A stretch of DNA of 64,000 nucleotides from an uncultured Selenomonadales bacterium (GTDB lineage: Bacteria; Bacillota; Negativicutes; Selenomonadales; Selenomonadaceae): the NCBI GenBank assembly GCA_900321035.1, contig ONUH01000010.1, positions 629-64,628 on the forward strand. Direction: 5' to 3'. The notes beneath the pieces are model-generated. The model worked only from the letters and a program-made list of their open reading frames with translations. It did not search any database and had not been told where the DNA came from. The translations under genes and the position numbers were made by a program. Shown one piece after another: positions 1 through 64,000 of the stretch; the first letter of the stretch is position 1; every line of letters begins with the position of its first letter.

Positions 1-58
1 TGAAGTGACGCGCCCGCGCCTTTTATCTTCACTCTCCACTCTTAACTCTTCACTCTGC
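1..58. repeat. Heptamer hairpin, right part, in CRISPR array
   Basis: This is the 3' portion of the heptamer-hairpin insert also seen at 224-309 and 498-576. It ends in tandem TTCACTC/TCCACTC units directly before a degenerate CRISPR repeat. Its left part lies outside the window. Confidence 0.8.
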
Positions 59-151
59 CTTTCAAAACCGCAAGCGGTAATAGGGTGAATGCAACACGCA
101 ATGCACCTTATTCGTCTGTACTTGGAGGGGTTTCAATACCGCAAGCGGTAA

Positions 152-209
152 ACCTGTTCACTAGGCGCGCGCTTCGCCTTCGGCTCGCGCTCTCTAAGTG
201 CTCTCGCGA
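152..209. repeat. REP-like palindrome splitting a CRISPR repeat
   Basis: 58 nt separate the two halves of one CRISPR repeat (130-151 and 210-223). The insert is an imperfect palindrome: CACTAGGCGCGCGC on the left, a CGCCTTCGGC core, and GCGCTCTCTAAGTG on the right. It sits just after the repeat's own ACCGCAAGCGGT stem. No target duplication is obvious. Confidence 0.8.
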
Positions 210-223
210 TAGGGTGCATGCAA

Positions 224-309
224 GAAAGAGTAGAGTGTGGAGAGTGAAGAGTGAAGTGACGCGCCCGCGCCTTTTATCTCCACTCTCCACTCTTAACTCT
301 TCACTCTGC
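224..309. repeat. Heptamer hairpin in place of a CRISPR spacer
   Basis: The left arm holds AGAGTGG/AGAGTGA-type units, the loop is GC-rich, and the right arm holds TCCACTC/TTCACTC units. It fills the spacer position between the split repeat ending at 223 and the repeat at 310-346, with 86 nt where spacers are normally 32-38. Confidence 0.8.
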
Positions 310-369
310 CTTTCAAAACCGCAAGCGGTAATAGGGTGCATGCAACGGTTTCAATACCGCAAGCGGTAA

Positions 370-483
370 ACCTGTTCACTAGGCGCGCGCTTCGCCTTCG
401 GCTCGCGCTTGCCAAGTGTTCATGCATGCGTCGCACTAAATTCGCGCTACGCTGACGCTCGCGCTTATTAAGTGCTCTCGCGA
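370..483. repeat. Double REP-like palindrome splitting a CRISPR repeat
   Basis: Same position within the repeat as the insert at 152-209, but longer (114 nt). It contains two successive CACTA...AAGTG palindromes separated by TTCATGCATGCGTCG. The flanking repeat halves are 348-369 and 484-497. Confidence 0.78.
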
Positions 484-497
484 TAGGGTGCATGCAA

Positions 498-576
498 GAA
501 AGAGTGGAGTGTGGAGAGTGAAGAGTGAAGTGACGCGCCCGCGTCTTTTATCTTCACTCTCCACTCTTCACTCTGC
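498..576. repeat. Heptamer hairpin in place of a CRISPR spacer
   Basis: Near-identical to 224-309 but lacking one right-arm heptamer (79 nt). It again lies between a split repeat and a degenerate repeat that begins with C instead of G. Confidence 0.8.
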
Positions 577-969
577 CTTTCAAAACCGCAAGCGGTAATA
601 GGGTGCATGCAACACCATCTTCAAAGGGCTGTTTGGATGCCAGCCGAATCCGTTTCAATACCGTAAACGGTAATAGGGTGCATGCAACGTCGAAGGCGAG
701 GACTCCACAGGCAGGAAGTATTGGTTTCAATACCGTAAACGGTAATAGGGTGCATGCAACTACTCTTTCGGAACGATGAGGCTTTCGGAGACGTTTCAAT
801 ACCGCAAGCGGTAATAGGGTGCATGCAACACGAGCTCTTGATTCCGCCGCGCGAATATTTCAAGTTTCAATACCGCAAGCGGTAATAGGGTGCATGCAAC
901 AATACAATGCACTCCCGCGCGGGCGCACAAGTGTTTCAATACCGCAAGCGGTAATAGGGTGCATGCAAC

Positions 970-1260
970 TCTGTGTCCCGGAGCCCTTGTGGGACAAGCC
1001 CTCAAAATGGGGTTTTGGTCAAGAAACGTCATTTTCGATCGTTTTTGCCATTTTCGAACATGGACATCGTTTCAAATTTCTCTAAAAAATAGGCTCCAAG
1101 CCCGTAACAGTCCACTGGACTGTTACGCCCATAAGGCTTTTCAATGTCCACGACAAAATTGGTCAGGTTTTTGTGCGTTGGCAAAGTTTTATTGCTTTTT
1201 CACACAATTAACTGCCGACTATATTATACAGTCTTTTGGACATGATTACAATCTTTTTTC
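970..1260 (-). promoter_or_regulatory. CRISPR leader
   Basis: This AT-rich, gene-free stretch lies between the last intact repeat (933-969) and the terminator of the cas operon. On the minus strand it holds a sigma-A-like promoter: -35 TTGTAA at 1246-1251, a 17-bp spacer, and -10 TATAAT at 1223-1228. A 12-bp inverted repeat at 1103-1127 follows. Position, composition and promoter direction all agree with a leader driving the array leftward. Confidence 0.8.
1103..1127. promoter_or_regulatory. Perfect 12-bp inverted repeat in CRISPR leader
   Basis: CGTAACAGTCCA and its complement are separated by one base. On the minus strand it is followed by a short GGCT/AGCC stem and a T-rich run. It could be a protein-binding operator, an integration-host-type leader motif or an attenuator; the sequence alone does not decide. 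Confidence 0.5.
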
Positions 1261-1261
1261 G

Positions 1262-1293
1262 CAAAAAAATACCGCGAGGCGTTCGCTTCGCGG
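1262..1293 (-). terminator. Rho-independent terminator of the cas operon
   Basis: Arms CCGCGAGGCG (1272-1281) and CGCTTCGCGG (1284-1293) form a 10-bp stem with one wobble pair. On the minus strand a run of seven T follows. It lies after the cas1 relic and before the leader promoter. Confidence 0.8.
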
Positions 1294-1307
1294 CAAAAGA
1301 ATTTTTG

Positions 1308-1338
1308 ATCAGAAAATCAGAATTTCTGATTTTCTGAT
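1308..1338. repeat. AT-rich perfect inverted repeat
   Basis: ATCAGAAAATCAGAA and its exact complement are separated by one base, and the right arm is followed by another TTTCTGATT unit. It lies between the cas1 relic stop codon and the terminator. Function unknown. Confidence 0.5.
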
Positions 1339-1357
1339 TTTCTGATTAAATTTTTTG

Positions 1358-1666
1358 TTATGCGCTTTTTGTTCCTTCTTCCGGCTCATCGTCCGGGGCG
1401 TCCTCACTCGTGAGGCCGAGCTTCTTTTGAAGGCCGAGGGCATAAAGTGCGAATTCATAGATTTCGTGACGGATGTGTTCGCGGGGCGAGCGTCCTTCAA
1501 AGCGCTCGACGGGAGCAGCGATTTCTTCTTCATAAAGCGCGTACCATGAGCGGCGGGCGTCCCCCGAGAGCCAGCAGCCGCCGTCACTTTCGTGGAAGTC
1601 TTTCGGCTGGAAGGCGTGGCAGTTGAGCACTTTCAAGACGAAATGGTCAATGATTTCATGGCGGAA
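1358..1666 (-). pseudogene. Cas1 C-terminal relic (CRISPR adaptation integrase)
   Basis: About 102 codons resemble the C-terminal end of Cas1. They run FRHEIIDHFVLKVLNC, then KDFHESDGGCWLS, then RRSWYALYEEE, then REHIRHEIYEFALYAL, matching the family pattern of an FR..i.D..vl.llN helix, a DF...GG..L..e.r..f turn, and a final helix where the array-processing domain ends. No in-frame ATG or upstream Cas1 body exists, because the preceding 117 bp up to the cas6 stop is non-coding. The N-terminal domain and most of the catalytic helical domain are missing, so it cannot integrate spacers. The reading frame is still open to a natural stop, which suggests a recent deletion. No cas2 is seen. The Cas1 call rests on remembered family patterns, not an alignment. 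Confidence 0.68.
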
Positions 1667-1782
1667 GCCTATTATACGACAAAAAATTTTTTCATGTTGG
1701 AATTCTTGGAAAAACCGAAAAAAATATCCGCCGAGGGGAAAATCCGCCCGACGGATACTTTTTTGTGGTAGAATATTTTGTT

Positions 1783-2595
1783 TTATCGGTAGGTCGTTCG
1801 CGTCTGCCCCAGCCCCTGCCCGGTAAGACGGCCCACGCCGGAGAATACGGCAAACTGACCGAGGAGCAGGAAGACCTGCCGCGCTTCCATGGGCAGTGCG
1901 GAAAGGTCGTAGGCAAAGCGCCCGACGAAGCCGGTGACGCTCCTGTCGCGTCCGAAGAAGACGCGGCGCGTCTCCCCCCGCCAGGAGATGGGCCGGACGC
2001 GCTCGGCGTCGGCGCGGATCTCGTTCCTGTCGATGGCGGCGGAAAGTTCCGCGGCGGTCCATTTGTCCGCGAGGGAGGAGAAGACCAGCGCGGGAACGGG
2101 CAGCGGATAGTCGCCTTGGTCCACGCGAAAGGCTACGGGCGTCAGAAAGCGGAATTCGACGGAGCGCACCGATTCCTCAGCGAGGCACGCGCCGATCAGC
2201 TCCGTCTCGTCCAATACGCCGACGTCTGGCCGCTCGCCGCTGTCGGCAATGACGCGGCGCAGGGCAAGGCGAAGCCGCCCGACCTGCACGACGCTTCCCT
2301 GCGGTACGGAGAGAAGCGCGCGAAGCACCGCTTCGTCGAGGGCGGCGACGCGCCAATAGACGACGTCGCCCGCGTGCACGAGCCTGTCGCGCCCGACTTT
2401 CGGCGCGTCCGGCGGAAGGTCCAGCGGCGCGACGGAGAAGGGCTTGACGGTCGTGCCGTCATGGAGCAGCGCGGCGAGCCCGGGGCTGGCCGCGTCGATG
2501 AGCGAGAAGAGCGCGCCATGCAGCAGCCGCCCCTGCGCGTCGGAAACGCGTTCCCCGTTTTCCGCGGAGAGCTCGAAGACGACGGCGCCGATCAT
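1783..2595 (-). CDS. cas6: Cas6 pre-crRNA endoribonuclease
   Basis: Cas6 of type III systems cuts the array transcript within each repeat, leaving an 8-nt 5' tag on the crRNA. At 270 aa this is a normal length for the COG5551-like group. The C-terminal segment has the RAMP signature: an aromatic stretch GFVGRFAYDLSALP near 225-238, then LGQFAVFSGVGRLTGQGLGQ with the glycine-rich loop that contacts RNA. The start ATG overlaps the stop of the upstream cas7-like gene by 4 nt (ATGA), so translation is probably coupled. It is the last intact gene of the operon before the cas1 relic. The catalytic histidine cannot be fixed by eye, as Cas6 active sites vary. Confidence 0.9.
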   Translation of the reverse strand: MIGAVVFELSAENGERVSDAQGRLLHGALFSLIDAASPGLAALLHDGTTVKPFSVAPLDLPPDAPKVGRDRLVHAGDVVYWRVAALDEAVLRALLSVPQGSVVQVGRLRLALRRVIADSGERPDVGVLDETELIGACLAEESVRSVEFRFLTPVAFRVDQGDYPLPVPALVFSSLADKWTAAELSAAIDRNEIRADAERVRPISWRGETRRVFFGRDRSVTGFVGRFAYDLSALPMEARQVFLLLGQFAVFSGVGRLTGQGLGQTRTTYR

Positions 2596-4739
2596 GGCTT
2601 GCCTTTCTTCTTATCTTTGGCTTTCCGGTCGCTTTTTACCACTTCGTTGATTTCCGGCAAGCGCGCCCGGCTGATGTATCGGGAATCCACTTCATCCGCC
2701 TTGACATTGCCGGACATGGGAGCGGTTCTCTTGTTCCAATCGGGAATTGCTTTCGTGTTTTCCCAATCCAGCATCTTTGAAAGTTGGTTGCTGATGTGGC
2801 GTTGCTCTCCTGCCCTATCCGGGTGCTTTTCTTCAACATAATTTTTGAAGGCGTGTATATAGTCTTGAACGTCGGCTGGCTTTGCCGGGTCGTTCCAGCC
2901 GTTTTCACCGAAAAGGCGAACGTAATCGGCCGGGGTTTCAATATTGAGCTGCGTGGTAATACGGACGCTTCCAAGTCCCAGCGATTTTGCGTAACCGAGC
3001 TTACAGGCAAGACTCTCCGCGCCGTTTGGATGAAAAACAGTCAGCAAGGCACCGAGTTCTATGTCGCTGAGGTTGCAGAAACGAATCCGGGCGGTGAATG
3101 TGTTGTTTTTGGAGAGCGGCGTGATGTCATGCGTCATCCGTTCTGCCGCTTTTTTGCCCTTGTCCTGATCCTTTTCAGTCTGGGTCGCCCACCATTCCGC
3201 GTTATCTTTATGCCAGTAAAGCTTATAGCCTCGAATGCGCGCGTCTGGGCTACTCCAGTTGATGAGGCTGTCGTTGTCGCCAGATTTGATTTTTTTATCC
3301 TGTTCGAGATAGAGCTGGAAGGATGTGGGGTTTGGTCCAACCAACGGGTGGGTCGGCTGGGTTTTCTCGAAACGGGCTTCTCCTCCCGCCAAGTGCGCGT
3401 CCTCGAAAAAGACGCGGCCGGCCCAAAGCGGTTTTTGTTTTCTGCCGGAGCCGGATGCACTTTTTTGAAGAAAGTTTGCGCCAAATAGTGCATCCGCAAA
3501 GTCAATGACAGGATTCTCCATGCGCTTTATTTCTTCCGGGATGGCATGACCAATGGCGAAGGTATGCGGAACGCGGAAGAAGTGGCCGTGCCCGAAGGCG
3601 CAGACGGGACCGCTCTGTCCGTCCGACAGATAACAACAAGGCGCAATCATCTCAATGTCTTTCGGCGCGTCCGGAGCCATTTTCCAAAGAGCTTTTCCGT
3701 CGATAGCGGCGCCTTTCTTTTTGGGGTCGTCCCCCACAGGATTCAAGAGGTTGACGCCGCGACGATTTTTGTCGTCGCGATATTCCTCCACAACGTCGTC
3801 CCGCACCGGAATTCGATGTTCCTCGTTCCAATCGACGTCAGCGAGGGGATATTGAAGCACGAATTGCTTGCCAATGGAACGCCGACGTGCGCCCGCTGCC
3901 TTGGGGTCCTTTTTTTCTATGCGAGCAGTTTCTTCCAAGTATTTTGTGTATTCGTCCCACGTCTTGAAAAGATGCTTTGTGGTTTTCCCGGAAATGGCGT
4001 AGGCGGCGCCAGCCGTCGGCTCCCATTCCACGCGGACGTCCTTCATTCCCGGCGTGATGGTTTTGCCGAAGGTGCTTTCATATTCGCCAATCAGAAAACG
4101 CTCGGGCTTTTTCCGATCCGCTTTCATGGGGCAGATGGCGTACCCGTCTTTTGTCTTGATCAGAAAGCCTGATTTTGTTTTATTTGTTTTTCCTTCCGTC
4201 ATTCGATCGGCATATAGGTCATGAAGGTCTTTTTGCCACTGAGGCGCGCTGTTTTGCGCCATGATGCAGCGGTAGTAAAGGTGTCGGTCATGAAAGTCGT
4301 CCTCTGGCCGCATAGCGCCAAGAGTATTGATTTTTACAAGATTCTTTATCATGCCACGCAAGGTGCTTCCCGGAATGATGGGCTTGCCCGCCGGCGCGAA
4401 GGTCTTGACGTCGCCCCCGATAAAGATAGGCGTCAGCGTCTGGATTGTTAAGTCGATATAGCCATTTTGTGGAGTGAAATTTTCTACATATTTACGGAAT
4501 GCGGTCCGTGTTTCCTCTTGGTCCCCTTTCACAAAGATATCCCGATAGGCGTCCAAAGGCGAAGGCAGGACCGCGGTCGGCAGATGGACAAAGTTGTATG
4601 GTGCAGTGGCAAGCTTGGGGTCGTACACGTTACTCGAATTGTTTTTCACGGAATTGGTGTTTTCCTTTTTCTGAGGAGGTGTTTTCGGTGCGCTCATCCC
4701 CAATTTTGCCAACATTTCAGGCGTAAATTCAATTCCCAT
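2592..4739 (-). CDS. Large RAMP protein, TIGR03986 type (Cas7 with insertion)
   Basis: Predicted backbone subunit of the type III-D effector. The start ATG at 4739 is chosen because AGGAGG lies 9 nt upstream; a longer frame to 4811 runs into csx19. The product is 715 aa. Residues 121-135 (IIPGSTLRGMIKNLV) are the typical Cas7/RAMP motif after the first strand. Near the C-terminal third, KLGYAKSLGLGSVRI is the glycine-rich RAMP loop. Between them lies a large non-RAMP insertion of several hundred residues. Both ends carry Lys-rich tails. In characterised III-D variants a single Cas7 with a big insertion plays this part, next to Csx19 as here. It overlaps cas6 by 4 nt. Confidence 0.87.
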   Translation of the reverse strand: MGIEFTPEMLAKLGMSAPKTPPQKKENTNSVKNNSSNVYDPKLATAPYNFVHLPTAVLPSPLDAYRDIFVKGDQEETRTAFRKYVENFTPQNGYIDLTIQTLTPIFIGGDVKTFAPAGKPIIPGSTLRGMIKNLVKINTLGAMRPEDDFHDRHLYYRCIMAQNSAPQWQKDLHDLYADRMTEGKTNKTKSGFLIKTKDGYAICPMKADRKKPERFLIGEYESTFGKTITPGMKDVRVEWEPTAGAAYAISGKTTKHLFKTWDEYTKYLEETARIEKKDPKAAGARRRSIGKQFVLQYPLADVDWNEEHRIPVRDDVVEEYRDDKNRRGVNLLNPVGDDPKKKGAAIDGKALWKMAPDAPKDIEMIAPCCYLSDGQSGPVCAFGHGHFFRVPHTFAIGHAIPEEIKRMENPVIDFADALFGANFLQKSASGSGRKQKPLWAGRVFFEDAHLAGGEARFEKTQPTHPLVGPNPTSFQLYLEQDKKIKSGDNDSLINWSSPDARIRGYKLYWHKDNAEWWATQTEKDQDKGKKAAERMTHDITPLSKNNTFTARIRFCNLSDIELGALLTVFHPNGAESLACKLGYAKSLGLGSVRITTQLNIETPADYVRLFGENGWNDPAKPADVQDYIHAFKNYVEEKHPDRAGEQRHISNQLSKMLDWENTKAIPDWNKRTAPMSGNVKADEVDSRYISRARLPEINEVVKSDRKAKDKKKGKP

Positions 4740-4740
4740 G

Positions 4741-5328
4741 TCATTTTCCCTCCTCTGCGCTGGCGATATGGACGAAGCGGTAATCAACGTAGCCGGAGAG
4801 GCCCGTTTCATCGTCGCTTCCCACGTAATTTCTCGTTTGCAGACCGTACCAACGCGCGTCGCCTTCCGCCGGGATGACGAGGCTCAGTTTCCGCAAGCTG
4901 TCCGCAAGGGTGACGCAGCCGCCCTCTGCGCTTTTCCTCTCGCCCCAGAAGCGGGAGAAGCTGTCCACGTAAACGTAAGGCCCGCTCTCGCCCTCGTCCT
5001 TCCGGTAGCGTCCGGCAAAGGCGTCTCCGACGCGCCGGAGATGGAGTTCTTCCGTTTCATTGAATACGCGAAGCTCCTGCCAATATTCGGAGACAAGGGC
5101 TTCATCGGGGGCGATTTTTTCGTCGGGCATGAAGGAGAGCGCGCCGCCCTGCCATCTTCCCCAGACGATTCCCTGCATGAGCCAAAGGACGATGACGGCG
5201 TCGCCCGTCATCGTTTCCCGAAGCAGGGTTTCCAATTCTTCTTTCCCAAGGCTTCGGGAAGGAATATCCCGCACTGCGCCGGTACAGCTTTTCAGTTTCA
5301 AGTAGTCTTTTGCGGTTGCAAGGCTCAT
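4741..5328 (-). CDS. csx19: Csx19, type III-D accessory subunit
   Basis: 195 aa, the usual size for Csx19 (TIGR03984-like). The central segment WLMQGIVWGRWQGG, with alternating hydrophobic and aromatic residues, resembles the family. Csx19 is found only with type III-D modules and is reported as a subunit of III-D effector complexes; its biochemical role is not settled. The gene overlaps the double-Cas7 gene by 4 nt, and one base separates its stop from the next start, placing it inside a tightly coupled operon. Assignment rests on local similarity plus context. Confidence 0.8.
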   Translation of the reverse strand: MSLATAKDYLKLKSCTGAVRDIPSRSLGKEELETLLRETMTGDAVIVLWLMQGIVWGRWQGGALSFMPDEKIAPDEALVSEYWQELRVFNETEELHLRRVGDAFAGRYRKDEGESGPYVYVDSFSRFWGERKSAEGGCVTLADSLRKLSLVIPAEGDARWYGLQTRNYVGSDDETGLSGYVDYRFVHIASAEEGK

Positions 5329-6695
5329 TGTATCGCCTCCTTTTTCGCGTCCTTCAAGAGTTCATCCACATATTCCTGCAATTCTTTACGGCCCTCCGAG
5401 GGATTTCCGTTTTTGTCAAGACGGTAGGTCTTGGCGCCGTATCGGATGACGCCGCCCATACCGCGAAGAACGCCGCGCCCAACGGATTTTTCACCGCCGA
5501 CGGCAACGCGCCCCTGCCACAGGTCGCGGAGCAGGAAGAGCGCGAGGCCGATTTCTTTCGGCTGCGCATTCTTGATTCGAAAACGAAGTTGGACAGCCGA
5601 GTCGTCCTTCTCCTGCCAAAGCGGCTCGTTGTCAAACAGCGCGGATTCCAATGCGCCGCCGGTGAAACGGTCGATGCGGACGCGGGTTTGGCCCGCCTCG
5701 CGAATATTTTGCAAGAGGCTTTCCTCCACCTGGAAGCGGCTCTTTTTCTTGTCGTCATTTTCAGAAAAGCCCATGAGGTCTTTCAGGAAGGAGCTGTCAA
5801 CGCCAAGCCTGCGCAGGATATGCTCTGCCTGATGGCGAAGCACGCCTTTCAGACTCGTTCCAGGCAGGACGTAGCGGTCGCCGCTCATGATGGATACGGC
5901 GTCGTACATCTTATTGTCCTTGCCGGGCACAGCTTTTTGGCGCCCGTAGTCCCGCACGATGATGGAACCGCGCAGGGCAAAGTCCGCCTCCACGACGAGT
6001 TCTTCCGCGGCGGCGAGGCTTTTCCCCGATTTTCCCGTCATGCGGTCGGAGGCGTTTTCCGGCGATGGATCCTCCTGCTCCAGCCAGGAGAATACGTCTT
6101 CTTTTTTATGAAAATCGTAGAAGCCGGATTGGACGTTTTCGGCGTGGACCTTGCCAAAACCTTTGGCGGTAATCGCGCCCAAAGACAGGCCGTCTTCCAT
6201 TTTCTCGCGCAGGAGGAGCAGATTGTCGTAAATCCCTGCCCAGTCGCCTTCATGGCATCGGCGTCGCGTGACGAGAAGCTGGAATTTTCCGTGCGCGCCG
6301 CGTTCCACCGCCTCGTAGTCGTATTTCGCGCCGTCGACGCCGACGCCCGTAACGCCGTCAATGCCGACGCCGTCCCTCGTGACGATTTTCGCGCCGGACA
6401 AGGGAACGTCGTTAACGGCGATCATGCTTTGCCCTTCGTCCATTTCCCCAAACAATGTCTTGACGGCGTTTTTCCCGTCTTCATGAGAGCGCAGGAATTC
6501 CCGCAAAACACCGCAAAGGGAGGTGCCGGGAATGAAGGGGCCTTCTTTCCCCTTCAGCACGCGGATATCCTCGTCGGCCCCGCGGTCGTCCCCACCGTCC
6601 CCAGCTCCGATCAGGAGCGGGGCGTCCAGCACAAGGTCGCCGACGATGAGAACCCGCCCGGTGATTTGCGCCGTGTTTTCATGTTCCTCATACAT
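5325..6695 (-). CDS. Double Cas7 RAMP protein (Cas7-2x)
   Basis: 456 aa with two Cas7/Csm3-like RAMP domains in tandem. The first shows FIPGTSLCGVLREFL at about 54-68 and the second YVLPGTSLKGVLRHQ at about 276-290, each the helix following strand one of the fold. In the second domain VRIDRFTGGALE (339-350) matches the Cas7 thumb loop that holds the Asp used for target-RNA cleavage. VGGEKSVGRG near the end is the glycine-rich loop. A fused Cas7 pair is typical of III-D variants related to the ancestor of III-E. It overlaps csx10 by 8 nt and csx19 by 4 nt. Likely role: crRNA-binding backbone with at least one target-RNA cleavage site. Confidence 0.87.
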   Translation of the reverse strand: MYEEHENTAQITGRVLIVGDLVLDAPLLIGAGDGGDDRGADEDIRVLKGKEGPFIPGTSLCGVLREFLRSHEDGKNAVKTLFGEMDEGQSMIAVNDVPLSGAKIVTRDGVGIDGVTGVGVDGAKYDYEAVERGAHGKFQLLVTRRRCHEGDWAGIYDNLLLLREKMEDGLSLGAITAKGFGKVHAENVQSGFYDFHKKEDVFSWLEQEDPSPENASDRMTGKSGKSLAAAEELVVEADFALRGSIIVRDYGRQKAVPGKDNKMYDAVSIMSGDRYVLPGTSLKGVLRHQAEHILRRLGVDSSFLKDLMGFSENDDKKKSRFQVEESLLQNIREAGQTRVRIDRFTGGALESALFDNEPLWQEKDDSAVQLRFRIKNAQPKEIGLALFLLRDLWQGRVAVGGEKSVGRGVLRGMGGVIRYGAKTYRLDKNGNPSEGRKELQEYVDELLKDAKKEAIQ

Positions 6696-8406
6696 CGCGT
6701 TCCGCCTCCTCTTGCTTTGTCACGGCCCGTTTCCGCGCGCTGCGGAAGAACGTGTGCCAGTATTCATAGAAGTATTGCCCGTCTGTCAAGTCAAACATGC
6801 TTTCTTCCAGACCGACGACGTCCATAAACGCTTTGGTCCGCGCTTCTTTCGTCCCGACGTCTTGCATCCATCGGCGCCCGGAAACGGGAAGCTCCGAATT
6901 CTCTAACAGCATATCGTAAAGGGATCGGCCGGAAGCCGCTATACTAACTTTCCTAAGGTTGCTTTCCATCGGACCTTTGGGCCGAACTACGTCTTTCAAC
7001 GTTTTCTGATAGCTTTTCCGCAACCCCACTGTTTTTTCCTGCTTCCTGCCGTCCGCGCCCCGCGCGTTTTGCCCGGCGTCCAAGAGATGGTCGAGGCGGC
7101 TGAAGAAATGCGTGAGCCCGGAAAGGCCTTCCTCTTTCGAGTTATACAGCGCCCTGTCGTACTTGGCATTTTTCGCGTCTTCCGCCGCGTATAGCCGGAT
7201 TTGTTCGGCAAGCCGACGTTCGAAGGCTTTCCTTGCAATCTTGGCGGTTTCTTCGGAGGCTTTCTCAAAGCGCAGCGAATCAGGCTCTTTGCTTCCGTTC
7301 GTTTTCGGTTTTGCCCATTTCCCGGCTACTATCGGCCAATGCCGAAGCTGCCCGAAGCCTTCTTCCGTCCGCCGTCCTACGCCCCGATACATAACGCCTG
7401 TCAAAGCGTCAAGGTCCTGTTCCGTCCAATCTCCGTCCTTGACAAGGGAAAATACGGTTCCCGCCGCCAACGCTTGTTCGCGCGGACGTTTCATGCCCCA
7501 GACGCCGACGTAGTTTTCGATTTCCGCACCCGCCGCGAAAACTTTTCCGAGGTGGAAAGCGCTGCTCCCAGTGCGTGCGTTCAAGGCACGCACAATCAGC
7601 CCAAGCGCATTTGGAGCCGTGACGATGACGTGTTGCCCGGCTTCGTTCAGCTGCGGCTCGTCGGCTTCGTCAAAAAGGAGCGGACTGTCCAGCCGCAGGA
7701 TGACAGATTCTTTTTCGATATTCGCCGCAATAAGCGCGGGAACGTCTTCCAATTCCCCGAAGTTCACAGAGCAGTGCCCGTATTGGGTGAATTTCGACCT
7801 TCCCACACGGCATTTGAACTCGTTAGGGATATGCGCGCGCAGAGCGGAAATGTCGGCTTCTTCGCCGATGATCCATCCGATGAAGGTTTGTCCCTCGTCG
7901 ATGGATTCATAGTTGTAGATGCCGCCGTCCTCGCTGCGGCCTTTTTTCCTTTCTTCTTCGCTCGTGCGGCTCATGTGCAGGGAGACGTCTTTCGCCGCCG
8001 ATACGGTCTTGATGAGGTGGTCGTCCGTCAAGACGGCATAGCCGCCAAAAGATTTCATGCCCTTTTGAGGGGAATTGACGCGCATCAGGTCTTCTACGGC
8101 TTCCGTTTGGCCTTCTTTCGCCTTTTCCTTTTGCATGGAAAACGGAATCACAAAAGAACGCTCGCCGTCATCGCAGGCGATATTTGCATCCGTGAAGCGG
8201 AGCGCACCGAAAAATAGACGGCGAAACTCCTCGTTTTGATGCGCTTTCTTCCCAAGCCCGCAGGCGTCGATATATTGCGCAGCCAATACGCCGCGCAATA
8301 TCGAACCGGTGATGGCGTCATGGGTGCCCGTCATGACAGTGGCATTGCTCTCCGTCGTCAGCACGATCGGCGACTTTGTCTCAACGGTCACTTTCAGCTG
8401 CTTCAT
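6688..8406 (-). CDS. csx10: Csx10 (Cas5-group RAMP) with long C-terminal extension
   Basis: 572 aa. The core at 1-360 is Csx10-like: GSILRGVLAAQYI at about 34-46, CRVGRSKFTQYGHC (199-212), the hallmark GRS..xQYG motif, and a final glycine-rich loop GVGRRTEEGFGQ (342-353). Csx10 is the Cas5-type subunit that caps the crRNA 5' tag in type III-D complexes. Residues 361-572 are extra: charged, predicted mostly helical, with no RAMP motif. No separate small-subunit (Cas11) gene is present in this operon, so this tail could supply that function. It begins one base after the cas7 stop and overlaps the double-Cas7 gene by 8 nt. Confidence 0.87.
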   Translation of the reverse strand: MKQLKVTVETKSPIVLTTESNATVMTGTHDAITGSILRGVLAAQYIDACGLGKKAHQNEEFRRLFFGALRFTDANIACDDGERSFVIPFSMQKEKAKEGQTEAVEDLMRVNSPQKGMKSFGGYAVLTDDHLIKTVSAAKDVSLHMSRTSEEERKKGRSEDGGIYNYESIDEGQTFIGWIIGEEADISALRAHIPNEFKCRVGRSKFTQYGHCSVNFGELEDVPALIAANIEKESVILRLDSPLLFDEADEPQLNEAGQHVIVTAPNALGLIVRALNARTGSSAFHLGKVFAAGAEIENYVGVWGMKRPREQALAAGTVFSLVKDGDWTEQDLDALTGVMYRGVGRRTEEGFGQLRHWPIVAGKWAKPKTNGSKEPDSLRFEKASEETAKIARKAFERRLAEQIRLYAAEDAKNAKYDRALYNSKEEGLSGLTHFFSRLDHLLDAGQNARGADGRKQEKTVGLRKSYQKTLKDVVRPKGPMESNLRKVSIAASGRSLYDMLLENSELPVSGRRWMQDVGTKEARTKAFMDVVGLEESMFDLTDGQYFYEYWHTFFRSARKRAVTKQEEAERDV

Positions 8407-8407
8407 T

Positions 8408-9067
8408 TTATACCGCCTCCTTCAGTGCCGCCGCAATCAAGTCTTTTTCCGTCCTGCCGTCCTCCAATCTCATGGAGCAGGCAATGCGTCCGAAGCCTCG
8501 GCTGCGCTTCAATCCCGCCGCTTTGAGATTGCGGAGAGCAAAGGCAAGAGCGCGCAGATGTTGTTCCGTGCCATGCAGCAAACGTATCGTCCCGCAGAAA
8601 ACGACGCCCGCATCGACGACACGCATATTGTGAAGGGACCCTTTTTTGGCGACCCCGTTTTCAAGCTCCGTTTGATAACGAACGGAGGTATAGACGTCAA
8701 GTACGTCGGACGGCTTCAAGAATTCGGGATAGTTCTCCTCCAGCGCTTTCAATTCCTCGCTGATTTTCTTGTAGCCTTCTTTTGTTTCCATATGGAAGTC
8801 GGAAATGACAAGCTGTGCGTCTGATTTCGTATCGTCATGGTGAAACAGTTCTTTCAGCGTTTCGCCGGGAAGCAGCCCGCAACCTGAAAGCTCGGACATT
8901 TCCGAAACTTCCAAGGCGCTTTCGTAAAGGAGCCCCTTGAATCGCTTCGCCGGGAAATAAGGGAGGCCACAGGCATCGTGCACGATCTCGGCGTCAATGT
9001 TGACGTCTTCGCGGCCCGAGCCGAGATGGATGGGCGATATGCCTTCAATCCTGATTTCTATGTCCAT
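8408..9067 (-). CDS. Single Cas7/Csm3-like RAMP protein
   Basis: 219 aa, close to the Csm3 size. The N-terminus IEGISPIHLGSGRED is the first RAMP strand with its typical turn. YFPAKRFKGLLYES (36-49) is the following helix. LKRSRGFGRIAC near 186-197 is the C-terminal glycine-rich loop. Expected role: one backbone subunit of the III-D effector along the crRNA. In III-D variants where Cas7, Cas5 and Cas11 are fused, this protein corresponds to the N-terminal Cas7 part. Here it is a free gene directly before csx10. It starts 4 nt downstream of the cas10 stop. Confidence 0.85.
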   Translation of the reverse strand: MDIEIRIEGISPIHLGSGREDVNIDAEIVHDACGLPYFPAKRFKGLLYESALEVSEMSELSGCGLLPGETLKELFHHDDTKSDAQLVISDFHMETKEGYKKISEELKALEENYPEFLKPSDVLDVYTSVRYQTELENGVAKKGSLHNMRVVDAGVVFCGTIRLLHGTEQHLRALAFALRNLKAAGLKRSRGFGRIACSMRLEDGRTEKDLIAAALKEAV

Positions 9068-9071
9068 ACTT

Positions 9072-10802
9072 TCATACCTCCTTCGGGAGAAATTCCATCA
9101 TTTCAATGGCGTCAACATAAGGCGTTTCTCCCTTGTACCACAAGGAGTCCTCATAGACGCTCCAGTCGGCGACAGAGGGAAGTTTCTGCCCCAACCGGCG
9201 CATTTGTTCGATGAAGCGCACGGCTTCGTCTTCGCTGCGTTGGAGCACGTTCCGCATTTCCTTGATCTTGCTCATAGGAAGCGCCTCCGCATTTTGGGCT
9301 GCGTCTTTCGCGCCATTTCTCAACTGACGGACACAGTCGATGAGGTTCTCAATATTATGAGCGCTTTCTTTTCCTCTCTTTGCTTGACCGTTCCCGACTT
9401 GATACGGTCCGAAGTGCATCATGCCCCTCATGCCCGAATATTCCCTTTCGCGAATCTGCTCCAGCGTCGGCGCCTGCTCGCCATGCAGGATGGCAAAGTC
9501 GAGCCATGAGGTGCCGCGAAGGTCGTCGGCTGTGGCGGTTTTTCCTGCTTTCTCCTCGAAGGATAACAATCTGCGCATTTTTGTCTTGGCGGCGCCGCAA
9601 AGCTGCTCAGCCAATTCGTAGCCACGGAAGAACGGATACGAGGACGGCAGGATGGCAATGCCGGCGCAGCTGTCCATGTGCCGCGCCACGGAAGACTCGA
9701 TTTTCTCGAAGCCCTCCGGCTGCTCCTCCATCAGGATTTCCATGAATTCCTTTGTATAGGTCAGGGCGACTTTCGCCGGGCAGATGAAGGTCACGTCGTC
9801 GCCCCCAAGAATCAGAGGACGAATTGGCAGGATTTTTTTGCCTTCGGTAATGGAACTTCCCTTTTCCTTCGGCTTCAAATCCAGTTCGTCCTCGTAGGCT
9901 CCCTGCTCGCATCGTTTCAGTATCCGCCGAACCAGCAAGGCGAAGCTGCCCTCCGTTTTATTCCTGATATCCGTCGCCAAGATGCGGCGATCCTCCAAGT
10001 TCTTGCACAGCAGACGGAATTTTTGCCCCATGTTGTTCCCGTCGATATGGACGACGGCGATATAGTTGCCCCGCGTTTCGTTCCGCTTCTGCCCCAATTC
10101 GTCAATGGCGCGCGGGAATTCATAGTCCTTAAAGGGTTCTTCAGCATCGGTGTTTTGAAAGAGCCCTTCAAACTTTTCACGCAGCTTTTTGCTTGCCTTT
10201 TCTTCGGCTTCTGTTTTCACTCTCGCTTCCTGCGAAAAGAAGCGAGGACCTTCTCCTTTTTTCCCTTTCTTCCCCATCAGTCCTCTTGTATCGCAGAAAT
10301 TCGCCGCCTCGCCGTTCACTTCGCAGGAAAGGGTCAACCCGGTATAAGGAACGTTGACCTGCGGAAACACTGTCGCCTGTGTTTGCTTCAGCTTCAGATA
10401 AAGGCCGTCAATGCCCTGCTGAAACGCGTCCGGCGATGAAAGATCCAGTTCCCCGAAAGCGGCGCCGATATGCAGTCCCGGACGTTCCGCCAAAAGAAGC
10501 GAGGAAAATCGTGTGACGATTTTCTTTTGTATGTCGGTTTCCGTGTCCTCACGGAAAAGAATCAGCGCGTTGCCGCCGCCGACATACGCGACGGCACATT
10601 TGTTCCGCATCTCTCCATTGGAACCTTGGTACGCGGTATCGACGTCATCCCCAAAGAATTCCTTCAATACATTGTCAATCAGCACGTCTTCGAATACATG
10701 TTCCACCAAAAACGACGCTCCGATGTTCGTCTTGAGTCGGTTCCCTGAGTAGATGTACCGCTGGATTGACCGCGTGTCAAACAGCAGCGCTTTTACCTTC
10801 AT
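9072..10802 (-). CDS. cas10: Cas10 large subunit without HD domain
   Basis: 576 aa, short for Cas10. It starts directly with a palm domain (LLFDTRSIQRYIYSG) and no N-terminal HD nuclease motif is visible. Palm 1 shows AVAYVGGGNALILF (about 70-83). Palm 2 has IAVVHIDGNNMG (248-259) and LILGGDDVTFI (330-340), an intact GGDD that in the family converts ATP to cyclic oligoadenylate when target RNA binds. Single-stranded DNA cleavage by HD is therefore unlikely, while second-messenger synthesis looks possible. It is the first gene of the operon. An AAGGGGGA ribosome site lies just upstream, and a 25-codon open frame overlaps the start. Confidence 0.87.
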   Translation of the reverse strand: MKVKALLFDTRSIQRYIYSGNRLKTNIGASFLVEHVFEDVLIDNVLKEFFGDDVDTAYQGSNGEMRNKCAVAYVGGGNALILFREDTETDIQKKIVTRFSSLLLAERPGLHIGAAFGELDLSSPDAFQQGIDGLYLKLKQTQATVFPQVNVPYTGLTLSCEVNGEAANFCDTRGLMGKKGKKGEGPRFFSQEARVKTEAEEKASKKLREKFEGLFQNTDAEEPFKDYEFPRAIDELGQKRNETRGNYIAVVHIDGNNMGQKFRLLCKNLEDRRILATDIRNKTEGSFALLVRRILKRCEQGAYEDELDLKPKEKGSSITEGKKILPIRPLILGGDDVTFICPAKVALTYTKEFMEILMEEQPEGFEKIESSVARHMDSCAGIAILPSSYPFFRGYELAEQLCGAAKTKMRRLLSFEEKAGKTATADDLRGTSWLDFAILHGEQAPTLEQIREREYSGMRGMMHFGPYQVGNGQAKRGKESAHNIENLIDCVRQLRNGAKDAAQNAEALPMSKIKEMRNVLQRSEDEAVRFIEQMRRLGQKLPSVADWSVYEDSLWYKGETPYVDAIEMMEFLPKEV

Positions 10803-11134
10803 CCCACATTCCCCCTTACAAAAAACTTACTTTGGATATATTCGCCAAAATCCTCGGCGTTCCTTCCTGTGATCATTTCTTTTTCAAAATTTTCACAACC
10901 ATTCGCCCGTCCCCTTTCCGTCGCGCCGATTCTGCTTCCGCAAACAGTATATCTTTTTTTCTCCGCAACGTTTCGGAAAAATGTTGCAAAGTTCATTTTC
11001 AGAAAATATCCGGCGTCTTTTCGAAAAGTTTCCATAAAAAACAGCAACAGTTTCTCGGAAAAAAGAAACTGTTGCCGTAACTTTTCCAAAATCTGCAAAA
11101 TATTTTTGGGAACCGAATACTCCCTATCCAGAAT
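10803..11134. other. Intergenic region upstream of cas10
   Basis: 332 bp holding the terminator of the adaptor gene (11044-11075) and presumably the cas promoter. On the minus strand a TATACT -10 candidate lies near 10940, with no good -35. Two tiny frames end in ATGA overlaps: a 9-residue frame at 10873-10902, then a 25-residue frame at 10799-10876 whose stop overlaps the cas10 ATG. Nothing else is recognised. Confidence 0.5.
11044..11075 (-). terminator. Terminator after the NHLM-type adaptor gene
   Basis: GCAACAGTTTCT and its complement form a 12-bp stem, followed on the minus strand by TGTTTTTTAT. It separates the adaptor operon from the cas operon. Confidence 0.85.
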
Positions 11135-12091
11135 CTATCTGTTCCGGAGCCATTGGCTGATCTTGTAGAAAACCTTCTCGATGGGCGGCTCCCGCTCGAT
11201 GACGATGGAGCCGGTGCAGAAGCTGCCCGCCGTAATCGGACGATGCTTGCCGACCACGGAGGTCCAAAGGTAGCCCGACTCGGAGCTCTCGTCCTTCACC
11301 AATTCGAACTTCACTTCCACCGCCGCGCCGCCGCCCTGGGAAAGGACGTACTGGGCGAGCTGGGCGTTGCCGAGCCCTTTCCGCACGCCTTCGGCAGAAA
11401 TCGGATATTGGGAAACGCTCTTTACCACGCCGATCAGGCTGCCCGTCTGAGTGACGTCCACGCCGTTCGGCGCGAGCTGGACCGTCATGCCCGGTTCCAC
11501 GCGCTTGCCCTTGTCCACGGGAATGTAGAAAACGCCGGTGAGTTCGTCGCGGTTCTGCGTCAGCCGAACGGAACAGACCGGGCTCCCCGGCTGCAGGAGC
11601 TCGCCCTCGGCCGCCATGACCTCGTCCACGACGCCGTCATAATCGGAGTAAATATCTTCCCGCGCCGCCTGCTGATGGCGCTTCGCGTCGTACTGGTAAA
11701 CGCGCCCCTGCACATCCCGGTCGTCCGTGGCCAGCCCCGTGCCGTACTGCGCCATGCGGGTGTCCACCGACTGCTCCGGCTGCTCCATGTGGGCGACCAG
11801 CTGCCCCTTGTGGACGTGATCGCCGGTTTGGACGTAGAGCTCGGTCAATTTTCCGCCCGCCGTATGGGTGATGTTCACCACGCCCGCCGAATCGAGGATC
11901 AGGCCCTTGCCGTCGGCCTTTTCCGTAAAGGAGCCGTAGAAAGACCAAAGCACGATGGCGAAGCAGAGCACGGCGATGGAAATAAGCCCCATCCAGCCCA
12001 CCGGACCGGTGATGCGAATCAGCGAGTCAAGCTTTTCCGGGGACCGGAGCTTGTCGAGGGCAGCCCGGTTGAAAATCTGCTCGTTATTCAT
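11135..12091 (-). CDS. HlyD-family NHLM bacteriocin secretion protein
   Basis: 318 aa. The N-terminus IFNRAALDKLRSPEKLD, followed by one membrane span (about 32-54) and a biotinyl-lipoyl-like segment (GKLTELYVQTGDHVHKGQL), matches the adaptor protein of NHLM-type peptide export systems (TIGR03794-like). Such proteins bridge an ABC exporter in the inner membrane to the cell exterior. The usual long coiled coil is missing or very short. It overlaps the upstream adaptor gene by 4 nt. The peptidase-containing ABC transporters that normally accompany it are not in the window; a terminator and the cas operon follow instead. General HlyD function is certain; the NHLM assignment is by N-terminal resemblance. 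Confidence 0.78.
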   Translation of the reverse strand: MNNEQIFNRAALDKLRSPEKLDSLIRITGPVGWMGLISIAVLCFAIVLWSFYGSFTEKADGKGLILDSAGVVNITHTAGGKLTELYVQTGDHVHKGQLVAHMEQPEQSVDTRMAQYGTGLATDDRDVQGRVYQYDAKRHQQAAREDIYSDYDGVVDEVMAAEGELLQPGSPVCSVRLTQNRDELTGVFYIPVDKGKRVEPGMTVQLAPNGVDVTQTGSLIGVVKSVSQYPISAEGVRKGLGNAQLAQYVLSQGGGAAVEVKFELVKDESSESGYLWTSVVGKHRPITAGSFCTGSIVIEREPPIEKVFYKISQWLRNR

Positions 12092-13281
12092 TGTGCCGCG
12101 CCGCCTTCCGATGGAGCCGCCCCCGTCTCGTCCAATATGATTTCCGCATGGACGCCGTCCGCAAGGCCTTCCATACCGCTGGTCACGACAATCTCGCCCT
12201 CAGACAGGCCGGACAGGACCTCGATATAGGAGCCGTCGTTCGTTCCCGTCCGCACGGCGCGGCGCTCAATCGTACCATCCTTCTTCGCGACGAAAACGGA
12301 CGTGTTCGCGCCGTCGGCCATCGCGGCCAATGGTACGGCCAGCGCGTTGTGGCTCCGCTTCGACTGGAAGCTGACGCCGCCATAGGTCTGCGGCTCCAAA
12401 AGTCCGAACTGGTTGTCCACCTGCCAGAGGGTATTGCGCATGGCGGCCGCTTCGCTGAGCGGCGGGGTAATCTGCGCGATAGTGGCGGTAAATGTCTGCC
12501 GGCTGCCGAGATTGCCTGCAGCGTAATCGGTGCCGTAAACCTTCTTGAAATCCTTGCTCTGGAAAACCAGCTCCGCCTCCTGCCCTATGGTCAGATAACG
12601 GGCGTCCTCGTCCGCCACCGGCGCGGTGAAATACAGGAAACGGAAATCGCCGACGAGGGCGAGGGAAGTCCCCTCCTGCACATACGCGCCCTGCTGACGA
12701 TACAGCACCAGCACTTTCCCGTCGATTGGGGCGACGACCTGCTGGCGCGATTCCTGCACGGCAAGCTGGGCCGCCTTCGCCTCGGCCACGCCGAGACTGG
12801 ACTGCGCTGAGAGATACGCGGCTTCCGCTTCGTCAAACTGCTGGGCGGAAGCGGCGTCGTTCGCTTTCAGGATCTGATAGCGGGTATAGTTGTTCTCCGC
12901 CTTCTTGAGCTCCGCCTGCGCCCGCAGGATATTCGACTCCGCCTCCTGCCGCTGGAGCGGGATATCTTCATTTTCCAGCACGAAAATGACGTCGCCGCGC
13001 CGGACGAAACTCCCCTTCGGCGCAAGGACCTCCACGATCCGCCCGTTCACCAGCGCCACCGCATCGGCCATGTCGTTGGAAAAAAGATTGATCGCGTTCA
13101 CCGTGAGGCGCGGGTTGATGCGGCGCGTGGCAGCCTTCGCGCCGTGCAGCGTCAGCCGCCGCTCCTCCATGCGCCGCGTGATCTGCACCTCGCCCCGCTC
13201 GTTGAGCCATGCGCCGTAAAAGATCGCGCCCAAAGAAATCGCCAGCACAATGCCGAGCCCGACCATGAAATATCTTTTCAT
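12088..13281 (-). CDS. Periplasmic adaptor subunit (RND/MacA-like efflux family)
   Basis: 397 aa with an N-terminal signal anchor (residues 4-26). A split lipoyl domain surrounds an alpha-helical hairpin: GRIVEVLAPKGSFVRRGDVI near 80-99, a coiled coil rich in Gln/Glu/Ala (about 110-175), then VVAPIDGKVLVLYRQQGAYV. Beta-barrel and membrane-proximal domains follow. This is the standard order of membrane-fusion proteins linking an inner-membrane pump to an outer-membrane channel. No pump or TolC gene adjoins. It is translationally coupled (ATGA) to the NHLM-type adaptor, suggesting the two are used together. The substrate cannot be told. Confidence 0.82.
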   Translation of the reverse strand: MKRYFMVGLGIVLAISLGAIFYGAWLNERGEVQITRRMEERRLTLHGAKAATRRINPRLTVNAINLFSNDMADAVALVNGRIVEVLAPKGSFVRRGDVIFVLENEDIPLQRQEAESNILRAQAELKKAENNYTRYQILKANDAASAQQFDEAEAAYLSAQSSLGVAEAKAAQLAVQESRQQVVAPIDGKVLVLYRQQGAYVQEGTSLALVGDFRFLYFTAPVADEDARYLTIGQEAELVFQSKDFKKVYGTDYAAGNLGSRQTFTATIAQITPPLSEAAAMRNTLWQVDNQFGLLEPQTYGGVSFQSKRSHNALAVPLAAMADGANTSVFVAKKDGTIERRAVRTGTNDGSYIEVLSGLSEGEIVVTSGMEGLADGVHAEIILDETGAAPSEGGAAQ

Positions 13282-13457
13282 CTCATTAAATCTCCAATAC
13301 TGCTACATTTCCTATCATTGCACAGAATGTTCTTTATTTATTTTATCATAATCACCAAAATTTTGAACTGCTCCCCGTCAAAAGGACAAGGAAAATTATA
13401 AATTTTTTTGGACGGGCCGTTTCGACGCCGGTATTTTTCGCAGCAGGCATGAAAATA

Positions 13458-13491
13458 ATCCCCGTACGAAACTGATATTTCTTACGGGGAT
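13458..13491 (-). terminator. Terminator-like hairpin upstream of the adaptor operon
   Basis: ATCCCCGTACGAAA pairs with TTTCTTACGGGGAT around a 6-nt loop. On the minus strand TTATTTTC follows. It could be a second guaA terminator or an attenuator before the adaptor genes. Confidence 0.55.
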
Positions 13492-13547
13492 TCGTATAAC
13501 ATCATAGGAAGGGAAACAGTATCATTTTAGCATCACTAAAATTAAAA

Positions 13548-13577
13548 ATCCGTGTCTATCATATGATAAACACGGAC
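13548..13577 (-). terminator. guaA terminator
   Basis: A 15-bp inverted repeat with a mismatch (ATCCGTGTCTATCAT and complement) lies a few bases after the guaA stop. On the minus strand a TTTTTAATTTT run follows. Confidence 0.8.
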
Positions 13578-13583
13578 TTTCAA

Positions 13584-15128
13584 TTATTCGAACTCGATCG
13601 TGGCCGGCGGTTTCCCCGTGCAGTCGTATAGCACGCGGTTGACGCCCTTGACTTCGTTGACGATGCGGCTGGCGGCTTTTGCCAGCACGTCCCACGGCAG
13701 GCGGGCCGGCTCGGCGGTCATGAAATCGCTGGTCAGGACGGCGCGCAGCGCCACGGCGTAGTCGTAGGTCCTGCCGTCTCCCATGACGCCGACGGAGCGC
13801 ATATTGGTCAGCGCGGCGAAATATTGAGCCAATTCCTTGTCCGCGCCCGCGTTCGCGATTTCCTCGCGATAGATGGCGTCGGCGTCCTGTACGAGCCTGA
13901 CCTTTTCCGGCGTGACCTCGCCGATGATGCGGATGCCGAGGCCGGGACCGGGGAAGGGCTGGCGGTTCACGATGTTCTCGGGCAAGCCCAGCGCGCGGCC
14001 GGCTTTCCGCACTTCGTCCTTGAAGAGCAGGCGCAGCGGCTCGACAATCTCCTTGAAGTCCACATAGTCGGGCAGACCGCCCACGTTGTGGTGAGACTTG
14101 ATGACGGCGGCTTTGCCGAGGCCGCTTTCGATGACGTCGGGGTAAATAGTGCCCTGCACAAGGAAGTCCACGGCGCCGATCTTTTTCGCTTCCGCCTCGA
14201 ATACGCGGATGAATTCCTCGCCGATGATCTTGCGCTTCTGTTCCGGCTCGGTGACGCCCTTGAGCTTCGCGAAGAACTGTTCTCCCGCGTTGACGCGCAC
14301 GAAATTCAGGTCGAAGCCGCTGCCCGGGCCGAAGGCCGCCGCGACTTCGTCGCCCTCGTTTTTCCGAAGCAGGCCGTGATCGACGAAGACGCAGGTGAGC
14401 TGCTTCCCGATGGCTTTCGACAGGAGCGCCGCCGCCACCGACGAATCGACGCCGCCGGACAGCGCGCAGAGGGCCCGTCCCTTGCCGATCTTTTCCCGCA
14501 GGGCGGCCACGGTATTTTCGATGAACGGCCCCATGGTCCAGTCGCCCGCGCAGCCGCAGACGTCCCGCACGAAGTTCCGCAGCATGGTCTGGCCCTCGGC
14601 GGTATGCATGACCTCGGGATGGAACTGGGTGGCGTAAAGGCCCTTCGCGGCATTCTCGAAGGCGGCAATCGGGCAGTCCGCCGTTTTCGCCGTCACCGTG
14701 AAGCCCTCCGGCACGCGCGTCACGCGGTCGGTGTGGCTCATCCATACGACGGTCCTGGCGCTGACGCCCGCAAACAGGCGCGACGACGGCGCGGCAATCT
14801 CCAGCTCCGCCCGCCCGTATTCGCTGGTCTCGGCGGATTTCACTTCGCCGCCCAGCGCGTGGGCCATGAGCTGCGAACCGTAGCAGATGCCCAGCACCGG
14901 AACGCCCAAAGAGAACAGTCCCTCGTCGTAGGACAGGGCGCCGTCGCCGTAAACGCTCTGAGGACCGCCGGTCAGGATAATGCCCTTCGGCTGTTTCGCG
15001 CGAATCTCGGAGAGAGACAGCGTGTGCGGATGCACCTCGCAATAGACGTCGCATTCCCGCACCCGGCGGGCAATCAGCTGGTTGTACTGACCGCCGAAAT
15101 CCAGCACCAGCACCAATTCATTCTTCAT
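13584..15128 (-). CDS. guaA: GMP synthase (glutamine-hydrolysing)
   Basis: Converts XMP to GMP using glutamine and ATP, the last step of de novo guanine nucleotide synthesis. 514 aa, the normal two-domain length. The N-terminal class I amidotransferase has [10 protein letters not shown] with nucleophile Cys82, and HPEV with His170/Glu172. The ATP-pyrophosphatase domain has the PP-loop LSGGVDSS (223-230). The C-terminal dimerisation domain ends KPPATIEFE, as in the family. The start at 15128 gives the usual first strand ([15 protein letters not shown]); a longer frame to 15203 only reads through recX. It overlaps the end of recX by 11 nt. Confidence 0.97.
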
Positions 15129-15624
15129 AGGAATCCTTCTCCTCCATCCTGAATCCGGGATTTTCTTCCAAAAACGCCTCGACGGCCGCGTCGCACACCT
15201 CATAGGAAAAGCCGCGCCGATAGAGGAACTGCTTCATCTTCTCCGTCTGCGAAGGACCGTGGAATTTTCCCCGGAGCGAACGAACCGCCGCCTTTTTCTC
15301 GCGTTCGTCTCTGTCGGGGTCCTGCGGCGCCGACGCGCGGACCAGCGCCGGCGGGAAGCCGCGCGTCAGCAGCTTTTGCTCGATCTGTCGGCAGCTCATG
15401 GCCCCGTCCTCGTAAAACCGCTGATAGGCGCGGGTGCAGGCCGCTTCGTCGTCCAAATAATGCCGTTCTTCCAGACGCTCCACGGCCCCGTCGATTTCTT
15501 CCTCTTCGTAGCCCCGAATTCGCAGCTTTTCAGTGAGCCGCCGCTTGGAATGTTCCTGTCCCGCCAAAAGCTCCACGGCTTTTGCCAGCGCGGACGGCTT
15601 AGGCCTTTCAGGTTTCTTCCGCAT
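15118..15624 (-). CDS. recX: Regulatory protein RecX
   Basis: 168 aa, basic and helical, with the three-helix repeats of RecX (for example [21 protein letters not shown] and [12 protein letters not shown]). RecX binds RecA filaments and modulates strand exchange. The gene follows recA with a 17-nt overlap and itself overlaps the guaA start by 11 nt. recA-recX coupling is common in Firmicutes; the tail-to-head overlap with guaA is less usual. Confidence 0.9.
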
Positions 15625-16714
15625 CCGCGGTCTCCGCTGCCTTCGCGCGCTTCGCCTGGGCTTCCTTTTCCGCTTCCTCCGCCTGGGCCTTCAAAGCGGC
15701 CAGCACCTTTTCCGAAAGCTCATCGTAAAGCTTCCGGTCCGTCTTCAGCATCGCCTTCACGGCGTCGCGGCCCTGCCCGAGACGCGTCCCCTCATAAGAA
15801 TACCACGAACCGCTCTTTTTCACCACGTCAAACTCCGCGGCCATATCCAGCACGCAGCCTTCCCGGGAAACGCCCTCTCCGTACATGATGTCGAACTCCG
15901 CCACGCGGAACGGCGGCGCGACTTTGTTTTTCACGATCTTCGCTTTCGTATGCGCGCCTATGGACTCCGTGCCCTGCTTCAGGACTTCGCCCTTCCGGAC
16001 CTCCACGCGGATCGTGGAGTAGAATTTCAGCGCGCGGCCGCCGGTGGTCGTCTCGGGATTTCCGTAAACGACGCCGACCTTCTCGCGGATCTGGTTGATG
16101 AATACCGCCACCGCCTTGGATTTCGAGATGAATCCGGTGAGCTTGCGCATGGCCTGGCTCATCAGGCGCGCCTGGAGACCGACGTGGGACGCGCCCATGT
16201 CGCCGTCGATTTCTTCCTTCGGCACGAGAGCCGCCACCGAGTCCACCACGATGATGTCGATGGCGCCGCTCCTGACCAGCGCCTCCACAATTTCCAGCGC
16301 CTGCTCGCCGTTGTCCGGCTGGGAAATCAGCAGGTTATCGATATCCACGCCTAATTTTTTCGCGTAAATCGGATCGAGGGCATGCTCCGCGTCGATGAAA
16401 GCCGCCACGCCGCCGCGCTTCTGCGTCGAAGCGATCATGTGCAGCGTCACCGTCGTCTTGCCCGAGGACTCCGGCCCGTAAACCTCGATGATGCGCCCGC
16501 GGGGCAGGCCGCCCACGCCGAGGGCCACGTCCAGCGGCAGTATATCCGTCGGAATGACTTCCACGTTCATATTGGCCGTAGCCTCGCCGAGACGCATAAT
16601 CGACCCGTCCCCGAAGGTCTTGTGCAAATCTTTCAGCACTTTCTCCAGCGCCAGGCTCTTGTCCGGCGAAAGCTCGACCTTATTCTTGTCCTTGTCCTTC
16701 TTTTCTGCAGCCAT
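15608..16714 (-). CDS. recA: Recombinase RecA
   Basis: Core enzyme of homologous recombination and SOS induction. About 368 aa. The Walker A motif GPESSGKT lies near 80-87, Walker B is [12 protein letters not shown], loop L2 is [13 protein letters not shown], and the tail is acidic/Ala-rich. Two ATGs stand in tandem; the second (16714) has the better distance to AAGGAG, and the first is at 16717. A LexA-like site lies about 40 bp upstream at 16757-16770. Confidence 0.97.
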
Positions 16715-16756
16715 CATTCATACTCCTTCCAGCGCCACGGAAGAAAAATCCGTTGG

Positions 16757-16770
16757 CGAACATCTTTTCT
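16757..16770 (-). promoter_or_regulatory. LexA (SOS) box candidate upstream of recA
   Basis: On the minus strand AGAAAAGATGTTCG matches 11 of 14 positions of the Firmicute SOS consensus CGAACATATGTTCG, including the full right half. It lies immediately downstream of a -10-like TACAAT (16772-16777), where a repressor would block recA transcription. Confidence 0.6.
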
Positions 16771-16902
16771 GATTGTATCATATTTCGCCGCCGGATAAAA
16801 GATGTTTTTGAAAATTCGTTGCGGAAACGCGGAAACAACCGACGACTGCCCGCGCCGCTTTTTTCGGCCGATACGGGAATTTGAAAACCCGCACAAAAAA
16901 AT

Positions 16903-16935
16903 CTGAGGCAAGCAATTCTTACTTTCTTGCCTCAG
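16903..16935 (-). terminator. Terminator after the secreted protein gene
   Basis: CTGAGGCAAG and its complement (10-bp stem) are followed on the minus strand by ATTTTTTTG. It lies 22 bp after the stop of the gene at 16957-18285. Confidence 0.85.
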
Positions 16936-16956
16936 CATTTTTGAGGGGCCGCAAAC

Positions 16957-18285
16957 TCAGTCGTACCGCGCATCAATTTTTTCCGCGATTTCCCCCACTG
17001 CTTCTTGAATCGCCTCGAACAGGCATTCCTCACTGAATTCCTGCGTTCCGGCTTTCAGCAGATGGACGCCGAACAGTCCCACCTCGTATTTTTTCGCCGC
17101 GGATTCGCCGCCGCCGGTGGCGACGAATACCTGCTCCCCCGTGACCGCGTCCAGCACGCGGACGGAAATCCCGACGCGAACGACGAACGCCGTGCTGCCG
17201 GGTCGTTTCGACTCGGCGACGCCCAAATCGGTCAGCGCCCCCGAAAGGAGCCAGCATGGCTTCGCATCAGAAAGCCTGCAGCCATCCAGCAGGACCTCGT
17301 CCCGCCGCGCCGTCTGCGTCCCTTTCGACAGATCGACGAAGGAAAAGCCCCGCTTCGTCAATTCGTCCAAAAGATAATCTTCCGCGACGACGTAAGACGA
17401 AACCTCCTCGTCGGAAAGATTCGTGATGCGGACGCGGCTGGTAAAGGGCGTCAGCGCGAAAAGCTCTTTTCGCAAAGATGCCGCGCCGTCTCCGCTCTCC
17501 TCCGGCCCTTTCCCACGCACCCGGGGCAGGCCTTCCTTCACGGCGCCTTCCGCCGCGCGCTTTGCCTGACGGTCCAGCACCGACAACAAGAGCTGCTCCA
17601 CGGTGAAGCCTTTGCCGTACTGCCCGACGACAATCTGGATCAGCTGTCCCCGCTTCTCCATGGCGTCGTGCCCTTCATATACCCGTCCCGTAGATGCATG
17701 CACTATATAATAGGAAAGATCCGCGCGAATCTCCTTCGCGCGCATCTCAAAATCCCGGACGCCGGCGTTCCAAATCGACCGCACCCGCTCCACGTCCACG
17801 CCGCCCAGATTGCAGAACATCAAATATTCCGAGCCGTACCGAATCCCGAGCAGCCGCGCGGTCTCCGCCGCTTTCGGCCCGAGGGCGTAAGGCTCGTTTT
17901 TCTGCTTGCGCCATTCCTTCGCCTTTTCCTCATCCTGCCGTCCATAGGCGGCGTCGGCGTAACGAATCAGCGCCGCGCCCGCCATTTCACGCCGGTATTG
18001 ATGGCCTCGGGCAATCGCATCCATGTGGACCAGCGAGAACTTTGCCGCGTCCTCTGCCAGCGGCCGGCGCATTACCGGCTGAAGCCGCCCCGAAGCAATC
18101 AGCGATTCCTCCAAAACATCCCGGAACGTCTCATAAAATCCCGCTTGCAGCGTGTAATCGCCGTAGCCCGCCACTTCGCCCACCATGACCGTCGCGGGGA
18201 GAGCCTCCGCACCGCACCGCGCGGACAAAAGGAACATTGCGAAAACGACGAACAGCGCGCCCTTAATCCTCGCCGCGCCGCTCAT
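16957..18285 (-). CDS. Secreted protein of unknown function, CsgG-neighbour
   Basis: 442 aa with a clear signal peptide (hydrophobic 9-22, cleavage near CGAEA). An N-terminal module starts VMVGEVAGYGDYTLQ and resembles the opening strand of CsgG/penicillin-binding-activator-type periplasmic proteins. A second module after about residue 270 (SRVRITNLSDEEVSSYVV) looks like another such alpha/beta unit. It overlaps the CsgG-like gene upstream by 23 nt and probably forms an operon with it. The pair may form an envelope complex, but no substrate is indicated. I do not recognise a named family. Confidence 0.6.
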   Translation of the reverse strand: MSGAARIKGALFVVFAMFLLSARCGAEALPATVMVGEVAGYGDYTLQAGFYETFRDVLEESLIASGRLQPVMRRPLAEDAAKFSLVHMDAIARGHQYRREMAGAALIRYADAAYGRQDEEKAKEWRKQKNEPYALGPKAAETARLLGIRYGSEYLMFCNLGGVDVERVRSIWNAGVRDFEMRAKEIRADLSYYIVHASTGRVYEGHDAMEKRGQLIQIVVGQYGKGFTVEQLLLSVLDRQAKRAAEGAVKEGLPRVRGKGPEESGDGAASLRKELFALTPFTSRVRITNLSDEEVSSYVVAEDYLLDELTKRGFSFVDLSKGTQTARRDEVLLDGCRLSDAKPCWLLSGALTDLGVAESKRPGSTAFVVRVGISVRVLDAVTGEQVFVATGGGESAAKKYEVGLFGVHLLKAGTQEFSEECLFEAIQEAVGEIAEKIDARYD

Positions 18286-18913
18286 GGTCGCGCATACGCT
18301 TCAGGAAGCCCTCTCTGCCGTTCACGAGGCTGTCCGCTGCGTCCTCCAAAGCTTTGTGCACCTGCTCGAAATCCACCTTGTCCGTGCCGATGCGGATAAT
18401 CCGGAAAGGCGCGTTCATCTGCGTGTTCGTCGCGCGTCCGTCGCCGCGCCCCGCCAGCCATACCCGGCCCGTTTCCACCTCGATGCAGCGCGCCGCCACA
18501 TGGGCGAACACCTTCGACTTGGATACGCCCAGCCCGACGACCTCGCCCGTCGTCTTTCGCGTGGAAAGCCCTGTAATATTGCCGCAAATAATATACTTCG
18601 CGCCAATCAGACGCCCGAAATCCGCCGCCGTTCGTTCGTCCACCGGCCCGCTGTGCCCCAATACCTGCTCCTGCATAATCTCCTTGAGCCGTTCCCGTTC
18701 CACCACGTCAAAAGCGCCGGAATTTGCCAGCGCGTCGTAAACGTAATCGCTGACAATCGTCGCGTCCTCCAGCGTAATGTCCCGCGACACCTCCGCCTTA
18801 ACGCCGAAAGGAATCACCGCCACCACCGGGCGCTCCGTCGATAACGGCGCCGCCACAGCCGCCCCCGAAAGCATCCACACCGCCGCAAAAAGCCCCATGA
18901 ACCACCGAAGCAT
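18263..18913 (-). CDS. CsgG-like periplasmic/lipoprotein-type protein
   Basis: 216 aa. Signal peptide at 1-21 (LFAAVWMLSGAAVA). PVVAVIPFGVKAEVSRDI is the first CsgG-type strand. VYDALANSGAFDVVERERLKEIM is the helix/strand typical of the CsgG/curli-assembly superfamily, and AADFGRLIGAKYIICGNITG continues the fold. No lipobox Cys is seen, so it may be a soluble periplasmic relative and not the pore-forming lipoprotein. It is coupled by overlap to the larger secreted gene downstream. Confidence 0.7.
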   Translation of the reverse strand: MLRWFMGLFAAVWMLSGAAVAAPLSTERPVVAVIPFGVKAEVSRDITLEDATIVSDYVYDALANSGAFDVVERERLKEIMQEQVLGHSGPVDERTAADFGRLIGAKYIICGNITGLSTRKTTGEVVGLGVSKSKVFAHVAARCIEVETGRVWLAGRGDGRATNTQMNAPFRIIRIGTDKVDFEQVHKALEDAADSLVNGREGFLKRMRDHERRGED

Positions 18914-19069
18914 GAAACCCGCCTCCCTCCTGTTTTATCTACTATATCATATCGACTTTGCTTTTGACGATAATGAAAAGAAAATTAAGAAACGGTTAAA
19001 AGCCGCCGGAAGCAAAAAGCCGTCAGATGAAACAATCGTTCCACCTAACGGCAATATCAACCCCGCATT

Positions 19070-19933
19070 TTATTCTTCCTCCGGCTCCTCGCTTTTCAAG
19101 ATATCCTCCACATAAGTCGGCAACGCGAAGGACGCCGCGTGAAGCTTCGGATTGTAATAGCGCGTTTTGATGCCGAGGCTTTCCCATTTCGCCCAATCCA
19201 CGCCTTTGACCGGGTGGTACTTTTTCGACGCGAAGCCGAAAAGCCAATGCCCCGACGGATACGTCGGAATATGTACCTGATAGACCCGCGCCAGCGGGAA
19301 AGAATTGACGATGCGCTTGTGAGCGCGCTGCATGGCATGGGCCGTTTCCTGATAAAACGGACTCTCATGCTGGTTGACCATGATGCCGTCTTCCTTCAGC
19401 GCGCGGAAGCAGTTGCCGTAAAACTCGCGGGTGAAAAGACCTTCTCCCGGACCGAAGGGATCGGTGGAATCCACGACGATGACGTCGTACTCGTCCTCGT
19501 GGTGGCGAATGAATTTCAGCCCGTCCTCATAGTGGATATGGACCCGCGGGTCGTCCAGCTTTCCCGCCGTCTGCGGCAGATATTTCCTGCACGCCTCGAC
19601 GACCTCCTCGTCGATCTCGACGAGGTCGATATGCTCCAGCGCCGCGTATCGCACCAGCTCGCGCACCGAGCCGCCGTCGCCGCCGCCGATGACCAGCGCG
19701 CGCCGCGCGTTTGGATGCGCGCACATCGGCACATGGACGATCATCTCGTGGTACATGAACTCGTCCTTCTCGGTCAGCATGGTGTAGCCGTCCAGCACCA
19801 GCACACGTCCGAACTCCAGCGAGTCGAAAATGTCGATGCGCTGGAACTCGCTCTTCCCGCTGTAAACCTGCTTGTCCACCTTCATCGAGAACCGCACGTT
19901 TTCCGTGTGCGGCTCGGTAAACCAAAGTTCCAT
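19070..19933 (-). CDS. speE: Spermidine synthase (polyamine aminopropyltransferase)
   Basis: Transfers an aminopropyl group from decarboxylated S-adenosylmethionine to putrescine (or cadaverine/agmatine). 287 aa, typical length. The SAM-site motif GGGDGGSVREL, the acidic VDSTDPFGPGEGLF gate and QHESPFYQ are all present. It lies 13 bp downstream of the decarboxylase gene, with speD further upstream, so this cluster can make decarboxylated SAM, a diamine and the final polyamine. Confidence 0.95.
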   Translation of the reverse strand: MELWFTEPHTENVRFSMKVDKQVYSGKSEFQRIDIFDSLEFGRVLVLDGYTMLTEKDEFMYHEMIVHVPMCAHPNARRALVIGGGDGGSVRELVRYAALEHIDLVEIDEEVVEACRKYLPQTAGKLDDPRVHIHYEDGLKFIRHHEDEYDVIVVDSTDPFGPGEGLFTREFYGNCFRALKEDGIMVNQHESPFYQETAHAMQRAHKRIVNSFPLARVYQVHIPTYPSGHWLFGFASKKYHPVKGVDWAKWESLGIKTRYYNPKLHAASFALPTYVEDILKSEEPEEE

Positions 19934-19946
19934 GACGTTCCTCCGT

Positions 19947-21404
19947 TTATTCTTCCATCACGTTCAGCCGCAAAATATCCATATCCTCCGGGCCCGTCAT
20001 CGAGCAGCCCTTTTCCTTCGCGTAACGGATGTAGTCGAGAATTTCCTTCGTAATGAGCTCCCCCGGCGCGAGAATCGGGATGCCCGGCGGATAGCACATG
20101 ACGAACTCGCTGCAAACGCGGCCCTCCGTCTCGTCGATGGGCAGCGATTTCTTCGGCGCGTAAAAGGCCTGCTGCGGCCCGCAAAGGACTTTCGGCTGGA
20201 TATACTCGGCCTCCAGCATGCCCGTCTGATCCTTGCGGTAGCACCGCCGAATCTCCGACAGCGCCGCCACGAGCCGCTCAATGTCCTTTTCCCGGTCGCC
20301 CACGGAGATATAGGCGAGAAGATTCGCGATGTCGCCGAACTCCGTCTGTATATCGTATTCGTCCCGCAGAAGGTCATAGACCTCGATGCCCGCCAGCCCC
20401 GTAGGCCGCGTGAAAATCGAGAGCTTCGTCACGTCGAAGTCAAACACCGAGCCGCCGTTTGCAAGCTCCCGCGAATAGGCGTAATAATCGCCGATATCGT
20501 TGATTTCCTCCCGGGCGTATTCGACAAGGCGAATCACCTTGTCAAAAATCTGCTTGCCGTGCAGCGCAAGACTGCGCCGGGAAATGTCGAGGCTCGCCAT
20601 CAGGAGGTACGACGCGCTGGTAGTCTGCGTCAGGTTGATGATCTGATGCACATAGCCCTCAGAAACGGCGTCCCCGATCAAGAGCATCGAGCTCTGCGTC
20701 AGCGAGCCGCCCGACTTGTGCATGCTGAGCGCCGCCATGTCCGCGCCCGCGTGCATCGCCGCCGCCGGAAGGTCGTCGTGAAAATAAAAATGCGTGCCGT
20801 GAGCCTCGTCCGCCAAGAGCAGCAGCCCGTGCTCATGGGCAAGGCGCGCGATGGCGCGCATGTCGGAGCAAATGCCGTAATAGGTCGGGTTGTTGACGAA
20901 TACCGCCTTTGCTTTCGGATGAGCGAGGATCGCCGCTTCCACGTCCTCCGGCTTCATGCCGAGGGCAATGCCGAGCCGCCGGTCCATGCCCGGATCGACG
21001 TACACCGGAACCGCGCCGCAGAGAATCATCGCGTTGATGACGCTCCGATGGACGTTGCGCGGCAAAATGATCTCGTCGCCGCGGCCCGCCGCCGTCAGGA
21101 TCATCGCCTGCACCGCCGAGGTCGTGCCGCCGATCATGAAAAAAGCGTGCGCCGCGCCGAAAGCCTCCGCCGCCAATCGCTCCGCGTCCCGGATCACCGA
21201 GACCGGGTGGCAGAGATTGTCCAGCATCTTCATCGAGTTGACGTCCACCGAGAGACACTTCTCGCCGAGGAAAGCGGTCAGTTCCGGGTTGCCCCGGCCC
21301 CGCTTGTGCCCTGGCACGTCAAAAGGCACGAGACGCGCCGTCTTCATCCGCTCCAAGGCTTCCAAGACCGGCGCGTTCTCCTGGGTCAGCTCCATATTAT
21401 CCAC
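19947..21404 (-). CDS. Orn/Lys/Arg decarboxylase, fold-I PLP enzyme
   Basis: 485 aa, close to Bacillus SpeA/YaaO-type decarboxylases that lack the long N-terminal wing domain. PLP-site features: GGTTSAVQAMIL, NVHRSVINAMILCGA, DEAHGTHF and the Schiff-base lysine in ALSMHKSGGSLTQSS. A C-terminal decarboxylase domain carries MCYPPGIPILAPGE. Substrate (arginine, lysine or ornithine) cannot be read by eye. Its place between speD and speE means its product feeds aminopropylation. Confidence 0.9.
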   Translation of the reverse strand: MDNMELTQENAPVLEALERMKTARLVPFDVPGHKRGRGNPELTAFLGEKCLSVDVNSMKMLDNLCHPVSVIRDAERLAAEAFGAAHAFFMIGGTTSAVQAMILTAAGRGDEIILPRNVHRSVINAMILCGAVPVYVDPGMDRRLGIALGMKPEDVEAAILAHPKAKAVFVNNPTYYGICSDMRAIARLAHEHGLLLLADEAHGTHFYFHDDLPAAAMHAGADMAALSMHKSGGSLTQSSMLLIGDAVSEGYVHQIINLTQTTSASYLLMASLDISRRSLALHGKQIFDKVIRLVEYAREEINDIGDYYAYSRELANGGSVFDFDVTKLSIFTRPTGLAGIEVYDLLRDEYDIQTEFGDIANLLAYISVGDREKDIERLVAALSEIRRCYRKDQTGMLEAEYIQPKVLCGPQQAFYAPKKSLPIDETEGRVCSEFVMCYPPGIPILAPGELITKEILDYIRYAKEKGCSMTGPEDMDILRLNVMEE

Positions 21405-21427
21405 TTCTCACGCCCCTAACTCAGAAA

Positions 21428-21514
21428 AGTGAGAAGTGTGAAGAGTGGAGAGTGGAGTTATTACATATTAAAACGCGTAAAAACTCCTAACTCCACACTC
21501 CTAACTCCACACTC
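21428..21514. repeat. Heptamer-unit hairpin between speD and decarboxylase
   Basis: Left arm of GAGTGGA/AGTGGAG-type units, loop containing TTATTACATATTA, right arm CTCCACACTCCTAACTCC. The arms are long enough for a stem of about 30 bp with mismatches. Confidence 0.8.
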
Positions 21515-22297
21515 TCAATACACGTTCTGTCCGCTGAATATCTCGATCATTTCCCGCCGCAGGCTGTCGCCGATGGCCAGCCGCGTCTTCGGCGGAATCT
21601 CATAGATATCCGTGTTGAACAGATAATTCTTCAGATCCAGTTCTTTAATCAGCATCCGCGTGTGGAACAGATTCGCCTGATAGATATTGATGTCCACCGC
21701 ATCGTAGACGTCCAGCGTCTCCGGGTTGATATAGTCCTGGATGGACGTCATCTTATTTTCCATGAAGATCTTCTTGCCGGTGATGTCCCGCGTGAAGCCG
21801 CGCACACGGTAATCCATCGTGATGATGTCCGAATCGAAATTGCTGATTAGATAGTCCAGCGTCTGGAGCGGCGAGATCGTGCCGCAGGTCGCCACGTCGA
21901 TGTCGACGCGGAACGTGGCGATGCTGGTGTCCGGGTGGTATTCGGGGTAGGTGTGCACCGTCACATGGCTCTTGTCGAGATGAGCGACCACCGTATCGCG
22001 CAAGGCGCGCGGCAGCTTTTCCCCGCTTTCCAGCGCCGCCTCTTCGGCGACGAGGAGCGTCACGCTGGCGCCCTGCGGGTCGTAGTCCTGTTTCGCGATA
22101 TTGAGAATCTTCGCGCCGATCATTTCCGTGACGCGGGAAAGGATATTCGTCAGACGCTCGGAATTGTACTGCGAATCAATGTACCGAATATAGTCCTGCT
22201 GCTCACGCTCCGTCTTCGCGTAGCAGATATCGTAAATATTGAAGCTCAGAGATTTCGTCAGGTTGTTGAACCCGTACAGCTTCAGTTTTTCTTCCAT
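21515..22297 (-). CDS. speD: S-adenosylmethionine decarboxylase, class 1A proenzyme
   Basis: Pyruvoyl enzyme making decarboxylated SAM for SpeE. 260 aa, the size of the E. coli-type (class 1A) proenzyme and about twice the size of the Bacillus class 1B form. LDKSHVTVHTYPEYHPD contains the self-cleavage Lys109-Ser110 that generates the pyruvoyl group; Cys138 in DVATCGTISPL is the proton donor. The start at 22297 (MEEKLKLYGF) has GGGGTGCGGAG upstream; the frame extends to 22333 without a better site. Having the proteobacterial-size form in a Firmicute relative is notable but known. Confidence 0.93.
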   Translation of the reverse strand: MEEKLKLYGFNNLTKSLSFNIYDICYAKTEREQQDYIRYIDSQYNSERLTNILSRVTEMIGAKILNIAKQDYDPQGASVTLLVAEEAALESGEKLPRALRDTVVAHLDKSHVTVHTYPEYHPDTSIATFRVDIDVATCGTISPLQTLDYLISNFDSDIITMDYRVRGFTRDITGKKIFMENKMTSIQDYINPETLDVYDAVDINIYQANLFHTRMLIKELDLKNYLFNTDIYEIPPKTRLAIGDSLRREMIEIFSGQNVY

Positions 22298-22370
22298 CTC
22301 CGCACCCCCCGATACATTTTTGGTTGATACCAATTATAGGGGAAGCCCCCCGAAAATGCAACAAAAAAAG

Positions 22371-22410
22371 GGGCTGTATCCGAAGCAAAATTTTGCCTTG
22401 GATACAGCCC
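22371..22410 (-). terminator. Terminator of the chemoreceptor gene
   Basis: GGGCTGTATCC and its complement form an 11-bp stem, followed on the minus strand by CTTTTTTTG. It begins 16 bp after the stop codon. Confidence 0.88.
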
Positions 22411-22425
22411 GCCGTGTCGAATCGT

Positions 22426-24111
22426 TTAGACCTTGAAATGCCCGATATCTTCCTGCAGCTTGATCGCCATGTTTGCCAGCTCGTTGGCCGCGCCGGTAAT
22501 CTGGTGCATGACCGACGCCTGCTCTTCGGTAGCCGCGGAAACGTTCTGCGACTTGTCCGTAACGCCGTTGGCCAGCTCCTGGATCTTCTGCACCGACTCC
22601 GTGACGTGCTGACTGCTGGCCGTCGCGTGGTTGATGCTCTTGATCGCGGTCTCGATATGACCGTACAGCTCGTTGACACGGTCGTCGATCTTCGCGAAAG
22701 CCTCGCCTGCACGATTGACGACCTCGGAGCTGGACTGTACGGCAAGATTCTGCCTCTCCATCGCCGCAACTGCCGCATCCGTATCCTTCTGGATGCCGCC
22801 GATCAACGACGCGATGTTGCTGGCTGCCTCGCCGGACTGCTCGGCCAGCTTCCTAACTTCCTCGGCGACGACCGAGAAGCCGCGGCCCGCCTCGCCGGCG
22901 CGCGCCGCCTCGATAGCCGCGTTCAGCGCCAAGAGGTTCGTCTGGTCGGCGATATTCGAAATCGTTTCGACGATCTGGCCGATTTCCTTCGACCGGTCGC
23001 CCAGCGTGCTGACAACCTGCGACGCCTCTTCCATCTGGCTCGCCATCTGCTGCATGGAGCTGACGGCCTCGTTGACCGCCGCGCGTCCTTCGTCGACGCC
23101 CTCGCGGCTGCTCTGCGCCGTCTTCTTCATTTCCTGCGAAGCGTCGTACATATTCTTCATTTCGTTGGTCATGCCGTCGGTCTGGGACGCGACGCCGACC
23201 AGCTCGTTGCACTGCTCGCCCGCGCTCTCCGCCATCGAGATAACCGCGTTCGCCACGTTCGTAATCGTCTTCGTCGTATCGGAAGCGTTGGCCGTCAGCT
23301 CTTCACTGGCCGCCGCAAGCCGCTCCGAGGAGGACGACACGTTCGCCATCAGATCGCGCAGCGATTTCTTCAGCTTGTTCGCCGCCTCCGCCAACTGACC
23401 GATCTCGTCCCGGCTCGTGACGTCGAGGTCGTCGCCCCGGAAGTCGCCCGACCCGATGTCGAACATCCGGTTGTTGACGACCTCCATCGTATTCATCACC
23501 TTGTTGACCGCAGCCCACGAAAGGGCGACCACGATGAGGAGCAGAACGATAACCGCAAACGCGATGGACATGATGAATTTATTCTGGATTGCGTTGATCT
23601 CCTCCGTCGGAATACCGGCAAACAGCATGCCGATTACCTTGCCGTCCGCACTCTTCAGCGGATGATAGCCGCAGAGGTATTGGTTGCCGAGCACCTCGGC
23701 ATGGCCGTTGAATTTGCCGCCCTGCTTCAGCACCTGGTCGATGACCGCCGCCGAAGCCTTCGTGCCGACAGGACGCTTTCCGCCCTCGCCCTGGAAGGAC
23801 GTCGCGACGCGGGTGTCGCCCCGGAAAATCGTCACATGGTCGCCCGACAGGCTCTTCAATTTGTCGGCGAGATCGAAATTGCCGTTGATCTTCAAGTCGC
23901 CTTTATAAAGGTCTTCGCCCTTGACGGACCACGCCCCCGGATACTTCGTGTTGATCAAAGCCTCCATCTGGGTCAGGTCGCCGTCGGCCTTCATCTCCAG
24001 CGCGACGTCGAAGCCCTCGTTCGCGTTGCGGTAAGCGATAAAGCCAACGCAAATCGCGACGACCAAGAGCATTACGTTCAGCCCGATCAATACCTTCGCT
24101 TTTAGTTTCAT
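22426..24111 (-). CDS. Methyl-accepting chemotaxis protein
   Basis: Membrane chemoreceptor controlling CheA and flagellar rotation. 561 aa. TM1 about 7-26; extracytoplasmic sensor 27-178, a single-Cache-type domain ([16 protein letters not shown] and [19 protein letters not shown]); TM2 about 181-203; HAMP about 205-257; long coiled coil with the conserved tip [20 protein letters not shown]. The ligand is unknown; small organic acids are common for this Cache type. It has its own terminator. Confidence 0.93.
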
Positions 24112-24426
24112 AGCCCATACTCCCTTCTTTTTCCGCTCCCTGCGAAAAACAATCTTAATGTTTATATGATAGCACTCTGCAAGGAATTTTTCAATTATAC
24201 ATGATACAGATTGATTTTAATTATTTAAAAATAGGATTGAAGTCCTTTTTTCGCGTCGTTTCATTTCGTTGCAAAGGTCACATTTTTACTATTTTTCAAA
24301 GGTGATAGCTCTAAAGCCCTATATCGGTCAACCATGTTGGCGGGATATGTGTGTTTTCGTTTTCGCGCCAGAAAATTGACAAACGAGTGCGCTGCGGCGA
24401 TAATAAAACGCGAAAGGAGTTTTTCG
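24112..24426. other. Divergent intergenic region, chemoreceptor/GtrA
   Basis: 315 bp, AT-rich, and should contain the promoters of both divergent genes. AAAGGAG at 24413-24419 serves GtrA. No RNA gene or repeat is recognised. Confidence 0.45.
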
Positions 24427-24828
24427 ATGGGACCCGTAAAACAACTTCGGCGCCATTTTTTCACAAAAGAATTTCTGCTGTTCCTCGTCATCGGCGGCGT
24501 CAACACATTGAACGGCACGTTTCTCTCGTGGCTGTATGGTTTCGCCGTGCCGGACGCGAATATCGCCTTCAACCTCGGCTATATCACGGCAAATGCCATT
24601 GCTTACTGGCTGAACAGCGTCTTCGTATTTCCGGAGCCGCTGTCGTTTCACCGGTTCCTGCGGTTCGCCGTTTCCTATATCCCGAATTACATTATCCAAA
24701 ATATCATCGTGCTGATCTTTTACAACTGGCTCGGCTTCCCACCCGTGGCCAGCTATCTGATCGCCGCTGCCCTCGGCGTCCCGGTGACGTTTTTATGCGT
24801 AAAGATTTTTGCGTTTGAACGGAAATGA
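24427..24828 (+). CDS. GtrA-family membrane protein
   Basis: 133 aa with four hydrophobic helices. The first carries FLVIGGVNTLNGTFLSW and the second NLGYITANAIAYWLNSVFVF, the conserved GtrA pattern. The family helps move or anchor polyprenyl-linked sugars for surface-polymer glycosylation. The start ATG at 24427 follows AAAGGAG at 8-nt distance; an upstream frame to 24334 lacks a ribosome site. It is isolated, with no glycosyltransferase partner next to it. Confidence 0.85.
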   Translation: MGPVKQLRRHFFTKEFLLFLVIGGVNTLNGTFLSWLYGFAVPDANIAFNLGYITANAIAYWLNSVFVFPEPLSFHRFLRFAVSYIPNYIIQNIIVLIFYNWLGFPPVASYLIAAALGVPVTFLCVKIFAFERK

Positions 24829-24900
24829 ACAAATCTGCGAGAGGTTTTGAGCATAGCTTATCCGGCTGTTCATCCCGTACGGAAGATTCTTTAAGCAAAA

Positions 24901-25360
24901 GTTTTTCACAGTGACTTATACGATTTTTTCATAATAATGCTCTTGCAGGGGCAAGGGGCGTTCCTCCCCTTGCACCCCTCCTTAGGGCCCTGCGGGGCCA
25001 GGATTCCGCGGTGAAAGCTTGGAATATCTTAGCGAAATCATTTATCCCGCGATTCAGCCTTTTGACGACTTTGACTTTAGCCCATTTTTGCGGATTTGAT
25101 TTTTTGTAACCTATACATAATCTTGACTTTGTAATATGGTTAAAGGTTAGGTCATCGTATTTTTAACGCGGGATAAACTATTACTAAAGTCACCACAATC
25201 GTGCGTCGCGGCATCTTCGGCCCCGCAGGGCCTTTCAGGGGATTCAAAAGGGGACGTAGTCCCCTTTGTGGGGAAGTTTGAAGGGGCAAAGCCCCGTCAA
25301 GCCTATTTCACGGCGGATAACCATAAGGAATCGTACAAGTCGCTGCCGAAACCTTTCGCA
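24901..25360. repeat. Palindromic element, copy 1
   Basis: Roughly 460-475 bp. Outer inverted repeat: AATCGTACAAGTCGCTG at the right end (25329-25345) mirrors the left end at 24901-24926, whose complement reads AATCGTATAAGTCACTG. Inner mirrored blocks include ATCCCGCGATT/ACGCGGGAT and GGCCCTGCGGGGCC/GGCCCCGCAGGGCC. The same blocks occur in the same order at 30556-31027 and 56759-57245. No open frame is shared. In this copy the left end has only a decayed parS-like sequence (TTTTTCACAGTGACT). It fills the gap between gtrA and the GarR-like gene. Confidence 0.75.
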
Positions 25361-25405
25361 ATAATCACATATACAATACATGCTGGTACTTGAAGCAATA
25401 AGAAA

Positions 25406-25427
25406 AAGCGCTCCGTGTGGAGCGCTT
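25406..25427 (-). terminator. Terminator of the GarR-like gene
   Basis: AAGCGCTCC and its complement with loop GTGT, followed on the minus strand by TTTTTCTT. Confidence 0.88.
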
Positions 25428-25430
25428 TTC

Positions 25431-26300
25431 TTATTGTTTCAGATACCAGCGTATCAGCGTCTGCGTCCCGCAGTCCTCCATCCCCCTCGCCGCCAGTTCG
25501 TCGTAGAGCCGCTTTGCAAGCGTAAGGCCCGGCAGTTCGAGGTGCATTTCCTTGGCGCATTCGAGGGCGATGCCCATGTCCTTGATGATGTGCTTGATAT
25601 AAAACCCCGGCGCGTCGTCGCCGCGAATCATCCGCGGCGCCAAATTGGAAAGCGACCAGGACGCCGCCGCGCCGCCGGAAATCGTTTCCACGACGTCCAC
25701 GGGATTCAACCCTGATTTCTTGGCGAACGCCACCGCCTCCGCCACGCCGAGCATGCCCGACGCGATGGCGATTTGGTTGACCATCTTCGTGTACTGACCC
25801 GCGCCCGCCTCACCGAAATAGCGGATCGTGCGCCCCATCAGTTCAAAGATCGGCTTCAGCGCGTCGAACGCCTCACGGTCGCCGCCGACCACGATGACGA
25901 GCTGCCCGTTCCGCGCGCCGATGTCGCCGCCGGAAACCGGCGCGTCCAGTGCAGCGACGCCCTTCGCCTTTGCTTCCTTATAGATGCGCCGCGCCAAGAT
26001 CGGGCTGGAAGTTGTCATATCGACGACATAGCCGCCTTTTTTCGTTTCGAGTATGCCGTTCTTGCCAAGGTAAACGTCTTCCACGTCTTTCGGGTATCCG
26101 ACAATGGTGATGACCACTTCGGCGGCCCCGGCGACTTCCGCGGGCGTTTCCGCCCACTTCGCGCCTTTGGCGAGCAAGGGCTCCGCCTTTTCCTTCGTGC
26201 GGTTGAACACGACCAGTTCGTAGCCGCCGTCCAAAAGATGTTCCGCCATGCTGGCGCCCATAACGCCGAGTCCGATGAATCCGACAGTCTTGATTGACAT
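25431..26300 (-). CDS. garR: 2-hydroxy-3-oxopropionate reductase-like beta-hydroxyacid dehydrogenase
   Basis: NAD(P)H-dependent reductase of the 3-hydroxyisobutyrate dehydrogenase family; the closest resemblance is to tartronate semialdehyde reductase (GarR/GlxR), which makes D-glycerate. 289 aa. Rossmann motif GFIGLGVMGASMAEHL (7-22); substrate loop DAPVSGGDIGARNGQL; catalytic lysine in GAGQYTKMVNQIA. It is monocistronic with its own terminator. A related 3-hydroxyisobutyrate or glyoxylate/succinic-semialdehyde reductase activity is equally possible. Confidence 0.82.
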   Translation of the reverse strand: MSIKTVGFIGLGVMGASMAEHLLDGGYELVVFNRTKEKAEPLLAKGAKWAETPAEVAGAAEVVITIVGYPKDVEDVYLGKNGILETKKGGYVVDMTTSSPILARRIYKEAKAKGVAALDAPVSGGDIGARNGQLVIVVGGDREAFDALKPIFELMGRTIRYFGEAGAGQYTKMVNQIAIASGMLGVAEAVAFAKKSGLNPVDVVETISGGAAASWSLSNLAPRMIRGDDAPGFYIKHIIKDMGIALECAKEMHLELPGLTLAKRLYDELAARGMEDCGTQTLIRWYLKQ

Positions 26301-26356
26301 TGTTATCTTCCCCCTTGCGATATCGCTTGATTCATCACAGCCTGATTCTGAAACAA

Positions 26357-26462
26357 AGTGTGAAGAGTGGAGAGTGGAGAGTGGAGAGTGAAATTATTAC
26401 GGGGATAAAGGCAGCAAAAAACCCTCACTCCACTCTTCACTCTTATCTCTTCACTCTTCTCT
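26357..26462. repeat. Heptamer-unit hairpin
   Basis: Left arm: five AGAGTGG/AGAGTGA units (26357-26392). Loop with TTATTAC. Right arm: TCCACTC/TTCACTC units. The right arm enters the end of the gene at 26443 and supplies its last codons and stop. Confidence 0.85.
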
Positions 26463-26982
26463 TCAGCGCTTTCGGCGGCGCCAGAATTTCCGAGAGTACG
26501 ACGGCGTTTTTCAGCATGTCGGGCGAAAACTGCCAGGCCGCCGGACACGCCGCCTGTTCCTCCCGCTTCTGATGCTCGCGCCCCAGCCGCTCCTGCTCCA
26601 TCTTTTCTTCCCGCGCCTGCTTTTCCGCTAAGTGACGCTCATAGCTCTCCCGGCGCAAAATGTCCAATTCCTCATCAGACGGCTGCGCCTCCGTCTGCGT
26701 GTCCTTCGGCGCGCCCCGGAGCGGCGGAATCTTGAAGCCGAGGTCTTTCGGCGGTTCCTGCGCCGTCGGTTCCGGCACGGGCCTCGGCATGGGCACCGGG
26801 CCGCGCCGGCTCCCGCTCCGGGAAATGAAAAAGCGGAACAGGAGGAACGCGCCGATGGCCGCGAACAGTGGAAAATCCTCCGCGAAATCCGGGTCCGACG
26901 CCAGTCCGGAAAGCAGATTCAAGAGGATCAGTCCGACGAAGAAATAGACAAGCGGCTTGGGGAATCCCCCTTTCCCCGCCAT
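26443..26982 (-). CDS. Membrane protein of unknown function
   Basis: 179 aa. Two hydrophobic segments (about 9-26 and 36-53) precede a Pro-rich linker (PVPMPRPVPEP) and a charged Glu/Arg helical tail (about 100-150). The last residues (KRRVKR) come from the heptamer repeat. It starts 1 bp after the floA stop, so it is likely co-transcribed with nfeD-floA and may act with that membrane-domain system. Family not recognised. Confidence 0.65.
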   Translation of the reverse strand: MAGKGGFPKPLVYFFVGLILLNLLSGLASDPDFAEDFPLFAAIGAFLLFRFFISRSGSRRGPVPMPRPVPEPTAQEPPKDLGFKIPPLRGAPKDTQTEAQPSDEELDILRRESYERHLAEKQAREEKMEQERLGREHQKREEQAACPAAWQFSPDMLKNAVVLSEILAPPKALKRRVKR

Positions 26983-26983
26983 G

Positions 26984-27979
26984 CTACTTCACCACGGGAG
27001 CGGTCGGCTTCGCGCCCGCGCCCGACTGTCCGATGGCGTCGCGCATATTCGTGTCCGCCTGTACGTTTTTCAGATTGAAGTAATCCATCACGCCCATGTT
27101 GCCGCTGCGAAGCGCGTCCGCCATAGCGTGGGGCACCTCCGCCTGCGCCTCGACGACCTTCGCTTCCATTTCCTGCGTATAGGCTTTCATTTCCTGCTCT
27201 TTCGCGACGGCCATCGCGCGGCGTTCCTCGGCCTTCGCCTGCGCGATGCGCTTGTCCGCCTCCGCCTGGTCGGTCATCAGCTCCGCACCGATGTTTCGTC
27301 CCACGTCCACGTCGGCGATGTCGATGGAGAGAATCTCAAACGCCGTTCCCGCGTCGAGACCCTTGTCCAGCACAGTCTTCGAAATCTCGTCCGGGCTCTC
27401 CAGGACGTCCGTATGCTTTTCCGCCGAGCCCACCGTCGTGACGATGCCCTCGCCGACGCGGGCGATGATCGTCGGCTCGCCGGCGCCGCCCACCAGTCGG
27501 TCGATGTTCGCGCGCACCGTGACACGCGCCTTAATGCGAAGCTCGATGCCGTTCTTCGCCACCGCCGAGACCACAGGCGTCTCGATGACCTTCGGATTGA
27601 CGCTCATCTGCACCGCTTCCAGCACGTCGCGTCCCGCCAGGTCGATGGCCGCCGACCGCTCAAAGGGTAGGGGGATCGCGGCGCGGTGCGCGGCAATCAG
27701 GGCGTCCACTACGCGGTCCACGTTGCCGCCCGCCAGATAATGCGCTTCGAGCTGATTGACCGAAACGTCGAGACCCGCCTTGTTCGCCTTGATCAGCGGC
27801 AGCACGATCTTGCTCGGCACGACGCGGCGCAGCCGCATCCCTACCAGCGTGAAAATACCGACGTTGACGTTCGCCGCGATGGCGGACACCCAAAGCCCGA
27901 TGGGCACGAAATTCAAGAATACCATGACGGCGATGATAACCAATACGAGCATGAAGCCCGAACCTAACAACAATTCCAA
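26984..27979 (-). CDS. floA: Flotillin-like protein FloA
   Basis: 331 aa, the standard length of the FloA/UPF0365 family that organises membrane microdomains. An N-terminal membrane hairpin or anchor (about 5-50), a PHB/SPFH domain with [20 protein letters not shown] and [21 protein letters not shown], then an Ala/Glu-rich coiled region (about 230-290). NfeD lies directly upstream, the classic partner. Confidence 0.95.
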
Positions 27980-28003
27980 AGTTTTCTCCTCCTTAACCCA
28001 ATT

Positions 28004-28092
28004 CAGAGTGAAGTGTTAAGAGTGGAAAGTGAAGTTATTTGCGTATTGAATTCTGCAATATCTCCACTCTTCACTCCGCACTCTCCACTCTT
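28004..28092. repeat. Heptamer-unit hairpin between nfeD and floA
   Basis: Left arm 28004-28036 (AGAGTGA, AGAGTGG-type units), right arm 28062-28092. The right arm encodes the last residues of NfeD (KRVESAE) and its stop. Confidence 0.82.
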
Positions 28093-28718
28093 TTTTCCCG
28101 TACGACCACCCGGCTGCCGTTCACTGAAACGACAACGACGGCCGTTCCCTTCCCTATAAACGCGCCCTCGGACACCACGTCCACCGGCTGTCCCGAAACG
28201 AGCGCGCGGCCGGACGGACGCAGCTCCGTTTCCGCGAAGCCCGTGCAGCCGACCAGTTCCGCCCGCGTCTCGGCGCTGACGTAGCCGTTCTCCGTCGTCG
28301 TGCTGTCATGCAGCACCAGTTTTCGCCAGAGCTTCGACGACGGCAGCCGCTTCACGATCACGGCAAAGATCAGCACGGCAAGCACGATGGAAGCCGCCAG
28401 CGCGCCCACCGCGTTCATCGTGCCGCCCAGAGCCAACACGACGCTGTACAGCATCGCCGCGACGCCAAGCCCCGCAAGGAGCCCCACCGTCGGCGCCAGC
28501 ATCTCGATGACGATGCAGAGCACGCCCGCAAGAAAGACGCCGATCTGCACCATGGAAACGAGCCCCTGCACATAACGGCTTCCGAAAAACACCCCCGCCG
28601 CCGTCAGGCCGAGCATCGCCCCGACGCCGAGGCCGCCCGTCTTGAACTCGACGAGAACGCCCAAAAACAAAATCGCCAGCAGGAGCACCTGCAAAATCAT
28701 AGGGCCGGCTTCTTCCAT
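28071..28718 (-). CDS. nfeD: NfeD-family membrane protein
   Basis: 215 aa. About four to five transmembrane helices in 1-125 (LLLAILFLGVLVEF; AMLYSVVLALGG; SIVLAVLIFAVIV), then a C-terminal OB-fold domain (GCTGFAETELRPSGRALVSGQPVDVVSEGAFIGKG) that is the NfeD hallmark. It works with flotillin FloA, encoded downstream. AGGAGG 9 nt before ATG supports the start. The C-terminal six residues derive from the heptamer repeat. Confidence 0.92.
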   Translation of the reverse strand: MEEAGPMILQVLLLAILFLGVLVEFKTGGLGVGAMLGLTAAGVFFGSRYVQGLVSMVQIGVFLAGVLCIVIEMLAPTVGLLAGLGVAAMLYSVVLALGGTMNAVGALAASIVLAVLIFAVIVKRLPSSKLWRKLVLHDSTTTENGYVSAETRAELVGCTGFAETELRPSGRALVSGQPVDVVSEGAFIGKGTAVVVVSVNGSRVVVREKRVESAE

Positions 28719-28925
28719 CCGACGCGCCTCCTTTCAAAGGAATCCCCGAACAAGTCCGTCCATGCGCGAACCGACTTATTCGTCGCTTCCCAAATTTTTA
28801 ACAGTTACAGTATTCTCTATCGAGGTGAAAAATCCCTGCAACGGGGGACGCGGAAAATTTTCCTATATCTATCGCCGGTAAAATGGTACAATGAAGACAG
28901 ATGACAAACGACGGGAGGACTGTGT

Positions 28926-29531
28926 ATGAAAGCAAACTGCGCGGACTGCAAGAGCCACGCCTGCTACACGAAGGGCGTAAACTGCACGGAGGTCGATCAG
29001 GCCGAGGCGATCGCCGCCTACACCGAGGATGAACGCAAGCTGATGGAGGCCGCCGCCTATGTGGAAGGCACATTTTACAGCAACATCACCCGCATAGAGG
29101 AAACGGCCGAATTCGCGAAAAAAATGGGCTACACGAAATTGGGCATGGCGTTTTGCATCGGGCTGAACGCCGAAGCCCGCTATCTCGCCAAATTCTTCCG
29201 GCAGAAGGGCTTCGAGTTTTACAGCGTCTGCTGCAAGACCTGCAGCGTCGCGAAAAAAGAGCTGGGGCTGAAGCAGGTGAAGCCGGAGCTCGACCACGAA
29301 GCCATGTGCAATCCGAAAATGCAGGCCCGGTTCCTCGCCGAGAACGGCGTGGAGCTATTCATCTCCTGCGGCCTCTGCGTAGGCCACGACGCGATTTTCA
29401 ACATGAACTGCCCCGGCCCCGTAACGACGCTTGTAGCGAAAGACCGCCTGCTGGCCCACAATCCGCTGGGGGCGATTTATTCCCGCTACTGGAAGAGGAA
29501 GCTTGGCATCATGGACGAGAATGAAGTCTGA
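28926..29531 (+). CDS. DUF1847 cysteine-rich metal-binding-type protein
   Basis: 201 aa. An N-terminal CADCKSHACYTKGVNC cluster and internal SVCCKTCSVAKKELG and ISCGLCVGHDAIF motifs match the DUF1847 pattern, probably coordinating a metal or FeS centre. Found mostly in anaerobes; function unknown. GGGAGG sits just before ATG. Monocistronic. Confidence 0.85.
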   Translation: MKANCADCKSHACYTKGVNCTEVDQAEAIAAYTEDERKLMEAAAYVEGTFYSNITRIEETAEFAKKMGYTKLGMAFCIGLNAEARYLAKFFRQKGFEFYSVCCKTCSVAKKELGLKQVKPELDHEAMCNPKMQARFLAENGVELFISCGLCVGHDAIFNMNCPGPVTTLVAKDRLLAHNPLGAIYSRYWKRKLGIMDENEV

Positions 29532-29661
29532 TCCTGTCGGTTCTTTTTCCGCCATGCGGCGTCAGATGGCGTTCTACGCAGTGATGCGACTACGACTTCG
29601 CACCATCTTTCTTGCCTGACGAAAAAATCCCTCGACAGGAAAACAAAAAGGAGGAAACAAC

Positions 29662-30117
29662 ATGCTGGAAATCGGAACCAAAGCCCCGGACTTCACGCTG
29701 CCGGACCAAAACGGGAAAATGCGCTCCCTCAAAGAATTTCGCGGGCAGAAAGTGATCCTGTACTTTTACCCGAAGGACATGACCTCCGGCTGCACCAAGC
29801 AGGCCTGCGGCTTCGGGGAGAAATACCCGCTGTTCCAGGAAAAAGGCGCCGTCGTCGTCGGCGTCAGCAAGGACACCGTAGCGTCCCACAAGAAATTCGA
29901 GGAAAAGTACAACCTGCCATTCGTCCTGCTCTCGGACACGGAAAAGAACGTGCTGCAGGCTTACGACGTATGGAAGGAGAAAAAGAACTACGGCAAAGTC
30001 TCCATGGGCGTCGTGCGCACCACCTACCTGATCGACGGGAAGGGCGTCATCGTCAAGGCGCTGGACAAGGTAAAAGCGGCGGACAATCCGGCGCAGATGC
30101 TGGAAATGCTTGGATAA
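29662..30117 (+). CDS. bcp: Thiol peroxidase Bcp (peroxiredoxin)
   Basis: Reduces hydroperoxides using thioredoxin. 151 aa. KDMTSGCTKQACGF gives peroxidatic Cys44 with resolving Cys49 five residues on, the atypical 2-Cys Bcp/PrxQ pattern. AGGAGG upstream. A bidirectional terminator separates it from tRNA-Leu. Confidence 0.95.
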   Translation: MLEIGTKAPDFTLPDQNGKMRSLKEFRGQKVILYFYPKDMTSGCTKQACGFGEKYPLFQEKGAVVVGVSKDTVASHKKFEEKYNLPFVLLSDTEKNVLQAYDVWKEKKNYGKVSMGVVRTTYLIDGKGVIVKALDKVKAADNPAQMLEMLG

Positions 30118-30135
30118 CGCCGCAGCGCAGACAAA

Positions 30136-30165
30136 AAGGCTTCCGGGCAAATGCTCGGAAGCCTT
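30136..30165. terminator. Bidirectional terminator, bcp and tRNA-Leu
   Basis: AAGGCTTCCG and its complement form a 10-bp stem; T-rich runs flank both sides (GATTTTT on plus, TTTTTGT on minus). Confidence 0.85.
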
Positions 30166-30175
30166 GATTTTTCTA

Positions 30176-30261
30176 TGGTGCCGAAGGCCGGACTTGAACC
30201 GGCACGTAGTTGCCTACGGCAGATTTTGAGTCTGCTGCGTCTGCCATTCCGCCACTCCGGC
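30176..30261 (-). tRNA. tRNA-Leu (CAA)
   Basis: 86 nt with a 7-bp acceptor stem (GCCGGAG / CTTCGGC, one wobble), encoded CCA, the long variable arm of class II tRNAs, T-loop GGTTCAAGTCC, and anticodon loop CTCAAAA giving CAA. It reads UUG codons. Confidence 0.95.
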
Positions 30262-30283
30262 GCACCGCTTGGAACTGTGCAGG

Positions 30284-30420
30284 AAGAAGTTCGCAAATAG
30301 AGCGCAGAATAAATTTTCGTGCGCGAGGCGGAGGAGGGAGTCATAGCGGGGCTATGGCGACCGACGACAACAAAGCACACGGAAATTTAGACAAGCTATA
30401 TTGCGAGCTTATTTCGTAAC
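30284..30420. other. Structured block upstream of tRNA-Leu
   Basis: An imperfect inverted repeat (AAATTTTCGTGCGCG near 30312 and ACACGGAAATTT near 30377) encloses a purine-rich stretch and a CATAGC/GCTATG hairpin. A short plus-strand frame (21 codons from 30354) also exists but has no ribosome site. No known RNA family is recognised. Confidence 0.4.
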
Positions 30421-30555
30421 AGTTCCGAACATTAGAAAGTATATCTTCGCGCCCGCCGATTGTCAAGAAATTTCTTGCGCAGGACGTTCACATGACCGCT
30501 GCCGCCGGTCTCATCTTGCCGCCCGACCTGTACCGCGAGCAAATCGGGTTCCCAA

Positions 30556-30571
30556 TGTTTCACGTGAAACA
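30556..30571. promoter_or_regulatory. parS site, perfect match
   Basis: TGTTTCACGTGAAACA is identical at 16 of 16 positions to the Bacillus-type ParB (Spo0J) binding site used in chromosome segregation. Confidence 0.93.
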
Positions 30572-31011
30572 TTTCCTTTCCGGGGGTGGGCGTCGCCCTC
30601 CCCCGGTCCCCCGCCCACGCGAGGGAGACCCTCGCGACTCCCCAGAGGGGCCTGCGGGCCCGGTATTCCGCGGTGAAAGCTCAGAACAATTTTTTGGGCA
30701 GTTCATCCCGCGATTAAGCCTCTTGACAACTTTAGCTTTAGCCCATTTTTGCGGGTTGAGTTATTGCAACGCAAACACAATCCAGACTATGTAAAATGGG
30801 CTAAAGTTTAAGTCGTTCCAACCTTAATCGCGGGATAAACTATTGTTGAAGCAATCATAATCGTACGTCGCGGAATCCTGGCCCCGCAGGGCCCTAAGGA
30901 GGGTTCCAAAGGGAGGAACGCCCTTTGCAGGGTCCGCAGGGGCAGCGCCCCTGCAAATTATATTTGCAGTTGCAAATATAATTTTATAAACAAAAAGCAA
31001 ATAACGAAAAA

Positions 31012-31027
31012 CGTTTCACGTGAAATA
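31012..31027. promoter_or_regulatory. parS-like site
   Basis: CGTTTCACGTGAAATA matches parS at 14 of 16 positions with the CACGTG core intact. It sits at the right end of palindromic element copy 2. Confidence 0.7.
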
Positions 31028-31136
31028 ATCGACAATAACATGTAAAAATCATAAAACCAATGCAAATTGTTTTACGTCCTAAAACATGCTATGATAGCCA
31101 AAAATTTAACCGTCAAAAAAGGACGATGACAGATTG

Positions 31137-32216
31137 ATGAACCATTTGAAAAAAATCTCCAATCCTCTGCTCGCATGGTTCCGCGCTCGGGCGCGCTCGC
31201 TCCCGTGGCGGGACGACCCGCGTCCTTATTACGTCTGGGTCTCGGAAATCATGCTCCAGCAGACGCGGGTCGCGGCGGTCATGCCGTACTTTTCCCGTTT
31301 CGTCGCCGCGCTGCCGGACGTCGGGGCGTTGGCTTCCGCTGACGACGACGCGCTGATGAAGCTTTGGGAAGGACTCGGTTATTACAGCCGCGCGCGCAAC
31401 CTGAAAAAGGCCGCGCAGGTCGTCATGGAAAAACACGGAGGCGCAATCCCCCGCGATTTCGATGAGCTTTTGGCGCTGCCCGGCGTCGGTCGCTACACGG
31501 CGGGCGCGATCGCTTCCATCGCATACGGCGCCCGCGTGCCGGCCGTGGACGGCAACGTGCTTCGGGTCGTCGCGCGGCTGACCGCCTCCCGCGAGGACGT
31601 GCTGCGGGAAAAAACGAAACGCGCGGTGGAGGAGGCGCTGGCCGCTTCCATGCCGAAGGACGCGGGACAGTTCAACCAGGCGATGATGGAGCTGGGCGCG
31701 CTGGTCTGCCTGCCCCGCACCCCGCATTGCGCGGAATGCCCGCTGGCCTCGCTGTGCCGCGCTCACGCCGAAGGCATAGAAGCGGAGCTTCCCGTCAAGG
31801 CGGCGAAAAAAGAACGGCGCGTCGAGCCGCGCACGGTGCTTTTAATCGAGCGGGACGGAAAATTCGCTATCGCGAAGCGTCCAAAGCGCGGTCTTTTGGC
31901 TTCGCTCTGGGAATTTCCGAATTTGATCGGCGGGAAGAACCGTACGGAAATCCTCGCGTTTTGCAAAGACGCAGGGCTTCCCGTGAAAAGCGTGCGCCGC
32001 ATGAAAGCTGCCCGCCACATTTTCACCCATATCGAATGGCGGCTTTCCGGCTGGCACATCCTCTTAAAGGACGACAGCGAAGCAGCCGTAAAGGAACCCC
32101 GCGCCCCATTCGGTTCTGCTCCGCTGCCCCCTCTGACATGGGCTACGCGGCAGGAGCTTTCCGATACTTACAGCATCCCTGCCGCTTTCCGCGCCTACAT
32201 CCCCCAAAACACCTAA
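31137..32216 (+). CDS. mutY: Adenine DNA glycosylase MutY
   Basis: Removes adenine mispaired with 8-oxoguanine. 359 aa. Catalytic Glu37 in SEIMLQQTRV, helix-hairpin-helix LALPGVGRYTAGAIAS, catalytic Asp138 in VPAVDGNVLR, [4Fe-4S] ligands C191-x6-C198-x2-C201-x5-C207, and a C-terminal Nudix-like 8-oxoG domain (TVLLIERDGKFAIAKRP). ATG at 31137 is preceded by AAAGGA; a TTG just before it is less likely. Confidence 0.96.
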   Translation: MNHLKKISNPLLAWFRARARSLPWRDDPRPYYVWVSEIMLQQTRVAAVMPYFSRFVAALPDVGALASADDDALMKLWEGLGYYSRARNLKKAAQVVMEKHGGAIPRDFDELLALPGVGRYTAGAIASIAYGARVPAVDGNVLRVVARLTASREDVLREKTKRAVEEALAASMPKDAGQFNQAMMELGALVCLPRTPHCAECPLASLCRAHAEGIEAELPVKAAKKERRVEPRTVLLIERDGKFAIAKRPKRGLLASLWEFPNLIGGKNRTEILAFCKDAGLPVKSVRRMKAARHIFTHIEWRLSGWHILLKDDSEAAVKEPRAPFGSAPLPPLTWATRQELSDTYSIPAAFRAYIPQNT

Positions 32217-32220
32217 CTTC

Positions 32221-32252
32221 ATTCCTCACTCTTCACTCTCCACTCTCTCCTC
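32221..32252. repeat. Heptamer units, single arm
   Basis: TCACTCT/TCCACTCT units directly after the mutY stop, without an opposite arm. Confidence 0.65.
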
Positions 32253-32352
32253 TTCGCTCCATGTATACATACCAAGCCTATAGGAAACACAGAAGAATTG
32301 TGCTATGATAAATCTCGCCTAATTTATGCTTCTGCATTTTGGAGGATTTGCA

Positions 32353-33588
32353 ATGGCTTATATCAACGAGAACTATCTGAAACTGCCCGGCAATTATCTG
32401 TTCGCCGAGGTCGCCCGCCGCGTCGCCGCCTTTCGGAGCGAGCACCCCGACGCCGAAATCATCCGTCTCGGCATCGGCGACGTGACGCTGCCGCTGCCCG
32501 CGGTTTCCATCGAGGCGATGCACGCCGCCGTGGACGAGATGGCGAAAAAGGAAACCTTCCGCGGCTACGGGCCGGAACAGGGATACGACTTCCTGATCGA
32601 CGCGATCATCGAAAGGAACTACGCCTCGCACGGCCTCAAAGTCGAGCGGGACGAAGTATTTGTCAGCGACGGCTCGAAAAGCGACTGCGGCAACATCCAG
32701 GAAATCTTTTCCTCCGACGCCGTCGTCGCGATTACAGACCCCGTTTACCCCGTCTATCTCGACACGAACGTCATGGCGGGCCGCACGGGCGCGCTCGGCG
32801 CGGACGGCCGCTTCGAGGGCGTCGTCTATCTCCCCTCCACGGAGGAAAACGGCTTTGCCCCCGCTCTGCCCGACCGCCCCGTCGATATGATTTATCTCTG
32901 CTGTCCGAACAATCCCACGGGCACCACGCTCTCCCGCGCGGAACTGGCGAAATGGGTGGCCTACGCGCGGGAAAACGACGCGGTCATCCTCTTCGACGCG
33001 GCCTATGCCGCCTACATCACCGAGCCGGACGTCCCCCGCTCGATTTATGAACTGGACGGCGCGCGGGACGTCGCCATCGAGTTCCGCTCTTTCTCCAAGA
33101 CCGCCGGCTTCACCGGCACGCGCTGCGGCTACACAGTCATCCCGAAATCCGTGACCGCCAAAGCGAAGGACGGCTCCCGCCACCCGCTGAACGCGCTCTG
33201 GTCCCGCCGCCATTCGACGAAATTCAACGGCACGGCGTACATCGTGCAGCGCGGCGCCGCGGCAATTTACACCGACGAGGGACAGAAACAGGTCGCCGCG
33301 AACATCGCCTATTACATGGAGAACGCGCGAATCATCCGGGAGGGACTGTCCGCCCTCGGCCTCTCTGTCTTCGGCGGCGTGAACGCGCCCTATATTTGGC
33401 TCAAGACGCCGAAGGGGATGCCCTCGTGGACGTTTTTCGACAAGCTGCTCCGCGAGGCCAACGTCGTCGGCACCCCGGGTGCGGGCTTCGGCCCCTGCGG
33501 CGAGGGATATTTCCGGCTCACCGCTTTCGGAGGCCGGGAGGACACGGAAAAGGCCGTCGCCCGCATTCGCGAAAAACTGCACGTATAA
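32353..33588 (+). CDS. dapL: LL-diaminopimelate aminotransferase
   Basis: Converts tetrahydrodipicolinate directly to LL-diaminopimelate for lysine and peptidoglycan. 411 aa. PLP lysine K249 in [28 protein letters not shown], and a C-terminal [21 protein letters not shown] 8 nt before ATG at 32353 fixes the start; a frame to 32326 has no site. The DapL route is typical of anaerobic Firmicutes and others. Monocistronic. Confidence 0.95.
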
Positions 33589-33792
33589 AATGCGTTCAAC
33601 CGCCAAAAGTCTATAGGAACAGAAATCGTCGGAGTTTTGTCCCAATTTTTTTGAAAACGCAAAACGCCTGTTGTTAAGTATGATATAATAGAAAGGTCAT
33701 AAGAGAATCGCAGATTACGTTCTGTCTATCTTTTCGTCGGGCGATACTTTGGACACGTCGAACAACACCAGTCGAGCGCGGAGGAACCTACG

Positions 33793-34926
33793 ATGATTCA
33801 CCTTCCAATCAAGGACCTGAAACCCGGCATGATCGCTACGCAAAGCATTTACAACAAAAAAGGCGAATCCATTCTCACCCGCGGCGTACCGATGACGCAG
33901 GAACACATCGACCTGCTCGCGGCCATGGACCTGACAGGGCTTTCCGTCGTGTCCGCCGACCCGAAGATTTCCGTTCCGCCCCCCGCCGACGTTGTTGAAG
34001 AAACCACCCGTTCCGACGCGATCCGAAAGGTATATGACACGTTCCACAACTTGGAAGATACCGGGGAACTCGACCCCGCCGTGCTGACGCCCACCGCCCA
34101 GGCCATCCTGCGAAACGCTTTGGAAAACCGGGAAAACCTGGTGCAGCTGACCGACATCCGCCTGCACGACAATTACACGTTCGGGCACAGCGTAAACGTC
34201 GCGGTGCTGTCCGCGATTCTCGGCTCGCTCTGCAACGTTTCCGGCGACGACCTGGTCAACCTGATCATAGGCGCGCTGCTGCACGACATCGGGAAGCTGA
34301 TTATCCCCCAGCACATTCTGACGAAACCGGGCCAGCTTTCCGAGCAGGAATTTTACATCATAAAGATGCACCCGGAGGCCGGCCGCCTAAAACTCCAGGA
34401 CCTTTCCACGCCCTCCGCGGAAGTGCTGGCAACCATCGCCGGACAGCATCACGAGCACATAGACGGGCGCGGCTATCCCGACCAACTGACCGGCGACCAG
34501 ATCCACCTCTTTGCGCGCATCGTGGCCATCGCCGACGTCTTCGACGCGCTGACCAGCGCCCGGTCATACAAGCCCGCTTACCGGCCCCATACCGCGTATC
34601 GGATCATGACGAAATGCTCGCCGGGCCAGTTCGACGAAAAACTTTTGAACCTCTTCTTCGACAGCGTAGCCATTTACCCCGTCGGCACCGTGCTGAAGAC
34701 GACCATGGGCTACGCCATCGTCAAAAAGACCGAGCTGGGGAACACCCTGACGCCGACCATCTGCGTCTTCGGGGATCTGAACGGCGACGCGCTGCAGCAG
34801 CCCTATACCATCGACCTGCGGAAATTCCCGCCCGACACGATTGTCAGCGCGCTGGAAGAAATGGAGCTGATTCCCCTTCTCTTCCGCATGCGCGTCGATC
34901 CGTCGAAATTCCTGCAGGAAGAATAA
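33793..34926 (+). CDS. HD-GYP domain protein (c-di-GMP phosphodiesterase type)
   Basis: 377 aa. An N-terminal domain (about 1-60) resembles the DUF3391-like cap. HD-GYP core: GHSVNVAVLS (131-140), LLHDIGK with HD at 164-165, HHEHIDGRGYP (219-229). The family hydrolyses c-di-GMP to pGpG/GMP with a bi- or trinuclear metal site; all visible ligands are kept. C-terminal residues after about 290 form an extra beta-rich segment. It may work with the c-di-GMP-type regulator at 61531. Confidence 0.9.
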   Translation: MIHLPIKDLKPGMIATQSIYNKKGESILTRGVPMTQEHIDLLAAMDLTGLSVVSADPKISVPPPADVVEETTRSDAIRKVYDTFHNLEDTGELDPAVLTPTAQAILRNALENRENLVQLTDIRLHDNYTFGHSVNVAVLSAILGSLCNVSGDDLVNLIIGALLHDIGKLIIPQHILTKPGQLSEQEFYIIKMHPEAGRLKLQDLSTPSAEVLATIAGQHHEHIDGRGYPDQLTGDQIHLFARIVAIADVFDALTSARSYKPAYRPHTAYRIMTKCSPGQFDEKLLNLFFDSVAIYPVGTVLKTTMGYAIVKKTELGNTLTPTICVFGDLNGDALQQPYTIDLRKFPPDTIVSALEEMELIPLLFRMRVDPSKFLQEE

Positions 34927-34934
34927 CGCACAAA

Positions 34935-34962
34935 AGCCCCGCTGTCTTTCGGCAGCGGGGCT
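34935..34962. terminator. Bidirectional terminator
   Basis: AGCCCCGCTG and its complement; CTTCTTTCCTT follows on plus and TTTTGTGCG on minus. It separates the convergent HD-GYP gene and the gene at 34973. Confidence 0.87.
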
Positions 34963-34972
34963 CTTCTTTCCT

Positions 34973-35347
34973 TCATACGAGACGGGATTCCCCCCGTCTC
35001 GCTTTTTCTTTTTCGTCTTGCTCGGCAATCTGCTCGATGAAAGCCAGAAACGCTTCCGCCTCGCGATACGTGCGGAAAGGTTTGATCGCCGTACCGGGAT
35101 TCATCTGGAGCACCCGAATCAGCGCCTCCATCGCGAGAGCCGGATCGATCCGGTCCAGCGCGTCGTAAAGCTCCTCTTTTTTGACTCTCAGCTCATACGC
35201 CAAATCGTCGTAATAAGCGTCTTTCATCCCAAGGTAATCCACCACGTCCCGCACCGTCTCAAACGCGCGGGCATTGGGCGACCATATCTGCCGCACCGGA
35301 TCGAGAAACGACCCGATCACGATGGAACGCGGTTTTCGTTTCGCCAT
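34973..35347 (-). CDS. Small protein of unknown function
   Basis: 124 aa, mostly charged helices (AFETVRDVVDYLGMKDAYYDDLAYELRVK, then a Glu/Arg-rich tail). No signal peptide or membrane span. Convergent to the HD-GYP gene and sharing its terminator. Not recognised. Confidence 0.65.
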   Translation of the reverse strand: MAKRKPRSIVIGSFLDPVRQIWSPNARAFETVRDVVDYLGMKDAYYDDLAYELRVKKEELYDALDRIDPALAMEALIRVLQMNPGTAIKPFRTYREAEAFLAFIEQIAEQDEKEKARRGESRLV

Positions 35348-35437
35348 ACCGTTCTACCGTTCCCCTTTCACAATCCTTGTCATTTTGGAATTATCATAGC
35401 ATTTTTTCCCTAAAAAGGCAAACGCCGCCTTGCGCGC

Positions 35438-36208
35438 TCACTGCACGTTCACGCGTTTCCGCTCGTGGAATGTCACCGTCCGAAGGCCGTATGCTTCGGC
35501 CATTTGCGCCGCCAGCGCGAGATGGGCGCCGACGGTTTCCTTTTTATGCGCGTCCGAGCCGAGGGTCACGTCGCGGCCGCCCAGCTCCGCATACCGACGA
35601 TAAATCGGGGCCAGCTCCTTCATGGCGAGACGGTCGCCGAACCGACGGGTATTGATTTCAAGCGCCGTGTCCGTCTCGATTACTGCACGCAGCACCTCGT
35701 CGATGGCGTCGTGCCAGACCTCGTAGGAAATGCCGGGCCGCTCATAGGGCGCGTAGCGCGCGATATAGTCGATATGCGCCAGCGTGTCGATGTACGGGTT
35801 TTGCCGCACCATGTCCCGCATCAGCGTGAAATAGCGCAGATACACCTCCGCCTGCGTCTTGCCTTCATAAGTGGAGGGCTCATAGATGTCGCCGCCGTCA
35901 ATCAGATGGATGGAACCGATGACCTCGTCAAACGGCGCGCGGGCGAGAAATCCCTTCGCCATTTCGAGCTCCCCCGGCACCATGCCCAACTCCACGCCGA
36001 GGGAAAGACGTTCTCCCCGCAGCGGCTCATACATCTCCCAATACTCCTCCGGCGAAAAAATGAAATTCAGCTTTCCCTGGTAACTGAAATCGATATGCTC
36101 GGTGAACACGAGGCCGATTCCCTGCGCCTCGGCCGCCGCCAGCGCGTCCCGCGCCTTCATCTCCGAATCCGCCGAAACCTCCGTATGCAAATGGCTGTCA
36201 AACAGCAT
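35438..36208 (-). CDS. PHP-domain phosphatase, histidinol-phosphatase (HisK) like
   Basis: 256 aa. Metal-site motifs DSHLHTEVSAD (4-14), FTEHIDFSY, GSIHLIDGGDIYEP, LAHIDYI and LGSDAHKKETVG are in PHP order. HisK-type enzymes dephosphorylate histidinol phosphate; without other his genes nearby the substrate stays open. AGGAGG 8 nt before ATG at 36208 defines the start. The TSCPD gene lies 11 bp upstream, so both are probably co-transcribed. Confidence 0.83.
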   Translation of the reverse strand: MLFDSHLHTEVSADSEMKARDALAAAEAQGIGLVFTEHIDFSYQGKLNFIFSPEEYWEMYEPLRGERLSLGVELGMVPGELEMAKGFLARAPFDEVIGSIHLIDGGDIYEPSTYEGKTQAEVYLRYFTLMRDMVRQNPYIDTLAHIDYIARYAPYERPGISYEVWHDAIDEVLRAVIETDTALEINTRRFGDRLAMKELAPIYRRYAELGGRDVTLGSDAHKKETVGAHLALAAQMAEAYGLRTVTFHERKRVNVQ

Positions 36209-36219
36209 CGTACCGCCTC

Positions 36220-36486
36220 CTACGCCTTCGCCCCCGAAGCCGCGTACGCCTCGCGCAGCGCAACAGAAAGCTGATCCGGGCATGAGGTCGGACGATTTCC
36301 GCAGCGGGTGCCCGCAAACTTTTCAATCACAAAATCAATATCCATGCCTTCCACCATTCTCGAGATGCCCGCCAGGTTTCCGGGACAGCCTCCCGCGAAC
36401 GCCACGCGCCGGATCGTCTTCCCATCCAGCTCTACCTCGATTTCCCGCGAACAGGTTCCCTTCGTTTGATATGTATAAGAAAACAT
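36220..36486 (-). CDS. TSCPD-domain protein (TIGR03905 type)
   Basis: 88 aa. CSREIEVELDGKTIRRVAF, then GGCPGNLAGISRMVEGM and GNRPTSCPDQLSVAL, carry the TSCPD motif otherwise found at the C-terminus of B12-dependent ribonucleotide reductases. The standalone family is of unknown function, possibly metal-binding through its three Cys. Confidence 0.85.
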   Translation of the reverse strand: MFSYTYQTKGTCSREIEVELDGKTIRRVAFAGGCPGNLAGISRMVEGMDIDFVIEKFAGTRCGNRPTSCPDQLSVALREAYAASGAKA

Positions 36487-36554
36487 GCCAATTCCTCCAT
36501 TTCATTCATCCTCTGCCTTTTTATTATACAACGACAGGATGAAACACGCAAAAA

Positions 36555-36582
36555 AAGAAGCCCCGTTTTCACGAAGCTTCTT
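36555..36582 (-). terminator. yabE terminator
   Basis: AAGAAGC/GCTTCTT stem followed by TTTTTTGCG on the minus strand, 14 bp after the yabE stop. Confidence 0.75.
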
Positions 36583-36595
36583 TCCTTCTTCCATA

Positions 36596-37420
36596 TCAGG
36601 TTTCGAGGATATACACGTCGATGTCCCTGCGGCCGAAGTCCATGCAGTCGTCGTAGCTCTCCATGCAGAGGTCGATCATGGCGCCCTCAATCATGCCGCC
36701 GGTGTCCGCCGCAATCGCCACGCCGTAGCCGGGAATGTAAACCCGCGTCCCCAAGGGGATTACGTCCGGATCCACCGCGACCACGCCGTGAGTCGCCGGA
36801 AGTCCCGTCGCCGTGATGCAGTCACCGCCGCCGTCCGTCGGCAGATACGCGCTGGCTTCCATCACCATGACGTCCGTATAGCGCATGGCGCCCCGGGATG
36901 TCTCAATAAAGCCTTCCCGCACATAGGGTTCCTGCTCCTGCGCCATCTGCGCCTGCCGCTCTTCCGCCTCGATTTCTTCCGGCGTACGGAGCTTGATATA
37001 CAGGCCTTTGCGGATTGGTACGCCCTCGTTCAGCGAAGGCTGGTATTTCGTACGGTCGACGCCGAGCTCGTCCATGAGCCGGCCCACCGTCGCACGCGCC
37101 GTCTGCATTTCCCGGACGGTTCCGCCCATCTCGACCTTGACCGGGACGGCCCGGACGATATGGATTTCCGTATCGTCCTTTACGCGGAGCGACGACATGC
37201 GGAACTCGTCGTAGGCTCCCATCTCGACGCCAGCTTCCGAAATGATCTTCTCCGGCTGGGATTGCGTCGTCGTGATCTGTTTCTCCTGCCCGTCCGCGTA
37301 AATCGTGATATGCTTCACGCTGCCCGCGCCCGCCGTTAAAATCGCCGTCGCCGCGAGACCCGCGCAGACCATCATCCGATTGTCGCGCAGCTTCTTTCGT
37401 ATGTTTTTAAAAACATTCAT
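36596..37420 (-). CDS. yabE: YabE-like protein with G5/DUF348 and 3D domains
   Basis: Secreted cell-wall protein of the resuscitation-promoting-factor/stationary-phase survival family. 274 aa. TM or signal anchor near residues 16-33 (MVCAGLAATAILTAGAGS). DUF348 repeats (KHITIYADGQEKQITTTQ; IHIVRAVPVKVEMGG). The C-terminal 3D domain has GDCITATGLPATHGVVAVDP, GTRVYIPGYGVAIAADTGG and MDFGRRDIDVYI, with the three Asp typical of lytic-transglycosylase-like barrels. AGGAGG fixes the start at 37420. It follows tatD as in Bacillus, and a long GC-rich leader precedes it. Confidence 0.88.
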   Translation of the reverse strand: MNVFKNIRKKLRDNRMMVCAGLAATAILTAGAGSVKHITIYADGQEKQITTTQSQPEKIISEAGVEMGAYDEFRMSSLRVKDDTEIHIVRAVPVKVEMGGTVREMQTARATVGRLMDELGVDRTKYQPSLNEGVPIRKGLYIKLRTPEEIEAEERQAQMAQEQEPYVREGFIETSRGAMRYTDVMVMEASAYLPTDGGGDCITATGLPATHGVVAVDPDVIPLGTRVYIPGYGVAIAADTGGMIEGAMIDLCMESYDDCMDFGRRDIDVYILET

Positions 37421-37729
37421 CCAATTCCTCCTCACAAGCGAAAACCGCACAACCCGCCGTTCGTCACCGCAAACCAGCGCATGCGCCGCTTTCCGTCGCA
37501 GCCGTCATCCCCGGGATTCCCCTGGAGCTACGCTTCTCCCGGAAGCGCCCCGCAGCTCCATTCCCATGACGGCCGGAAACGCGCTTTTCTTCGGCCATAT
37601 CCCGAAGCAGCCGCTTCCCTTTCGTCCGGCTTTCTCCGGACGCTTTTCTCTGCGTCTCCCGCCCCCTGCCGCGGCTTATATTCCGCGGCGGAGCGCCGGT
37701 CGTCCGCTCGGGCTGTTTTCCCGCCCGAC
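37421..37729 (-). promoter_or_regulatory. Long structured 5' leader of yabE, possible riboswitch
   Basis: About 309 nt between the predicted transcription start and the yabE ATG, far richer in GC than its surroundings and full of pairings on the minus strand: CCGCGG/CCGCGG, CGTCCGG/CCGGACG around AGAAAG, and GGAGCT/AGCTCC enclosing a GCGCTTC/GAAGCG stem. yabE-type genes elsewhere often carry a c-di-AMP (ydaO) riboswitch, but I could not match its conserved core here. No open frame looks coding. Confidence 0.5.
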
Positions 37730-37735
37730 GGTCGT

Positions 37736-37765
37736 ATTATACCATTTGACAATTTGCCCTGTCAA
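37736..37765 (-). promoter_or_regulatory. Sigma-A promoter of yabE leader
   Basis: On the minus strand TTGACA (37760-37765), 18-bp spacer, TATAAT (37736-37741): consensus hexamers. The remaining 37766-37998 is AT-rich with a short GC hairpin near 37918 (AAGACGCGC...GCGTCTT), probably the tatD terminator. Confidence 0.82.
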
Positions 37766-37998
37766 ATCTTTCATGGAACATTCACCCACTTTCAGCTTAT
37801 TTTCAGCTAAAATTTGGGAAAAACGCCACATTTACAGTCCGATTTTTATTATTTTCAACCACTTTTTTAAAAAATAGGTCATTATTCCACCCGTCATGGC
37901 CTATCCCTTGACGCACATAAAAAGACGCGCGGCAAATTTTCCGTGCGTCTTCTCTGTAAAAACAAAAATACTATAAATGTATTACGAAATCTATTTTT

Positions 37999-38931
37999 TC
38001 AAATTCCGACCTTCAGCCCATAAATTTCACAGGCATTTTTCGTCGTCTGCGCCGCAAAATCCGCAAGGCTTTCGCCGCGAATTTCCGCCGCGCGCTCCGC
38101 CGTGATGCGCACGTAGGCCGGCTCGTTCCGCTTTCCGCGATAAGGAAGCGGCGAGAGGTACGGGCAGTCCGTTTCGACAAGGATGCGGTCGGCGGGCGCC
38201 TTTTCGATAATCTCCGGCAGCTTCGCCGCATTCTTGTAAGTCAGCGGGCCGTCGAAACCAAGCAGCCAGCCCAGCTTCAAGAGCTCCTTCGCCATTTCCC
38301 AGCTGCCTGAAAAGCAATGGATGACGCCGCGGTTTTTTCGCCCCTCGGTCTTCAGGATCGTCATCAAATCACCGTGGGCCTCCCGGTCATGGATGCAGAC
38401 CGGCAAATCGAGGTCGCGGGCCAGCGCCAGCTGGCGGACGAACATTTTCCGCTGCATGGCGCGCTTGTCCTCGTCCTTTTCCCAATAATAATCGAGGCCG
38501 ATCTCGCCGATGGCGACGACGTCCTTTTCCTTCGTCCAGGCAGCCAGACGGTCGTCGTCCTCCCGCGTGAACGGAAACGCGTTTTCCGGATGGACGCCGA
38601 CGCCGGCGAAAACGGGTTCATAAGACGCCGCCAGCTTCACGACGCGCGCCGAGGCTTCCATCGTGTCGCCGAAGGTCACGACGGCGACGACCCCCGCCCG
38701 TTTCGCGCGGGACAGCGTTTCTTCCCGGTCGGCTTCGAAATCCTCGCCGTCGATATGGGCGTGGGTGTCCACTAGCGCGATTCCCTCCGCGCCCCGTTCC
38801 CACGGCGGAACGATTCCTTTTTTTCCAACCGGCTCGTCTGACGCCTCGTTTTTCCGGGCGGCGTCCCTCGCCGCCTTGCGCGCCTTCTGCTCCGCCGCGG
38901 CGCGGGCGCCGGGATCGAGAGTTTCCGCCAT
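37999..38931 (-). CDS. tatD: TatD-family metal-dependent DNase
   Basis: 310 aa. Motifs VDTHAHIDGEDF, GVHPENAF, IGEIGLDYYW, LPVCIHDREAH, IHCFSGSWEMAK and LVETDCPYLSP are the TatD metal and active-site set. ATG at 38931 follows the metG stop by 1 nt. About 53 residues precede the catalytic barrel (Ala/Arg/Lys-rich), an extension absent from typical TatD proteins of about 255 aa. Order metG-tatD-yabE equals that of Bacillus. Confidence 0.92.
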   Translation of the reverse strand: MAETLDPGARAAAEQKARKAARDAARKNEASDEPVGKKGIVPPWERGAEGIALVDTHAHIDGEDFEADREETLSRAKRAGVVAVVTFGDTMEASARVVKLAASYEPVFAGVGVHPENAFPFTREDDDRLAAWTKEKDVVAIGEIGLDYYWEKDEDKRAMQRKMFVRQLALARDLDLPVCIHDREAHGDLMTILKTEGRKNRGVIHCFSGSWEMAKELLKLGWLLGFDGPLTYKNAAKLPEIIEKAPADRILVETDCPYLSPLPYRGKRNEPAYVRITAERAAEIRGESLADFAAQTTKNACEIYGLKVGI

Positions 38932-38932
38932 G

Positions 38933-40873
38933 TCAGCGCACCACGCTTCCGGCGGGCAGTTCCGTCTCAATCAGCCGCAGCTTTTCGCCATCGGAGGCCG
39001 CCAGCACCATGCCGTGGGACATGATGCCGCGCAGCTTCGCCGGTTTCAGGTTCGCGACCAGGACGACGTGCTTTCCGACGAGTTCCTCCGCCGTGTAGAC
39101 GTCGGCGATGCCCGACACGACTTCCCGCGTCTCGTCGCCAAGGGTCAGCGTCAGCTTCATCAGCTTGTCCGTCTTCGGTACGCGCTCTGCCGCCGTGACT
39201 TCCGCCACGCGAAGCTCGATCTTCTTGAACTCGTCGATGGTGACGACGCCGTCGGCAGTCTCCGCTTTTTTCTCCTGCTTCGGCGCGGCCTTCTGCTTTT
39301 CCTGCTTCGCACCGGATGCGCCTTTTTCTTCTTTTTCCACCTCGATGCGCGGGAAAATCGGCTCCGCCTGCCCGATATGCTGCCCCGCCGAAACGCCGCC
39401 CCACGTCTTTACGTCGTCGAGCCGGACGGCCCAGATATCCCCCTTCATGCCGAGCTGCGCCCAAATCTTCGGCGCGGTCTCCGGCATGAACGGCGAAATC
39501 AGCAGGCTGATGACGCGCAGGCTCTCGGCCAGATTATACATCACCGTCGAGAGCTCCGGCTTCTTCGCCGGGTCCTTCGCCAGCGCCCAGGGCGCGGTCT
39601 CGTCGATATACTTGTTCGCGCGGCCGATGAATGCCCAGAGTTTCTTCATCACCGGGCTGATTTCCATGTTCTCCATACCCGCTTCATAAGCGGCAACCAG
39701 CTCCGCCGCGTCGGCGATCAACGCCTCGTCCGTCGCGCTCTTCGTCGTCGCGGCCTCGATCACGCCGTCCTGGAACTTTCCTATCATATTCAATGTGCGG
39801 TGCAAAAGATTGCCGAGGTCGTTGGCGAGGTCGGCGTTGATGCGGCCGATCAGCGCGTCCCGGGAGAAATTGCCGTCCTGCCCGAGGGCGATTTCCCGGA
39901 GCAGGAAATAGCGGATGGCGTCCGCGCCGAACTCGTCGATCAACAGGTTCGGGTCCACCACGTTGCCTTTCGACTTCGACATCTTGTCGCCGTCCACGAT
40001 CAGCCAGCCGTGGCCGTAAATCTGCTTCGGCAGCGGCAGGTCGAGGGACATCAGGATCGCGGGCCAGATGATGGAATGGAAGCGAACGATCTCCTTCCCG
40101 ACGAGATGCACGTCCGCCGGCCAGAACTTCTTGAATTTTTCCGGGTCGTCGAAAAAGCCCGCCGCCGTCACGTAGTTCGTCAGCGCGTCGAACCAGACGT
40201 AGATCACGTGCTTCTCGTCGTCCGGCACGGGGATGCCCCAATCGAAGGACGTGCGGGAAATGCAGAGGTCGTCGAGCCCCTGCTTGATGAAGCTGATCAT
40301 CTCGTTGCGCCGGGAGGTCGGCCGGATGAAATCGGGATTTTCCTCGATATGCTTGAGCAGACGGTCGGCGTAGTTCGACAGCTTGAAGAAATACGCCTCC
40401 TCCGACACCTTCTCCACCGGACGGTGGCAGTCCGGGCAGCAGCCGTTCTCGTCCAGCTGCAATTCCGTCCAGTAGCTTTCGCAGGGCGTGCAGTAGAGTC
40501 CCGTGTATTCTCCCTTGTAAACGTCGCCTTTTGCCTTGGCACGGCGGAAGAATTCCTGCACCACGCGATGATGACGGGGCTCGCTGGTGCGCAGGAAGTC
40601 GTCGTTAGAGATATGGAGCCGCTTCCAAAGCGCCTGGAAGCCCGCGACAATCTTATCCACGTATTCGATGGGCGTCACGCCTTCCTTTTCGGCGGCCTGC
40701 TGGATCTTCTGCCCGTGCTCGTCGCTGCCGGTCAGGAAGAACACGTCGTACCCCGCCATGCGCTTGAACCGCGCCATGGCGTCGGCAATCGTTGTGCAGT
40801 AAGCGTGCCCGATATGCAGTTTCGCGCTCGGATAATAAATCGGCGTCGTTATGTAAAAAGATTTATTCGGCAT
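38933..40873 (-). CDS. metG: Methionyl-tRNA synthetase
   Basis: Charges tRNA-Met. 646 aa. HIGH motif as KLHIGHAYCT, zinc knuckle CTPCESYW...CPDCHRP, KMSKSKGN, and a C-terminal EMAP-like tRNA-binding domain (about 540-646: FKKIELRVAEVTAAERVP, GIMSHGMVLAA) after a Lys/Ala-rich linker. Confidence 0.97.
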   Translation of the reverse strand: MPNKSFYITTPIYYPSAKLHIGHAYCTTIADAMARFKRMAGYDVFFLTGSDEHGQKIQQAAEKEGVTPIEYVDKIVAGFQALWKRLHISNDDFLRTSEPRHHRVVQEFFRRAKAKGDVYKGEYTGLYCTPCESYWTELQLDENGCCPDCHRPVEKVSEEAYFFKLSNYADRLLKHIEENPDFIRPTSRRNEMISFIKQGLDDLCISRTSFDWGIPVPDDEKHVIYVWFDALTNYVTAAGFFDDPEKFKKFWPADVHLVGKEIVRFHSIIWPAILMSLDLPLPKQIYGHGWLIVDGDKMSKSKGNVVDPNLLIDEFGADAIRYFLLREIALGQDGNFSRDALIGRINADLANDLGNLLHRTLNMIGKFQDGVIEAATTKSATDEALIADAAELVAAYEAGMENMEISPVMKKLWAFIGRANKYIDETAPWALAKDPAKKPELSTVMYNLAESLRVISLLISPFMPETAPKIWAQLGMKGDIWAVRLDDVKTWGGVSAGQHIGQAEPIFPRIEVEKEEKGASGAKQEKQKAAPKQEKKAETADGVVTIDEFKKIELRVAEVTAAERVPKTDKLMKLTLTLGDETREVVSGIADVYTAEELVGKHVVLVANLKPAKLRGIMSHGMVLAASDGEKLRLIETELPAGSVVR

Positions 40874-40932
40874 GAAAATTCCCTCCTATATAAATAGCGT
40901 CTCTATTGTATCAATCGGAGGCCATAAAATCA

Positions 40933-40958
40933 AGAAGACCGTCGTGAAACGGTCTTCT
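40933..40958 (-). terminator. rsmI terminator
   Basis: AGAAGACCGT and its complement, then TTGATTTTATGG on minus. Confidence 0.75.
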
Positions 40959-40964
40959 GCAAAT

Positions 40965-41837
40965 CTATTTTCCCTCCGCCGCCAGCACCGCCTGATAGAC
41001 GTCGCGGCGGGAAAGACCCGTTCGTCTTGCCGCTTCGCGGATTGCCTCCTTCTTCGCCATGCCCCCGGCAGCCAGCGTTCGCACGAGCTCGACGGCGTCC
41101 TCCGGCGCGGCGGGGACAGCCTCCGTTTTTTCCTCCGCGCCGCCGACTACGAGGACGAATTCCCCCCGCGGCGGCGTTTCCCCGCACCAGGCCAAGAGCT
41201 CCGACAGCCTGCCCCGGCGGAACTCCTCGAATTTTTTCGTCAGTTCCCGGGCAATCGCCGCCGGACGGTCGCCCAGCGCGTCAAGGATCGCTTTCATCGT
41301 CTCGGCGAGGCGATGGGGCGCCTCGTAAAAAATCAGCGTATCCTCCCGCCCCGAAATCTCGGAAAGACGCTCGCGCCTTTTTTCCTTTGTTCGCGGCAAG
41401 AAACCGACGAAAGAGAACCGTTCCGTATCGAGACCGGAAGCGATCAGAGCGGAAAGCGCGGCGTTCGCGCCGGGCAGGGGAACTACGCGAATCCCCGCCG
41501 CAACGGCGTCTGCGGCAAGCCGCGCCCCCGGATCGGCGACGCCCGGAAGTCCCGCGTCGCTGACGCAGGCGAGGTCGTTCCCCTCCTCCAGCCACGCAAT
41601 CAGGCGCGGGCCTTTTTCGTCCTTGTTGTGCTCATGATAGCTGACAAGCCTCGTGGAAAGACCGAAGTGTGTCAAGAGCTGCCGCGTGCGCCGCGTGTCC
41701 TCGGCGGCGATCAGCGGGACCTCTCCCAATACGCGGACGGCGCGGTACGTCATATCTTCCAGATTCCCGATGGGCGTCGCGCAAAGGTAGAGCGTGCCGA
41801 TTTTCCTTTCCCCGCCGCTATTGCTTTCGTCACTCAT
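40965..41837 (-). CDS. rsmI: 16S rRNA 2'-O-methyltransferase RsmI
   Basis: Methylates C1402 of 16S rRNA. 290 aa. LYLCATPIGNLEDMTYRA, AEDTRRTRQLLTHF, SDAGLPGVADPGARL and FEEFRRGRLSELL are family signatures; the C-terminal helical domain ends VYQAVLAAEGK. ATG at 41837 sits about 5 nt after GGGGTG; an upstream ATG at 41855 is possible. It corresponds to yabC in the conserved order. Confidence 0.95.
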   Translation of the reverse strand: MSDESNSGGERKIGTLYLCATPIGNLEDMTYRAVRVLGEVPLIAAEDTRRTRQLLTHFGLSTRLVSYHEHNKDEKGPRLIAWLEEGNDLACVSDAGLPGVADPGARLAADAVAAGIRVVPLPGANAALSALIASGLDTERFSFVGFLPRTKEKRRERLSEISGREDTLIFYEAPHRLAETMKAILDALGDRPAAIARELTKKFEEFRRGRLSELLAWCGETPPRGEFVLVVGGAEEKTEAVPAAPEDAVELVRTLAAGGMAKKEAIREAARRTGLSRRDVYQAVLAAEGK

Positions 41838-41858
41838 AAAAACACCCCAAAACAATAA

Positions 41859-41933
41859 AGAGTGGAGAGCGAAGAGTTGAGAGTGAAGATATTACAATCA
41901 ATCTCCACTCTTCACTCTTAACTCTCCACTCTG
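41859..41933. repeat. Heptamer-unit hairpin between trmN6 and rsmI
   Basis: Left arm 41859-41888, loop ATATTACAATCAAT, right arm 41903-41933. It contributes the last codons of the gene at 41918 (NRVES). Confidence 0.83.
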
Positions 41934-42667
41934 TTTTTCCCGTAAATCTCCAACAGCTCCGGCGTGTACTCCCCGTCCTCGCCGTAAACCTTCAGCGTCG
42001 GCAGTACGACGAGACCGCCGGCCGCGCCGCCCTGCATCGCCTCGATCAGCACTAAGTTCGCGGGTTTTCCCGCTCTCGGCTCGACAAACTGCATGCGCTT
42101 CGGCGCAAGCTGGTTTGCCGCCAGCGCTGCAAAAATCTCCGCCAGACGCGCCGGACGATGAATCATCGCGAATTTCCCGTGATAACGGAGCGCATACCGC
42201 GCCGCCCGCACCACGTCCGAAAGCGTCGCCGTGATTTCCTGCCGCGCCGCCGCCTTCGCCCCTTTCGCGCTGGGGCCTTCTTCCGTTCCGCCGTAAGGCG
42301 GATTCGCAATCACCGCGTCGAAGCTTTCCGGCGGCACTATCGCGCGGATATTTCGATAATCGCCCCGCCGCACGCGGATTTTCCCGCCGAGGCCGTTCAA
42401 AAGCACGCTGCGCGCCGCCATGCCCGCAGCCGCCTCGTCAATTTCCAAAGCCTCCACATACGCGGCTTCCTCCGCCATCAACAGCGGCATCGCCCCGGTG
42501 CCCGTGCCGAGATCCAGCACGCGGCAGTTTTTGCCGTAGCGCGGGAAATGCGCCAGCAGCACCGCGTCCATGGAAAAGCAAAAACCGTCCTTGCGCTGGA
42601 TGATGCGCCGGCCCAAATGGTCCAGCGAATCGACGCGCTCATTCCTCCTGAGGCAGACGCCCTTCAT
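41918..42667 (-). CDS. TrmN6-like tRNA (adenine-N6) methyltransferase
   Basis: 249 aa. SAM motif LDLGTGTGAMPLL (51-63), catalytic NPPYGG (122-127) characteristic of adenine-N6 methyltransferases, and N-terminal RRIIQRKDGFCFSMDAVLLAHF. Corresponds to Bacillus yabB, which modifies tRNA1(Val) A37. ATG at 42667 overlaps the ricT 3' end by 29 nt. Confidence 0.9.
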   Translation of the reverse strand: MKGVCLRRNERVDSLDHLGRRIIQRKDGFCFSMDAVLLAHFPRYGKNCRVLDLGTGTGAMPLLMAEEAAYVEALEIDEAAAGMAARSVLLNGLGGKIRVRRGDYRNIRAIVPPESFDAVIANPPYGGTEEGPSAKGAKAAARQEITATLSDVVRAARYALRYHGKFAMIHRPARLAEIFAALAANQLAPKRMQFVEPRAGKPANLVLIEAMQGGAAGGLVVLPTLKVYGEDGEYTPELLEIYGKNRVES

Positions 42668-43829
42668 GATGCCCTTCCTGCGGCTTGACCGGGTTCCGAT
42701 GCGGACGGCTGCGCCCATCCTCGCGGTGCGCCGACCGGTCATGGGAGGCATGCCTGCCCCCCTTGCCGTCTCTTTCCTTACGCGGACGACCGCCTTTCTC
42801 AAACCGGTCCGCCCGATGCCTCTGCGCGCCCTCGCCTTCCATGCGCGCGCCTTTCTTTCGACGCTCGCCGTCGCCACGAGCTGAGCGCTCCTTCCGATCC
42901 TCGCGTCCGCGTCCGTTTCGCTTATATGGACGCTCCCCAGCCGTCTCACCGTTCTCGCTCTGGAGCATCGCAATCGCCGCCAGCGCCGCGACGTCCGACA
43001 AATCCTCTTCCTGCTCGACGATATCTTCCCAAGACGCCACGATGGTGCGGCTGTCGTCCAAAAGGATTGTCGCCGAACGCCGTTGGGCGCTGATGGAAAT
43101 GACCTTTCCGTCTCCCTCCATCGTGGCCACCCGGCTGCCCGGATGAGGCGCCTGCGCTTTTCGGAGCGCCGACTGTTCGCGGCGCCTTTCGCAATAAACG
43201 TCGTTCTCATATTTCAGGCAGCACATCAGCCGCCCGCAAATGCCCGAGATTTTCGTCGGATTCAGCGAAAGGTTCTGCTCCTTCGCCATGCGGATGGACA
43301 CCGGCACGAAATCGCCGAGGAACGTGGCGCAGCAAAGCGGACGCCCGCAGCATCCGATGCCGCCGAGCATTTTCGCCTCGTCGCGCACGCCGATCTGCCG
43401 CAGTTCTATCCTCGTGCGGAACACCGCCGCGAGGTCCTTGACCAGCTCACGGAAATCAATGCGCCCGTCCGCCGTGAAATAAAAAATGATCTTGCTTACG
43501 TCGAAGGTGTACTCGACGCCGACCAGCTTCATCGGAAGCTCCCGCGCCGCGATTTTCTCCTCGCAGATGCGGAACGCCTCTTTTTCCTTCGCGCGGTTTT
43601 CCGCCACCTGCTGCCGGTCCTCGTCCGTCGCCACACGCTCCACCGCCTTTAGCGGGAGCGTCACCTCCGCGTCCTCGACCTCGCGCGGGCCGAGCGCCAC
43701 ATGCCCGAACTCCGTTCCCCGCGCCGTCTCGACGATGACGTCGTCGCCCTGGGCGATTTCCATGGAGCCCGCGCCGAAATAATAAATCTTGCCCGCCTGC
43801 TTGAAACGGACGCCGATGACTGTCTGCAT
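42639..43829 (-). CDS. ricT: RicT/YaaT PSP1-domain protein
   Basis: 396 aa. The PSP1 domain has the Cys-rich motifs GIGCCGRPLCCATF and GICGRLMCCLKYE, which in Bacillus RicT bind an iron-sulfur cluster in the RicAFT complex that aids RNase Y and biofilm/competence control. Residues after about 300 are an Arg/Gly/His-rich disordered tail unlike Bacillus RicT, possibly RNA-binding. Located after holB as in Bacillus. Confidence 0.93.
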   Translation of the reverse strand: MQTVIGVRFKQAGKIYYFGAGSMEIAQGDDVIVETARGTEFGHVALGPREVEDAEVTLPLKAVERVATDEDRQQVAENRAKEKEAFRICEEKIAARELPMKLVGVEYTFDVSKIIFYFTADGRIDFRELVKDLAAVFRTRIELRQIGVRDEAKMLGGIGCCGRPLCCATFLGDFVPVSIRMAKEQNLSLNPTKISGICGRLMCCLKYENDVYCERRREQSALRKAQAPHPGSRVATMEGDGKVISISAQRRSATILLDDSRTIVASWEDIVEQEEDLSDVAALAAIAMLQSENGETAGERPYKRNGRGREDRKERSARGDGERRKKGARMEGEGAQRHRADRFEKGGRPRKERDGKGGRHASHDRSAHREDGRSRPHRNPVKPQEGHHEGRLPQEE

Positions 43830-43872
43830 CCTGTCCTCCTATGATTCAAAAAGTAGATTGGTGAGATAGATA

Positions 43873-43930
43873 TCACTCTTCACTCTTCACTCTTCACTCT
43901 TCACTCTTCACTCTTCACTCTTCACTCTCT
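43873..43930. repeat. Tandem heptamer array, single arm
   Basis: About eight uninterrupted TCACTCT units with no opposing arm. It runs into the holB stop codon. Confidence 0.9.
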
Positions 43931-44945
43931 ATTTTCCCACTTTCAGCAAAAACGCCTCTATCGTCAGGCGCGTCGCCGCGTTCGACGTCTCGATCCGTCT
44001 CGCGGCTTCCGTCGCCTCCCGGGCCGCCAAAAACGCTTTCGGCTCCGAAATCCTGCCCGTCAGCGCGAAGAGCCGCTCCTCCAAGTCGGCGTTCAAAAGC
44101 GCGCCGCTTCCTCCATAGAGCGCCAGGATATCCCGCAAAAGCAGCCGGAAATACCGGAGCCACTCCGAAAGCCGCTCCCGCTCCATCGCGCCGAGCTGTT
44201 CCCCTAAAGAAAACACGTCCTCCGGCGTCAGCCGCGGCAATCTTTCCAGCGTTGCCATCGCGTTCTCCCGAAGCGAGAGCGCGTCTTCCTCGAAAAGCCG
44301 GAGCGCCCGCCCCGCGCTTCCCTCCGAAAGCGCGGCCAGTGAACCCCAAAGTTCCTCCGGTACGCCGTGCGCCGCCAGCACCCGCGTCACCGCCTCGCCG
44401 TTCAGGGGCGCGAAGCGGACGCCCGTGCAGCGGGACACGATGGTCGGCAAAAGCGCCTGTCGCGCGCCTGTCACCAAGAAAAACACGTTGTCTCCCGGCG
44501 GCTCCTCCAGCGTCTTCAAGAGCGCGTTCGACGCCGCGTCGTTCATCGTCTCGGCATCGTCCAACAGCACTATCCGCCGCGCCGAAAGCCGGGGCAGTCG
44601 AGCCGCCTCTGCGCGAAGTTCCCGGATCTGCTCGATCTTGATGCTGCGCGCCGCTTTGCCGGACTTTTCCGGCAGCACCGCGTAAAAATCCGGATGCGTA
44701 CCCGCCGCGAGCGCCCTGCAGCTTTCACACGCACCGCAGGCCAAGCCGTCTTTCGGGCTCTTGCAGAGCAGCGCCGCCGCCGCCGCCGTCGCCAGCATCC
44801 GTTTTCCTACGCCCCGCGGCCCGGAAAAGAGAAGCGCGTGGGGAACGCGCCCTTCGCGGAGCAGCGTTTGCAGTCTTGCCTTCGTTTCCGCATGGCCCGC
44901 CACCGCGTCCCATGATCCCGGAGCCGCCGCCAATTCTTCCGCCAT
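43929..44945 (-). CDS. holB: DNA polymerase III delta' subunit
   Basis: Clamp-loader subunit. 338 aa. Walker-type GPRGVGKR (42-49), zinc module C61/C70/C73/C76, NALLKTLEEPPGDNVFFLV and VSRCTGVRF. Start at 44945 overlaps the yaaR stop (TGATG); a longer frame reads into yaaR. The neighbourhood yaaR-holB-ricT is conserved in Firmicutes. Confidence 0.94.
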   Translation of the reverse strand: MAEELAAAPGSWDAVAGHAETKARLQTLLREGRVPHALLFSGPRGVGKRMLATAAAAALLCKSPKDGLACGACESCRALAAGTHPDFYAVLPEKSGKAARSIKIEQIRELRAEAARLPRLSARRIVLLDDAETMNDAASNALLKTLEEPPGDNVFFLVTGARQALLPTIVSRCTGVRFAPLNGEAVTRVLAAHGVPEELWGSLAALSEGSAGRALRLFEEDALSLRENAMATLERLPRLTPEDVFSLGEQLGAMERERLSEWLRYFRLLLRDILALYGGSGALLNADLEERLFALTGRISEPKAFLAAREATEAARRIETSNAATRLTIEAFLLKVGK

Positions 44946-45397
44946 CAGCTGTACAAATCTACGAGCATGCCCCGGATCGCATCCTGGCTCGCAATAATGG
45001 CGAGCTGATCCGATTGCCCGAGGCGGATATGCTCGGCCATCTTCTCCAGCTCGTCGTCGATGCTCCGCACCGTGGTATAGACCTTCTGCCGGCCCATACG
45101 ATCCCACCCGGCGGACGTATGCAGTTCGTACATATGGGAAACCGCCTCGTTGACGAACTCCTGCACGAGTCCCCGGTAAGCGCGCAGCTCATCATAGGTC
45201 GGCGTCTTCGTCAGCTTCGCGCCCTGCTCGTCGATTTTTTTCAGCAGCGCTTCCAGCTGCTCACGAGTCAGGTTTCCCTGCTGGTCGTTCAGTTCCGCCG
45301 AAAACGACGTGTCCGCTTCCGCGATATGCTTGCCAAGCGCCTGCACCGACGACGAAAGAGACTGCTGCCGCTGGGACGATATTTTTCCTATTTCCAT
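44945..45397 (-). CDS. yaaR: YaaR family (DUF327) protein
   Basis: 150 aa, helical, with a long C-terminal segment (YRGLVQEFVNEAVSHMYELHTSAGWDRMGRQKVYTTVRSIDDELEKM) typical of DUF327. Function unknown. First gene of the block; overlaps holB by 1 nt. Confidence 0.88.
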   Translation of the reverse strand: MEIGKISSQRQQSLSSSVQALGKHIAEADTSFSAELNDQQGNLTREQLEALLKKIDEQGAKLTKTPTYDELRAYRGLVQEFVNEAVSHMYELHTSAGWDRMGRQKVYTTVRSIDDELEKMAEHIRLGQSDQLAIIASQDAIRGMLVDLYS

Positions 45398-45488
45398 TGT
45401 CTTTCCCCGCTTCCGAACGCTTCATTCTTTCCTATATTATTATTTTCATTATACCGATTTTGCGCGGACTTGGCAAGAAATCCCCGTT

Positions 45489-46940
45489 TTACCATCCCCT
45501 GTGCTCCCGCCAAAAATCCGAACGCAGCATCACAAGGAGAGTGAAAAATTCCAGCCGTCCCAGGAGCGTGATGCAGCAAAGCACCGATTTCACGAAGGGA
45601 GAAAACGGCGCGTAGGTCTCCGTCGGGCCGACACTGCCGAAAGCGGGGCCGACCGTCGAAACGGCGCTGACGCTCATGCCCACCGCGTCGAACATCGGCA
45701 CGCCGTCCAGCATGAACAGCGCCGAGGCGAACACGATGAAGAACAGGTAGACAAAAAAGAACAGCCCGACGCGCAGCAGTACGCCCGGCGATACGATTTC
45801 CCCGTTCATGCGAACGCTGACGACCATGTGCGGATGCATGCGCTGCCAAATATGCGCCGCCGTCATGCGCAGGAGCAGCACCGCCCGGGTGACCTTCAGG
45901 CCCGCCGCCGTGGAGCCGGCGCAGCCGCCCACCATCATCAGGAACAGCAGCAGGCATTTTGCGAACGTCGGCCAGCGGTCGAAATCCGCCGAAGTGAATC
46001 CCGTCGTCGAAATCGCGGCGGTCTGGAACGCCGCATAGCGCATGGATTCCAGCGGCCCATATATGCCGTCGCGCCAAAGGATCAGCCAAAGCAACACCGT
46101 TCCCACCGCGAAGATCAAAAGATATGCCTTGAACTCCGTATTTTCCGACAGCGCGCTCCAGCCGCGCACATAGACGCGGTAGTAGAGCGCGAAGCTGACG
46201 CCCGCCGCCAAGATGCAGAACGTCACCGCCATCTCGATGGCGATGCTGTCGTAATATGCGATGCTCTCACTGTGCGTGGAGAAACCGCCGGTGCCGATCG
46301 TCGTCATCGCGTGGTTCACCGCGTCGAACCAGTTCATGCCGCAGGCCGCAAAAAGTGCCGCCGCCATCACGGTCAACGCGATATAGATCAGGGCCAGCGC
46401 CTCCGTCATGTCCTTGAGCCGCGGACGCAGCCGGTCTTCCGTCGGTCCCACGGTCTCTGCTTCGTACATATGGACGACGTTCTGCCCCGCCTTCGGCAAG
46501 AGCGTAATAAAAAAGACGACGATACCGAGCCCGCCCAGCCATTGCGTCAGGCTCCGCCAAAGGAGCACGCTCTCCGGCAAGAGCTCCGGCGCGGGAAGCG
46601 TCGTCGCGCCAAACCCCGTGAAACCCGACACGCTCTCAAAGAGCCCGTCCACAAAGGAAAGATGCTCGCCCAGCGTGTAGGGCAGCATGCCGAAAAACGC
46701 CGTCATGACCCACGCCAGCCCCGTGATGGCGATGCCCTCCCGGACGGTCATGCGGCCTTCCTCCAAAGCTCCGACCTTCCAGCCCGCCCCTCCGATCAGG
46801 ATGCAGCAAAGGATCGAAAGGCCGAAGGAGAACGTCGCCTCATCCTTAAAGGCCGCCGACGTAAAAAAGGGAATGAGCAAAGCGACGCCGCAAACCCAAG
46901 CGATCCGCCCAAGATAGTACATGACCACGCGCCACTCCAA
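45489..46940 (-). CDS. trkH: TrkH-family potassium transporter, paralog 1
   Basis: K+ translocating subunit gated by TrkA. About 483 aa. Four P-loops: SVSGFTGFGATT, TIGTGGFSTH, ISTTGFTSADF, VSTVGPAFGS, each with the filter glycine. TTG at 46940 is favoured because it lies 7 nt after AGGAGG; an ATG at 46946 would be only 1 nt from it. Last of three tandem TrkH genes after trkA. Confidence 0.9.
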   Translation of the reverse strand: MEWRVVMYYLGRIAWVCGVALLIPFFTSAAFKDEATFSFGLSILCCILIGGAGWKVGALEEGRMTVREGIAITGLAWVMTAFFGMLPYTLGEHLSFVDGLFESVSGFTGFGATTLPAPELLPESVLLWRSLTQWLGGLGIVVFFITLLPKAGQNVVHMYEAETVGPTEDRLRPRLKDMTEALALIYIALTVMAAALFAACGMNWFDAVNHAMTTIGTGGFSTHSESIAYYDSIAIEMAVTFCILAAGVSFALYYRVYVRGWSALSENTEFKAYLLIFAVGTVLLWLILWRDGIYGPLESMRYAAFQTAAISTTGFTSADFDRWPTFAKCLLLFLMMVGGCAGSTAAGLKVTRAVLLLRMTAAHIWQRMHPHMVVSVRMNGEIVSPGVLLRVGLFFFVYLFFIVFASALFMLDGVPMFDAVGMSVSAVSTVGPAFGSVGPTETYAPFSPFVKSVLCCITLLGRLEFFTLLVMLRSDFWREHRGW

Positions 46941-47019
46941 GCCCATCCCTCCTTTCAATTCATAATTCCGATACAATATCAACCGATTTTATGCAAACAA
47001 ATTCCGAAACGAATTTTTC

Positions 47020-47111
47020 AGAGTGAAGAGTTGAGAGTGGAGAGTGAAGATATTACACATTATATCTCCACTCTTAACCCTTCACTCTTCACTCTTATCT
47101 CTCCACTCTTT
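47020..47111. repeat. Heptamer-unit hairpin between trkH paralogs
   Basis: Left arm 47020-47048, loop ATATTACACATTATAT, right arm 47068-47111. Adjacent to the stop of the gene at 47112. Confidence 0.85.
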
Positions 47112-48563
47112 TTAATCCCAGCCCCGCTCTTTTCTCCAAAAGCCCGGACGGAACAATGCCAGCATCGGGAAAATCTCCAGTCGCCCGATCAGCATGGAGG
47201 CGGCGACCGTCAGTTTCGACATCGTCGGTAGCGCGGCATAGTTGCACGTCGCCCCCCATTCGCCGAAACCCGGCCCCACATTCCCCATCGTCGTCACCGC
47301 GAGGGCGATGGAATCGAAGGCCGACGAACCGTCCCAGGTGAAGATCATCGACCACAGGCCCACCAGCGTGCAATAGGTGAACAGGAAATAGCCCGCGCCC
47401 AGAAGCACCTCCCGGCTGACCGTCCGGCCGCCGATATGCACTTCCTCCCGCGCAAGAGGAGAGAGGGCGCGCCGGCCGCCCAGTCCCACCAGTTTCACCA
47501 CGAGCAAAATCCGGATGACCTTGATACCGCCTGCCGTGGAGCCGGAGCAGCCGCCCACAGCCATCATGAAGAGCAGGCACATCTTGGAAAGCGGCGGCCA
47601 CTGGTCGAAATCCGCCGACACGAAGCCCGTCGTCGAGGCCACCGTCGACGATTGAAACAGCGCCGTCCGCACGGCCTCCCCTGCGTCCATGCCGGACGGC
47701 AAAAGCTCCGCCGTCATGACAAGCGCCGAGATGATTACCATCGCGAGGAAAAACCGCAGCTCCACATTTTTCAGCGCCGCCTTCGCCCCGTCCCGCACCA
47801 TTCCGATATACATCCCGAAATCCGCGCCGCAGAGCAGCATGAAGAGGATCATGCACCATTCGATGGCGGGACTGTGGAAATAGGCCGCGCTTTCGTCGTG
47901 GGTGGAAAATCCTCCGGTGGCGATAGTGGACATGGCGTGATTCACCGCGTCGAAAAGCGTCATGCCCGCCGTCCAGTAAGCGGCAGTCGCCGCCAGCGTC
48001 AGCGTTGCATAAATGGCAAAAAGAGCCTGCGCCGTCGTCTTCATGCGCGGCCGCGTCCGTCCCTGCACGGGGGTTCCGCTCTCCGTTTCAAAAACCCTCG
48101 CCGCCCCCTCGCCAAACTGCGGCAGCAGAGCGATGAAAAAAACGACGATGCCGAGGCCGCCGACCCAATGGGTCATGGAACGCCACAAAAGAATGCCGCC
48201 CGGCATCTCCGAAAGGGCGGTAATGACCGTCGCCCCGGCCCCGGTAAATCCCGAAACCGATTCCAGCACACCGTCGACGACTCCGAGATGACCGCCCGCG
48301 ATGTAGGGCACGGAACCGATCAGCGAGCAGAGGATCCACCCCAGGCTCGTGATCGCGATGCCTTCCCGAAGCGACATCCCGTCCGCCGGGCTCTTTCCCG
48401 CGCGGGCAAGTCCGGCGGAAAGTCCCGCGGAAAGCACGAACATCAAAAGGAACGGGAAGACTCTCTCCCCTGCCGCCAGCGTGAAAAGGAGCGGGACGAG
48501 GGACACCGCGGAAAGCCCCGACAAAAGCCGCCCAAAGAAAAACGTCATTCGGGTCCAGCTCAC
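47112..48563 (-). CDS. trkH: TrkH-family potassium transporter, paralog 2
   Basis: 483 aa, GTG start one base after the upstream stop. P-loops SVSGFTGAGATV, TIATGGFSTHD, ASTTGFVSADF and VTTMGNVGPGFGE keep all filter glycines. Closely similar to paralog 1 in layout, so duplication is likely. Expected Na+- or H+-linked K+ uptake with TrkA. Confidence 0.92.
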   Translation of the reverse strand: MSWTRMTFFFGRLLSGLSAVSLVPLLFTLAAGERVFPFLLMFVLSAGLSAGLARAGKSPADGMSLREGIAITSLGWILCSLIGSVPYIAGGHLGVVDGVLESVSGFTGAGATVITALSEMPGGILLWRSMTHWVGGLGIVVFFIALLPQFGEGAARVFETESGTPVQGRTRPRMKTTAQALFAIYATLTLAATAAYWTAGMTLFDAVNHAMSTIATGGFSTHDESAAYFHSPAIEWCMILFMLLCGADFGMYIGMVRDGAKAALKNVELRFFLAMVIISALVMTAELLPSGMDAGEAVRTALFQSSTVASTTGFVSADFDQWPPLSKMCLLFMMAVGGCSGSTAGGIKVIRILLVVKLVGLGGRRALSPLAREEVHIGGRTVSREVLLGAGYFLFTYCTLVGLWSMIFTWDGSSAFDSIALAVTTMGNVGPGFGEWGATCNYAALPTMSKLTVAASMLIGRLEIFPMLALFRPGFWRKERGWD

Positions 48564-48564
48564 G

Positions 48565-50025
48565 CTACCACCGTCCTTCCCAACGGCTGAAGAGCGTCTG
48601 GATCACGAACAGGAACGAGAACACCTCTAATCGCCCGAGGAGCATCAGGGCGCAACAGAACAGCCGCCAGCCTTCTCCCATCGACGCATAGACGCCCACG
48701 TCGCCCGCGAGGAGCGCCGCCGGCCCTGCGCTGGTCAGGCAGGCCGCCGAAAGGCCCAGCGCTGAAAGCGGCGCCATTCCTCCCAGAGACAGCGCCATCG
48801 CCGCGCCGAAGAACACCGCCGTATACAGCGCAAAAAAGCTCAAAAGCTGTCCCACCATGGAAAGCGGCACCACACGGCCCAAAGCCGAAACGCGAAGCAC
48901 CATGCGCGAATGCAGCGTCCGCCGCAGTTCCTCGATAGCCGCGTTTGCCAGCACCGAGAGACGAAGTATCTTCAGCCCTCCCGCCGAAGAAGCGATGCAG
49001 CCTCCGATGAAAATCAACAGGATCAGCACAAAGCGGTCGAAATCCGGCCATCCGGCAAGCTGTACAGGGTCCATGCCCGTAGTGCTCAAAAAAGCCGCCG
49101 CCGCAAAAAAGCCCTTCCGCAGGCTTTCGGAGCCGCCGTAGGTTCCGCTTATCCATAGGTGCAGAGAGACAAGCAGGCCCGCCGCCGCCGCGAAACGCAG
49201 CATGGCCCGCATTTCTTTCGCCCCCGCGTCGTCGGCAGACAGCTCCCGCCGCCGCGCCATCTCCGCGTAAAAAAAGAAATTCCCGGCGGAAAACAGCATC
49301 ATCGCCATCAGCGCGAGGAAATACAACGGACTTTCCCCGCCCGTCTTCGGGGTATAGCAGCCCCCCGTCGCCAGCGTCACCATCGAGAGATTCACCGCGT
49401 CAAATACGGACAGCCCCAGCGCCGTGAAAACCGCCGCCGCAACAGCCGTCGTGCCGACATATATGCCCATGACGCGCCGGGAGATCTTCCGCATCGACGA
49501 CAGAAGCTGGCTCGCCCGCTGCCCCCTCGGCATCACCAGCGACATCCCGAACCATTCCGACACCTGGGGCACCACCGTCAGCAACAGCAGGATGATGCAG
49601 CCGCCGCCCAGCCATTGGGTCAGACTTCGCCAGAAAATCAACGCGCGGGGCGCGTCCGCCCCAAGCAGCGTCAGCCCCGTAGTCGTGATGCCGGACACGC
49701 CTTCCGCCCACGCGTCCGCAAAGGAAAGCGTCCCCGTAAGGAGATAGGGCAAGGCCGCCGTCCCCGTCAAAATGATCCAGATTCCCACGAGGAAACAGGC
49801 GCCCTCCCGCACCAGGAGACGCTCCGGATGCCTGCGCCCCGCCCGCACCGCACAGACGCCCGGCAGCAGGAGCGCCGCCGCGGAAATGAGGAAGGCCCAG
49901 CAAAGCCCGTCTCCTTCCGCAGCGGAAATCGGGACGGGCAAAAGAAGCGACGCCCCGGCCGCTATCGCAATCCAGCCCAAAAGATATAAAAGAAGCCGCG
50001 TTCTCAAAAACACGCCACCCTTCAC
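48565..50025 (-). CDS. TrkH-family protein, divergent paralog 3
   Basis: About 480-486 aa. Same topology, but altered P-loops: GVSGITTTGLTL (Phe to Ile), TLATGGCYTPK, LSTTGMDPVQL, LTSAGPAALLAG (fourth loop lacks the usual V/G pattern). Selectivity or gating may differ, or it may be a partner subunit. The start is unclear: GTG 50025, or TTG 50007 which has AAGGGTGG at 7 nt. First TrkH after trkA and coupled to paralog 2. Confidence 0.85.
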   Translation of the reverse strand: MKGGVFLRTRLLLYLLGWIAIAAGASLLLPVPISAAEGDGLCWAFLISAAALLLPGVCAVRAGRRHPERLLVREGACFLVGIWIILTGTAALPYLLTGTLSFADAWAEGVSGITTTGLTLLGADAPRALIFWRSLTQWLGGGCIILLLLTVVPQVSEWFGMSLVMPRGQRASQLLSSMRKISRRVMGIYVGTTAVAAAVFTALGLSVFDAVNLSMVTLATGGCYTPKTGGESPLYFLALMAMMLFSAGNFFFYAEMARRRELSADDAGAKEMRAMLRFAAAAGLLVSLHLWISGTYGGSESLRKGFFAAAAFLSTTGMDPVQLAGWPDFDRFVLILLIFIGGCIASSAGGLKILRLSVLANAAIEELRRTLHSRMVLRVSALGRVVPLSMVGQLLSFFALYTAVFFGAAMALSLGGMAPLSALGLSAACLTSAGPAALLAGDVGVYASMGEGWRLFCCALMLLGRLEVFSFLFVIQTLFSRWEGRW

Positions 50026-50030
50026 AACAG

Positions 50031-50118
50031 TGTGGAGAGTGAAGAGTTAAGAGTGAAGATACTGCCAAAAACCAAAATCGCTTTCATCTCCACTCTTCAC
50101 TCTCCAATCTTCACTCTT
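50031..50118. repeat. Heptamer-unit hairpin between trkA and trkH3
   Basis: Left arm GTGGAGAGTGAAGAGTTAAG, loop with ATACTGCC, right arm CTCCACTCTTCACTCTCC. Confidence 0.83.
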
Positions 50119-50120
50119 TT

Positions 50121-51467
50121 TTACTCGTTTCCCTTAAAGAACTTCATCACATTTTGCGCGTGCTGCGTACGGATAAACAGGATTGCCCGGTCTCCCGCCT
50201 CCAGCACCGAGTCGCCGTTCGGGACATACGCCTCGTTCCCGCGCACATAAGCGCAAATCAGGCATTCCTTCGGCAGGCTGACTTCTTTCAGCGGATGCCC
50301 GACCACCGCCGCGCCGGCGCCGACGATGAACTCCACCGCCTCCGCCTTCGCGCCCTCTAAGAGCGACACAGAAACCACGCCGCCGCGCCGCACGAAAGCC
50401 AACACCTCGCTGGCGGACAGGAGCCGCTCCGAGAGCGCCACGTCCACGCCGACCTTCTCCATCAAATCCACGTACTCACTGCGCGCCACGCGCACCACCG
50501 TCTCACGCGCGCCGAGATGCTTGGCGAGAAGCGCCAGCATCAGGTTCAGCTTGTCGTCCTCCGTCAGGCAGATGACCGCATCCGCCTCGCCGACGCCTTC
50601 CTCCGTCAAAAGGTCGATGTCCGTGCCGTCGCCATAGAGCACCATCACGCCCGCCAGCCGCTCCGACGCCCTTCGGCAGCGCTCCCGGTCCTTCTCGATC
50701 AGCTTCACCCGCACCCCGTTCTCCGCCAACCGCGCCGAAAGCACGCGTCCGGTACGCCCCGCACCGATGATGACCACCCGCGAAAGCTGGCGCGCGTCGC
50801 GTTTTGTCATATCCTCGCTGAACTTCTCGATATTCTCCGTCTTGCCGATGAAATACGCGTTGTCCATCGGAAGCAGTCTGTCGTCGCCATGGGGGATAAT
50901 CATCTGATGGTTGCGGAAAATCATGCCCGCCAGCACCGAAGGCGGCAGCGTCAAATCCTTCAGCGCCACGTTCGCGTACGGCGAATCCGGCTTCACCTTC
51001 GTCTCGAACAGCCGCACCTTGCCCTCGGCGAAGTCCTCCACATTCAGCGCCGACGGCGTCATCAGGATGCGGTAAATTTCCATCGCCGTGATGTACTCGG
51101 GATTCAGCAGGAGGTCGATGTCAAAGTTTTCCTTCACATAGCCCTTGGCCTCGGTCAGGAACTCCGTGTCGCGGATGCGGGCCGCCGTGTGCCGGATGCC
51201 GTGCTTCTTCGCCAAGATGCACGCCACCATGTTCACCTCGTCCTGCGCCGTCACCGCGATCAAGATATCCGAGCCGCGCACGTCGGGATCGTTCATCGTG
51301 ATCGGGCTCGCGCCGTTCGCCGCTATGGTCAGCACATCCAGCGTATTCTTCACCGCTTCGAGACGCGCCTCGTCCCGGTCGATGACCACCACGTCGTTCT
51401 GTTCCCCCGACAGGAGCTCGGCAATGCTGTACCCCAACTTGCCCGCGCCCACGATCACGATACGCAT
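50121..51467 (-). CDS. trkA: TrkA potassium-uptake regulator
   Basis: 448 aa with two RCK units. NAD-binding RMRIVIVGAGKLGYSIAEL at the start and VVIIGAGRTGRVLSARL in the second half, each followed by a RCK_C domain. It controls TrkH by nucleotide binding. ATG at 51467 has GGGAGG 7 nt upstream. One TrkA serving three TrkH. Confidence 0.95.
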   Translation of the reverse strand: MRIVIVGAGKLGYSIAELLSGEQNDVVVIDRDEARLEAVKNTLDVLTIAANGASPITMNDPDVRGSDILIAVTAQDEVNMVACILAKKHGIRHTAARIRDTEFLTEAKGYVKENFDIDLLLNPEYITAMEIYRILMTPSALNVEDFAEGKVRLFETKVKPDSPYANVALKDLTLPPSVLAGMIFRNHQMIIPHGDDRLLPMDNAYFIGKTENIEKFSEDMTKRDARQLSRVVIIGAGRTGRVLSARLAENGVRVKLIEKDRERCRRASERLAGVMVLYGDGTDIDLLTEEGVGEADAVICLTEDDKLNLMLALLAKHLGARETVVRVARSEYVDLMEKVGVDVALSERLLSASEVLAFVRRGGVVSVSLLEGAKAEAVEFIVGAGAAVVGHPLKEVSLPKECLICAYVRGNEAYVPNGDSVLEAGDRAILFIRTQHAQNVMKFFKGNE

Positions 51468-51573
51468 AAAAAAACCTCCCAAAAACATCCAAAAATATCG
51501 TTATACCAAATACGCACAACCACCGGAGCCAACCGCCGAAAAGCGGCGCCGCCTCCATTTTCATAGGATTGGA

Positions 51574-51858
51574 TCATTCGATCCACTCTTTTGCCTCCGA
51601 CGTATCTTCCAACTTGCCGTCGATCCGCTGCATGTATCGCGCCGTCATGATGATCCTGAGGGCGTCGCCGAGGTCGGTGGAATCCATGCTCTGAAAGGAT
51701 TTCCCGCAGTTCACGAAAACCCGCAGGATATCCCCCTTGAGCGAGACCGTTGCAGAATCGTCGTCCAGGGCGAGGCTGAACGCGTCGTCGCGCCGGAGCC
51801 AGACGTACGGTATCTCCGCTAAATCGAGAATGGCCGCGATTTTTTCCGCTTTGTTCAT
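51574..51858 (-). CDS. Small protein of unknown function
   Basis: 94 aa (KIAAILDLAEIPYVWLRRDDAFSLALDDD; LRVFVNCGKSFQSMDSTDLGDALRIIM). Soluble alpha/beta, no known motif. Sits upstream of trkA with 106 bp between. Confidence 0.65.
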   Translation of the reverse strand: MNKAEKIAAILDLAEIPYVWLRRDDAFSLALDDDSATVSLKGDILRVFVNCGKSFQSMDSTDLGDALRIIMTARYMQRIDGKLEDTSEAKEWIE

Positions 51859-51997
51859 GATAGGATGAAGCCTCTTCCGAATAAATTTGGGGAACGGCCG
51901 GCAGCCTTTCCCGCTCTGCCCCGCTGTCCTCCCTGCCTATTATAAAGCGGAGCGCCGCTTCTGACAACAGGGAACAGCGAAAAGGCAGAAAAACGCC

Positions 51998-52026
51998 TTC
52001 ACAACGTATAGTTCCCGAGGTATAAT
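51998..52026 (+). promoter_or_regulatory. Promoter of the small membrane protein gene
   Basis: TTCACA (51998-52003), 17-bp spacer, TATAAT (52021-52026). A GCGACGG/CCGTCGC hairpin lies in the leader near 52035. Confidence 0.7.
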
Positions 52027-52140
52027 GAGGAGACGCGACGGAACCGTCGCGCCCCTCGGCCGGGCTCGGCCGCGCATCAATCCCGCGCCTTCATGATGAA
52101 AAATCTCTCTTCAAGAAAAGAAAGGAAGACTGGGCGTCTC

Positions 52141-52317
52141 ATGAACAAGAAAAATATCCTGCTGGCGCTGCTGGCCGTCTGTCTCGTCGCCACCGGCGTC
52201 TCCATCCGCACCTTCAGCTTCACGGAAATCCATTTAGGCGACCTCGCCGTCCTGACCGTCCTCTCCGCCCTTGACTGCCTGCTCTGGTTCTTTTGGAAAC
52301 TCGCGGGAGGAAACTGA
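52141..52317 (+). CDS. Small single-span membrane protein
   Basis: 58 aa. MNKKNILLALLAVCLVATGV gives a membrane segment (about 5-20), and LAVLTVLSALDCLLWFFWKL a second hydrophobic stretch. A broken copy lies at 53764-53928, upstream of a glycosyltransferase. Function unknown. The start at 52141 is preferred because the similarity of the two copies begins there; the ribosome site is weak. Confidence 0.65.
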   Translation: MNKKNILLALLAVCLVATGVSIRTFSFTEIHLGDLAVLTVLSALDCLLWFFWKLAGGN

Positions 52318-52321
52318 CACG

Positions 52322-52360
52322 AAAGAGGAGCCTCTCCCATCACGGGAGAGGCTCCTCTTT
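52322..52360. terminator. Bidirectional terminator
   Basis: Perfect 17-bp stem (AAAGAGGAGCCTCTCCC and complement) between the small membrane protein gene and the convergent glycosyltransferase; it ends at the latter's stop codon. Confidence 0.93.
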
Positions 52361-53409
52361 CATTCCTTCGCCTTCAGTTTTTCATTCTCCTCCAGAAGCG
52401 CCAGCGCCGCTGCATGATGGGCGTTCATCGCGTGAAACATATACGTGACGAATCCCGCCTGTGCACCGAATCGTTCTCGAAGCACGCCTTTTATCGCCAT
52501 GTCCACCTCGCGCGTAAACTGCCCATTTTGATAATATCCTTTAGGTGCAATATGGTATAGTTTGCAATACTCAAACCAATGCTGTTGGACCGCCTCAAGT
52601 CGGGACGGATCCTCAGCGAAAAATGGCTCTTTCTCCAGATAGTGTGCAAGATAATTAGCGCCGTTTATCATAGAATTCAACACCATCGCAAGGTGTCGCT
52701 CTGACTTTGTTTTTCTCGTCAGCGACGTTGCATTACCACAATACACATAAAAACCATTAGGTACTCGTAAATAGCGCGTTGCCAAAAACAAACAATTACA
52801 CGTAAAGAGAAAATCTTCCGCAATCGTTTTTACCATTGGAAATAAAAGTCCGCACCGAATCAAAAAGTCACGTCGATAAATCTTATTGCATGGCATCGCA
52901 TAAAGCCCATATTGCAAATAAAGCTGCAACCGCTTTTGCCCAGACGCCGGTAGCATCTCTTCTCCATTCAGAGGTTCATTCTCTTCTCGCCGTATAATGG
53001 AATATTCTGCTCCGTCGCGTATGCTTCGGCTGTCCGCTTCCGTTTGCAGATAGAATTGCGTATCAACAATTTCCGCATTATGGCGTTCCGCCGCTTCATA
53101 CAATCTCTGAAAATCGTCTTCCAAAATTATGTCGTCGCTGTCCACAAAAGCGACATACTTTCCTTTTGCAGCCATAATGCCCGTATTTCTTGCAGCGGAC
53201 ACACCTCGATTGCGCGTATGCGACAAAAGATGTATCCGCTTGTCCCGCACTTCCAGCCTGTGGCAAAGCTCCGCCGTTCCATCCGTCGATCCGTCGTCGA
53301 CAAGGAGCACTTCAAAATTCTTAAATGTCTGCGCCAATATGCTCTCCACACAAATTTCCAAATATTTCTCCGCCTGATAGGCGGGAACCACCACTGAAAT
53401 CTCCGGCAT
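52360..53409 (-). CDS. Family 2 glycosyltransferase
   Basis: 349 aa, GT-A fold. ISVVVPAYQAEKYLEICVESIL, VDDGSTDGT, NRGVSAARNTG and the metal motif VDSDD are all kept. The C-terminal half (from about 180) is a variable acceptor domain. No transmembrane segment. Its codon use and AT content are higher than its neighbours', suggesting transfer of the surface-glycan type. Confidence 0.9.
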   Translation of the reverse strand: MPEISVVVPAYQAEKYLEICVESILAQTFKNFEVLLVDDGSTDGTAELCHRLEVRDKRIHLLSHTRNRGVSAARNTGIMAAKGKYVAFVDSDDIILEDDFQRLYEAAERHNAEIVDTQFYLQTEADSRSIRDGAEYSIIRREENEPLNGEEMLPASGQKRLQLYLQYGLYAMPCNKIYRRDFLIRCGLLFPMVKTIAEDFLFTCNCLFLATRYLRVPNGFYVYCGNATSLTRKTKSERHLAMVLNSMINGANYLAHYLEKEPFFAEDPSRLEAVQQHWFEYCKLYHIAPKGYYQNGQFTREVDMAIKGVLRERFGAQAGFVTYMFHAMNAHHAAALALLEENEKLKAKE

Positions 53410-53763
53410 GCGCCATCCCCTCCGCAGTCAATATCTTACTTTCAGTATACCATAGGAGCATAATTGCTCCTCCCTAAATCCGTACATAGCCTTCGGCTCA
53501 CACTCGCTAAGCGCTCATATTATACCACAAACCATCTACAATCTATATATCAACATTGTATAGCCATCGCTAAAACCTTTCGCAAAACCGAAAGGCTTCA
53601 CAAACAGCGAATAGTATGTTCCTGAGTTTCCTTCCTCTTACGGAACCTTCCACGAAAAATGCCGATTCATCGTTTCCCGAAAATTTCAAACAAAGATATT
53701 ACTATTATGACGCAAAAGCAGCTATAATAGAAGAAAAATTCATCGCTATTAAAAGATATCTCA
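53410..53763. other. Intergenic relic region
   Basis: Low-GC stretch with three fragments of repeated sequence. CCTTCGGCTCACACTCGC (near 53490) resembles the REP-like palindrome in the CRISPR array. AAAACCTTTCGCAAAACCGA (near 53573) resembles the right end of the large palindromic element. TATGTTCCTGAGTTTCCTTC (near 53612) repeats the sequence just after the flagellin stop (near 55060). Confidence 0.55.
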
Positions 53764-53928
53764 TGAACAAAAAGTATTCCGCTCGCCGTCTCCCTTGTCC
53801 TCACCGAAATCTCCATCCGCACCTTCAACTTCACGCAAATCAACCTCGGCGGCCTTGCTATCCTGACCGTCCTCTCCGCCCTCGACTGATTGCTTTGGTT
53901 CTTTTGAAAACGCGCAGGAGGAAACTGA
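53764..53928 (+). pseudogene. Broken copy of the small membrane protein gene
   Basis: The DNA closely follows 52141-52317 (for example CTCCATCCGCACCTTCA, CCTGACCGTCCTCTCCGCCC). It has a short deletion after the start, a frame change, and TGA codons where the intact copy has TGC and TGG. It ends in GGAGGAAACTGA, which now serves as the ribosome site of the glycosyltransferase at 53932. Confidence 0.85.
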
Positions 53929-53931
53929 GAC

Positions 53932-54936
53932 ATGAAACTGTCCGTCTGTTATATCGTAAAAAACGAAGAAAAGAATCTGCCGCTGTCGTTGGAAACCGTC
54001 AAGGACTTCGCCGACGAATTGATCGTCGTCGATACAGGTTCCACTGACGATACGAAAAAAATCGCCCTCGACGCGGGAGCGACTGTACTTGATTTTGCCT
54101 GGCGGGACGACTTCGCGGCAGCAAGGAACTTCGCCCTCGACCACGCGACGGGAGACTGGATCGTATTTCCCGACGCCGACGAGGGATTCCTGACGCCGGA
54201 AAAAGTCCGGGGCAAAATTTCCGAAATCGACGCCATGCAGCCGCCCATTGATGCTGTCATGATCACGCGCGTCAATATGGATCCGGAAACGAAGAAAAAC
54301 CAAGGCAACGACCGTGCCGTGCGCCTCTTCCGCAACACGCCGGAAATCCGCTATCAAGGACGCATCCATGAAAACATCACCCACCCCAGCGGGCAACTCC
54401 GCCTGTATCACGACGACGGCAAGCTTACCGTTTACCATACCGGCTACGCGGAATCTGTCGGTATGGAAAAAACCGAGCGCAATTTCCGCCTGCTGCAGCA
54501 AGAGATTTCCGAATGCGGAGAACGCCCAGAACGCTACTTTGAATTGGCCGGCTGCTATTTCGACTTTGGGGATTACCGAAAGGCGATGAAGTATGCGATC
54601 CTCGCCTTAGACTCATCCTGGCAGTCGGCAGCGTCGCGCGTCCCGCGGTTTCACATTGCCATCGAATCGATGCGTCGGCTGGACTGGCCGCTGGAAGAGC
54701 AGCTGGCGCTTGCGGAGAAGGCGCTGTCGGAGTACCCCAAGCAGCCGGAATTTTACGGCGAGCGCGGCATGATTCTCTGCGCCCTCGGACGGCTGAAAGA
54801 AGCAAGAGCCTCCCTCTGCCGCGCCCTCGATATTTACGAAAAAAAAGAGACGCCTGCCAAGGCGGAAACGTATTTCACCGAAGAAGCAGCGGAGACTGTG
54901 CGGAAGAGGATCCAAGAAATCGACGCGTTGTCTTAA
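53932..54936 (+). CDS. Glycosyltransferase (SunS-like GT2) with TPR-type tail
   Basis: 334 aa. LSVCYIVKNEEKNLPLSL, IVVDTGSTDDTKKIA, WRDDFAAARNFAL and the metal-binding FPDADEGF are typical of the SunS/GT2 group that glycosylates proteins. C-terminal helical repeats (from about 200) look TPR-like. It lies near the flagellin gene, so flagellin modification is a reasonable but unproved role. RBS AGGAGG at 8-9 nt. Confidence 0.87.
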   Translation: MKLSVCYIVKNEEKNLPLSLETVKDFADELIVVDTGSTDDTKKIALDAGATVLDFAWRDDFAAARNFALDHATGDWIVFPDADEGFLTPEKVRGKISEIDAMQPPIDAVMITRVNMDPETKKNQGNDRAVRLFRNTPEIRYQGRIHENITHPSGQLRLYHDDGKLTVYHTGYAESVGMEKTERNFRLLQQEISECGERPERYFELAGCYFDFGDYRKAMKYAILALDSSWQSAASRVPRFHIAIESMRRLDWPLEEQLALAEKALSEYPKQPEFYGERGMILCALGRLKEARASLCRALDIYEKKETPAKAETYFTEEAAETVRKRIQEIDALS

Positions 54937-54962
54937 CTCTGCCGATTATATGGTAAAATCAA

Positions 54963-54989
54963 AAGGAGGGGAGCATCGCCCTCTCCTTT
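54963..54989 (+). terminator. Glycosyltransferase terminator
   Basis: GGAGGGG/CCCTCTCC stem followed by TTTCAG; modest T-tract. Confidence 0.6.
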
Positions 54990-55017
54990 CAGTTATCTCA
55001 GTTATCGCGCTACGACA

Positions 55018-55045
55018 AAAGGCCGTCCCTTTCGAGACGGCCTTT
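55018..55045 (-). terminator. Flagellin terminator
   Basis: AAAGGCCGTC and its complement, then TTTTGTCG on minus; 37 bp after the flagellin stop. Confidence 0.85.
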
Positions 55046-55081
55046 GCCAATGGCACCGTATGTACCTGAGTTTCCTTCCTC

Positions 55082-56428
55082 TTACTGGAGCAGCGAGAGA
55101 ACGGAGCTGGAGTTCTGGTTCGCCTGCGCGAGCATGGACTGAGCGGCCTGCAGAAGAACGTTGTTCTTCGTGTATTCCGTCATCTCTTTCGCCATGTCCG
55201 CATCGCGGATCGTGCTCTCCGAAGCCTGGACGTTCTCGGAAGCCGTGGTCAGGTTCGTGGAGGTGTACTCGAGGCGGCTCTCGATAGCGCCGATGGTGGT
55301 CTGCTGATCGAGGGCTTTCTGGATCGCGTTGTCGAGGACGTTGATCGCCGCATTGGCGTTCTTCTGCGTCTCAATGTTCAGCGTGTCGCCGTTCGCGCCC
55401 TGGAGGCCAAGAGCCTGGGCCCGCATATCGGTCAAGCCGATCTTGATGGCCTGGTTGGCCTTCGTGCCCGTCTGCAACACGATGCTGTTGTCATCCGAAG
55501 CCTGCTCAGCGCGGATCGTCTCGTTGAAAGCGTCGAGAGCGGCATTCGCCGACTTGTTGATGTTGCCGTTCCTGTCGGTGATGCTGATCGTCAGACCGGC
55601 AATCTGGTTGCCGACGCCCGTGCCAGTCGCCTTGACCGTAACAGCGTTCGTCTTGTCAGCCGTCGTCAAGACCTTGCCGAACTTATCCGTGCCGATGGTG
55701 GAACCATAGCCGTCACTGGCAATCGACACGCCTACCGTAGAAGCAGCACTGCCGCCAGCCGCCGAATGCGCATAAGTCGTCGCATTGCTAAGAACCTGCG
55801 CAATCGTGTTGGAGCCAACCTTCATCGTCGTGGTGTAGGTCTTTCCTTCGTTGACGAAGGAAACCGTCACATTGTCATCCGAGTTGATATGAAGGCTGTC
55901 GCCTACGCGATTGGCGAGCTGCGTCATTTTGGTGGTGGCGCTCGTATCCGTGGCGAGACTCTGGTTCGTCAGATGGGACGCCGTGACCGTACCTTTGGCG
56001 TTGTGCGTGCCGTCGACGAGATACTTGCCGTTGTACGTGACGTTGGCGTTGTCGTTGATCTGGTCAATGCTCTGATTCAGCTCTTTCTGAATCTGCGAAC
56101 GGTCGGAGTCGGTGTTCGTGTCGTTCGCCGCGTTGATAACCTTTTCCTTCAGGGTCTTCAGGATGTCAACCGTGCTCTGGACGGCACCCTCAGCAACCTT
56201 CATCAAAGCGCTGCCGTTTTGGGTGTTCTTGTTGTCCTGATCCAACGAACGGATCTGGACGCGCATACGCTCGGAAATCGCATAACCGGAAGCGTCGTCA
56301 GCCGCGCTGTTGATCTTCATGCCCGAGGAGACCTTCTGGAGGCTCTTGGAGAGCGCGCCGTGGTTCTTGTTCAGCGTGTTCAGAGTGTTGATCGCCGACA
56401 TGTTGTTCTTTACTACCATACCTGCCAT
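55082..56428 (-). CDS. Flagellin
   Basis: Filament subunit. 448 aa. The N-terminal D0/D1 domain (VKNNMSAINTLNTLNKN; SSGMKINSAADDASGYAISERM) and C-terminal D0 (TTASENVQASESTIRDADMA; QSMLAQANQNSSSVLSLLQ) are standard; the middle (about 150-330) is a Ser/Thr/Gly-rich variable domain, likely glycosylated. No Cys. AGGAGG 8 nt before ATG at 56428. A sigma-28 promoter lies at 56599-56625. Confidence 0.96.
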   Translation of the reverse strand: MAGMVVKNNMSAINTLNTLNKNHGALSKSLQKVSSGMKINSAADDASGYAISERMRVQIRSLDQDNKNTQNGSALMKVAEGAVQSTVDILKTLKEKVINAANDTNTDSDRSQIQKELNQSIDQINDNANVTYNGKYLVDGTHNAKGTVTASHLTNQSLATDTSATTKMTQLANRVGDSLHINSDDNVTVSFVNEGKTYTTTMKVGSNTIAQVLSNATTYAHSAAGGSAASTVGVSIASDGYGSTIGTDKFGKVLTTADKTNAVTVKATGTGVGNQIAGLTISITDRNGNINKSANAALDAFNETIRAEQASDDNSIVLQTGTKANQAIKIGLTDMRAQALGLQGANGDTLNIETQKNANAAINVLDNAIQKALDQQTTIGAIESRLEYTSTNLTTASENVQASESTIRDADMAKEMTEYTKNNVLLQAAQSMLAQANQNSSSVLSLLQ

Positions 56429-56598
56429 GATAAATTCCTCCTTGATTTGCGGGGCTTTGCCCCTTTTCTTTTTTCGTCCTTGAGGCACTCCCTGCCTCTT
56501 CGCAAAAACAACCTGCTTGGTGAATCCGTCGTTTTCCCCGGCGCCATTTTAGGGAACCCGACACATTCCGCATGTTGCATTTTGTTCTTACACCTACT

Positions 56599-56625
56599 AT
56601 ATCGAAAAATTTCGGAAAAACTTAA
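56599..56625 (-). promoter_or_regulatory. Sigma-28 (FliA/SigD) promoter of flagellin
   Basis: On minus: TTAAGTTT (56618-56625), 11-bp spacer, TTCGATAT (56599-56606), close to TAAAGTTT-N11-GCCGATAA. Leader about 170 nt. Confidence 0.78.
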
Positions 56626-56758
56626 GCCTATTTTAAAAAAAATTGCAATTAGGACAAAAAGGCTATATAAATGCATATAAAGGCCTTAGGTTATGACCGC
56701 TCTGTTGCGTTGTCAGACGGCCAAAGGAGAGGGCACCGCCCTCTCCTTTGAAAAGAAA

Positions 56759-56774
56759 TGCTTCACGTGAAACA
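56759..56774. promoter_or_regulatory. parS site, near-perfect
   Basis: TGCTTCACGTGAAACA: 15 of 16 matches to the Bacillus-type parS; the only change is at position 3. Confidence 0.83.
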
Positions 56775-57245
56775 TCTCCTTTTTTCGGGGGTGGGCGTCG
56801 CCCTCCCCCGGATCCCCCGCCCACACGAGGGAGATCCCTCGTGGCTCCCCAAAAGGGCCTGTGGGCCCGATATTCCGCGGTCAAAGGAAAGTATCACTTT
56901 AGGATTCGTTCATCCCGCGCTCAAGGTTGGAATAGCTTATACTTTAGTCCATGTTACATAAGTTAAATTACGTTTGCGCCGCTGCATCCTCAACCAGCAA
57001 AAATGGGCTAAATTATAAGTCATCAACAGGCTTAATCGCGGGATGAACTGTCCGATAAGTTATTCCGAACTTTCACCGCGGAATCTTTGGCCCGCAGGCC
57101 CTTCCGGGGGATTCACAAGGGGCTCTCCCCTTGTGTGGGGAGGCTTGGAGGGGCGAAGCCCCGCCAAATCAATTTCATAACGATGAATGAAAACAATCGT
57201 ACAAGTCATTGCCAAAACCTTTCGCGAAAAATTACATACTCCAAT
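56759..57245. repeat. Palindromic element, copy 3, with parS-like left end
   Basis: About 487 bp, same order as copies 1 and 2: parS-like end, GGGGGTGGGCGTCGCCCTCC hairpin, GGGCCTGTGGGCCCGATATTCC, CATCCCGCGCTCAAGG, centre, AAAAATGGGCTAAATTATAA, GGCTTAATCGCGGGATGAAC, GGCCCGCAGGCCC, and the right end ATCGTACAAGTCATTGCC-AAAACCTTTCGCG. It fills the gap upstream of flagellin. No coding frame is shared with other copies. Confidence 0.78.
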
Positions 57246-57288
57246 GGATCATACAAGTCCTTTTCCTTATGAAAAAGCAAAACAAAAA

Positions 57289-57306
57289 ACCTCCCGCGAG
57301 GGAGGT
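57289..57306 (-). terminator. Terminator of an unassigned minus-strand transcript
   Basis: ACCTCCC/GGGAGGT stem, loop GCGA, followed on minus by TTTTTTGTTTTGC. The only minus-strand sequence between it and the next terminator is the non-coding 57307-57475. Confidence 0.83.
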
Positions 57307-57475
57307 CTTTTGCTGCTCCGCCGGTAGCCATCCGACGGCGGCGTGATAAATTTCCTTTGGCGCTTCTTGCTGGCCATAACGGCTGGCGTTGTCGCTAATG
57401 CCATTTGGCACCTGCTGGCGGGATAAGCCGTCCCAAAAGCAGTCTCGGGGAGCCTTCGCCAAGCTCGCGCCGAGC
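57307..57475 (-). ncRNA. Candidate small RNA between two terminators
   Basis: About 170 bp, GC-rich, bounded by minus-strand terminators at 57476-57503 and 57289-57306. GGGACGGCTT (minus 57434-57425) can pair perfectly with AAGCCGTCCC (minus 57501-57492), the left arm of the upstream terminator, so the two pairings exclude each other. An open frame crosses the whole stretch but includes both terminators, which argues against a protein. No known family recognised. Confidence 0.4.
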
Positions 57476-57503
57476 AAAAGCCGCCCCTTGCGGGACGGCT
57501 TTT
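57476..57503 (-). terminator. Terminator of the secreted-protein gene
   Basis: AAAAGCCG..CCC with GGCGGCTTTT on minus; starts 10 bp after the stop of the gene at 57513. Confidence 0.75.
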
Positions 57504-57512
57504 CGTTTGCAT

Positions 57513-58229
57513 TCATGATGCGGGCGTTTCGCTCTTCGCCTGCGTCGTTTCCTCCGCAGGTTTCTCCTCCGCGGGCTTCTCTCCCGTCTTCCGCTTGTAA
57601 TTGAGCTTGAAGTTCCGATATTTATGAGAGAACCGGTCGGCCACGGCAACGAAATTCTTCACCATGTGGCGGAAGGTGTCCTCATCCACGCCCTCGATGG
57701 TCACGGCAAAGGCAAACCGCCCCGCCGTCCAGCGGACGACGCGTATGCCCGTCGCGGTCTCGGCCACATAAATCTGCGTGCGCTTGATGTCGCCCGCAGA
57801 CTGCTGCGTCCATTCGCCGTAGTAGCCGCTGATGTCCTCCGTGCCGATGCGCTCGATGAGCGCCGTGCGGACGGTGACCTTGCTGTCGTCGGCGACGCTC
57901 TGGAAGCGGATATCGCTGATATAGCGGTCAATGCTGTAAATGTGCTGCGCGGGATGGTACAGCGCCAGCATGTTGCCCGGCAGGTAGAAAACCGGGAACC
58001 CGACGGAACGCTCCAGCGAAGGGACGTCGGGATATTCCAGCAGGGGATTCGCCATGCCGGCAGATTCTCCCATCGCTGCCGCTTCCGCCCCCGCCGGCGC
58101 CTCGCCGGCTTCTTCGGCCGCGGCGACGGCGACCTCGTCCGCCGGTTCCTCTTCCTCAGCGAAGGCCGTCTGCCCCGCGAAAATATTTGCGGCAAAAAGC
58201 GCCGCCATCAAAAGTTCTTTCTTTTTCAT
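57513..58229 (-). CDS. Secreted protein of unknown function
   Basis: 238 aa. Signal peptide MKKKELLMAALFAANIFAGQTAFA, then an acidic Glu/Ala linker (25-65), a beta-rich domain (FPVFYLPGNMLALYHPAQHIYSI; RTALIERIGTEDISGYYGEW; TATGIRVVRWTAGRFAFAVTI), and a Lys/Pro/Glu repeat tail (EKPAEEKPAEE). GGAGG 8 nt before ATG at 58229. Periplasmic or surface location expected. Family not recognised. Confidence 0.75.
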   Translation of the reverse strand: MKKKELLMAALFAANIFAGQTAFAEEEEPADEVAVAAAEEAGEAPAGAEAAAMGESAGMANPLLEYPDVPSLERSVGFPVFYLPGNMLALYHPAQHIYSIDRYISDIRFQSVADDSKVTVRTALIERIGTEDISGYYGEWTQQSAGDIKRTQIYVAETATGIRVVRWTAGRFAFAVTIEGVDEDTFRHMVKNFVAVADRFSHKYRNFKLNYKRKTGEKPAEEKPAEETTQAKSETPAS

Positions 58230-58325
58230 CCTAAAAGCCTCCATTAAATATAGAGTGAAATTTTCATGCGCCGTAAAGTTCTTATTTATTGTAGCGGAAA
58301 ACACGTCCAATTTCAAGGAAGGAAT

Positions 58326-58379
58326 TTGTTAACCACATAAAATGCAACAGTTGACAAAGAACCGTCAAAAGCGTATGCT
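58326..58379 (+). promoter_or_regulatory. BirA-like operator overlapping the bioY promoter
   Basis: TTGTTAAC (58326-58333), 16 bp, GTTGACAA (58350-58357) matches the BirA half-site pattern TTGTTAAC-N-GTTAACAA closely. The right half contains the -35 TTGACA (58351-58356); 17 bp further is TATGCT (58374-58379). Biotin-bound BirA would thus block bioYDA. Confidence 0.8.
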
Positions 58380-58412
58380 ATGTATCATCAGAACTTTAAG
58401 GAGGTTTTTTCC

Positions 58413-58991
58413 TTGCGTCTTTCTCTGCGTGAAATGATCCTGTGCGCGATGTTCGTCGCGCTGGTGGCGGCGGGCGCCTTTATCCGCATCCCGGTGGGAA
58501 CGGACGTCTATACGCTGCAGTTCCTCTTCACTCTCCTGGCGGGGCTGCTCTTGGGGGCTCGCTTAGGCGCGACGGCAGTGGCGACGTACGTCCTGCTCGG
58601 GCTCGTCGGCGTCCCGGTCTTCGCCTCCGGCGGCGGGCCGGGCTATGTGCTCCAGCCGACGTTCGGCTATTTGATCGGCTTCATTCTGCAGGCATGGTAT
58701 TGCGGCGCGGCGGCGCGGCGGCTCTCTGCCCGGAATTTCAAGCGTCTTCTGGCGATAAACGGCGTCGGCATGGCCATCGTTTACGTCATCGGCATCAGCT
58801 ATTTCTATTTCGTATCGAACTATGTGATCGACGCGCCGATTGCCGTCTGGCCCGTCATCTTCTACTGCGGGATCCTGCAGGTCGTGCCGGATTTCCTGCT
58901 CTGCGTGGCGGCGGCCGGCCTGGCGGTGCGTTTGGAGCACGCGGGCATCTGGGTGGAAGAAAACAGTGCGGAGTTAGGAGTTAGGAGTTAG
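58413..58991 (+). CDS. bioY: Biotin transporter BioY (ECF S component)
   Basis: 192 aa with six membrane helices. ALVAAGAFIRIPVGTDVYTLQFLFTLLAGLLLG and GGPGYVLQPTFGYLIGFIL are BioY signatures. TTG start at 58413 lies 8 nt after AAGGAGG. The last residues (ELGVRS) come from a GAGTTAG heptamer repeat. ECF energising subunits are not in the window. Regulated by the BirA-like operator. Confidence 0.93.
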   Translation: MRLSLREMILCAMFVALVAAGAFIRIPVGTDVYTLQFLFTLLAGLLLGARLGATAVATYVLLGLVGVPVFASGGGPGYVLQPTFGYLIGFILQAWYCGAAARRLSARNFKRLLAINGVGMAIVYVIGISYFYFVSNYVIDAPIAVWPVIFYCGILQVVPDFLLCVAAAGLAVRLEHAGIWVEENSAELGVRS

Positions 58992-59077
58992 GAGTTAGGA
59001 GTTAGGAATTAGGAATTAGGAATTTTACGTTTTTTATTGTAATAATTCTTCACTCGACTACTCCTCTCTCCTCACTA
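58970..59077. repeat. Heptamer repeat, GGAGTTA variant
   Basis: About six tandem GGAGTTA/GGAATTA units at 58973-59023 and a CTTCACTC...CTCCTCTCTCCTCAC right arm. It supplies the bioY stop codon. Confidence 0.8.
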
Positions 59078-59116
59078 CGTTTCGTATTGAACTATTATAT
59101 AAAGGAAGGATTCATT

Positions 59117-59803
59117 TTGGGAAAAGCATTATTCATCACCGGCACGGGCACCGACGTCGGCAAGACCTTCGTGACGGCGCTGATCGTGAAACGGCTCCGC
59201 GACGCGGGACTGGACGCCGGCTATTACAAGGCGGCAATCAGCGGCGCGGAAAAGACCGAGGACGGCAGCCTGTACGCCGGAGACGCCATGTATGTGAAAG
59301 AGATCGCGGAACTGTCCGAATCGCAGGAAGAGCTTGTTTCCTATGTGTACGAGGCGGCGGTGTCGCCGCATTTAGCCGCCGAGCTGAACAATGACCCGAT
59401 CGACTTCGACGTGGTGGAACGGGATTTTCGTCGCGCGCTGGCGGCGCACGACTTCATCACGATGGAGGGCAGCGGCGGCATCATCTGCCCGCTGCGCTGG
59501 GACGCGAAGCAGCATGTGATCCTTGACGACCTCGTCCATCGCCTGAAGCTCGGCGCGCTGATCGTGGCGGACGCAGGGCTCGGAACCATCAACGCGGCGG
59601 TGCTGACTGTCGAGCATTTGCGCAGCCGCGGCATTCCCGTCCGCGGCATCATCCTCAATCATTTCCATCCGGGGGACATCATGGAAGAAGACAATCTCAC
59701 CATGATCGAGGAAATCACCGGAGTCAAGGTCGCCGCGACGGTACAAAGCGGCGACGAAGCGTTGGACATGGACGCGGAAGCATTAGCGGCGCTGTATGAA
59801 TAA
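59117..59803 (+). CDS. bioD: Dethiobiotin synthetase
   Basis: Makes dethiobiotin from DAPA, CO2 and ATP. 228 aa. P-loop TGTGTDVGKTFVTALI, AAISGAEKTEDGSLYAGDA, MEGSGGIICPLRWD. TTG at 59117 follows AAGGAAGGA at about 8 nt; an upstream ATG at 59087 lacks a site. Confidence 0.93.
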   Translation: MGKALFITGTGTDVGKTFVTALIVKRLRDAGLDAGYYKAAISGAEKTEDGSLYAGDAMYVKEIAELSESQEELVSYVYEAAVSPHLAAELNNDPIDFDVVERDFRRALAAHDFITMEGSGGIICPLRWDAKQHVILDDLVHRLKLGALIVADAGLGTINAAVLTVEHLRSRGIPVRGIILNHFHPGDIMEEDNLTMIEEITGVKVAATVQSGDEALDMDAEALAALYE

Positions 59804-59880
59804 GAGTGGAGCGTGCAGAGTGAAGAGTGGAGATAAATAACGCAATATCTTCACTCTCCACTCTCAACTCTTCACTCTAT
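59804..59880. repeat. Heptamer-unit hairpin between bioD and bioA
   Basis: Left arm AGAGTGGA...AGTGAAGAGTGGAG, loop ATAAATAACGCAATAT, right arm CTTCACTCTCCACTCTC. It starts right after the bioD stop. Confidence 0.85.
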
Positions 59881-59906
59881 TATTTTTCGGGGGGAGCATA
59901 TTTATA

Positions 59907-61292
59907 ATGGAAGAAAAAATAAACGGAACGACAAAAACGTGTGCAGCCGACACCTGGGAAGCCCGCGACGTCGCGCATATCTGGCACCCGGCGGCGCAGA
60001 TGAAGGACTACGAGGAACTGCCGCCCATCGTCGTCGACCGCGCGAAAGGCGTTTGGCTTTACGACGTGTACGGGAAAAAATATCTCGACGTCATCAGCTC
60101 CTGGTGGTGCAACCTGTTCGGGCACTGCAATCCGATCGTGAACGACGCCGTCAAGGCGCAGCTGGACAAACTGGAACACGTCATCTTCGCGAATTTTTCC
60201 CATGAACCCGCGATCCGTTTGGCCGAGGCGCTGGCGGAAATCGTGCCGAAGGGACTGACGAAATTCCATTTCAACGACAACGGCTCCTCCGCCGTGGAGG
60301 CCGCTCTGAAAATGGCGTTCCAATACCATGTGCAGACGGGCGCGCCTAAGCGCAAAAAATTCATGTGCCTGTCGGAAGGCTACCACGGCGAGACCATCGG
60401 CGCCCTGTCCGTCGGCAGCATGGACCTGTACGCGAAGCTGTATCGCCCGATGCTGATGGAGTCGATCCACATCGAAGCGCCGGACTGCTACCGCTGCCCT
60501 TATGGAAAAAACCGCGGCTGCTGTGCCTGCGAATGCTTCGAGCACGCGGAGAAGGCGTTTGCCGATCACGCCGAAGAGACGGCGGCAATCATCGTCGAGC
60601 CGCTGCTGCAGGGCAGCGCGGGAATGCGGGTCTATCCCGAGCTGTACCTCCAAAAGCTCCGCAAGCTCTGCGACGAAACGGGCGTGCTGCTGATTGCCGA
60701 CGAGATTGCCACGGGCTTCGGGCGCACGGGCGAGATGTTCGCCTGCATCCGCGCCGGCATATCCCCCGACCTGATGACCGTCTCGAAAGGGCTGACGGCG
60801 GGATACCTTCCGATGTCCGTGACCTGCACGACGGACGCGATTTACGACGCGTTCTACGCGGACTGGAACGAGGGCAAGGCCTTCGTCCACAGCCACACCT
60901 TCGCGGGCAATCCGCTGGCCTGCGCCGCAGCCCTCGCGGTGCAGCACATTTTCCGCACACAGCCGATCATGCCGAACGCCGCCGTCAACGCGAAGTGGCT
61001 GACGAAACGCATGGAGGACGAGTTGCTGCCCCATCCGAACGTAGGCGAAATCCGCCACATCGGGCTGATCCACGCCTTTGAGCTGGTGGCGGACAAGCAG
61101 ACGAAAACGCCGCTCGACGCGAAAAAACGCACGGGCTACGAGGTTTACCGCCGCGCGCTGAAACGCGGCCTGCTGCTTCGTCCCATTGGCGACGTGCTCT
61201 ATTTCAATCCTCCATTGAACATCACGCAGGCGGAGCTGGAAACGGCGCTCTCCCTCGCGAAATCCGCGCTGCTCGACGTGCTGCCGATGTAA
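59907..61292 (+). CDS. bioA: DAPA aminotransferase
   Basis: Adenosylmethionine-8-amino-7-oxononanoate transaminase. 461 aa. HIWHPAAQMKDY, DVISSWWCNLFGHCNP, GYHGETIGALSVG, DEIATGFGRTGEMFA and PLP lysine in TVSKGLTAGYLPM. A Cys-rich insert (CYRCPYGKNRGCCACECF, about 193-210) may bind metal. bioF and bioB are not in the window. Confidence 0.95.
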   Translation: MEEKINGTTKTCAADTWEARDVAHIWHPAAQMKDYEELPPIVVDRAKGVWLYDVYGKKYLDVISSWWCNLFGHCNPIVNDAVKAQLDKLEHVIFANFSHEPAIRLAEALAEIVPKGLTKFHFNDNGSSAVEAALKMAFQYHVQTGAPKRKKFMCLSEGYHGETIGALSVGSMDLYAKLYRPMLMESIHIEAPDCYRCPYGKNRGCCACECFEHAEKAFADHAEETAAIIVEPLLQGSAGMRVYPELYLQKLRKLCDETGVLLIADEIATGFGRTGEMFACIRAGISPDLMTVSKGLTAGYLPMSVTCTTDAIYDAFYADWNEGKAFVHSHTFAGNPLACAAALAVQHIFRTQPIMPNAAVNAKWLTKRMEDELLPHPNVGEIRHIGLIHAFELVADKQTKTPLDAKKRTGYEVYRRALKRGLLLRPIGDVLYFNPPLNITQAELETALSLAKSALLDVLPM

Positions 61293-61305
61293 AGGATCCC
61301 CTCAG

Positions 61306-61354
61306 AAACCGCTGAATAAGCCCGGCATAAGCCGAAGGGACTTGTTCGGCGGTT
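61306..61354 (+). terminator. bioA terminator
   Basis: AAACCGCTGAATAAG pairs with CTTGTTCGGCGGTTT; a run of six T follows. Confidence 0.85.
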
Positions 61355-61530
61355 TTTTGTGAAGAAAGGCTCATTTTGCCGTCCGCCCGAAATTCCCTTT
61401 GCGGGCGCTGAAAACAGCGCCGTGGTTCCCCGAGGAAAAAGATGCAATCTCCCGCTTCCTGTAGTATAATGAAAACAATTACAGGAATTTGCGCGTATCC
61501 CTATCAACATGGACGGGCCGGGTGAGAACG

Positions 61531-63255
61531 ATGATGAACGAAAAACTGCAGAAACCATTGATGCTGATTGTCGACGACGTGGAAATCAACCGCGTGATTT
61601 TGGCGCAATTTTTCAAGGACGACTATGAGATCTGCGAAGCGAGCAACGGCGAAGAAGCCCTGCTCTTTGTGGAGGACCATCCGGTCAGCGTGATCCTGCT
61701 GGACCTCGTCATGCCGATCATGGACGGGTTCGAGCTCATGACGCGCCTGAAACGCGACGACCGGTTCCGCGACATCCCCGTAATCGTCACGACGGCACGC
61801 AACGAAAGCGACAACGAAGTCCGCGCCATGGAGCTGGGCGCCGCGGACTTCATCTCGAAGCCGTACAATCCCACGATCGTACGCAGCCGCGTCCAAAACG
61901 TCGTCTCGCGCCTCGAAAACGAGTGGCGCAAGTTGGAGCAGTCGGCGCAGTCCAAGGCGATGTTCGATATGCGCCGCCGCATCGAAGCAGATTCGCTGAC
62001 GGGACTTTACGACCGCGACAATTTCTGCCGCAAGGCCGCTTCCTTCATGCAGATGGACGCGACGGAAAAATACGCGGTCGTCTATTTGGACGCCAATTCC
62101 TTCAAAGTCGTCAACGATTTGTACGGCGTGGAGACGGGAAATCTGCTGCTGCGCTCCGTCGCCGCCTTCCTCCAGAACGTCTGCAGCGAGCTCGGCGTCG
62201 CGGGCCGTTTGGAATCCGATCATTTCGTGCTCTGCCTGCCGGCGGACGCCCTGAACATTGACGCGATCATCCAGGGCCTGGACGGCGTCCTGCAGTCCCT
62301 GAGCATCCCGCAAAATATCCGCTTCTACGCGGGCATCTACCCCGTTTCCAATGTGTTCCTTGCGATCGCCAAAATGTACGACCGCGCCCATGCCGCGCTC
62401 AAGACCGTCAAAGGAACCTACACCGTGCGCTATGCCTGGTACGACGAAAAGATGCGCGAGGACGAGGTCGAAGAGCATTTGATCCTGCGGGATATGGCGG
62501 GAGCCCTTGCCAGCGGGCAGTTTTCCATCAACATCCAGCCCATCCTCAACGTCGAGACGGGCGCAGACGTGAGCGGGGAAATACTGGTACGCTGGTATCA
62601 CCCGCTGAAAGAGTTCATCTCACCGGCCCGCTTCATTCCGATTTTCGAGAAAAACGGCTTCGTGGCGCAGCTGGACCGCTTTGTCTGGGAGGAAGCCTGC
62701 AAGCTCCTCTCCCACGAGAAAGAAACTTTCGGCCGCGTCATTCCCGTGTCGGTAAACCTGTCCCGGCTCAATTTCTATGACGAGGAGCTGGTCGAGTACA
62801 TCCTGGGCCTGATGCAAAAATACGGCCTCGAACCGTGGATGCTGGAGCTGGAAATCACGGAAAGCGCATATACCGACAATATGCACCTCTTGGTCGACAC
62901 AGTGGCGCGCTTCCGAAAAGAGGGCTTCAAAATCCTGCTGGACAACTTCGGCAGCGGCTACTCGTCGCTGAACATGCTGCGAAACATGCCCGTGGACGTC
63001 TTGAAGCTCGATGTGCGTTCCCTCAACGACATACAGCATGATTCCCGCGCCCGCGCCATCGTCAAGAATGTGGCCCAGCTGGCCAGGGACCTTGCGATGG
63101 ACGTGGTCGTCGAAGGCGTGGAAACAAAAGAACAGCTTGATTTCCTGACGGGCGTCGGCTGCAAGAACATCCAGGGCTTCTACGTCTCCCGCCCGCTGAC
63201 GAAAGAGGATTACCTCGGCCGGTTGTCGGGCAGCGCAGCGCCGGGCCAGGCATGA
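61531..63255 (+). CDS. Response regulator with degenerate GGDEF and EAL domains
   Basis: 574-575 aa. Receiver domain with DD15-16, phosphorylatable Asp58 in ILLDLVMPIMDG, and K110. Central GGDEF-fold domain whose active loop is ESDHF (228-232), not GGDEF, so no cyclase activity is expected. C-terminal EAL-fold: EIL (350-352) replaces EAL, VNLS, EITES and VVEGVE are kept, but DDFG is DNFG (471-474), changing a metal ligand. It may be a c-di-GMP sensor or a weak phosphodiesterase. No histidine kinase adjoins. Confidence 0.9.
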   Translation: MMNEKLQKPLMLIVDDVEINRVILAQFFKDDYEICEASNGEEALLFVEDHPVSVILLDLVMPIMDGFELMTRLKRDDRFRDIPVIVTTARNESDNEVRAMELGAADFISKPYNPTIVRSRVQNVVSRLENEWRKLEQSAQSKAMFDMRRRIEADSLTGLYDRDNFCRKAASFMQMDATEKYAVVYLDANSFKVVNDLYGVETGNLLLRSVAAFLQNVCSELGVAGRLESDHFVLCLPADALNIDAIIQGLDGVLQSLSIPQNIRFYAGIYPVSNVFLAIAKMYDRAHAALKTVKGTYTVRYAWYDEKMREDEVEEHLILRDMAGALASGQFSINIQPILNVETGADVSGEILVRWYHPLKEFISPARFIPIFEKNGFVAQLDRFVWEEACKLLSHEKETFGRVIPVSVNLSRLNFYDEELVEYILGLMQKYGLEPWMLELEITESAYTDNMHLLVDTVARFRKEGFKILLDNFGSGYSSLNMLRNMPVDVLKLDVRSLNDIQHDSRARAIVKNVAQLARDLAMDVVVEGVETKEQLDFLTGVGCKNIQGFYVSRPLTKEDYLGRLSGSAAPGQA

Positions 63256-63272
63256 GAAAAAACGCAGATGAA

Positions 63273-63303
63273 CGCCGCCGTTAAGGGCGGCGCTCTTTTT
63301 TTG
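63273..63303 (+). terminator. Terminator of the response regulator gene
   Basis: CGCCGCC/GGCGGCG stem followed by CTCTTTTTTT. Confidence 0.88.
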
Positions 63304-63312
63304 CAAAATTTT

Positions 63313-63363
63313 GGTCAAAAGGTCAAAAATAATATTTGACTTTTTGACCTTTTCTTGTATAAT
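63313..63363 (+). promoter_or_regulatory. clpB promoter with CtsR-like inverted operator
   Basis: GGTCAAA (63313-63319) and GGTCAAA (63321-63327), then TTTGACT (63335-63341) and TTTGACC (63343-63349): two heptads on each strand, each pair spaced by one base. CtsR heptads are usually spaced by three. -35 TTGACT (63336-63341) and -10 TATAAT (63358-63363), 16-bp spacing, overlap the right pair. Confidence 0.75.
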
Positions 63364-63420
63364 AAGAGCAGAAAAAGAAATTTAAACCACCAGTAAGTAT
63401 TTATATAGGAGGGAACCATC

Positions 63421-64000
63421 ATGGGAGCTGAAAAATATACGCAGAAAACCTTGGAAGCCTTGCAGACGGCGCAGCAGACCGCCGCGCTCCATTACCATCA
63501 GGAAATCACGTCGGCGCATTTGCTGCTGGCGCTAGTCAAAGAGCCCGAAGGGCTTTTGGCGACGATCTTCGAGGAAGCGAACACGGACCTCGCGATGCTT
63601 CGCGCACGGCTGGAGCAGCTTCTCCGGAAGATTCCCAGCGTCAAAGGGCAGGACCGGCTGACGATGGGCGTGGACACGGCGCGTGTCATGGCGAAAGCCG
63701 AGGCGGAAGCCGCGCGCATGAAAGACGATTTCGTCTCCACCGAGCACCTTTTGATCGGCGTCATCAGCGACGGCAGCGACGACGTGAAAGCGGCGTGCCG
63801 CGAGTTCGGCCTGACGAAGGGAAAGGTCGAGGATTCCATCAAGAAGAACCGTAAGCAGAACGTCACTAGCGACCACCCCGAGGACGGCTACAAGTCCCTC
63901 GAGAAATACGGGCGCGACCTGACGGCGGCGGCCCGGGCCGGAAAGCTCGATCCGGTCATCGGACGCGACGAGGAGATCCGGCGCACGATCGAGATTCTCT
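63421..64000 (+). CDS. clpB: ClpB disaggregase chaperone (N-terminal part)
   Basis: First 193 codons; the gene runs off the right edge. The N-terminal Clp repeat domain ([34 protein letters not shown] and [10 protein letters not shown]) is followed by [26 protein letters not shown], the entry to the first AAA+ module of ClpB. AGGAGG precedes the ATG by about 8 nt. Heat-stress control is indicated by the upstream CtsR-like operator. Confidence 0.95.

Follow-up and report, generated by a model that had tools for sequence, protein, structure and literature searches.

Background

The site parS serves as the segregation centre of the chromosome and usually occurs in few copies near the replication origin. 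The ParABS systems of B. subtilis, S. coelicolor and L. innocua have the same 16-bp palindrome as the genome described here and likewise have a parA-parB pair adjoining several parS. Known genomes hold up to 20-23 parS, located near the origin (PMC7333895), and in Caulobacter and Pseudomonas extra or displaced sites are tolerated or functional only within ~500-650 kb of it (PMC5815017, PMC5098823). Experiments in the same two genera have shown that segregation suffers when parS is located far away from the origin (PMC5098823, PMC5815017), and the reasons for variation in parS number and for origin proximity are questions raised in a review (PMC7333895). Compared with these systems, Schwartzia carries 19-52 chromosome-wide parS, borne on dispersed repeats whose orientation is linked to replication. 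The Noc sites of Bacillus are likewise short, scattered and bound by a ParB-family protein (PMC4331003), whereas the sequence found in Schwartzia is that of the ParB site and lies within repeats that have a conserved arm. Use of a partition system by a mobile element is known from SGI1, which relies on the parABS of an IncC plasmid (PMC10954446); SGI1, however, is a large integrative element and the system a plasmid one, whereas here the chromosome's own parS is carried by tens of short repeats.

MITEs, BOX, NEMIS/Correia and REP/REPIN sequences resemble the 475-bp element described below in being short intergenic repeats without coding capacity that show inverted symmetry, occur in many copies and nest; the likeness to MITEs extends to the presence of terminal inverted repeats. 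The repeats reported here differ from all of them in that they carry centromere sites or gather at them, and we know of no member of those families that does so; neither a transposase nor a target duplication was identified for the present repeats. In the literature searched, which comprised few subscription papers, nothing relevant was found on parS in association with MITEs or in Negativicutes, and no precedent was found for the parS expansion.

Features of the window

The window analysed, a stretch of 64,000 nucleotides, is contig 27 of the source genome (G000), a 2.40-Mb MAG of Schwartzia (Selenomonadaceae) in 30 contigs; sequence comparisons beyond the window used stretches surrounding the sites. 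A preliminary description had recognised in it three mirrored palindromic copies, a 16/16 and a 14/16 parS flanking copy 2 and a 15/16 site at the start of copy 3. Our data were in agreement with all of these: the three copies (Table 1) aligned with 66-73% identity, also against each other's reverse complement, and the three sites were the only ones in the window to match parS with at most two mismatches. Folding, proposed in the same description, gave copy 2 an energy of -128 kcal/mol versus -68 for shuffled sequences (z = -13), and an Rfam search of the window returned only a tRNA, the element being without any RNA family match. Decayed parS sites had also been reported in copy 1 and at the right end of copy 3. 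These are in fact the terminal inverted repeat of the element: ACCTTTCGCGAAA, considered as a parS remnant in copies 1 and 3, was rejected as such because it belongs to that repeat (...AATCGTACAAGCCATTGTCAAAACCTTTCGC), and the closest parS match in copy 1 has 6 mismatches. Upstream of the left parS of copy 2, arm B, which flanks parS, is shortened to CAAATCGGGTTCCCAA; it is intact at the orthologous site of G003 (L145).

Table 1. Location of the features in the window and elsewhere in G000 (positions without a contig prefix refer to the window)
Feature	Location	Strand	Remarks
Palindromic element, copy 1	24895..25359	+	terminal inverted repeats at both ends; without parS
tRNA gene	30179-30261	-	just upstream of copy 2
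Perfect parS, TGTTTCACGTGAAACA	30556..30571	.	left edge of copy 2
Palindromic element, copy 2	30572..31011	+	nested inverted blocks and hairpin modules; core 30636-30905
parS-like site, 14/16	31012..31027	.	right edge of copy 2, followed by diverged arm A (AATCGACAATAACATG)
parS-like site, 15/16	56759..56774	.	left of copy 3
Palindromic element, copy 3	56775..57225	+	right terminal inverted repeat ends at ~57225
parA	C13:20795-21565		
parB	C13:21558-22550		domains ParB_N and HTH_ParB
56-bp insert, examples	C10:4304-4375; C7:131080-131151; C16:7593-7664		others in L266-L279

Abundance of parS

Genome-wide, G000 contains 21 perfect parS and nine sites with 1-2 mismatches, for a reversed control pattern with 0 matches and a chance expectation of ~0.00025 perfect sites in the whole genome. 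Perfect sites numbered 28, 31, 20, 19, 19, 52 and 31 in other congeners and 0, 0 and 4 in the remaining ones. Eight congeners have 19-52 perfect parS, and nearly all of the 341 genomes of the class have 0-7; the expansion may be absent from the type species of Schwartzia. The parS-rich exceptions outside Schwartzia were genus g53 (19-40 in four species), G211 (40), G242 (14) and G217 (10).

The 40 perfect sites of G211, which belongs to genus g35 of the same family as Schwartzia (L331-L335), lie in tandem arrays on few contigs, with spacers of ~20-60 bp. This genome was rejected as a case of dispersed expansion on account of its different arrangement.

The short repeat that carries parS

A small set of flanks is common to the 121 parS sites of four genomes. 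The site is part of a repeat of ~55 bp whose arm is conserved, the main unit being CGAAAAAA-[TGTTTCACGTGAAACA]-AWCGAACATAACMTGAAAAT...ATGAAA (consensus of 112 sites). Almost all sites are intergenic; a strict placement at convergent gene ends was considered and rejected, since every gene context is represented. Variants of the repeat include parS pairs at a distance of 131-133 bp that enclose a hairpin, other pairs at 56-57 bp and, close to parB, doublets at 34 bp; solo repeats have no conserved hairpin besides parS itself. Among the 131-bp units (G007 L116, L117, L119, L121, L124 and L128), the hairpin stem varies from copy to copy while an ACAAGC-like loop is kept, and one G007 locus has an extra such unit in comparison with three other species, resulting in a second arm A and parS. 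We consider it likely that two repeats are involved: a short parS repeat dispersed over the whole genus and, separately, a younger MITE-like palindrome of 475 bp that accumulates at the parS repeats.

Evaluation of the mobility of the short repeat is based on its abundance. parS is absent from some loci of G000 whose G007 orthologues have it, but the intergenic DNA concerned is unalignable or the gene order broken, so that insertion borders are undefined. Since no clean insertion of a solo repeat with target duplication was found among G007-G000 orthologues, we infer mobility from copy number. Each of the two flanks of L120 in G007 corresponds to a different parS locus of G000 (L046 and L065), which suggests that rearrangement may have taken place between dispersed parS repeats, and thus that these also lie at rearrangement points.

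The hairpin of the 131-bp units resembles a structured RNA, a single-stranded DNA element or a terminator. The doublets near parB enclose a GAACAnnTGTTC-like palindrome (L060:2196-2245, L129:1553-1602, L149:2539-2588), which we take to resemble the Gram-positive LexA (SOS) box.

A 56-bp insert within parS

At nine sites of G000, three of G007 and one of G003, a hairpin-rich sequence of 56 bp interrupts parS at the exact position TGTTTCACGTGA^AACA. No full copy of this insert was found outside parS in the four genomes searched, and at one of the split loci parS is intact in G003 and G004. From copy to copy the stem sequences change as though they covaried. Its subterminal hairpins, its fixed target and the absence of target duplication are traits that the insert shares with IS200/IS605 or REP-like elements. 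Transposons are known to target eukaryotic centromeres, with which elements targeting parS may be compared, and this parS-specific insertion offers a mechanism to study.

Chromosomal placement and orientation

The genomes of the congeners are MAGs, none of them closed, with mechanical gene calls and partly overlapping locus sets; distances from the origin therefore rest on gene order in other genera. The proteins adjoining G007 parS were located in two closed relatives, G017 and G016, where their distance from parB covered 0-0.99 and 0-0.93 of the half-chromosome, respectively. Kolmogorov-Smirnov comparison with uniform placement gave P = 0.37 for G017 and P = 0.05 for G016, the latter with some excess near the origin. 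The contig of G000 that contains parB is locally rich in parS (7 in 86 kb). Clustering at the origin, which is a rule of thumb for parS and not its definition, thus applies to some sites beside parB, most others being dispersed: the layout is an origin cluster plus copies across the whole chromosome.

Orientation of the repeat was far from random. Arm A runs along the G-rich strand at 66 of 74 sites, as judged by 8-kb GC skew (P = 2e-12). Co-orientation was also observed at 29 of the 35 sites with convergent or divergent flanking genes, which excludes gene direction as its cause, at 39 of 47 sites outside G007 when third-codon-position skew was used, and at 15 of 20 in G007 with separate 20-kb flanks; these tests are not all independent, as the Schwartzia 8-kb loci and the G007 loci partly overlap. 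The orientation of the arm ties the repeat to the direction of replication, through selection or through the mode of insertion. In genus g53, which belongs to another family, the dispersed parS adjoin an unrelated arm (GGGGACAT); the sequence of this arm, TTTTGCAGAGGGGGACATGGTTTTAGAAAAAATTT, differs from that of Schwartzia and is oriented in the same way at 18 of 22 sites. Two unrelated repeats that have only the exact parS in common argue that parS is the functional part.

If the mode of insertion alone were responsible, a Y1/HUH transposase of the IS200/IS605 or REP-like type would have moved hairpin-rich DNA as a single strand on the template of the lagging strand, and the parS copies would afterwards have been retained or lost by drift. 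The strength of the co-orientation with GC skew, the hairpins of changing stem in the 131-bp units and the 56-bp insert, and the insertion of the latter without target duplication are consistent with such a mechanism. We nevertheless hold it to be rather unlikely, because the same orientation bias accompanies two unrelated arms, solo repeats have no conserved hairpin other than parS, and no transposase was linked to them.

Conservation of parS

Conservation was evaluated on sites collected by the arm alone, in a search that limited arm mismatches to two. Perfect parS abuts 41 of the 45 real arm-A sites of G007. Mismatches amounted to 5/704 positions in parS and 24/765 in the arm (P = 0.001), a modest difference of which a part could stem from the way the arm consensus was defined. 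At the arm-A sites of G000, parS is either perfect, nearly so, or cut by the 56-bp insert, gradual decay being seen in few. Species with 75-90% identity in the neighbouring DNA have kept parS at the loci that they share.

These data bear on the possibility that the 16-bp palindrome is merely part of a transposable repeat, one captured parS having been recently copied, and that the scattered copies are mostly neutral baggage. The intergenic location of the copies and the arms that they have in common would be expected in this case, as would the absence of a counterpart of G007 sites at some orthologous G000 loci, and the cell evidently tolerates the splitting of many G000 sites by the 56-bp insert. 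On the other hand, the arm varies more than the parS that it adjoins, parS persists at loci shared by species that are 75-90% identical nearby, the identical 16-mer is found on an unrelated repeat in another family, and several perfect sites adjoin cores of the 475-bp element that average 71% identity. Neutral baggage thus appears unlikely.

ParABS and the role of the scattered sites

G000 has a single canonical parA-parB pair, which adjoins five parS and lies beside the origin cluster, and one further, weak ParB-like match. The simplest reading of these sequences is that ParB may load at sites round the whole chromosome. The scattered parS would then function as loading sites for ParB-CTP, recognised by the only ParABS found in the genome, and ParB, perhaps condensin too, would load all around. 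More tentatively, and with some doubt on our part, it can be proposed that the centromere of at least two Negativicutes families has become a dispersed repeat, chromosome-wide and replication-polarised, which loads ParB everywhere (a diffuse centromere) and which has been colonised or broken by elements targeting parS. Schwartzia, with 19-52 perfect parS in a preferred replication orientation, represents a natural exception to origin-proximal parS, to which a second family that reached the same state by different repeats adds.

Another possible explanation is that the ParB of the scattered sites acts mainly in the manner of Noc, marking the nucleoid and keeping division away from it rather than segregating the origin. 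Noc is a relative of ParB that binds specific scattered sites in the B. subtilis chromosome (PMC4331003), the Noc model gave the best NCBIfam score for the G000 ParB, although below its cut-off, and the only other ParB-like match is weak. However, the N-terminus of the protein is ParB-like (MAKKSGLGGQGLGALI), its gene follows parA, and the sequence of the Noc site is unlike parS, so that a mainly Noc-like role would be quite unlikely.

Distribution of the 475-bp element

The palindrome had been described as a non-coding repeat, which is confirmed by its 34 copies in G000, the full cores of which average 71% identity, and by the lack of a coding copy among the matches examined. It is abundant in only two of the sampled species, being numerous also in G003, and three other congeners have only weak traces of it; no full-length copy was found in six sampled congeners with 19-52 parS. 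Many copies have the terminal inverted repeat GCGAAAGGTTTTGACAGTGGCTTGTACGATTG on both ends and others have variant ends. A split copy (C15:30128/32135) was considered as an autonomous element and rejected, since it encloses an ordinary gene and not a transposase.

A parS or broken parS lies within 330 bp of 14 of the 34 copies, on both sides in six and on one side in eight, and the other 20 have none. This exceeds the ~9% expected if elements were placed at random in intergenic DNA, taken as 12% of the genome (P ~5e-7). The preliminary description had anticipated that parS would be enriched in elements, which was found, and near the origin, to which parS, occurring chromosome-wide, is not confined. 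About 12-14 of the 30 parS of G000 are outside the element, and the distance between its terminal repeat and parS ranges from 19 to >120 bp; among the copies with parS on both sides, outer flanks and spacing vary.

Comparison of orthologous loci provided an order of events. At one locus, a lone parS in G003 and G004 corresponds in G000 to a split parS plus the element and another parS. At another, parS is found without the element in G004 and G007 and with it in G000 and G003. Because relatives have parS alone there, parS preceded the element, at least at these two loci. Sites with parS and no element are L136/L153 and L160/L094. A third case is probably the region of window copy 3: what appears to be the corresponding intergenic region of G007 holds a perfect parS and no element, with only one of the flanking genes aligned.

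The 475-bp palindrome is therefore regarded as a MITE-like repeat, separate from the short parS repeat and younger, which gathers at parS repeats. The sites would serve as its landing places, perhaps through ParB or as tolerated intergenic DNA, and the element would be a passenger on the parS repeats and not their distributor. The proposal of the preliminary description, that the element bears parS at its ends and spreads it, is very improbable: although six copies have parS or a remnant of it on both sides and eight more on one side, and such copies can exceed the parS-only site of relatives in parS number, 20 copies have no parS, congeners without the full-length element have equal or higher parS counts, the spacing is variable, and parS stands alone at the same loci in relatives. 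What remains of that proposal is the multiplication of parS by repeats, the carrier being the short parS-plus-arm repeat instead of the 475-bp element.

Smaller repeats were also observed in association with the element. The repeat CCTTCCCC...GGGGAAGG...GGATGAGGT occurs as an insertion within the loop of the element as well as beside other sites (L050, L079, L061). The palindromic element also contains, nested within it, the small inverted repeat CGTAACAGTCCAGTGGACTGTTACG and variants of it (L053, L060, L074, L332), and a similar one, CCGTAACATGCCACTGGCATGTTACG, occurs in G211.
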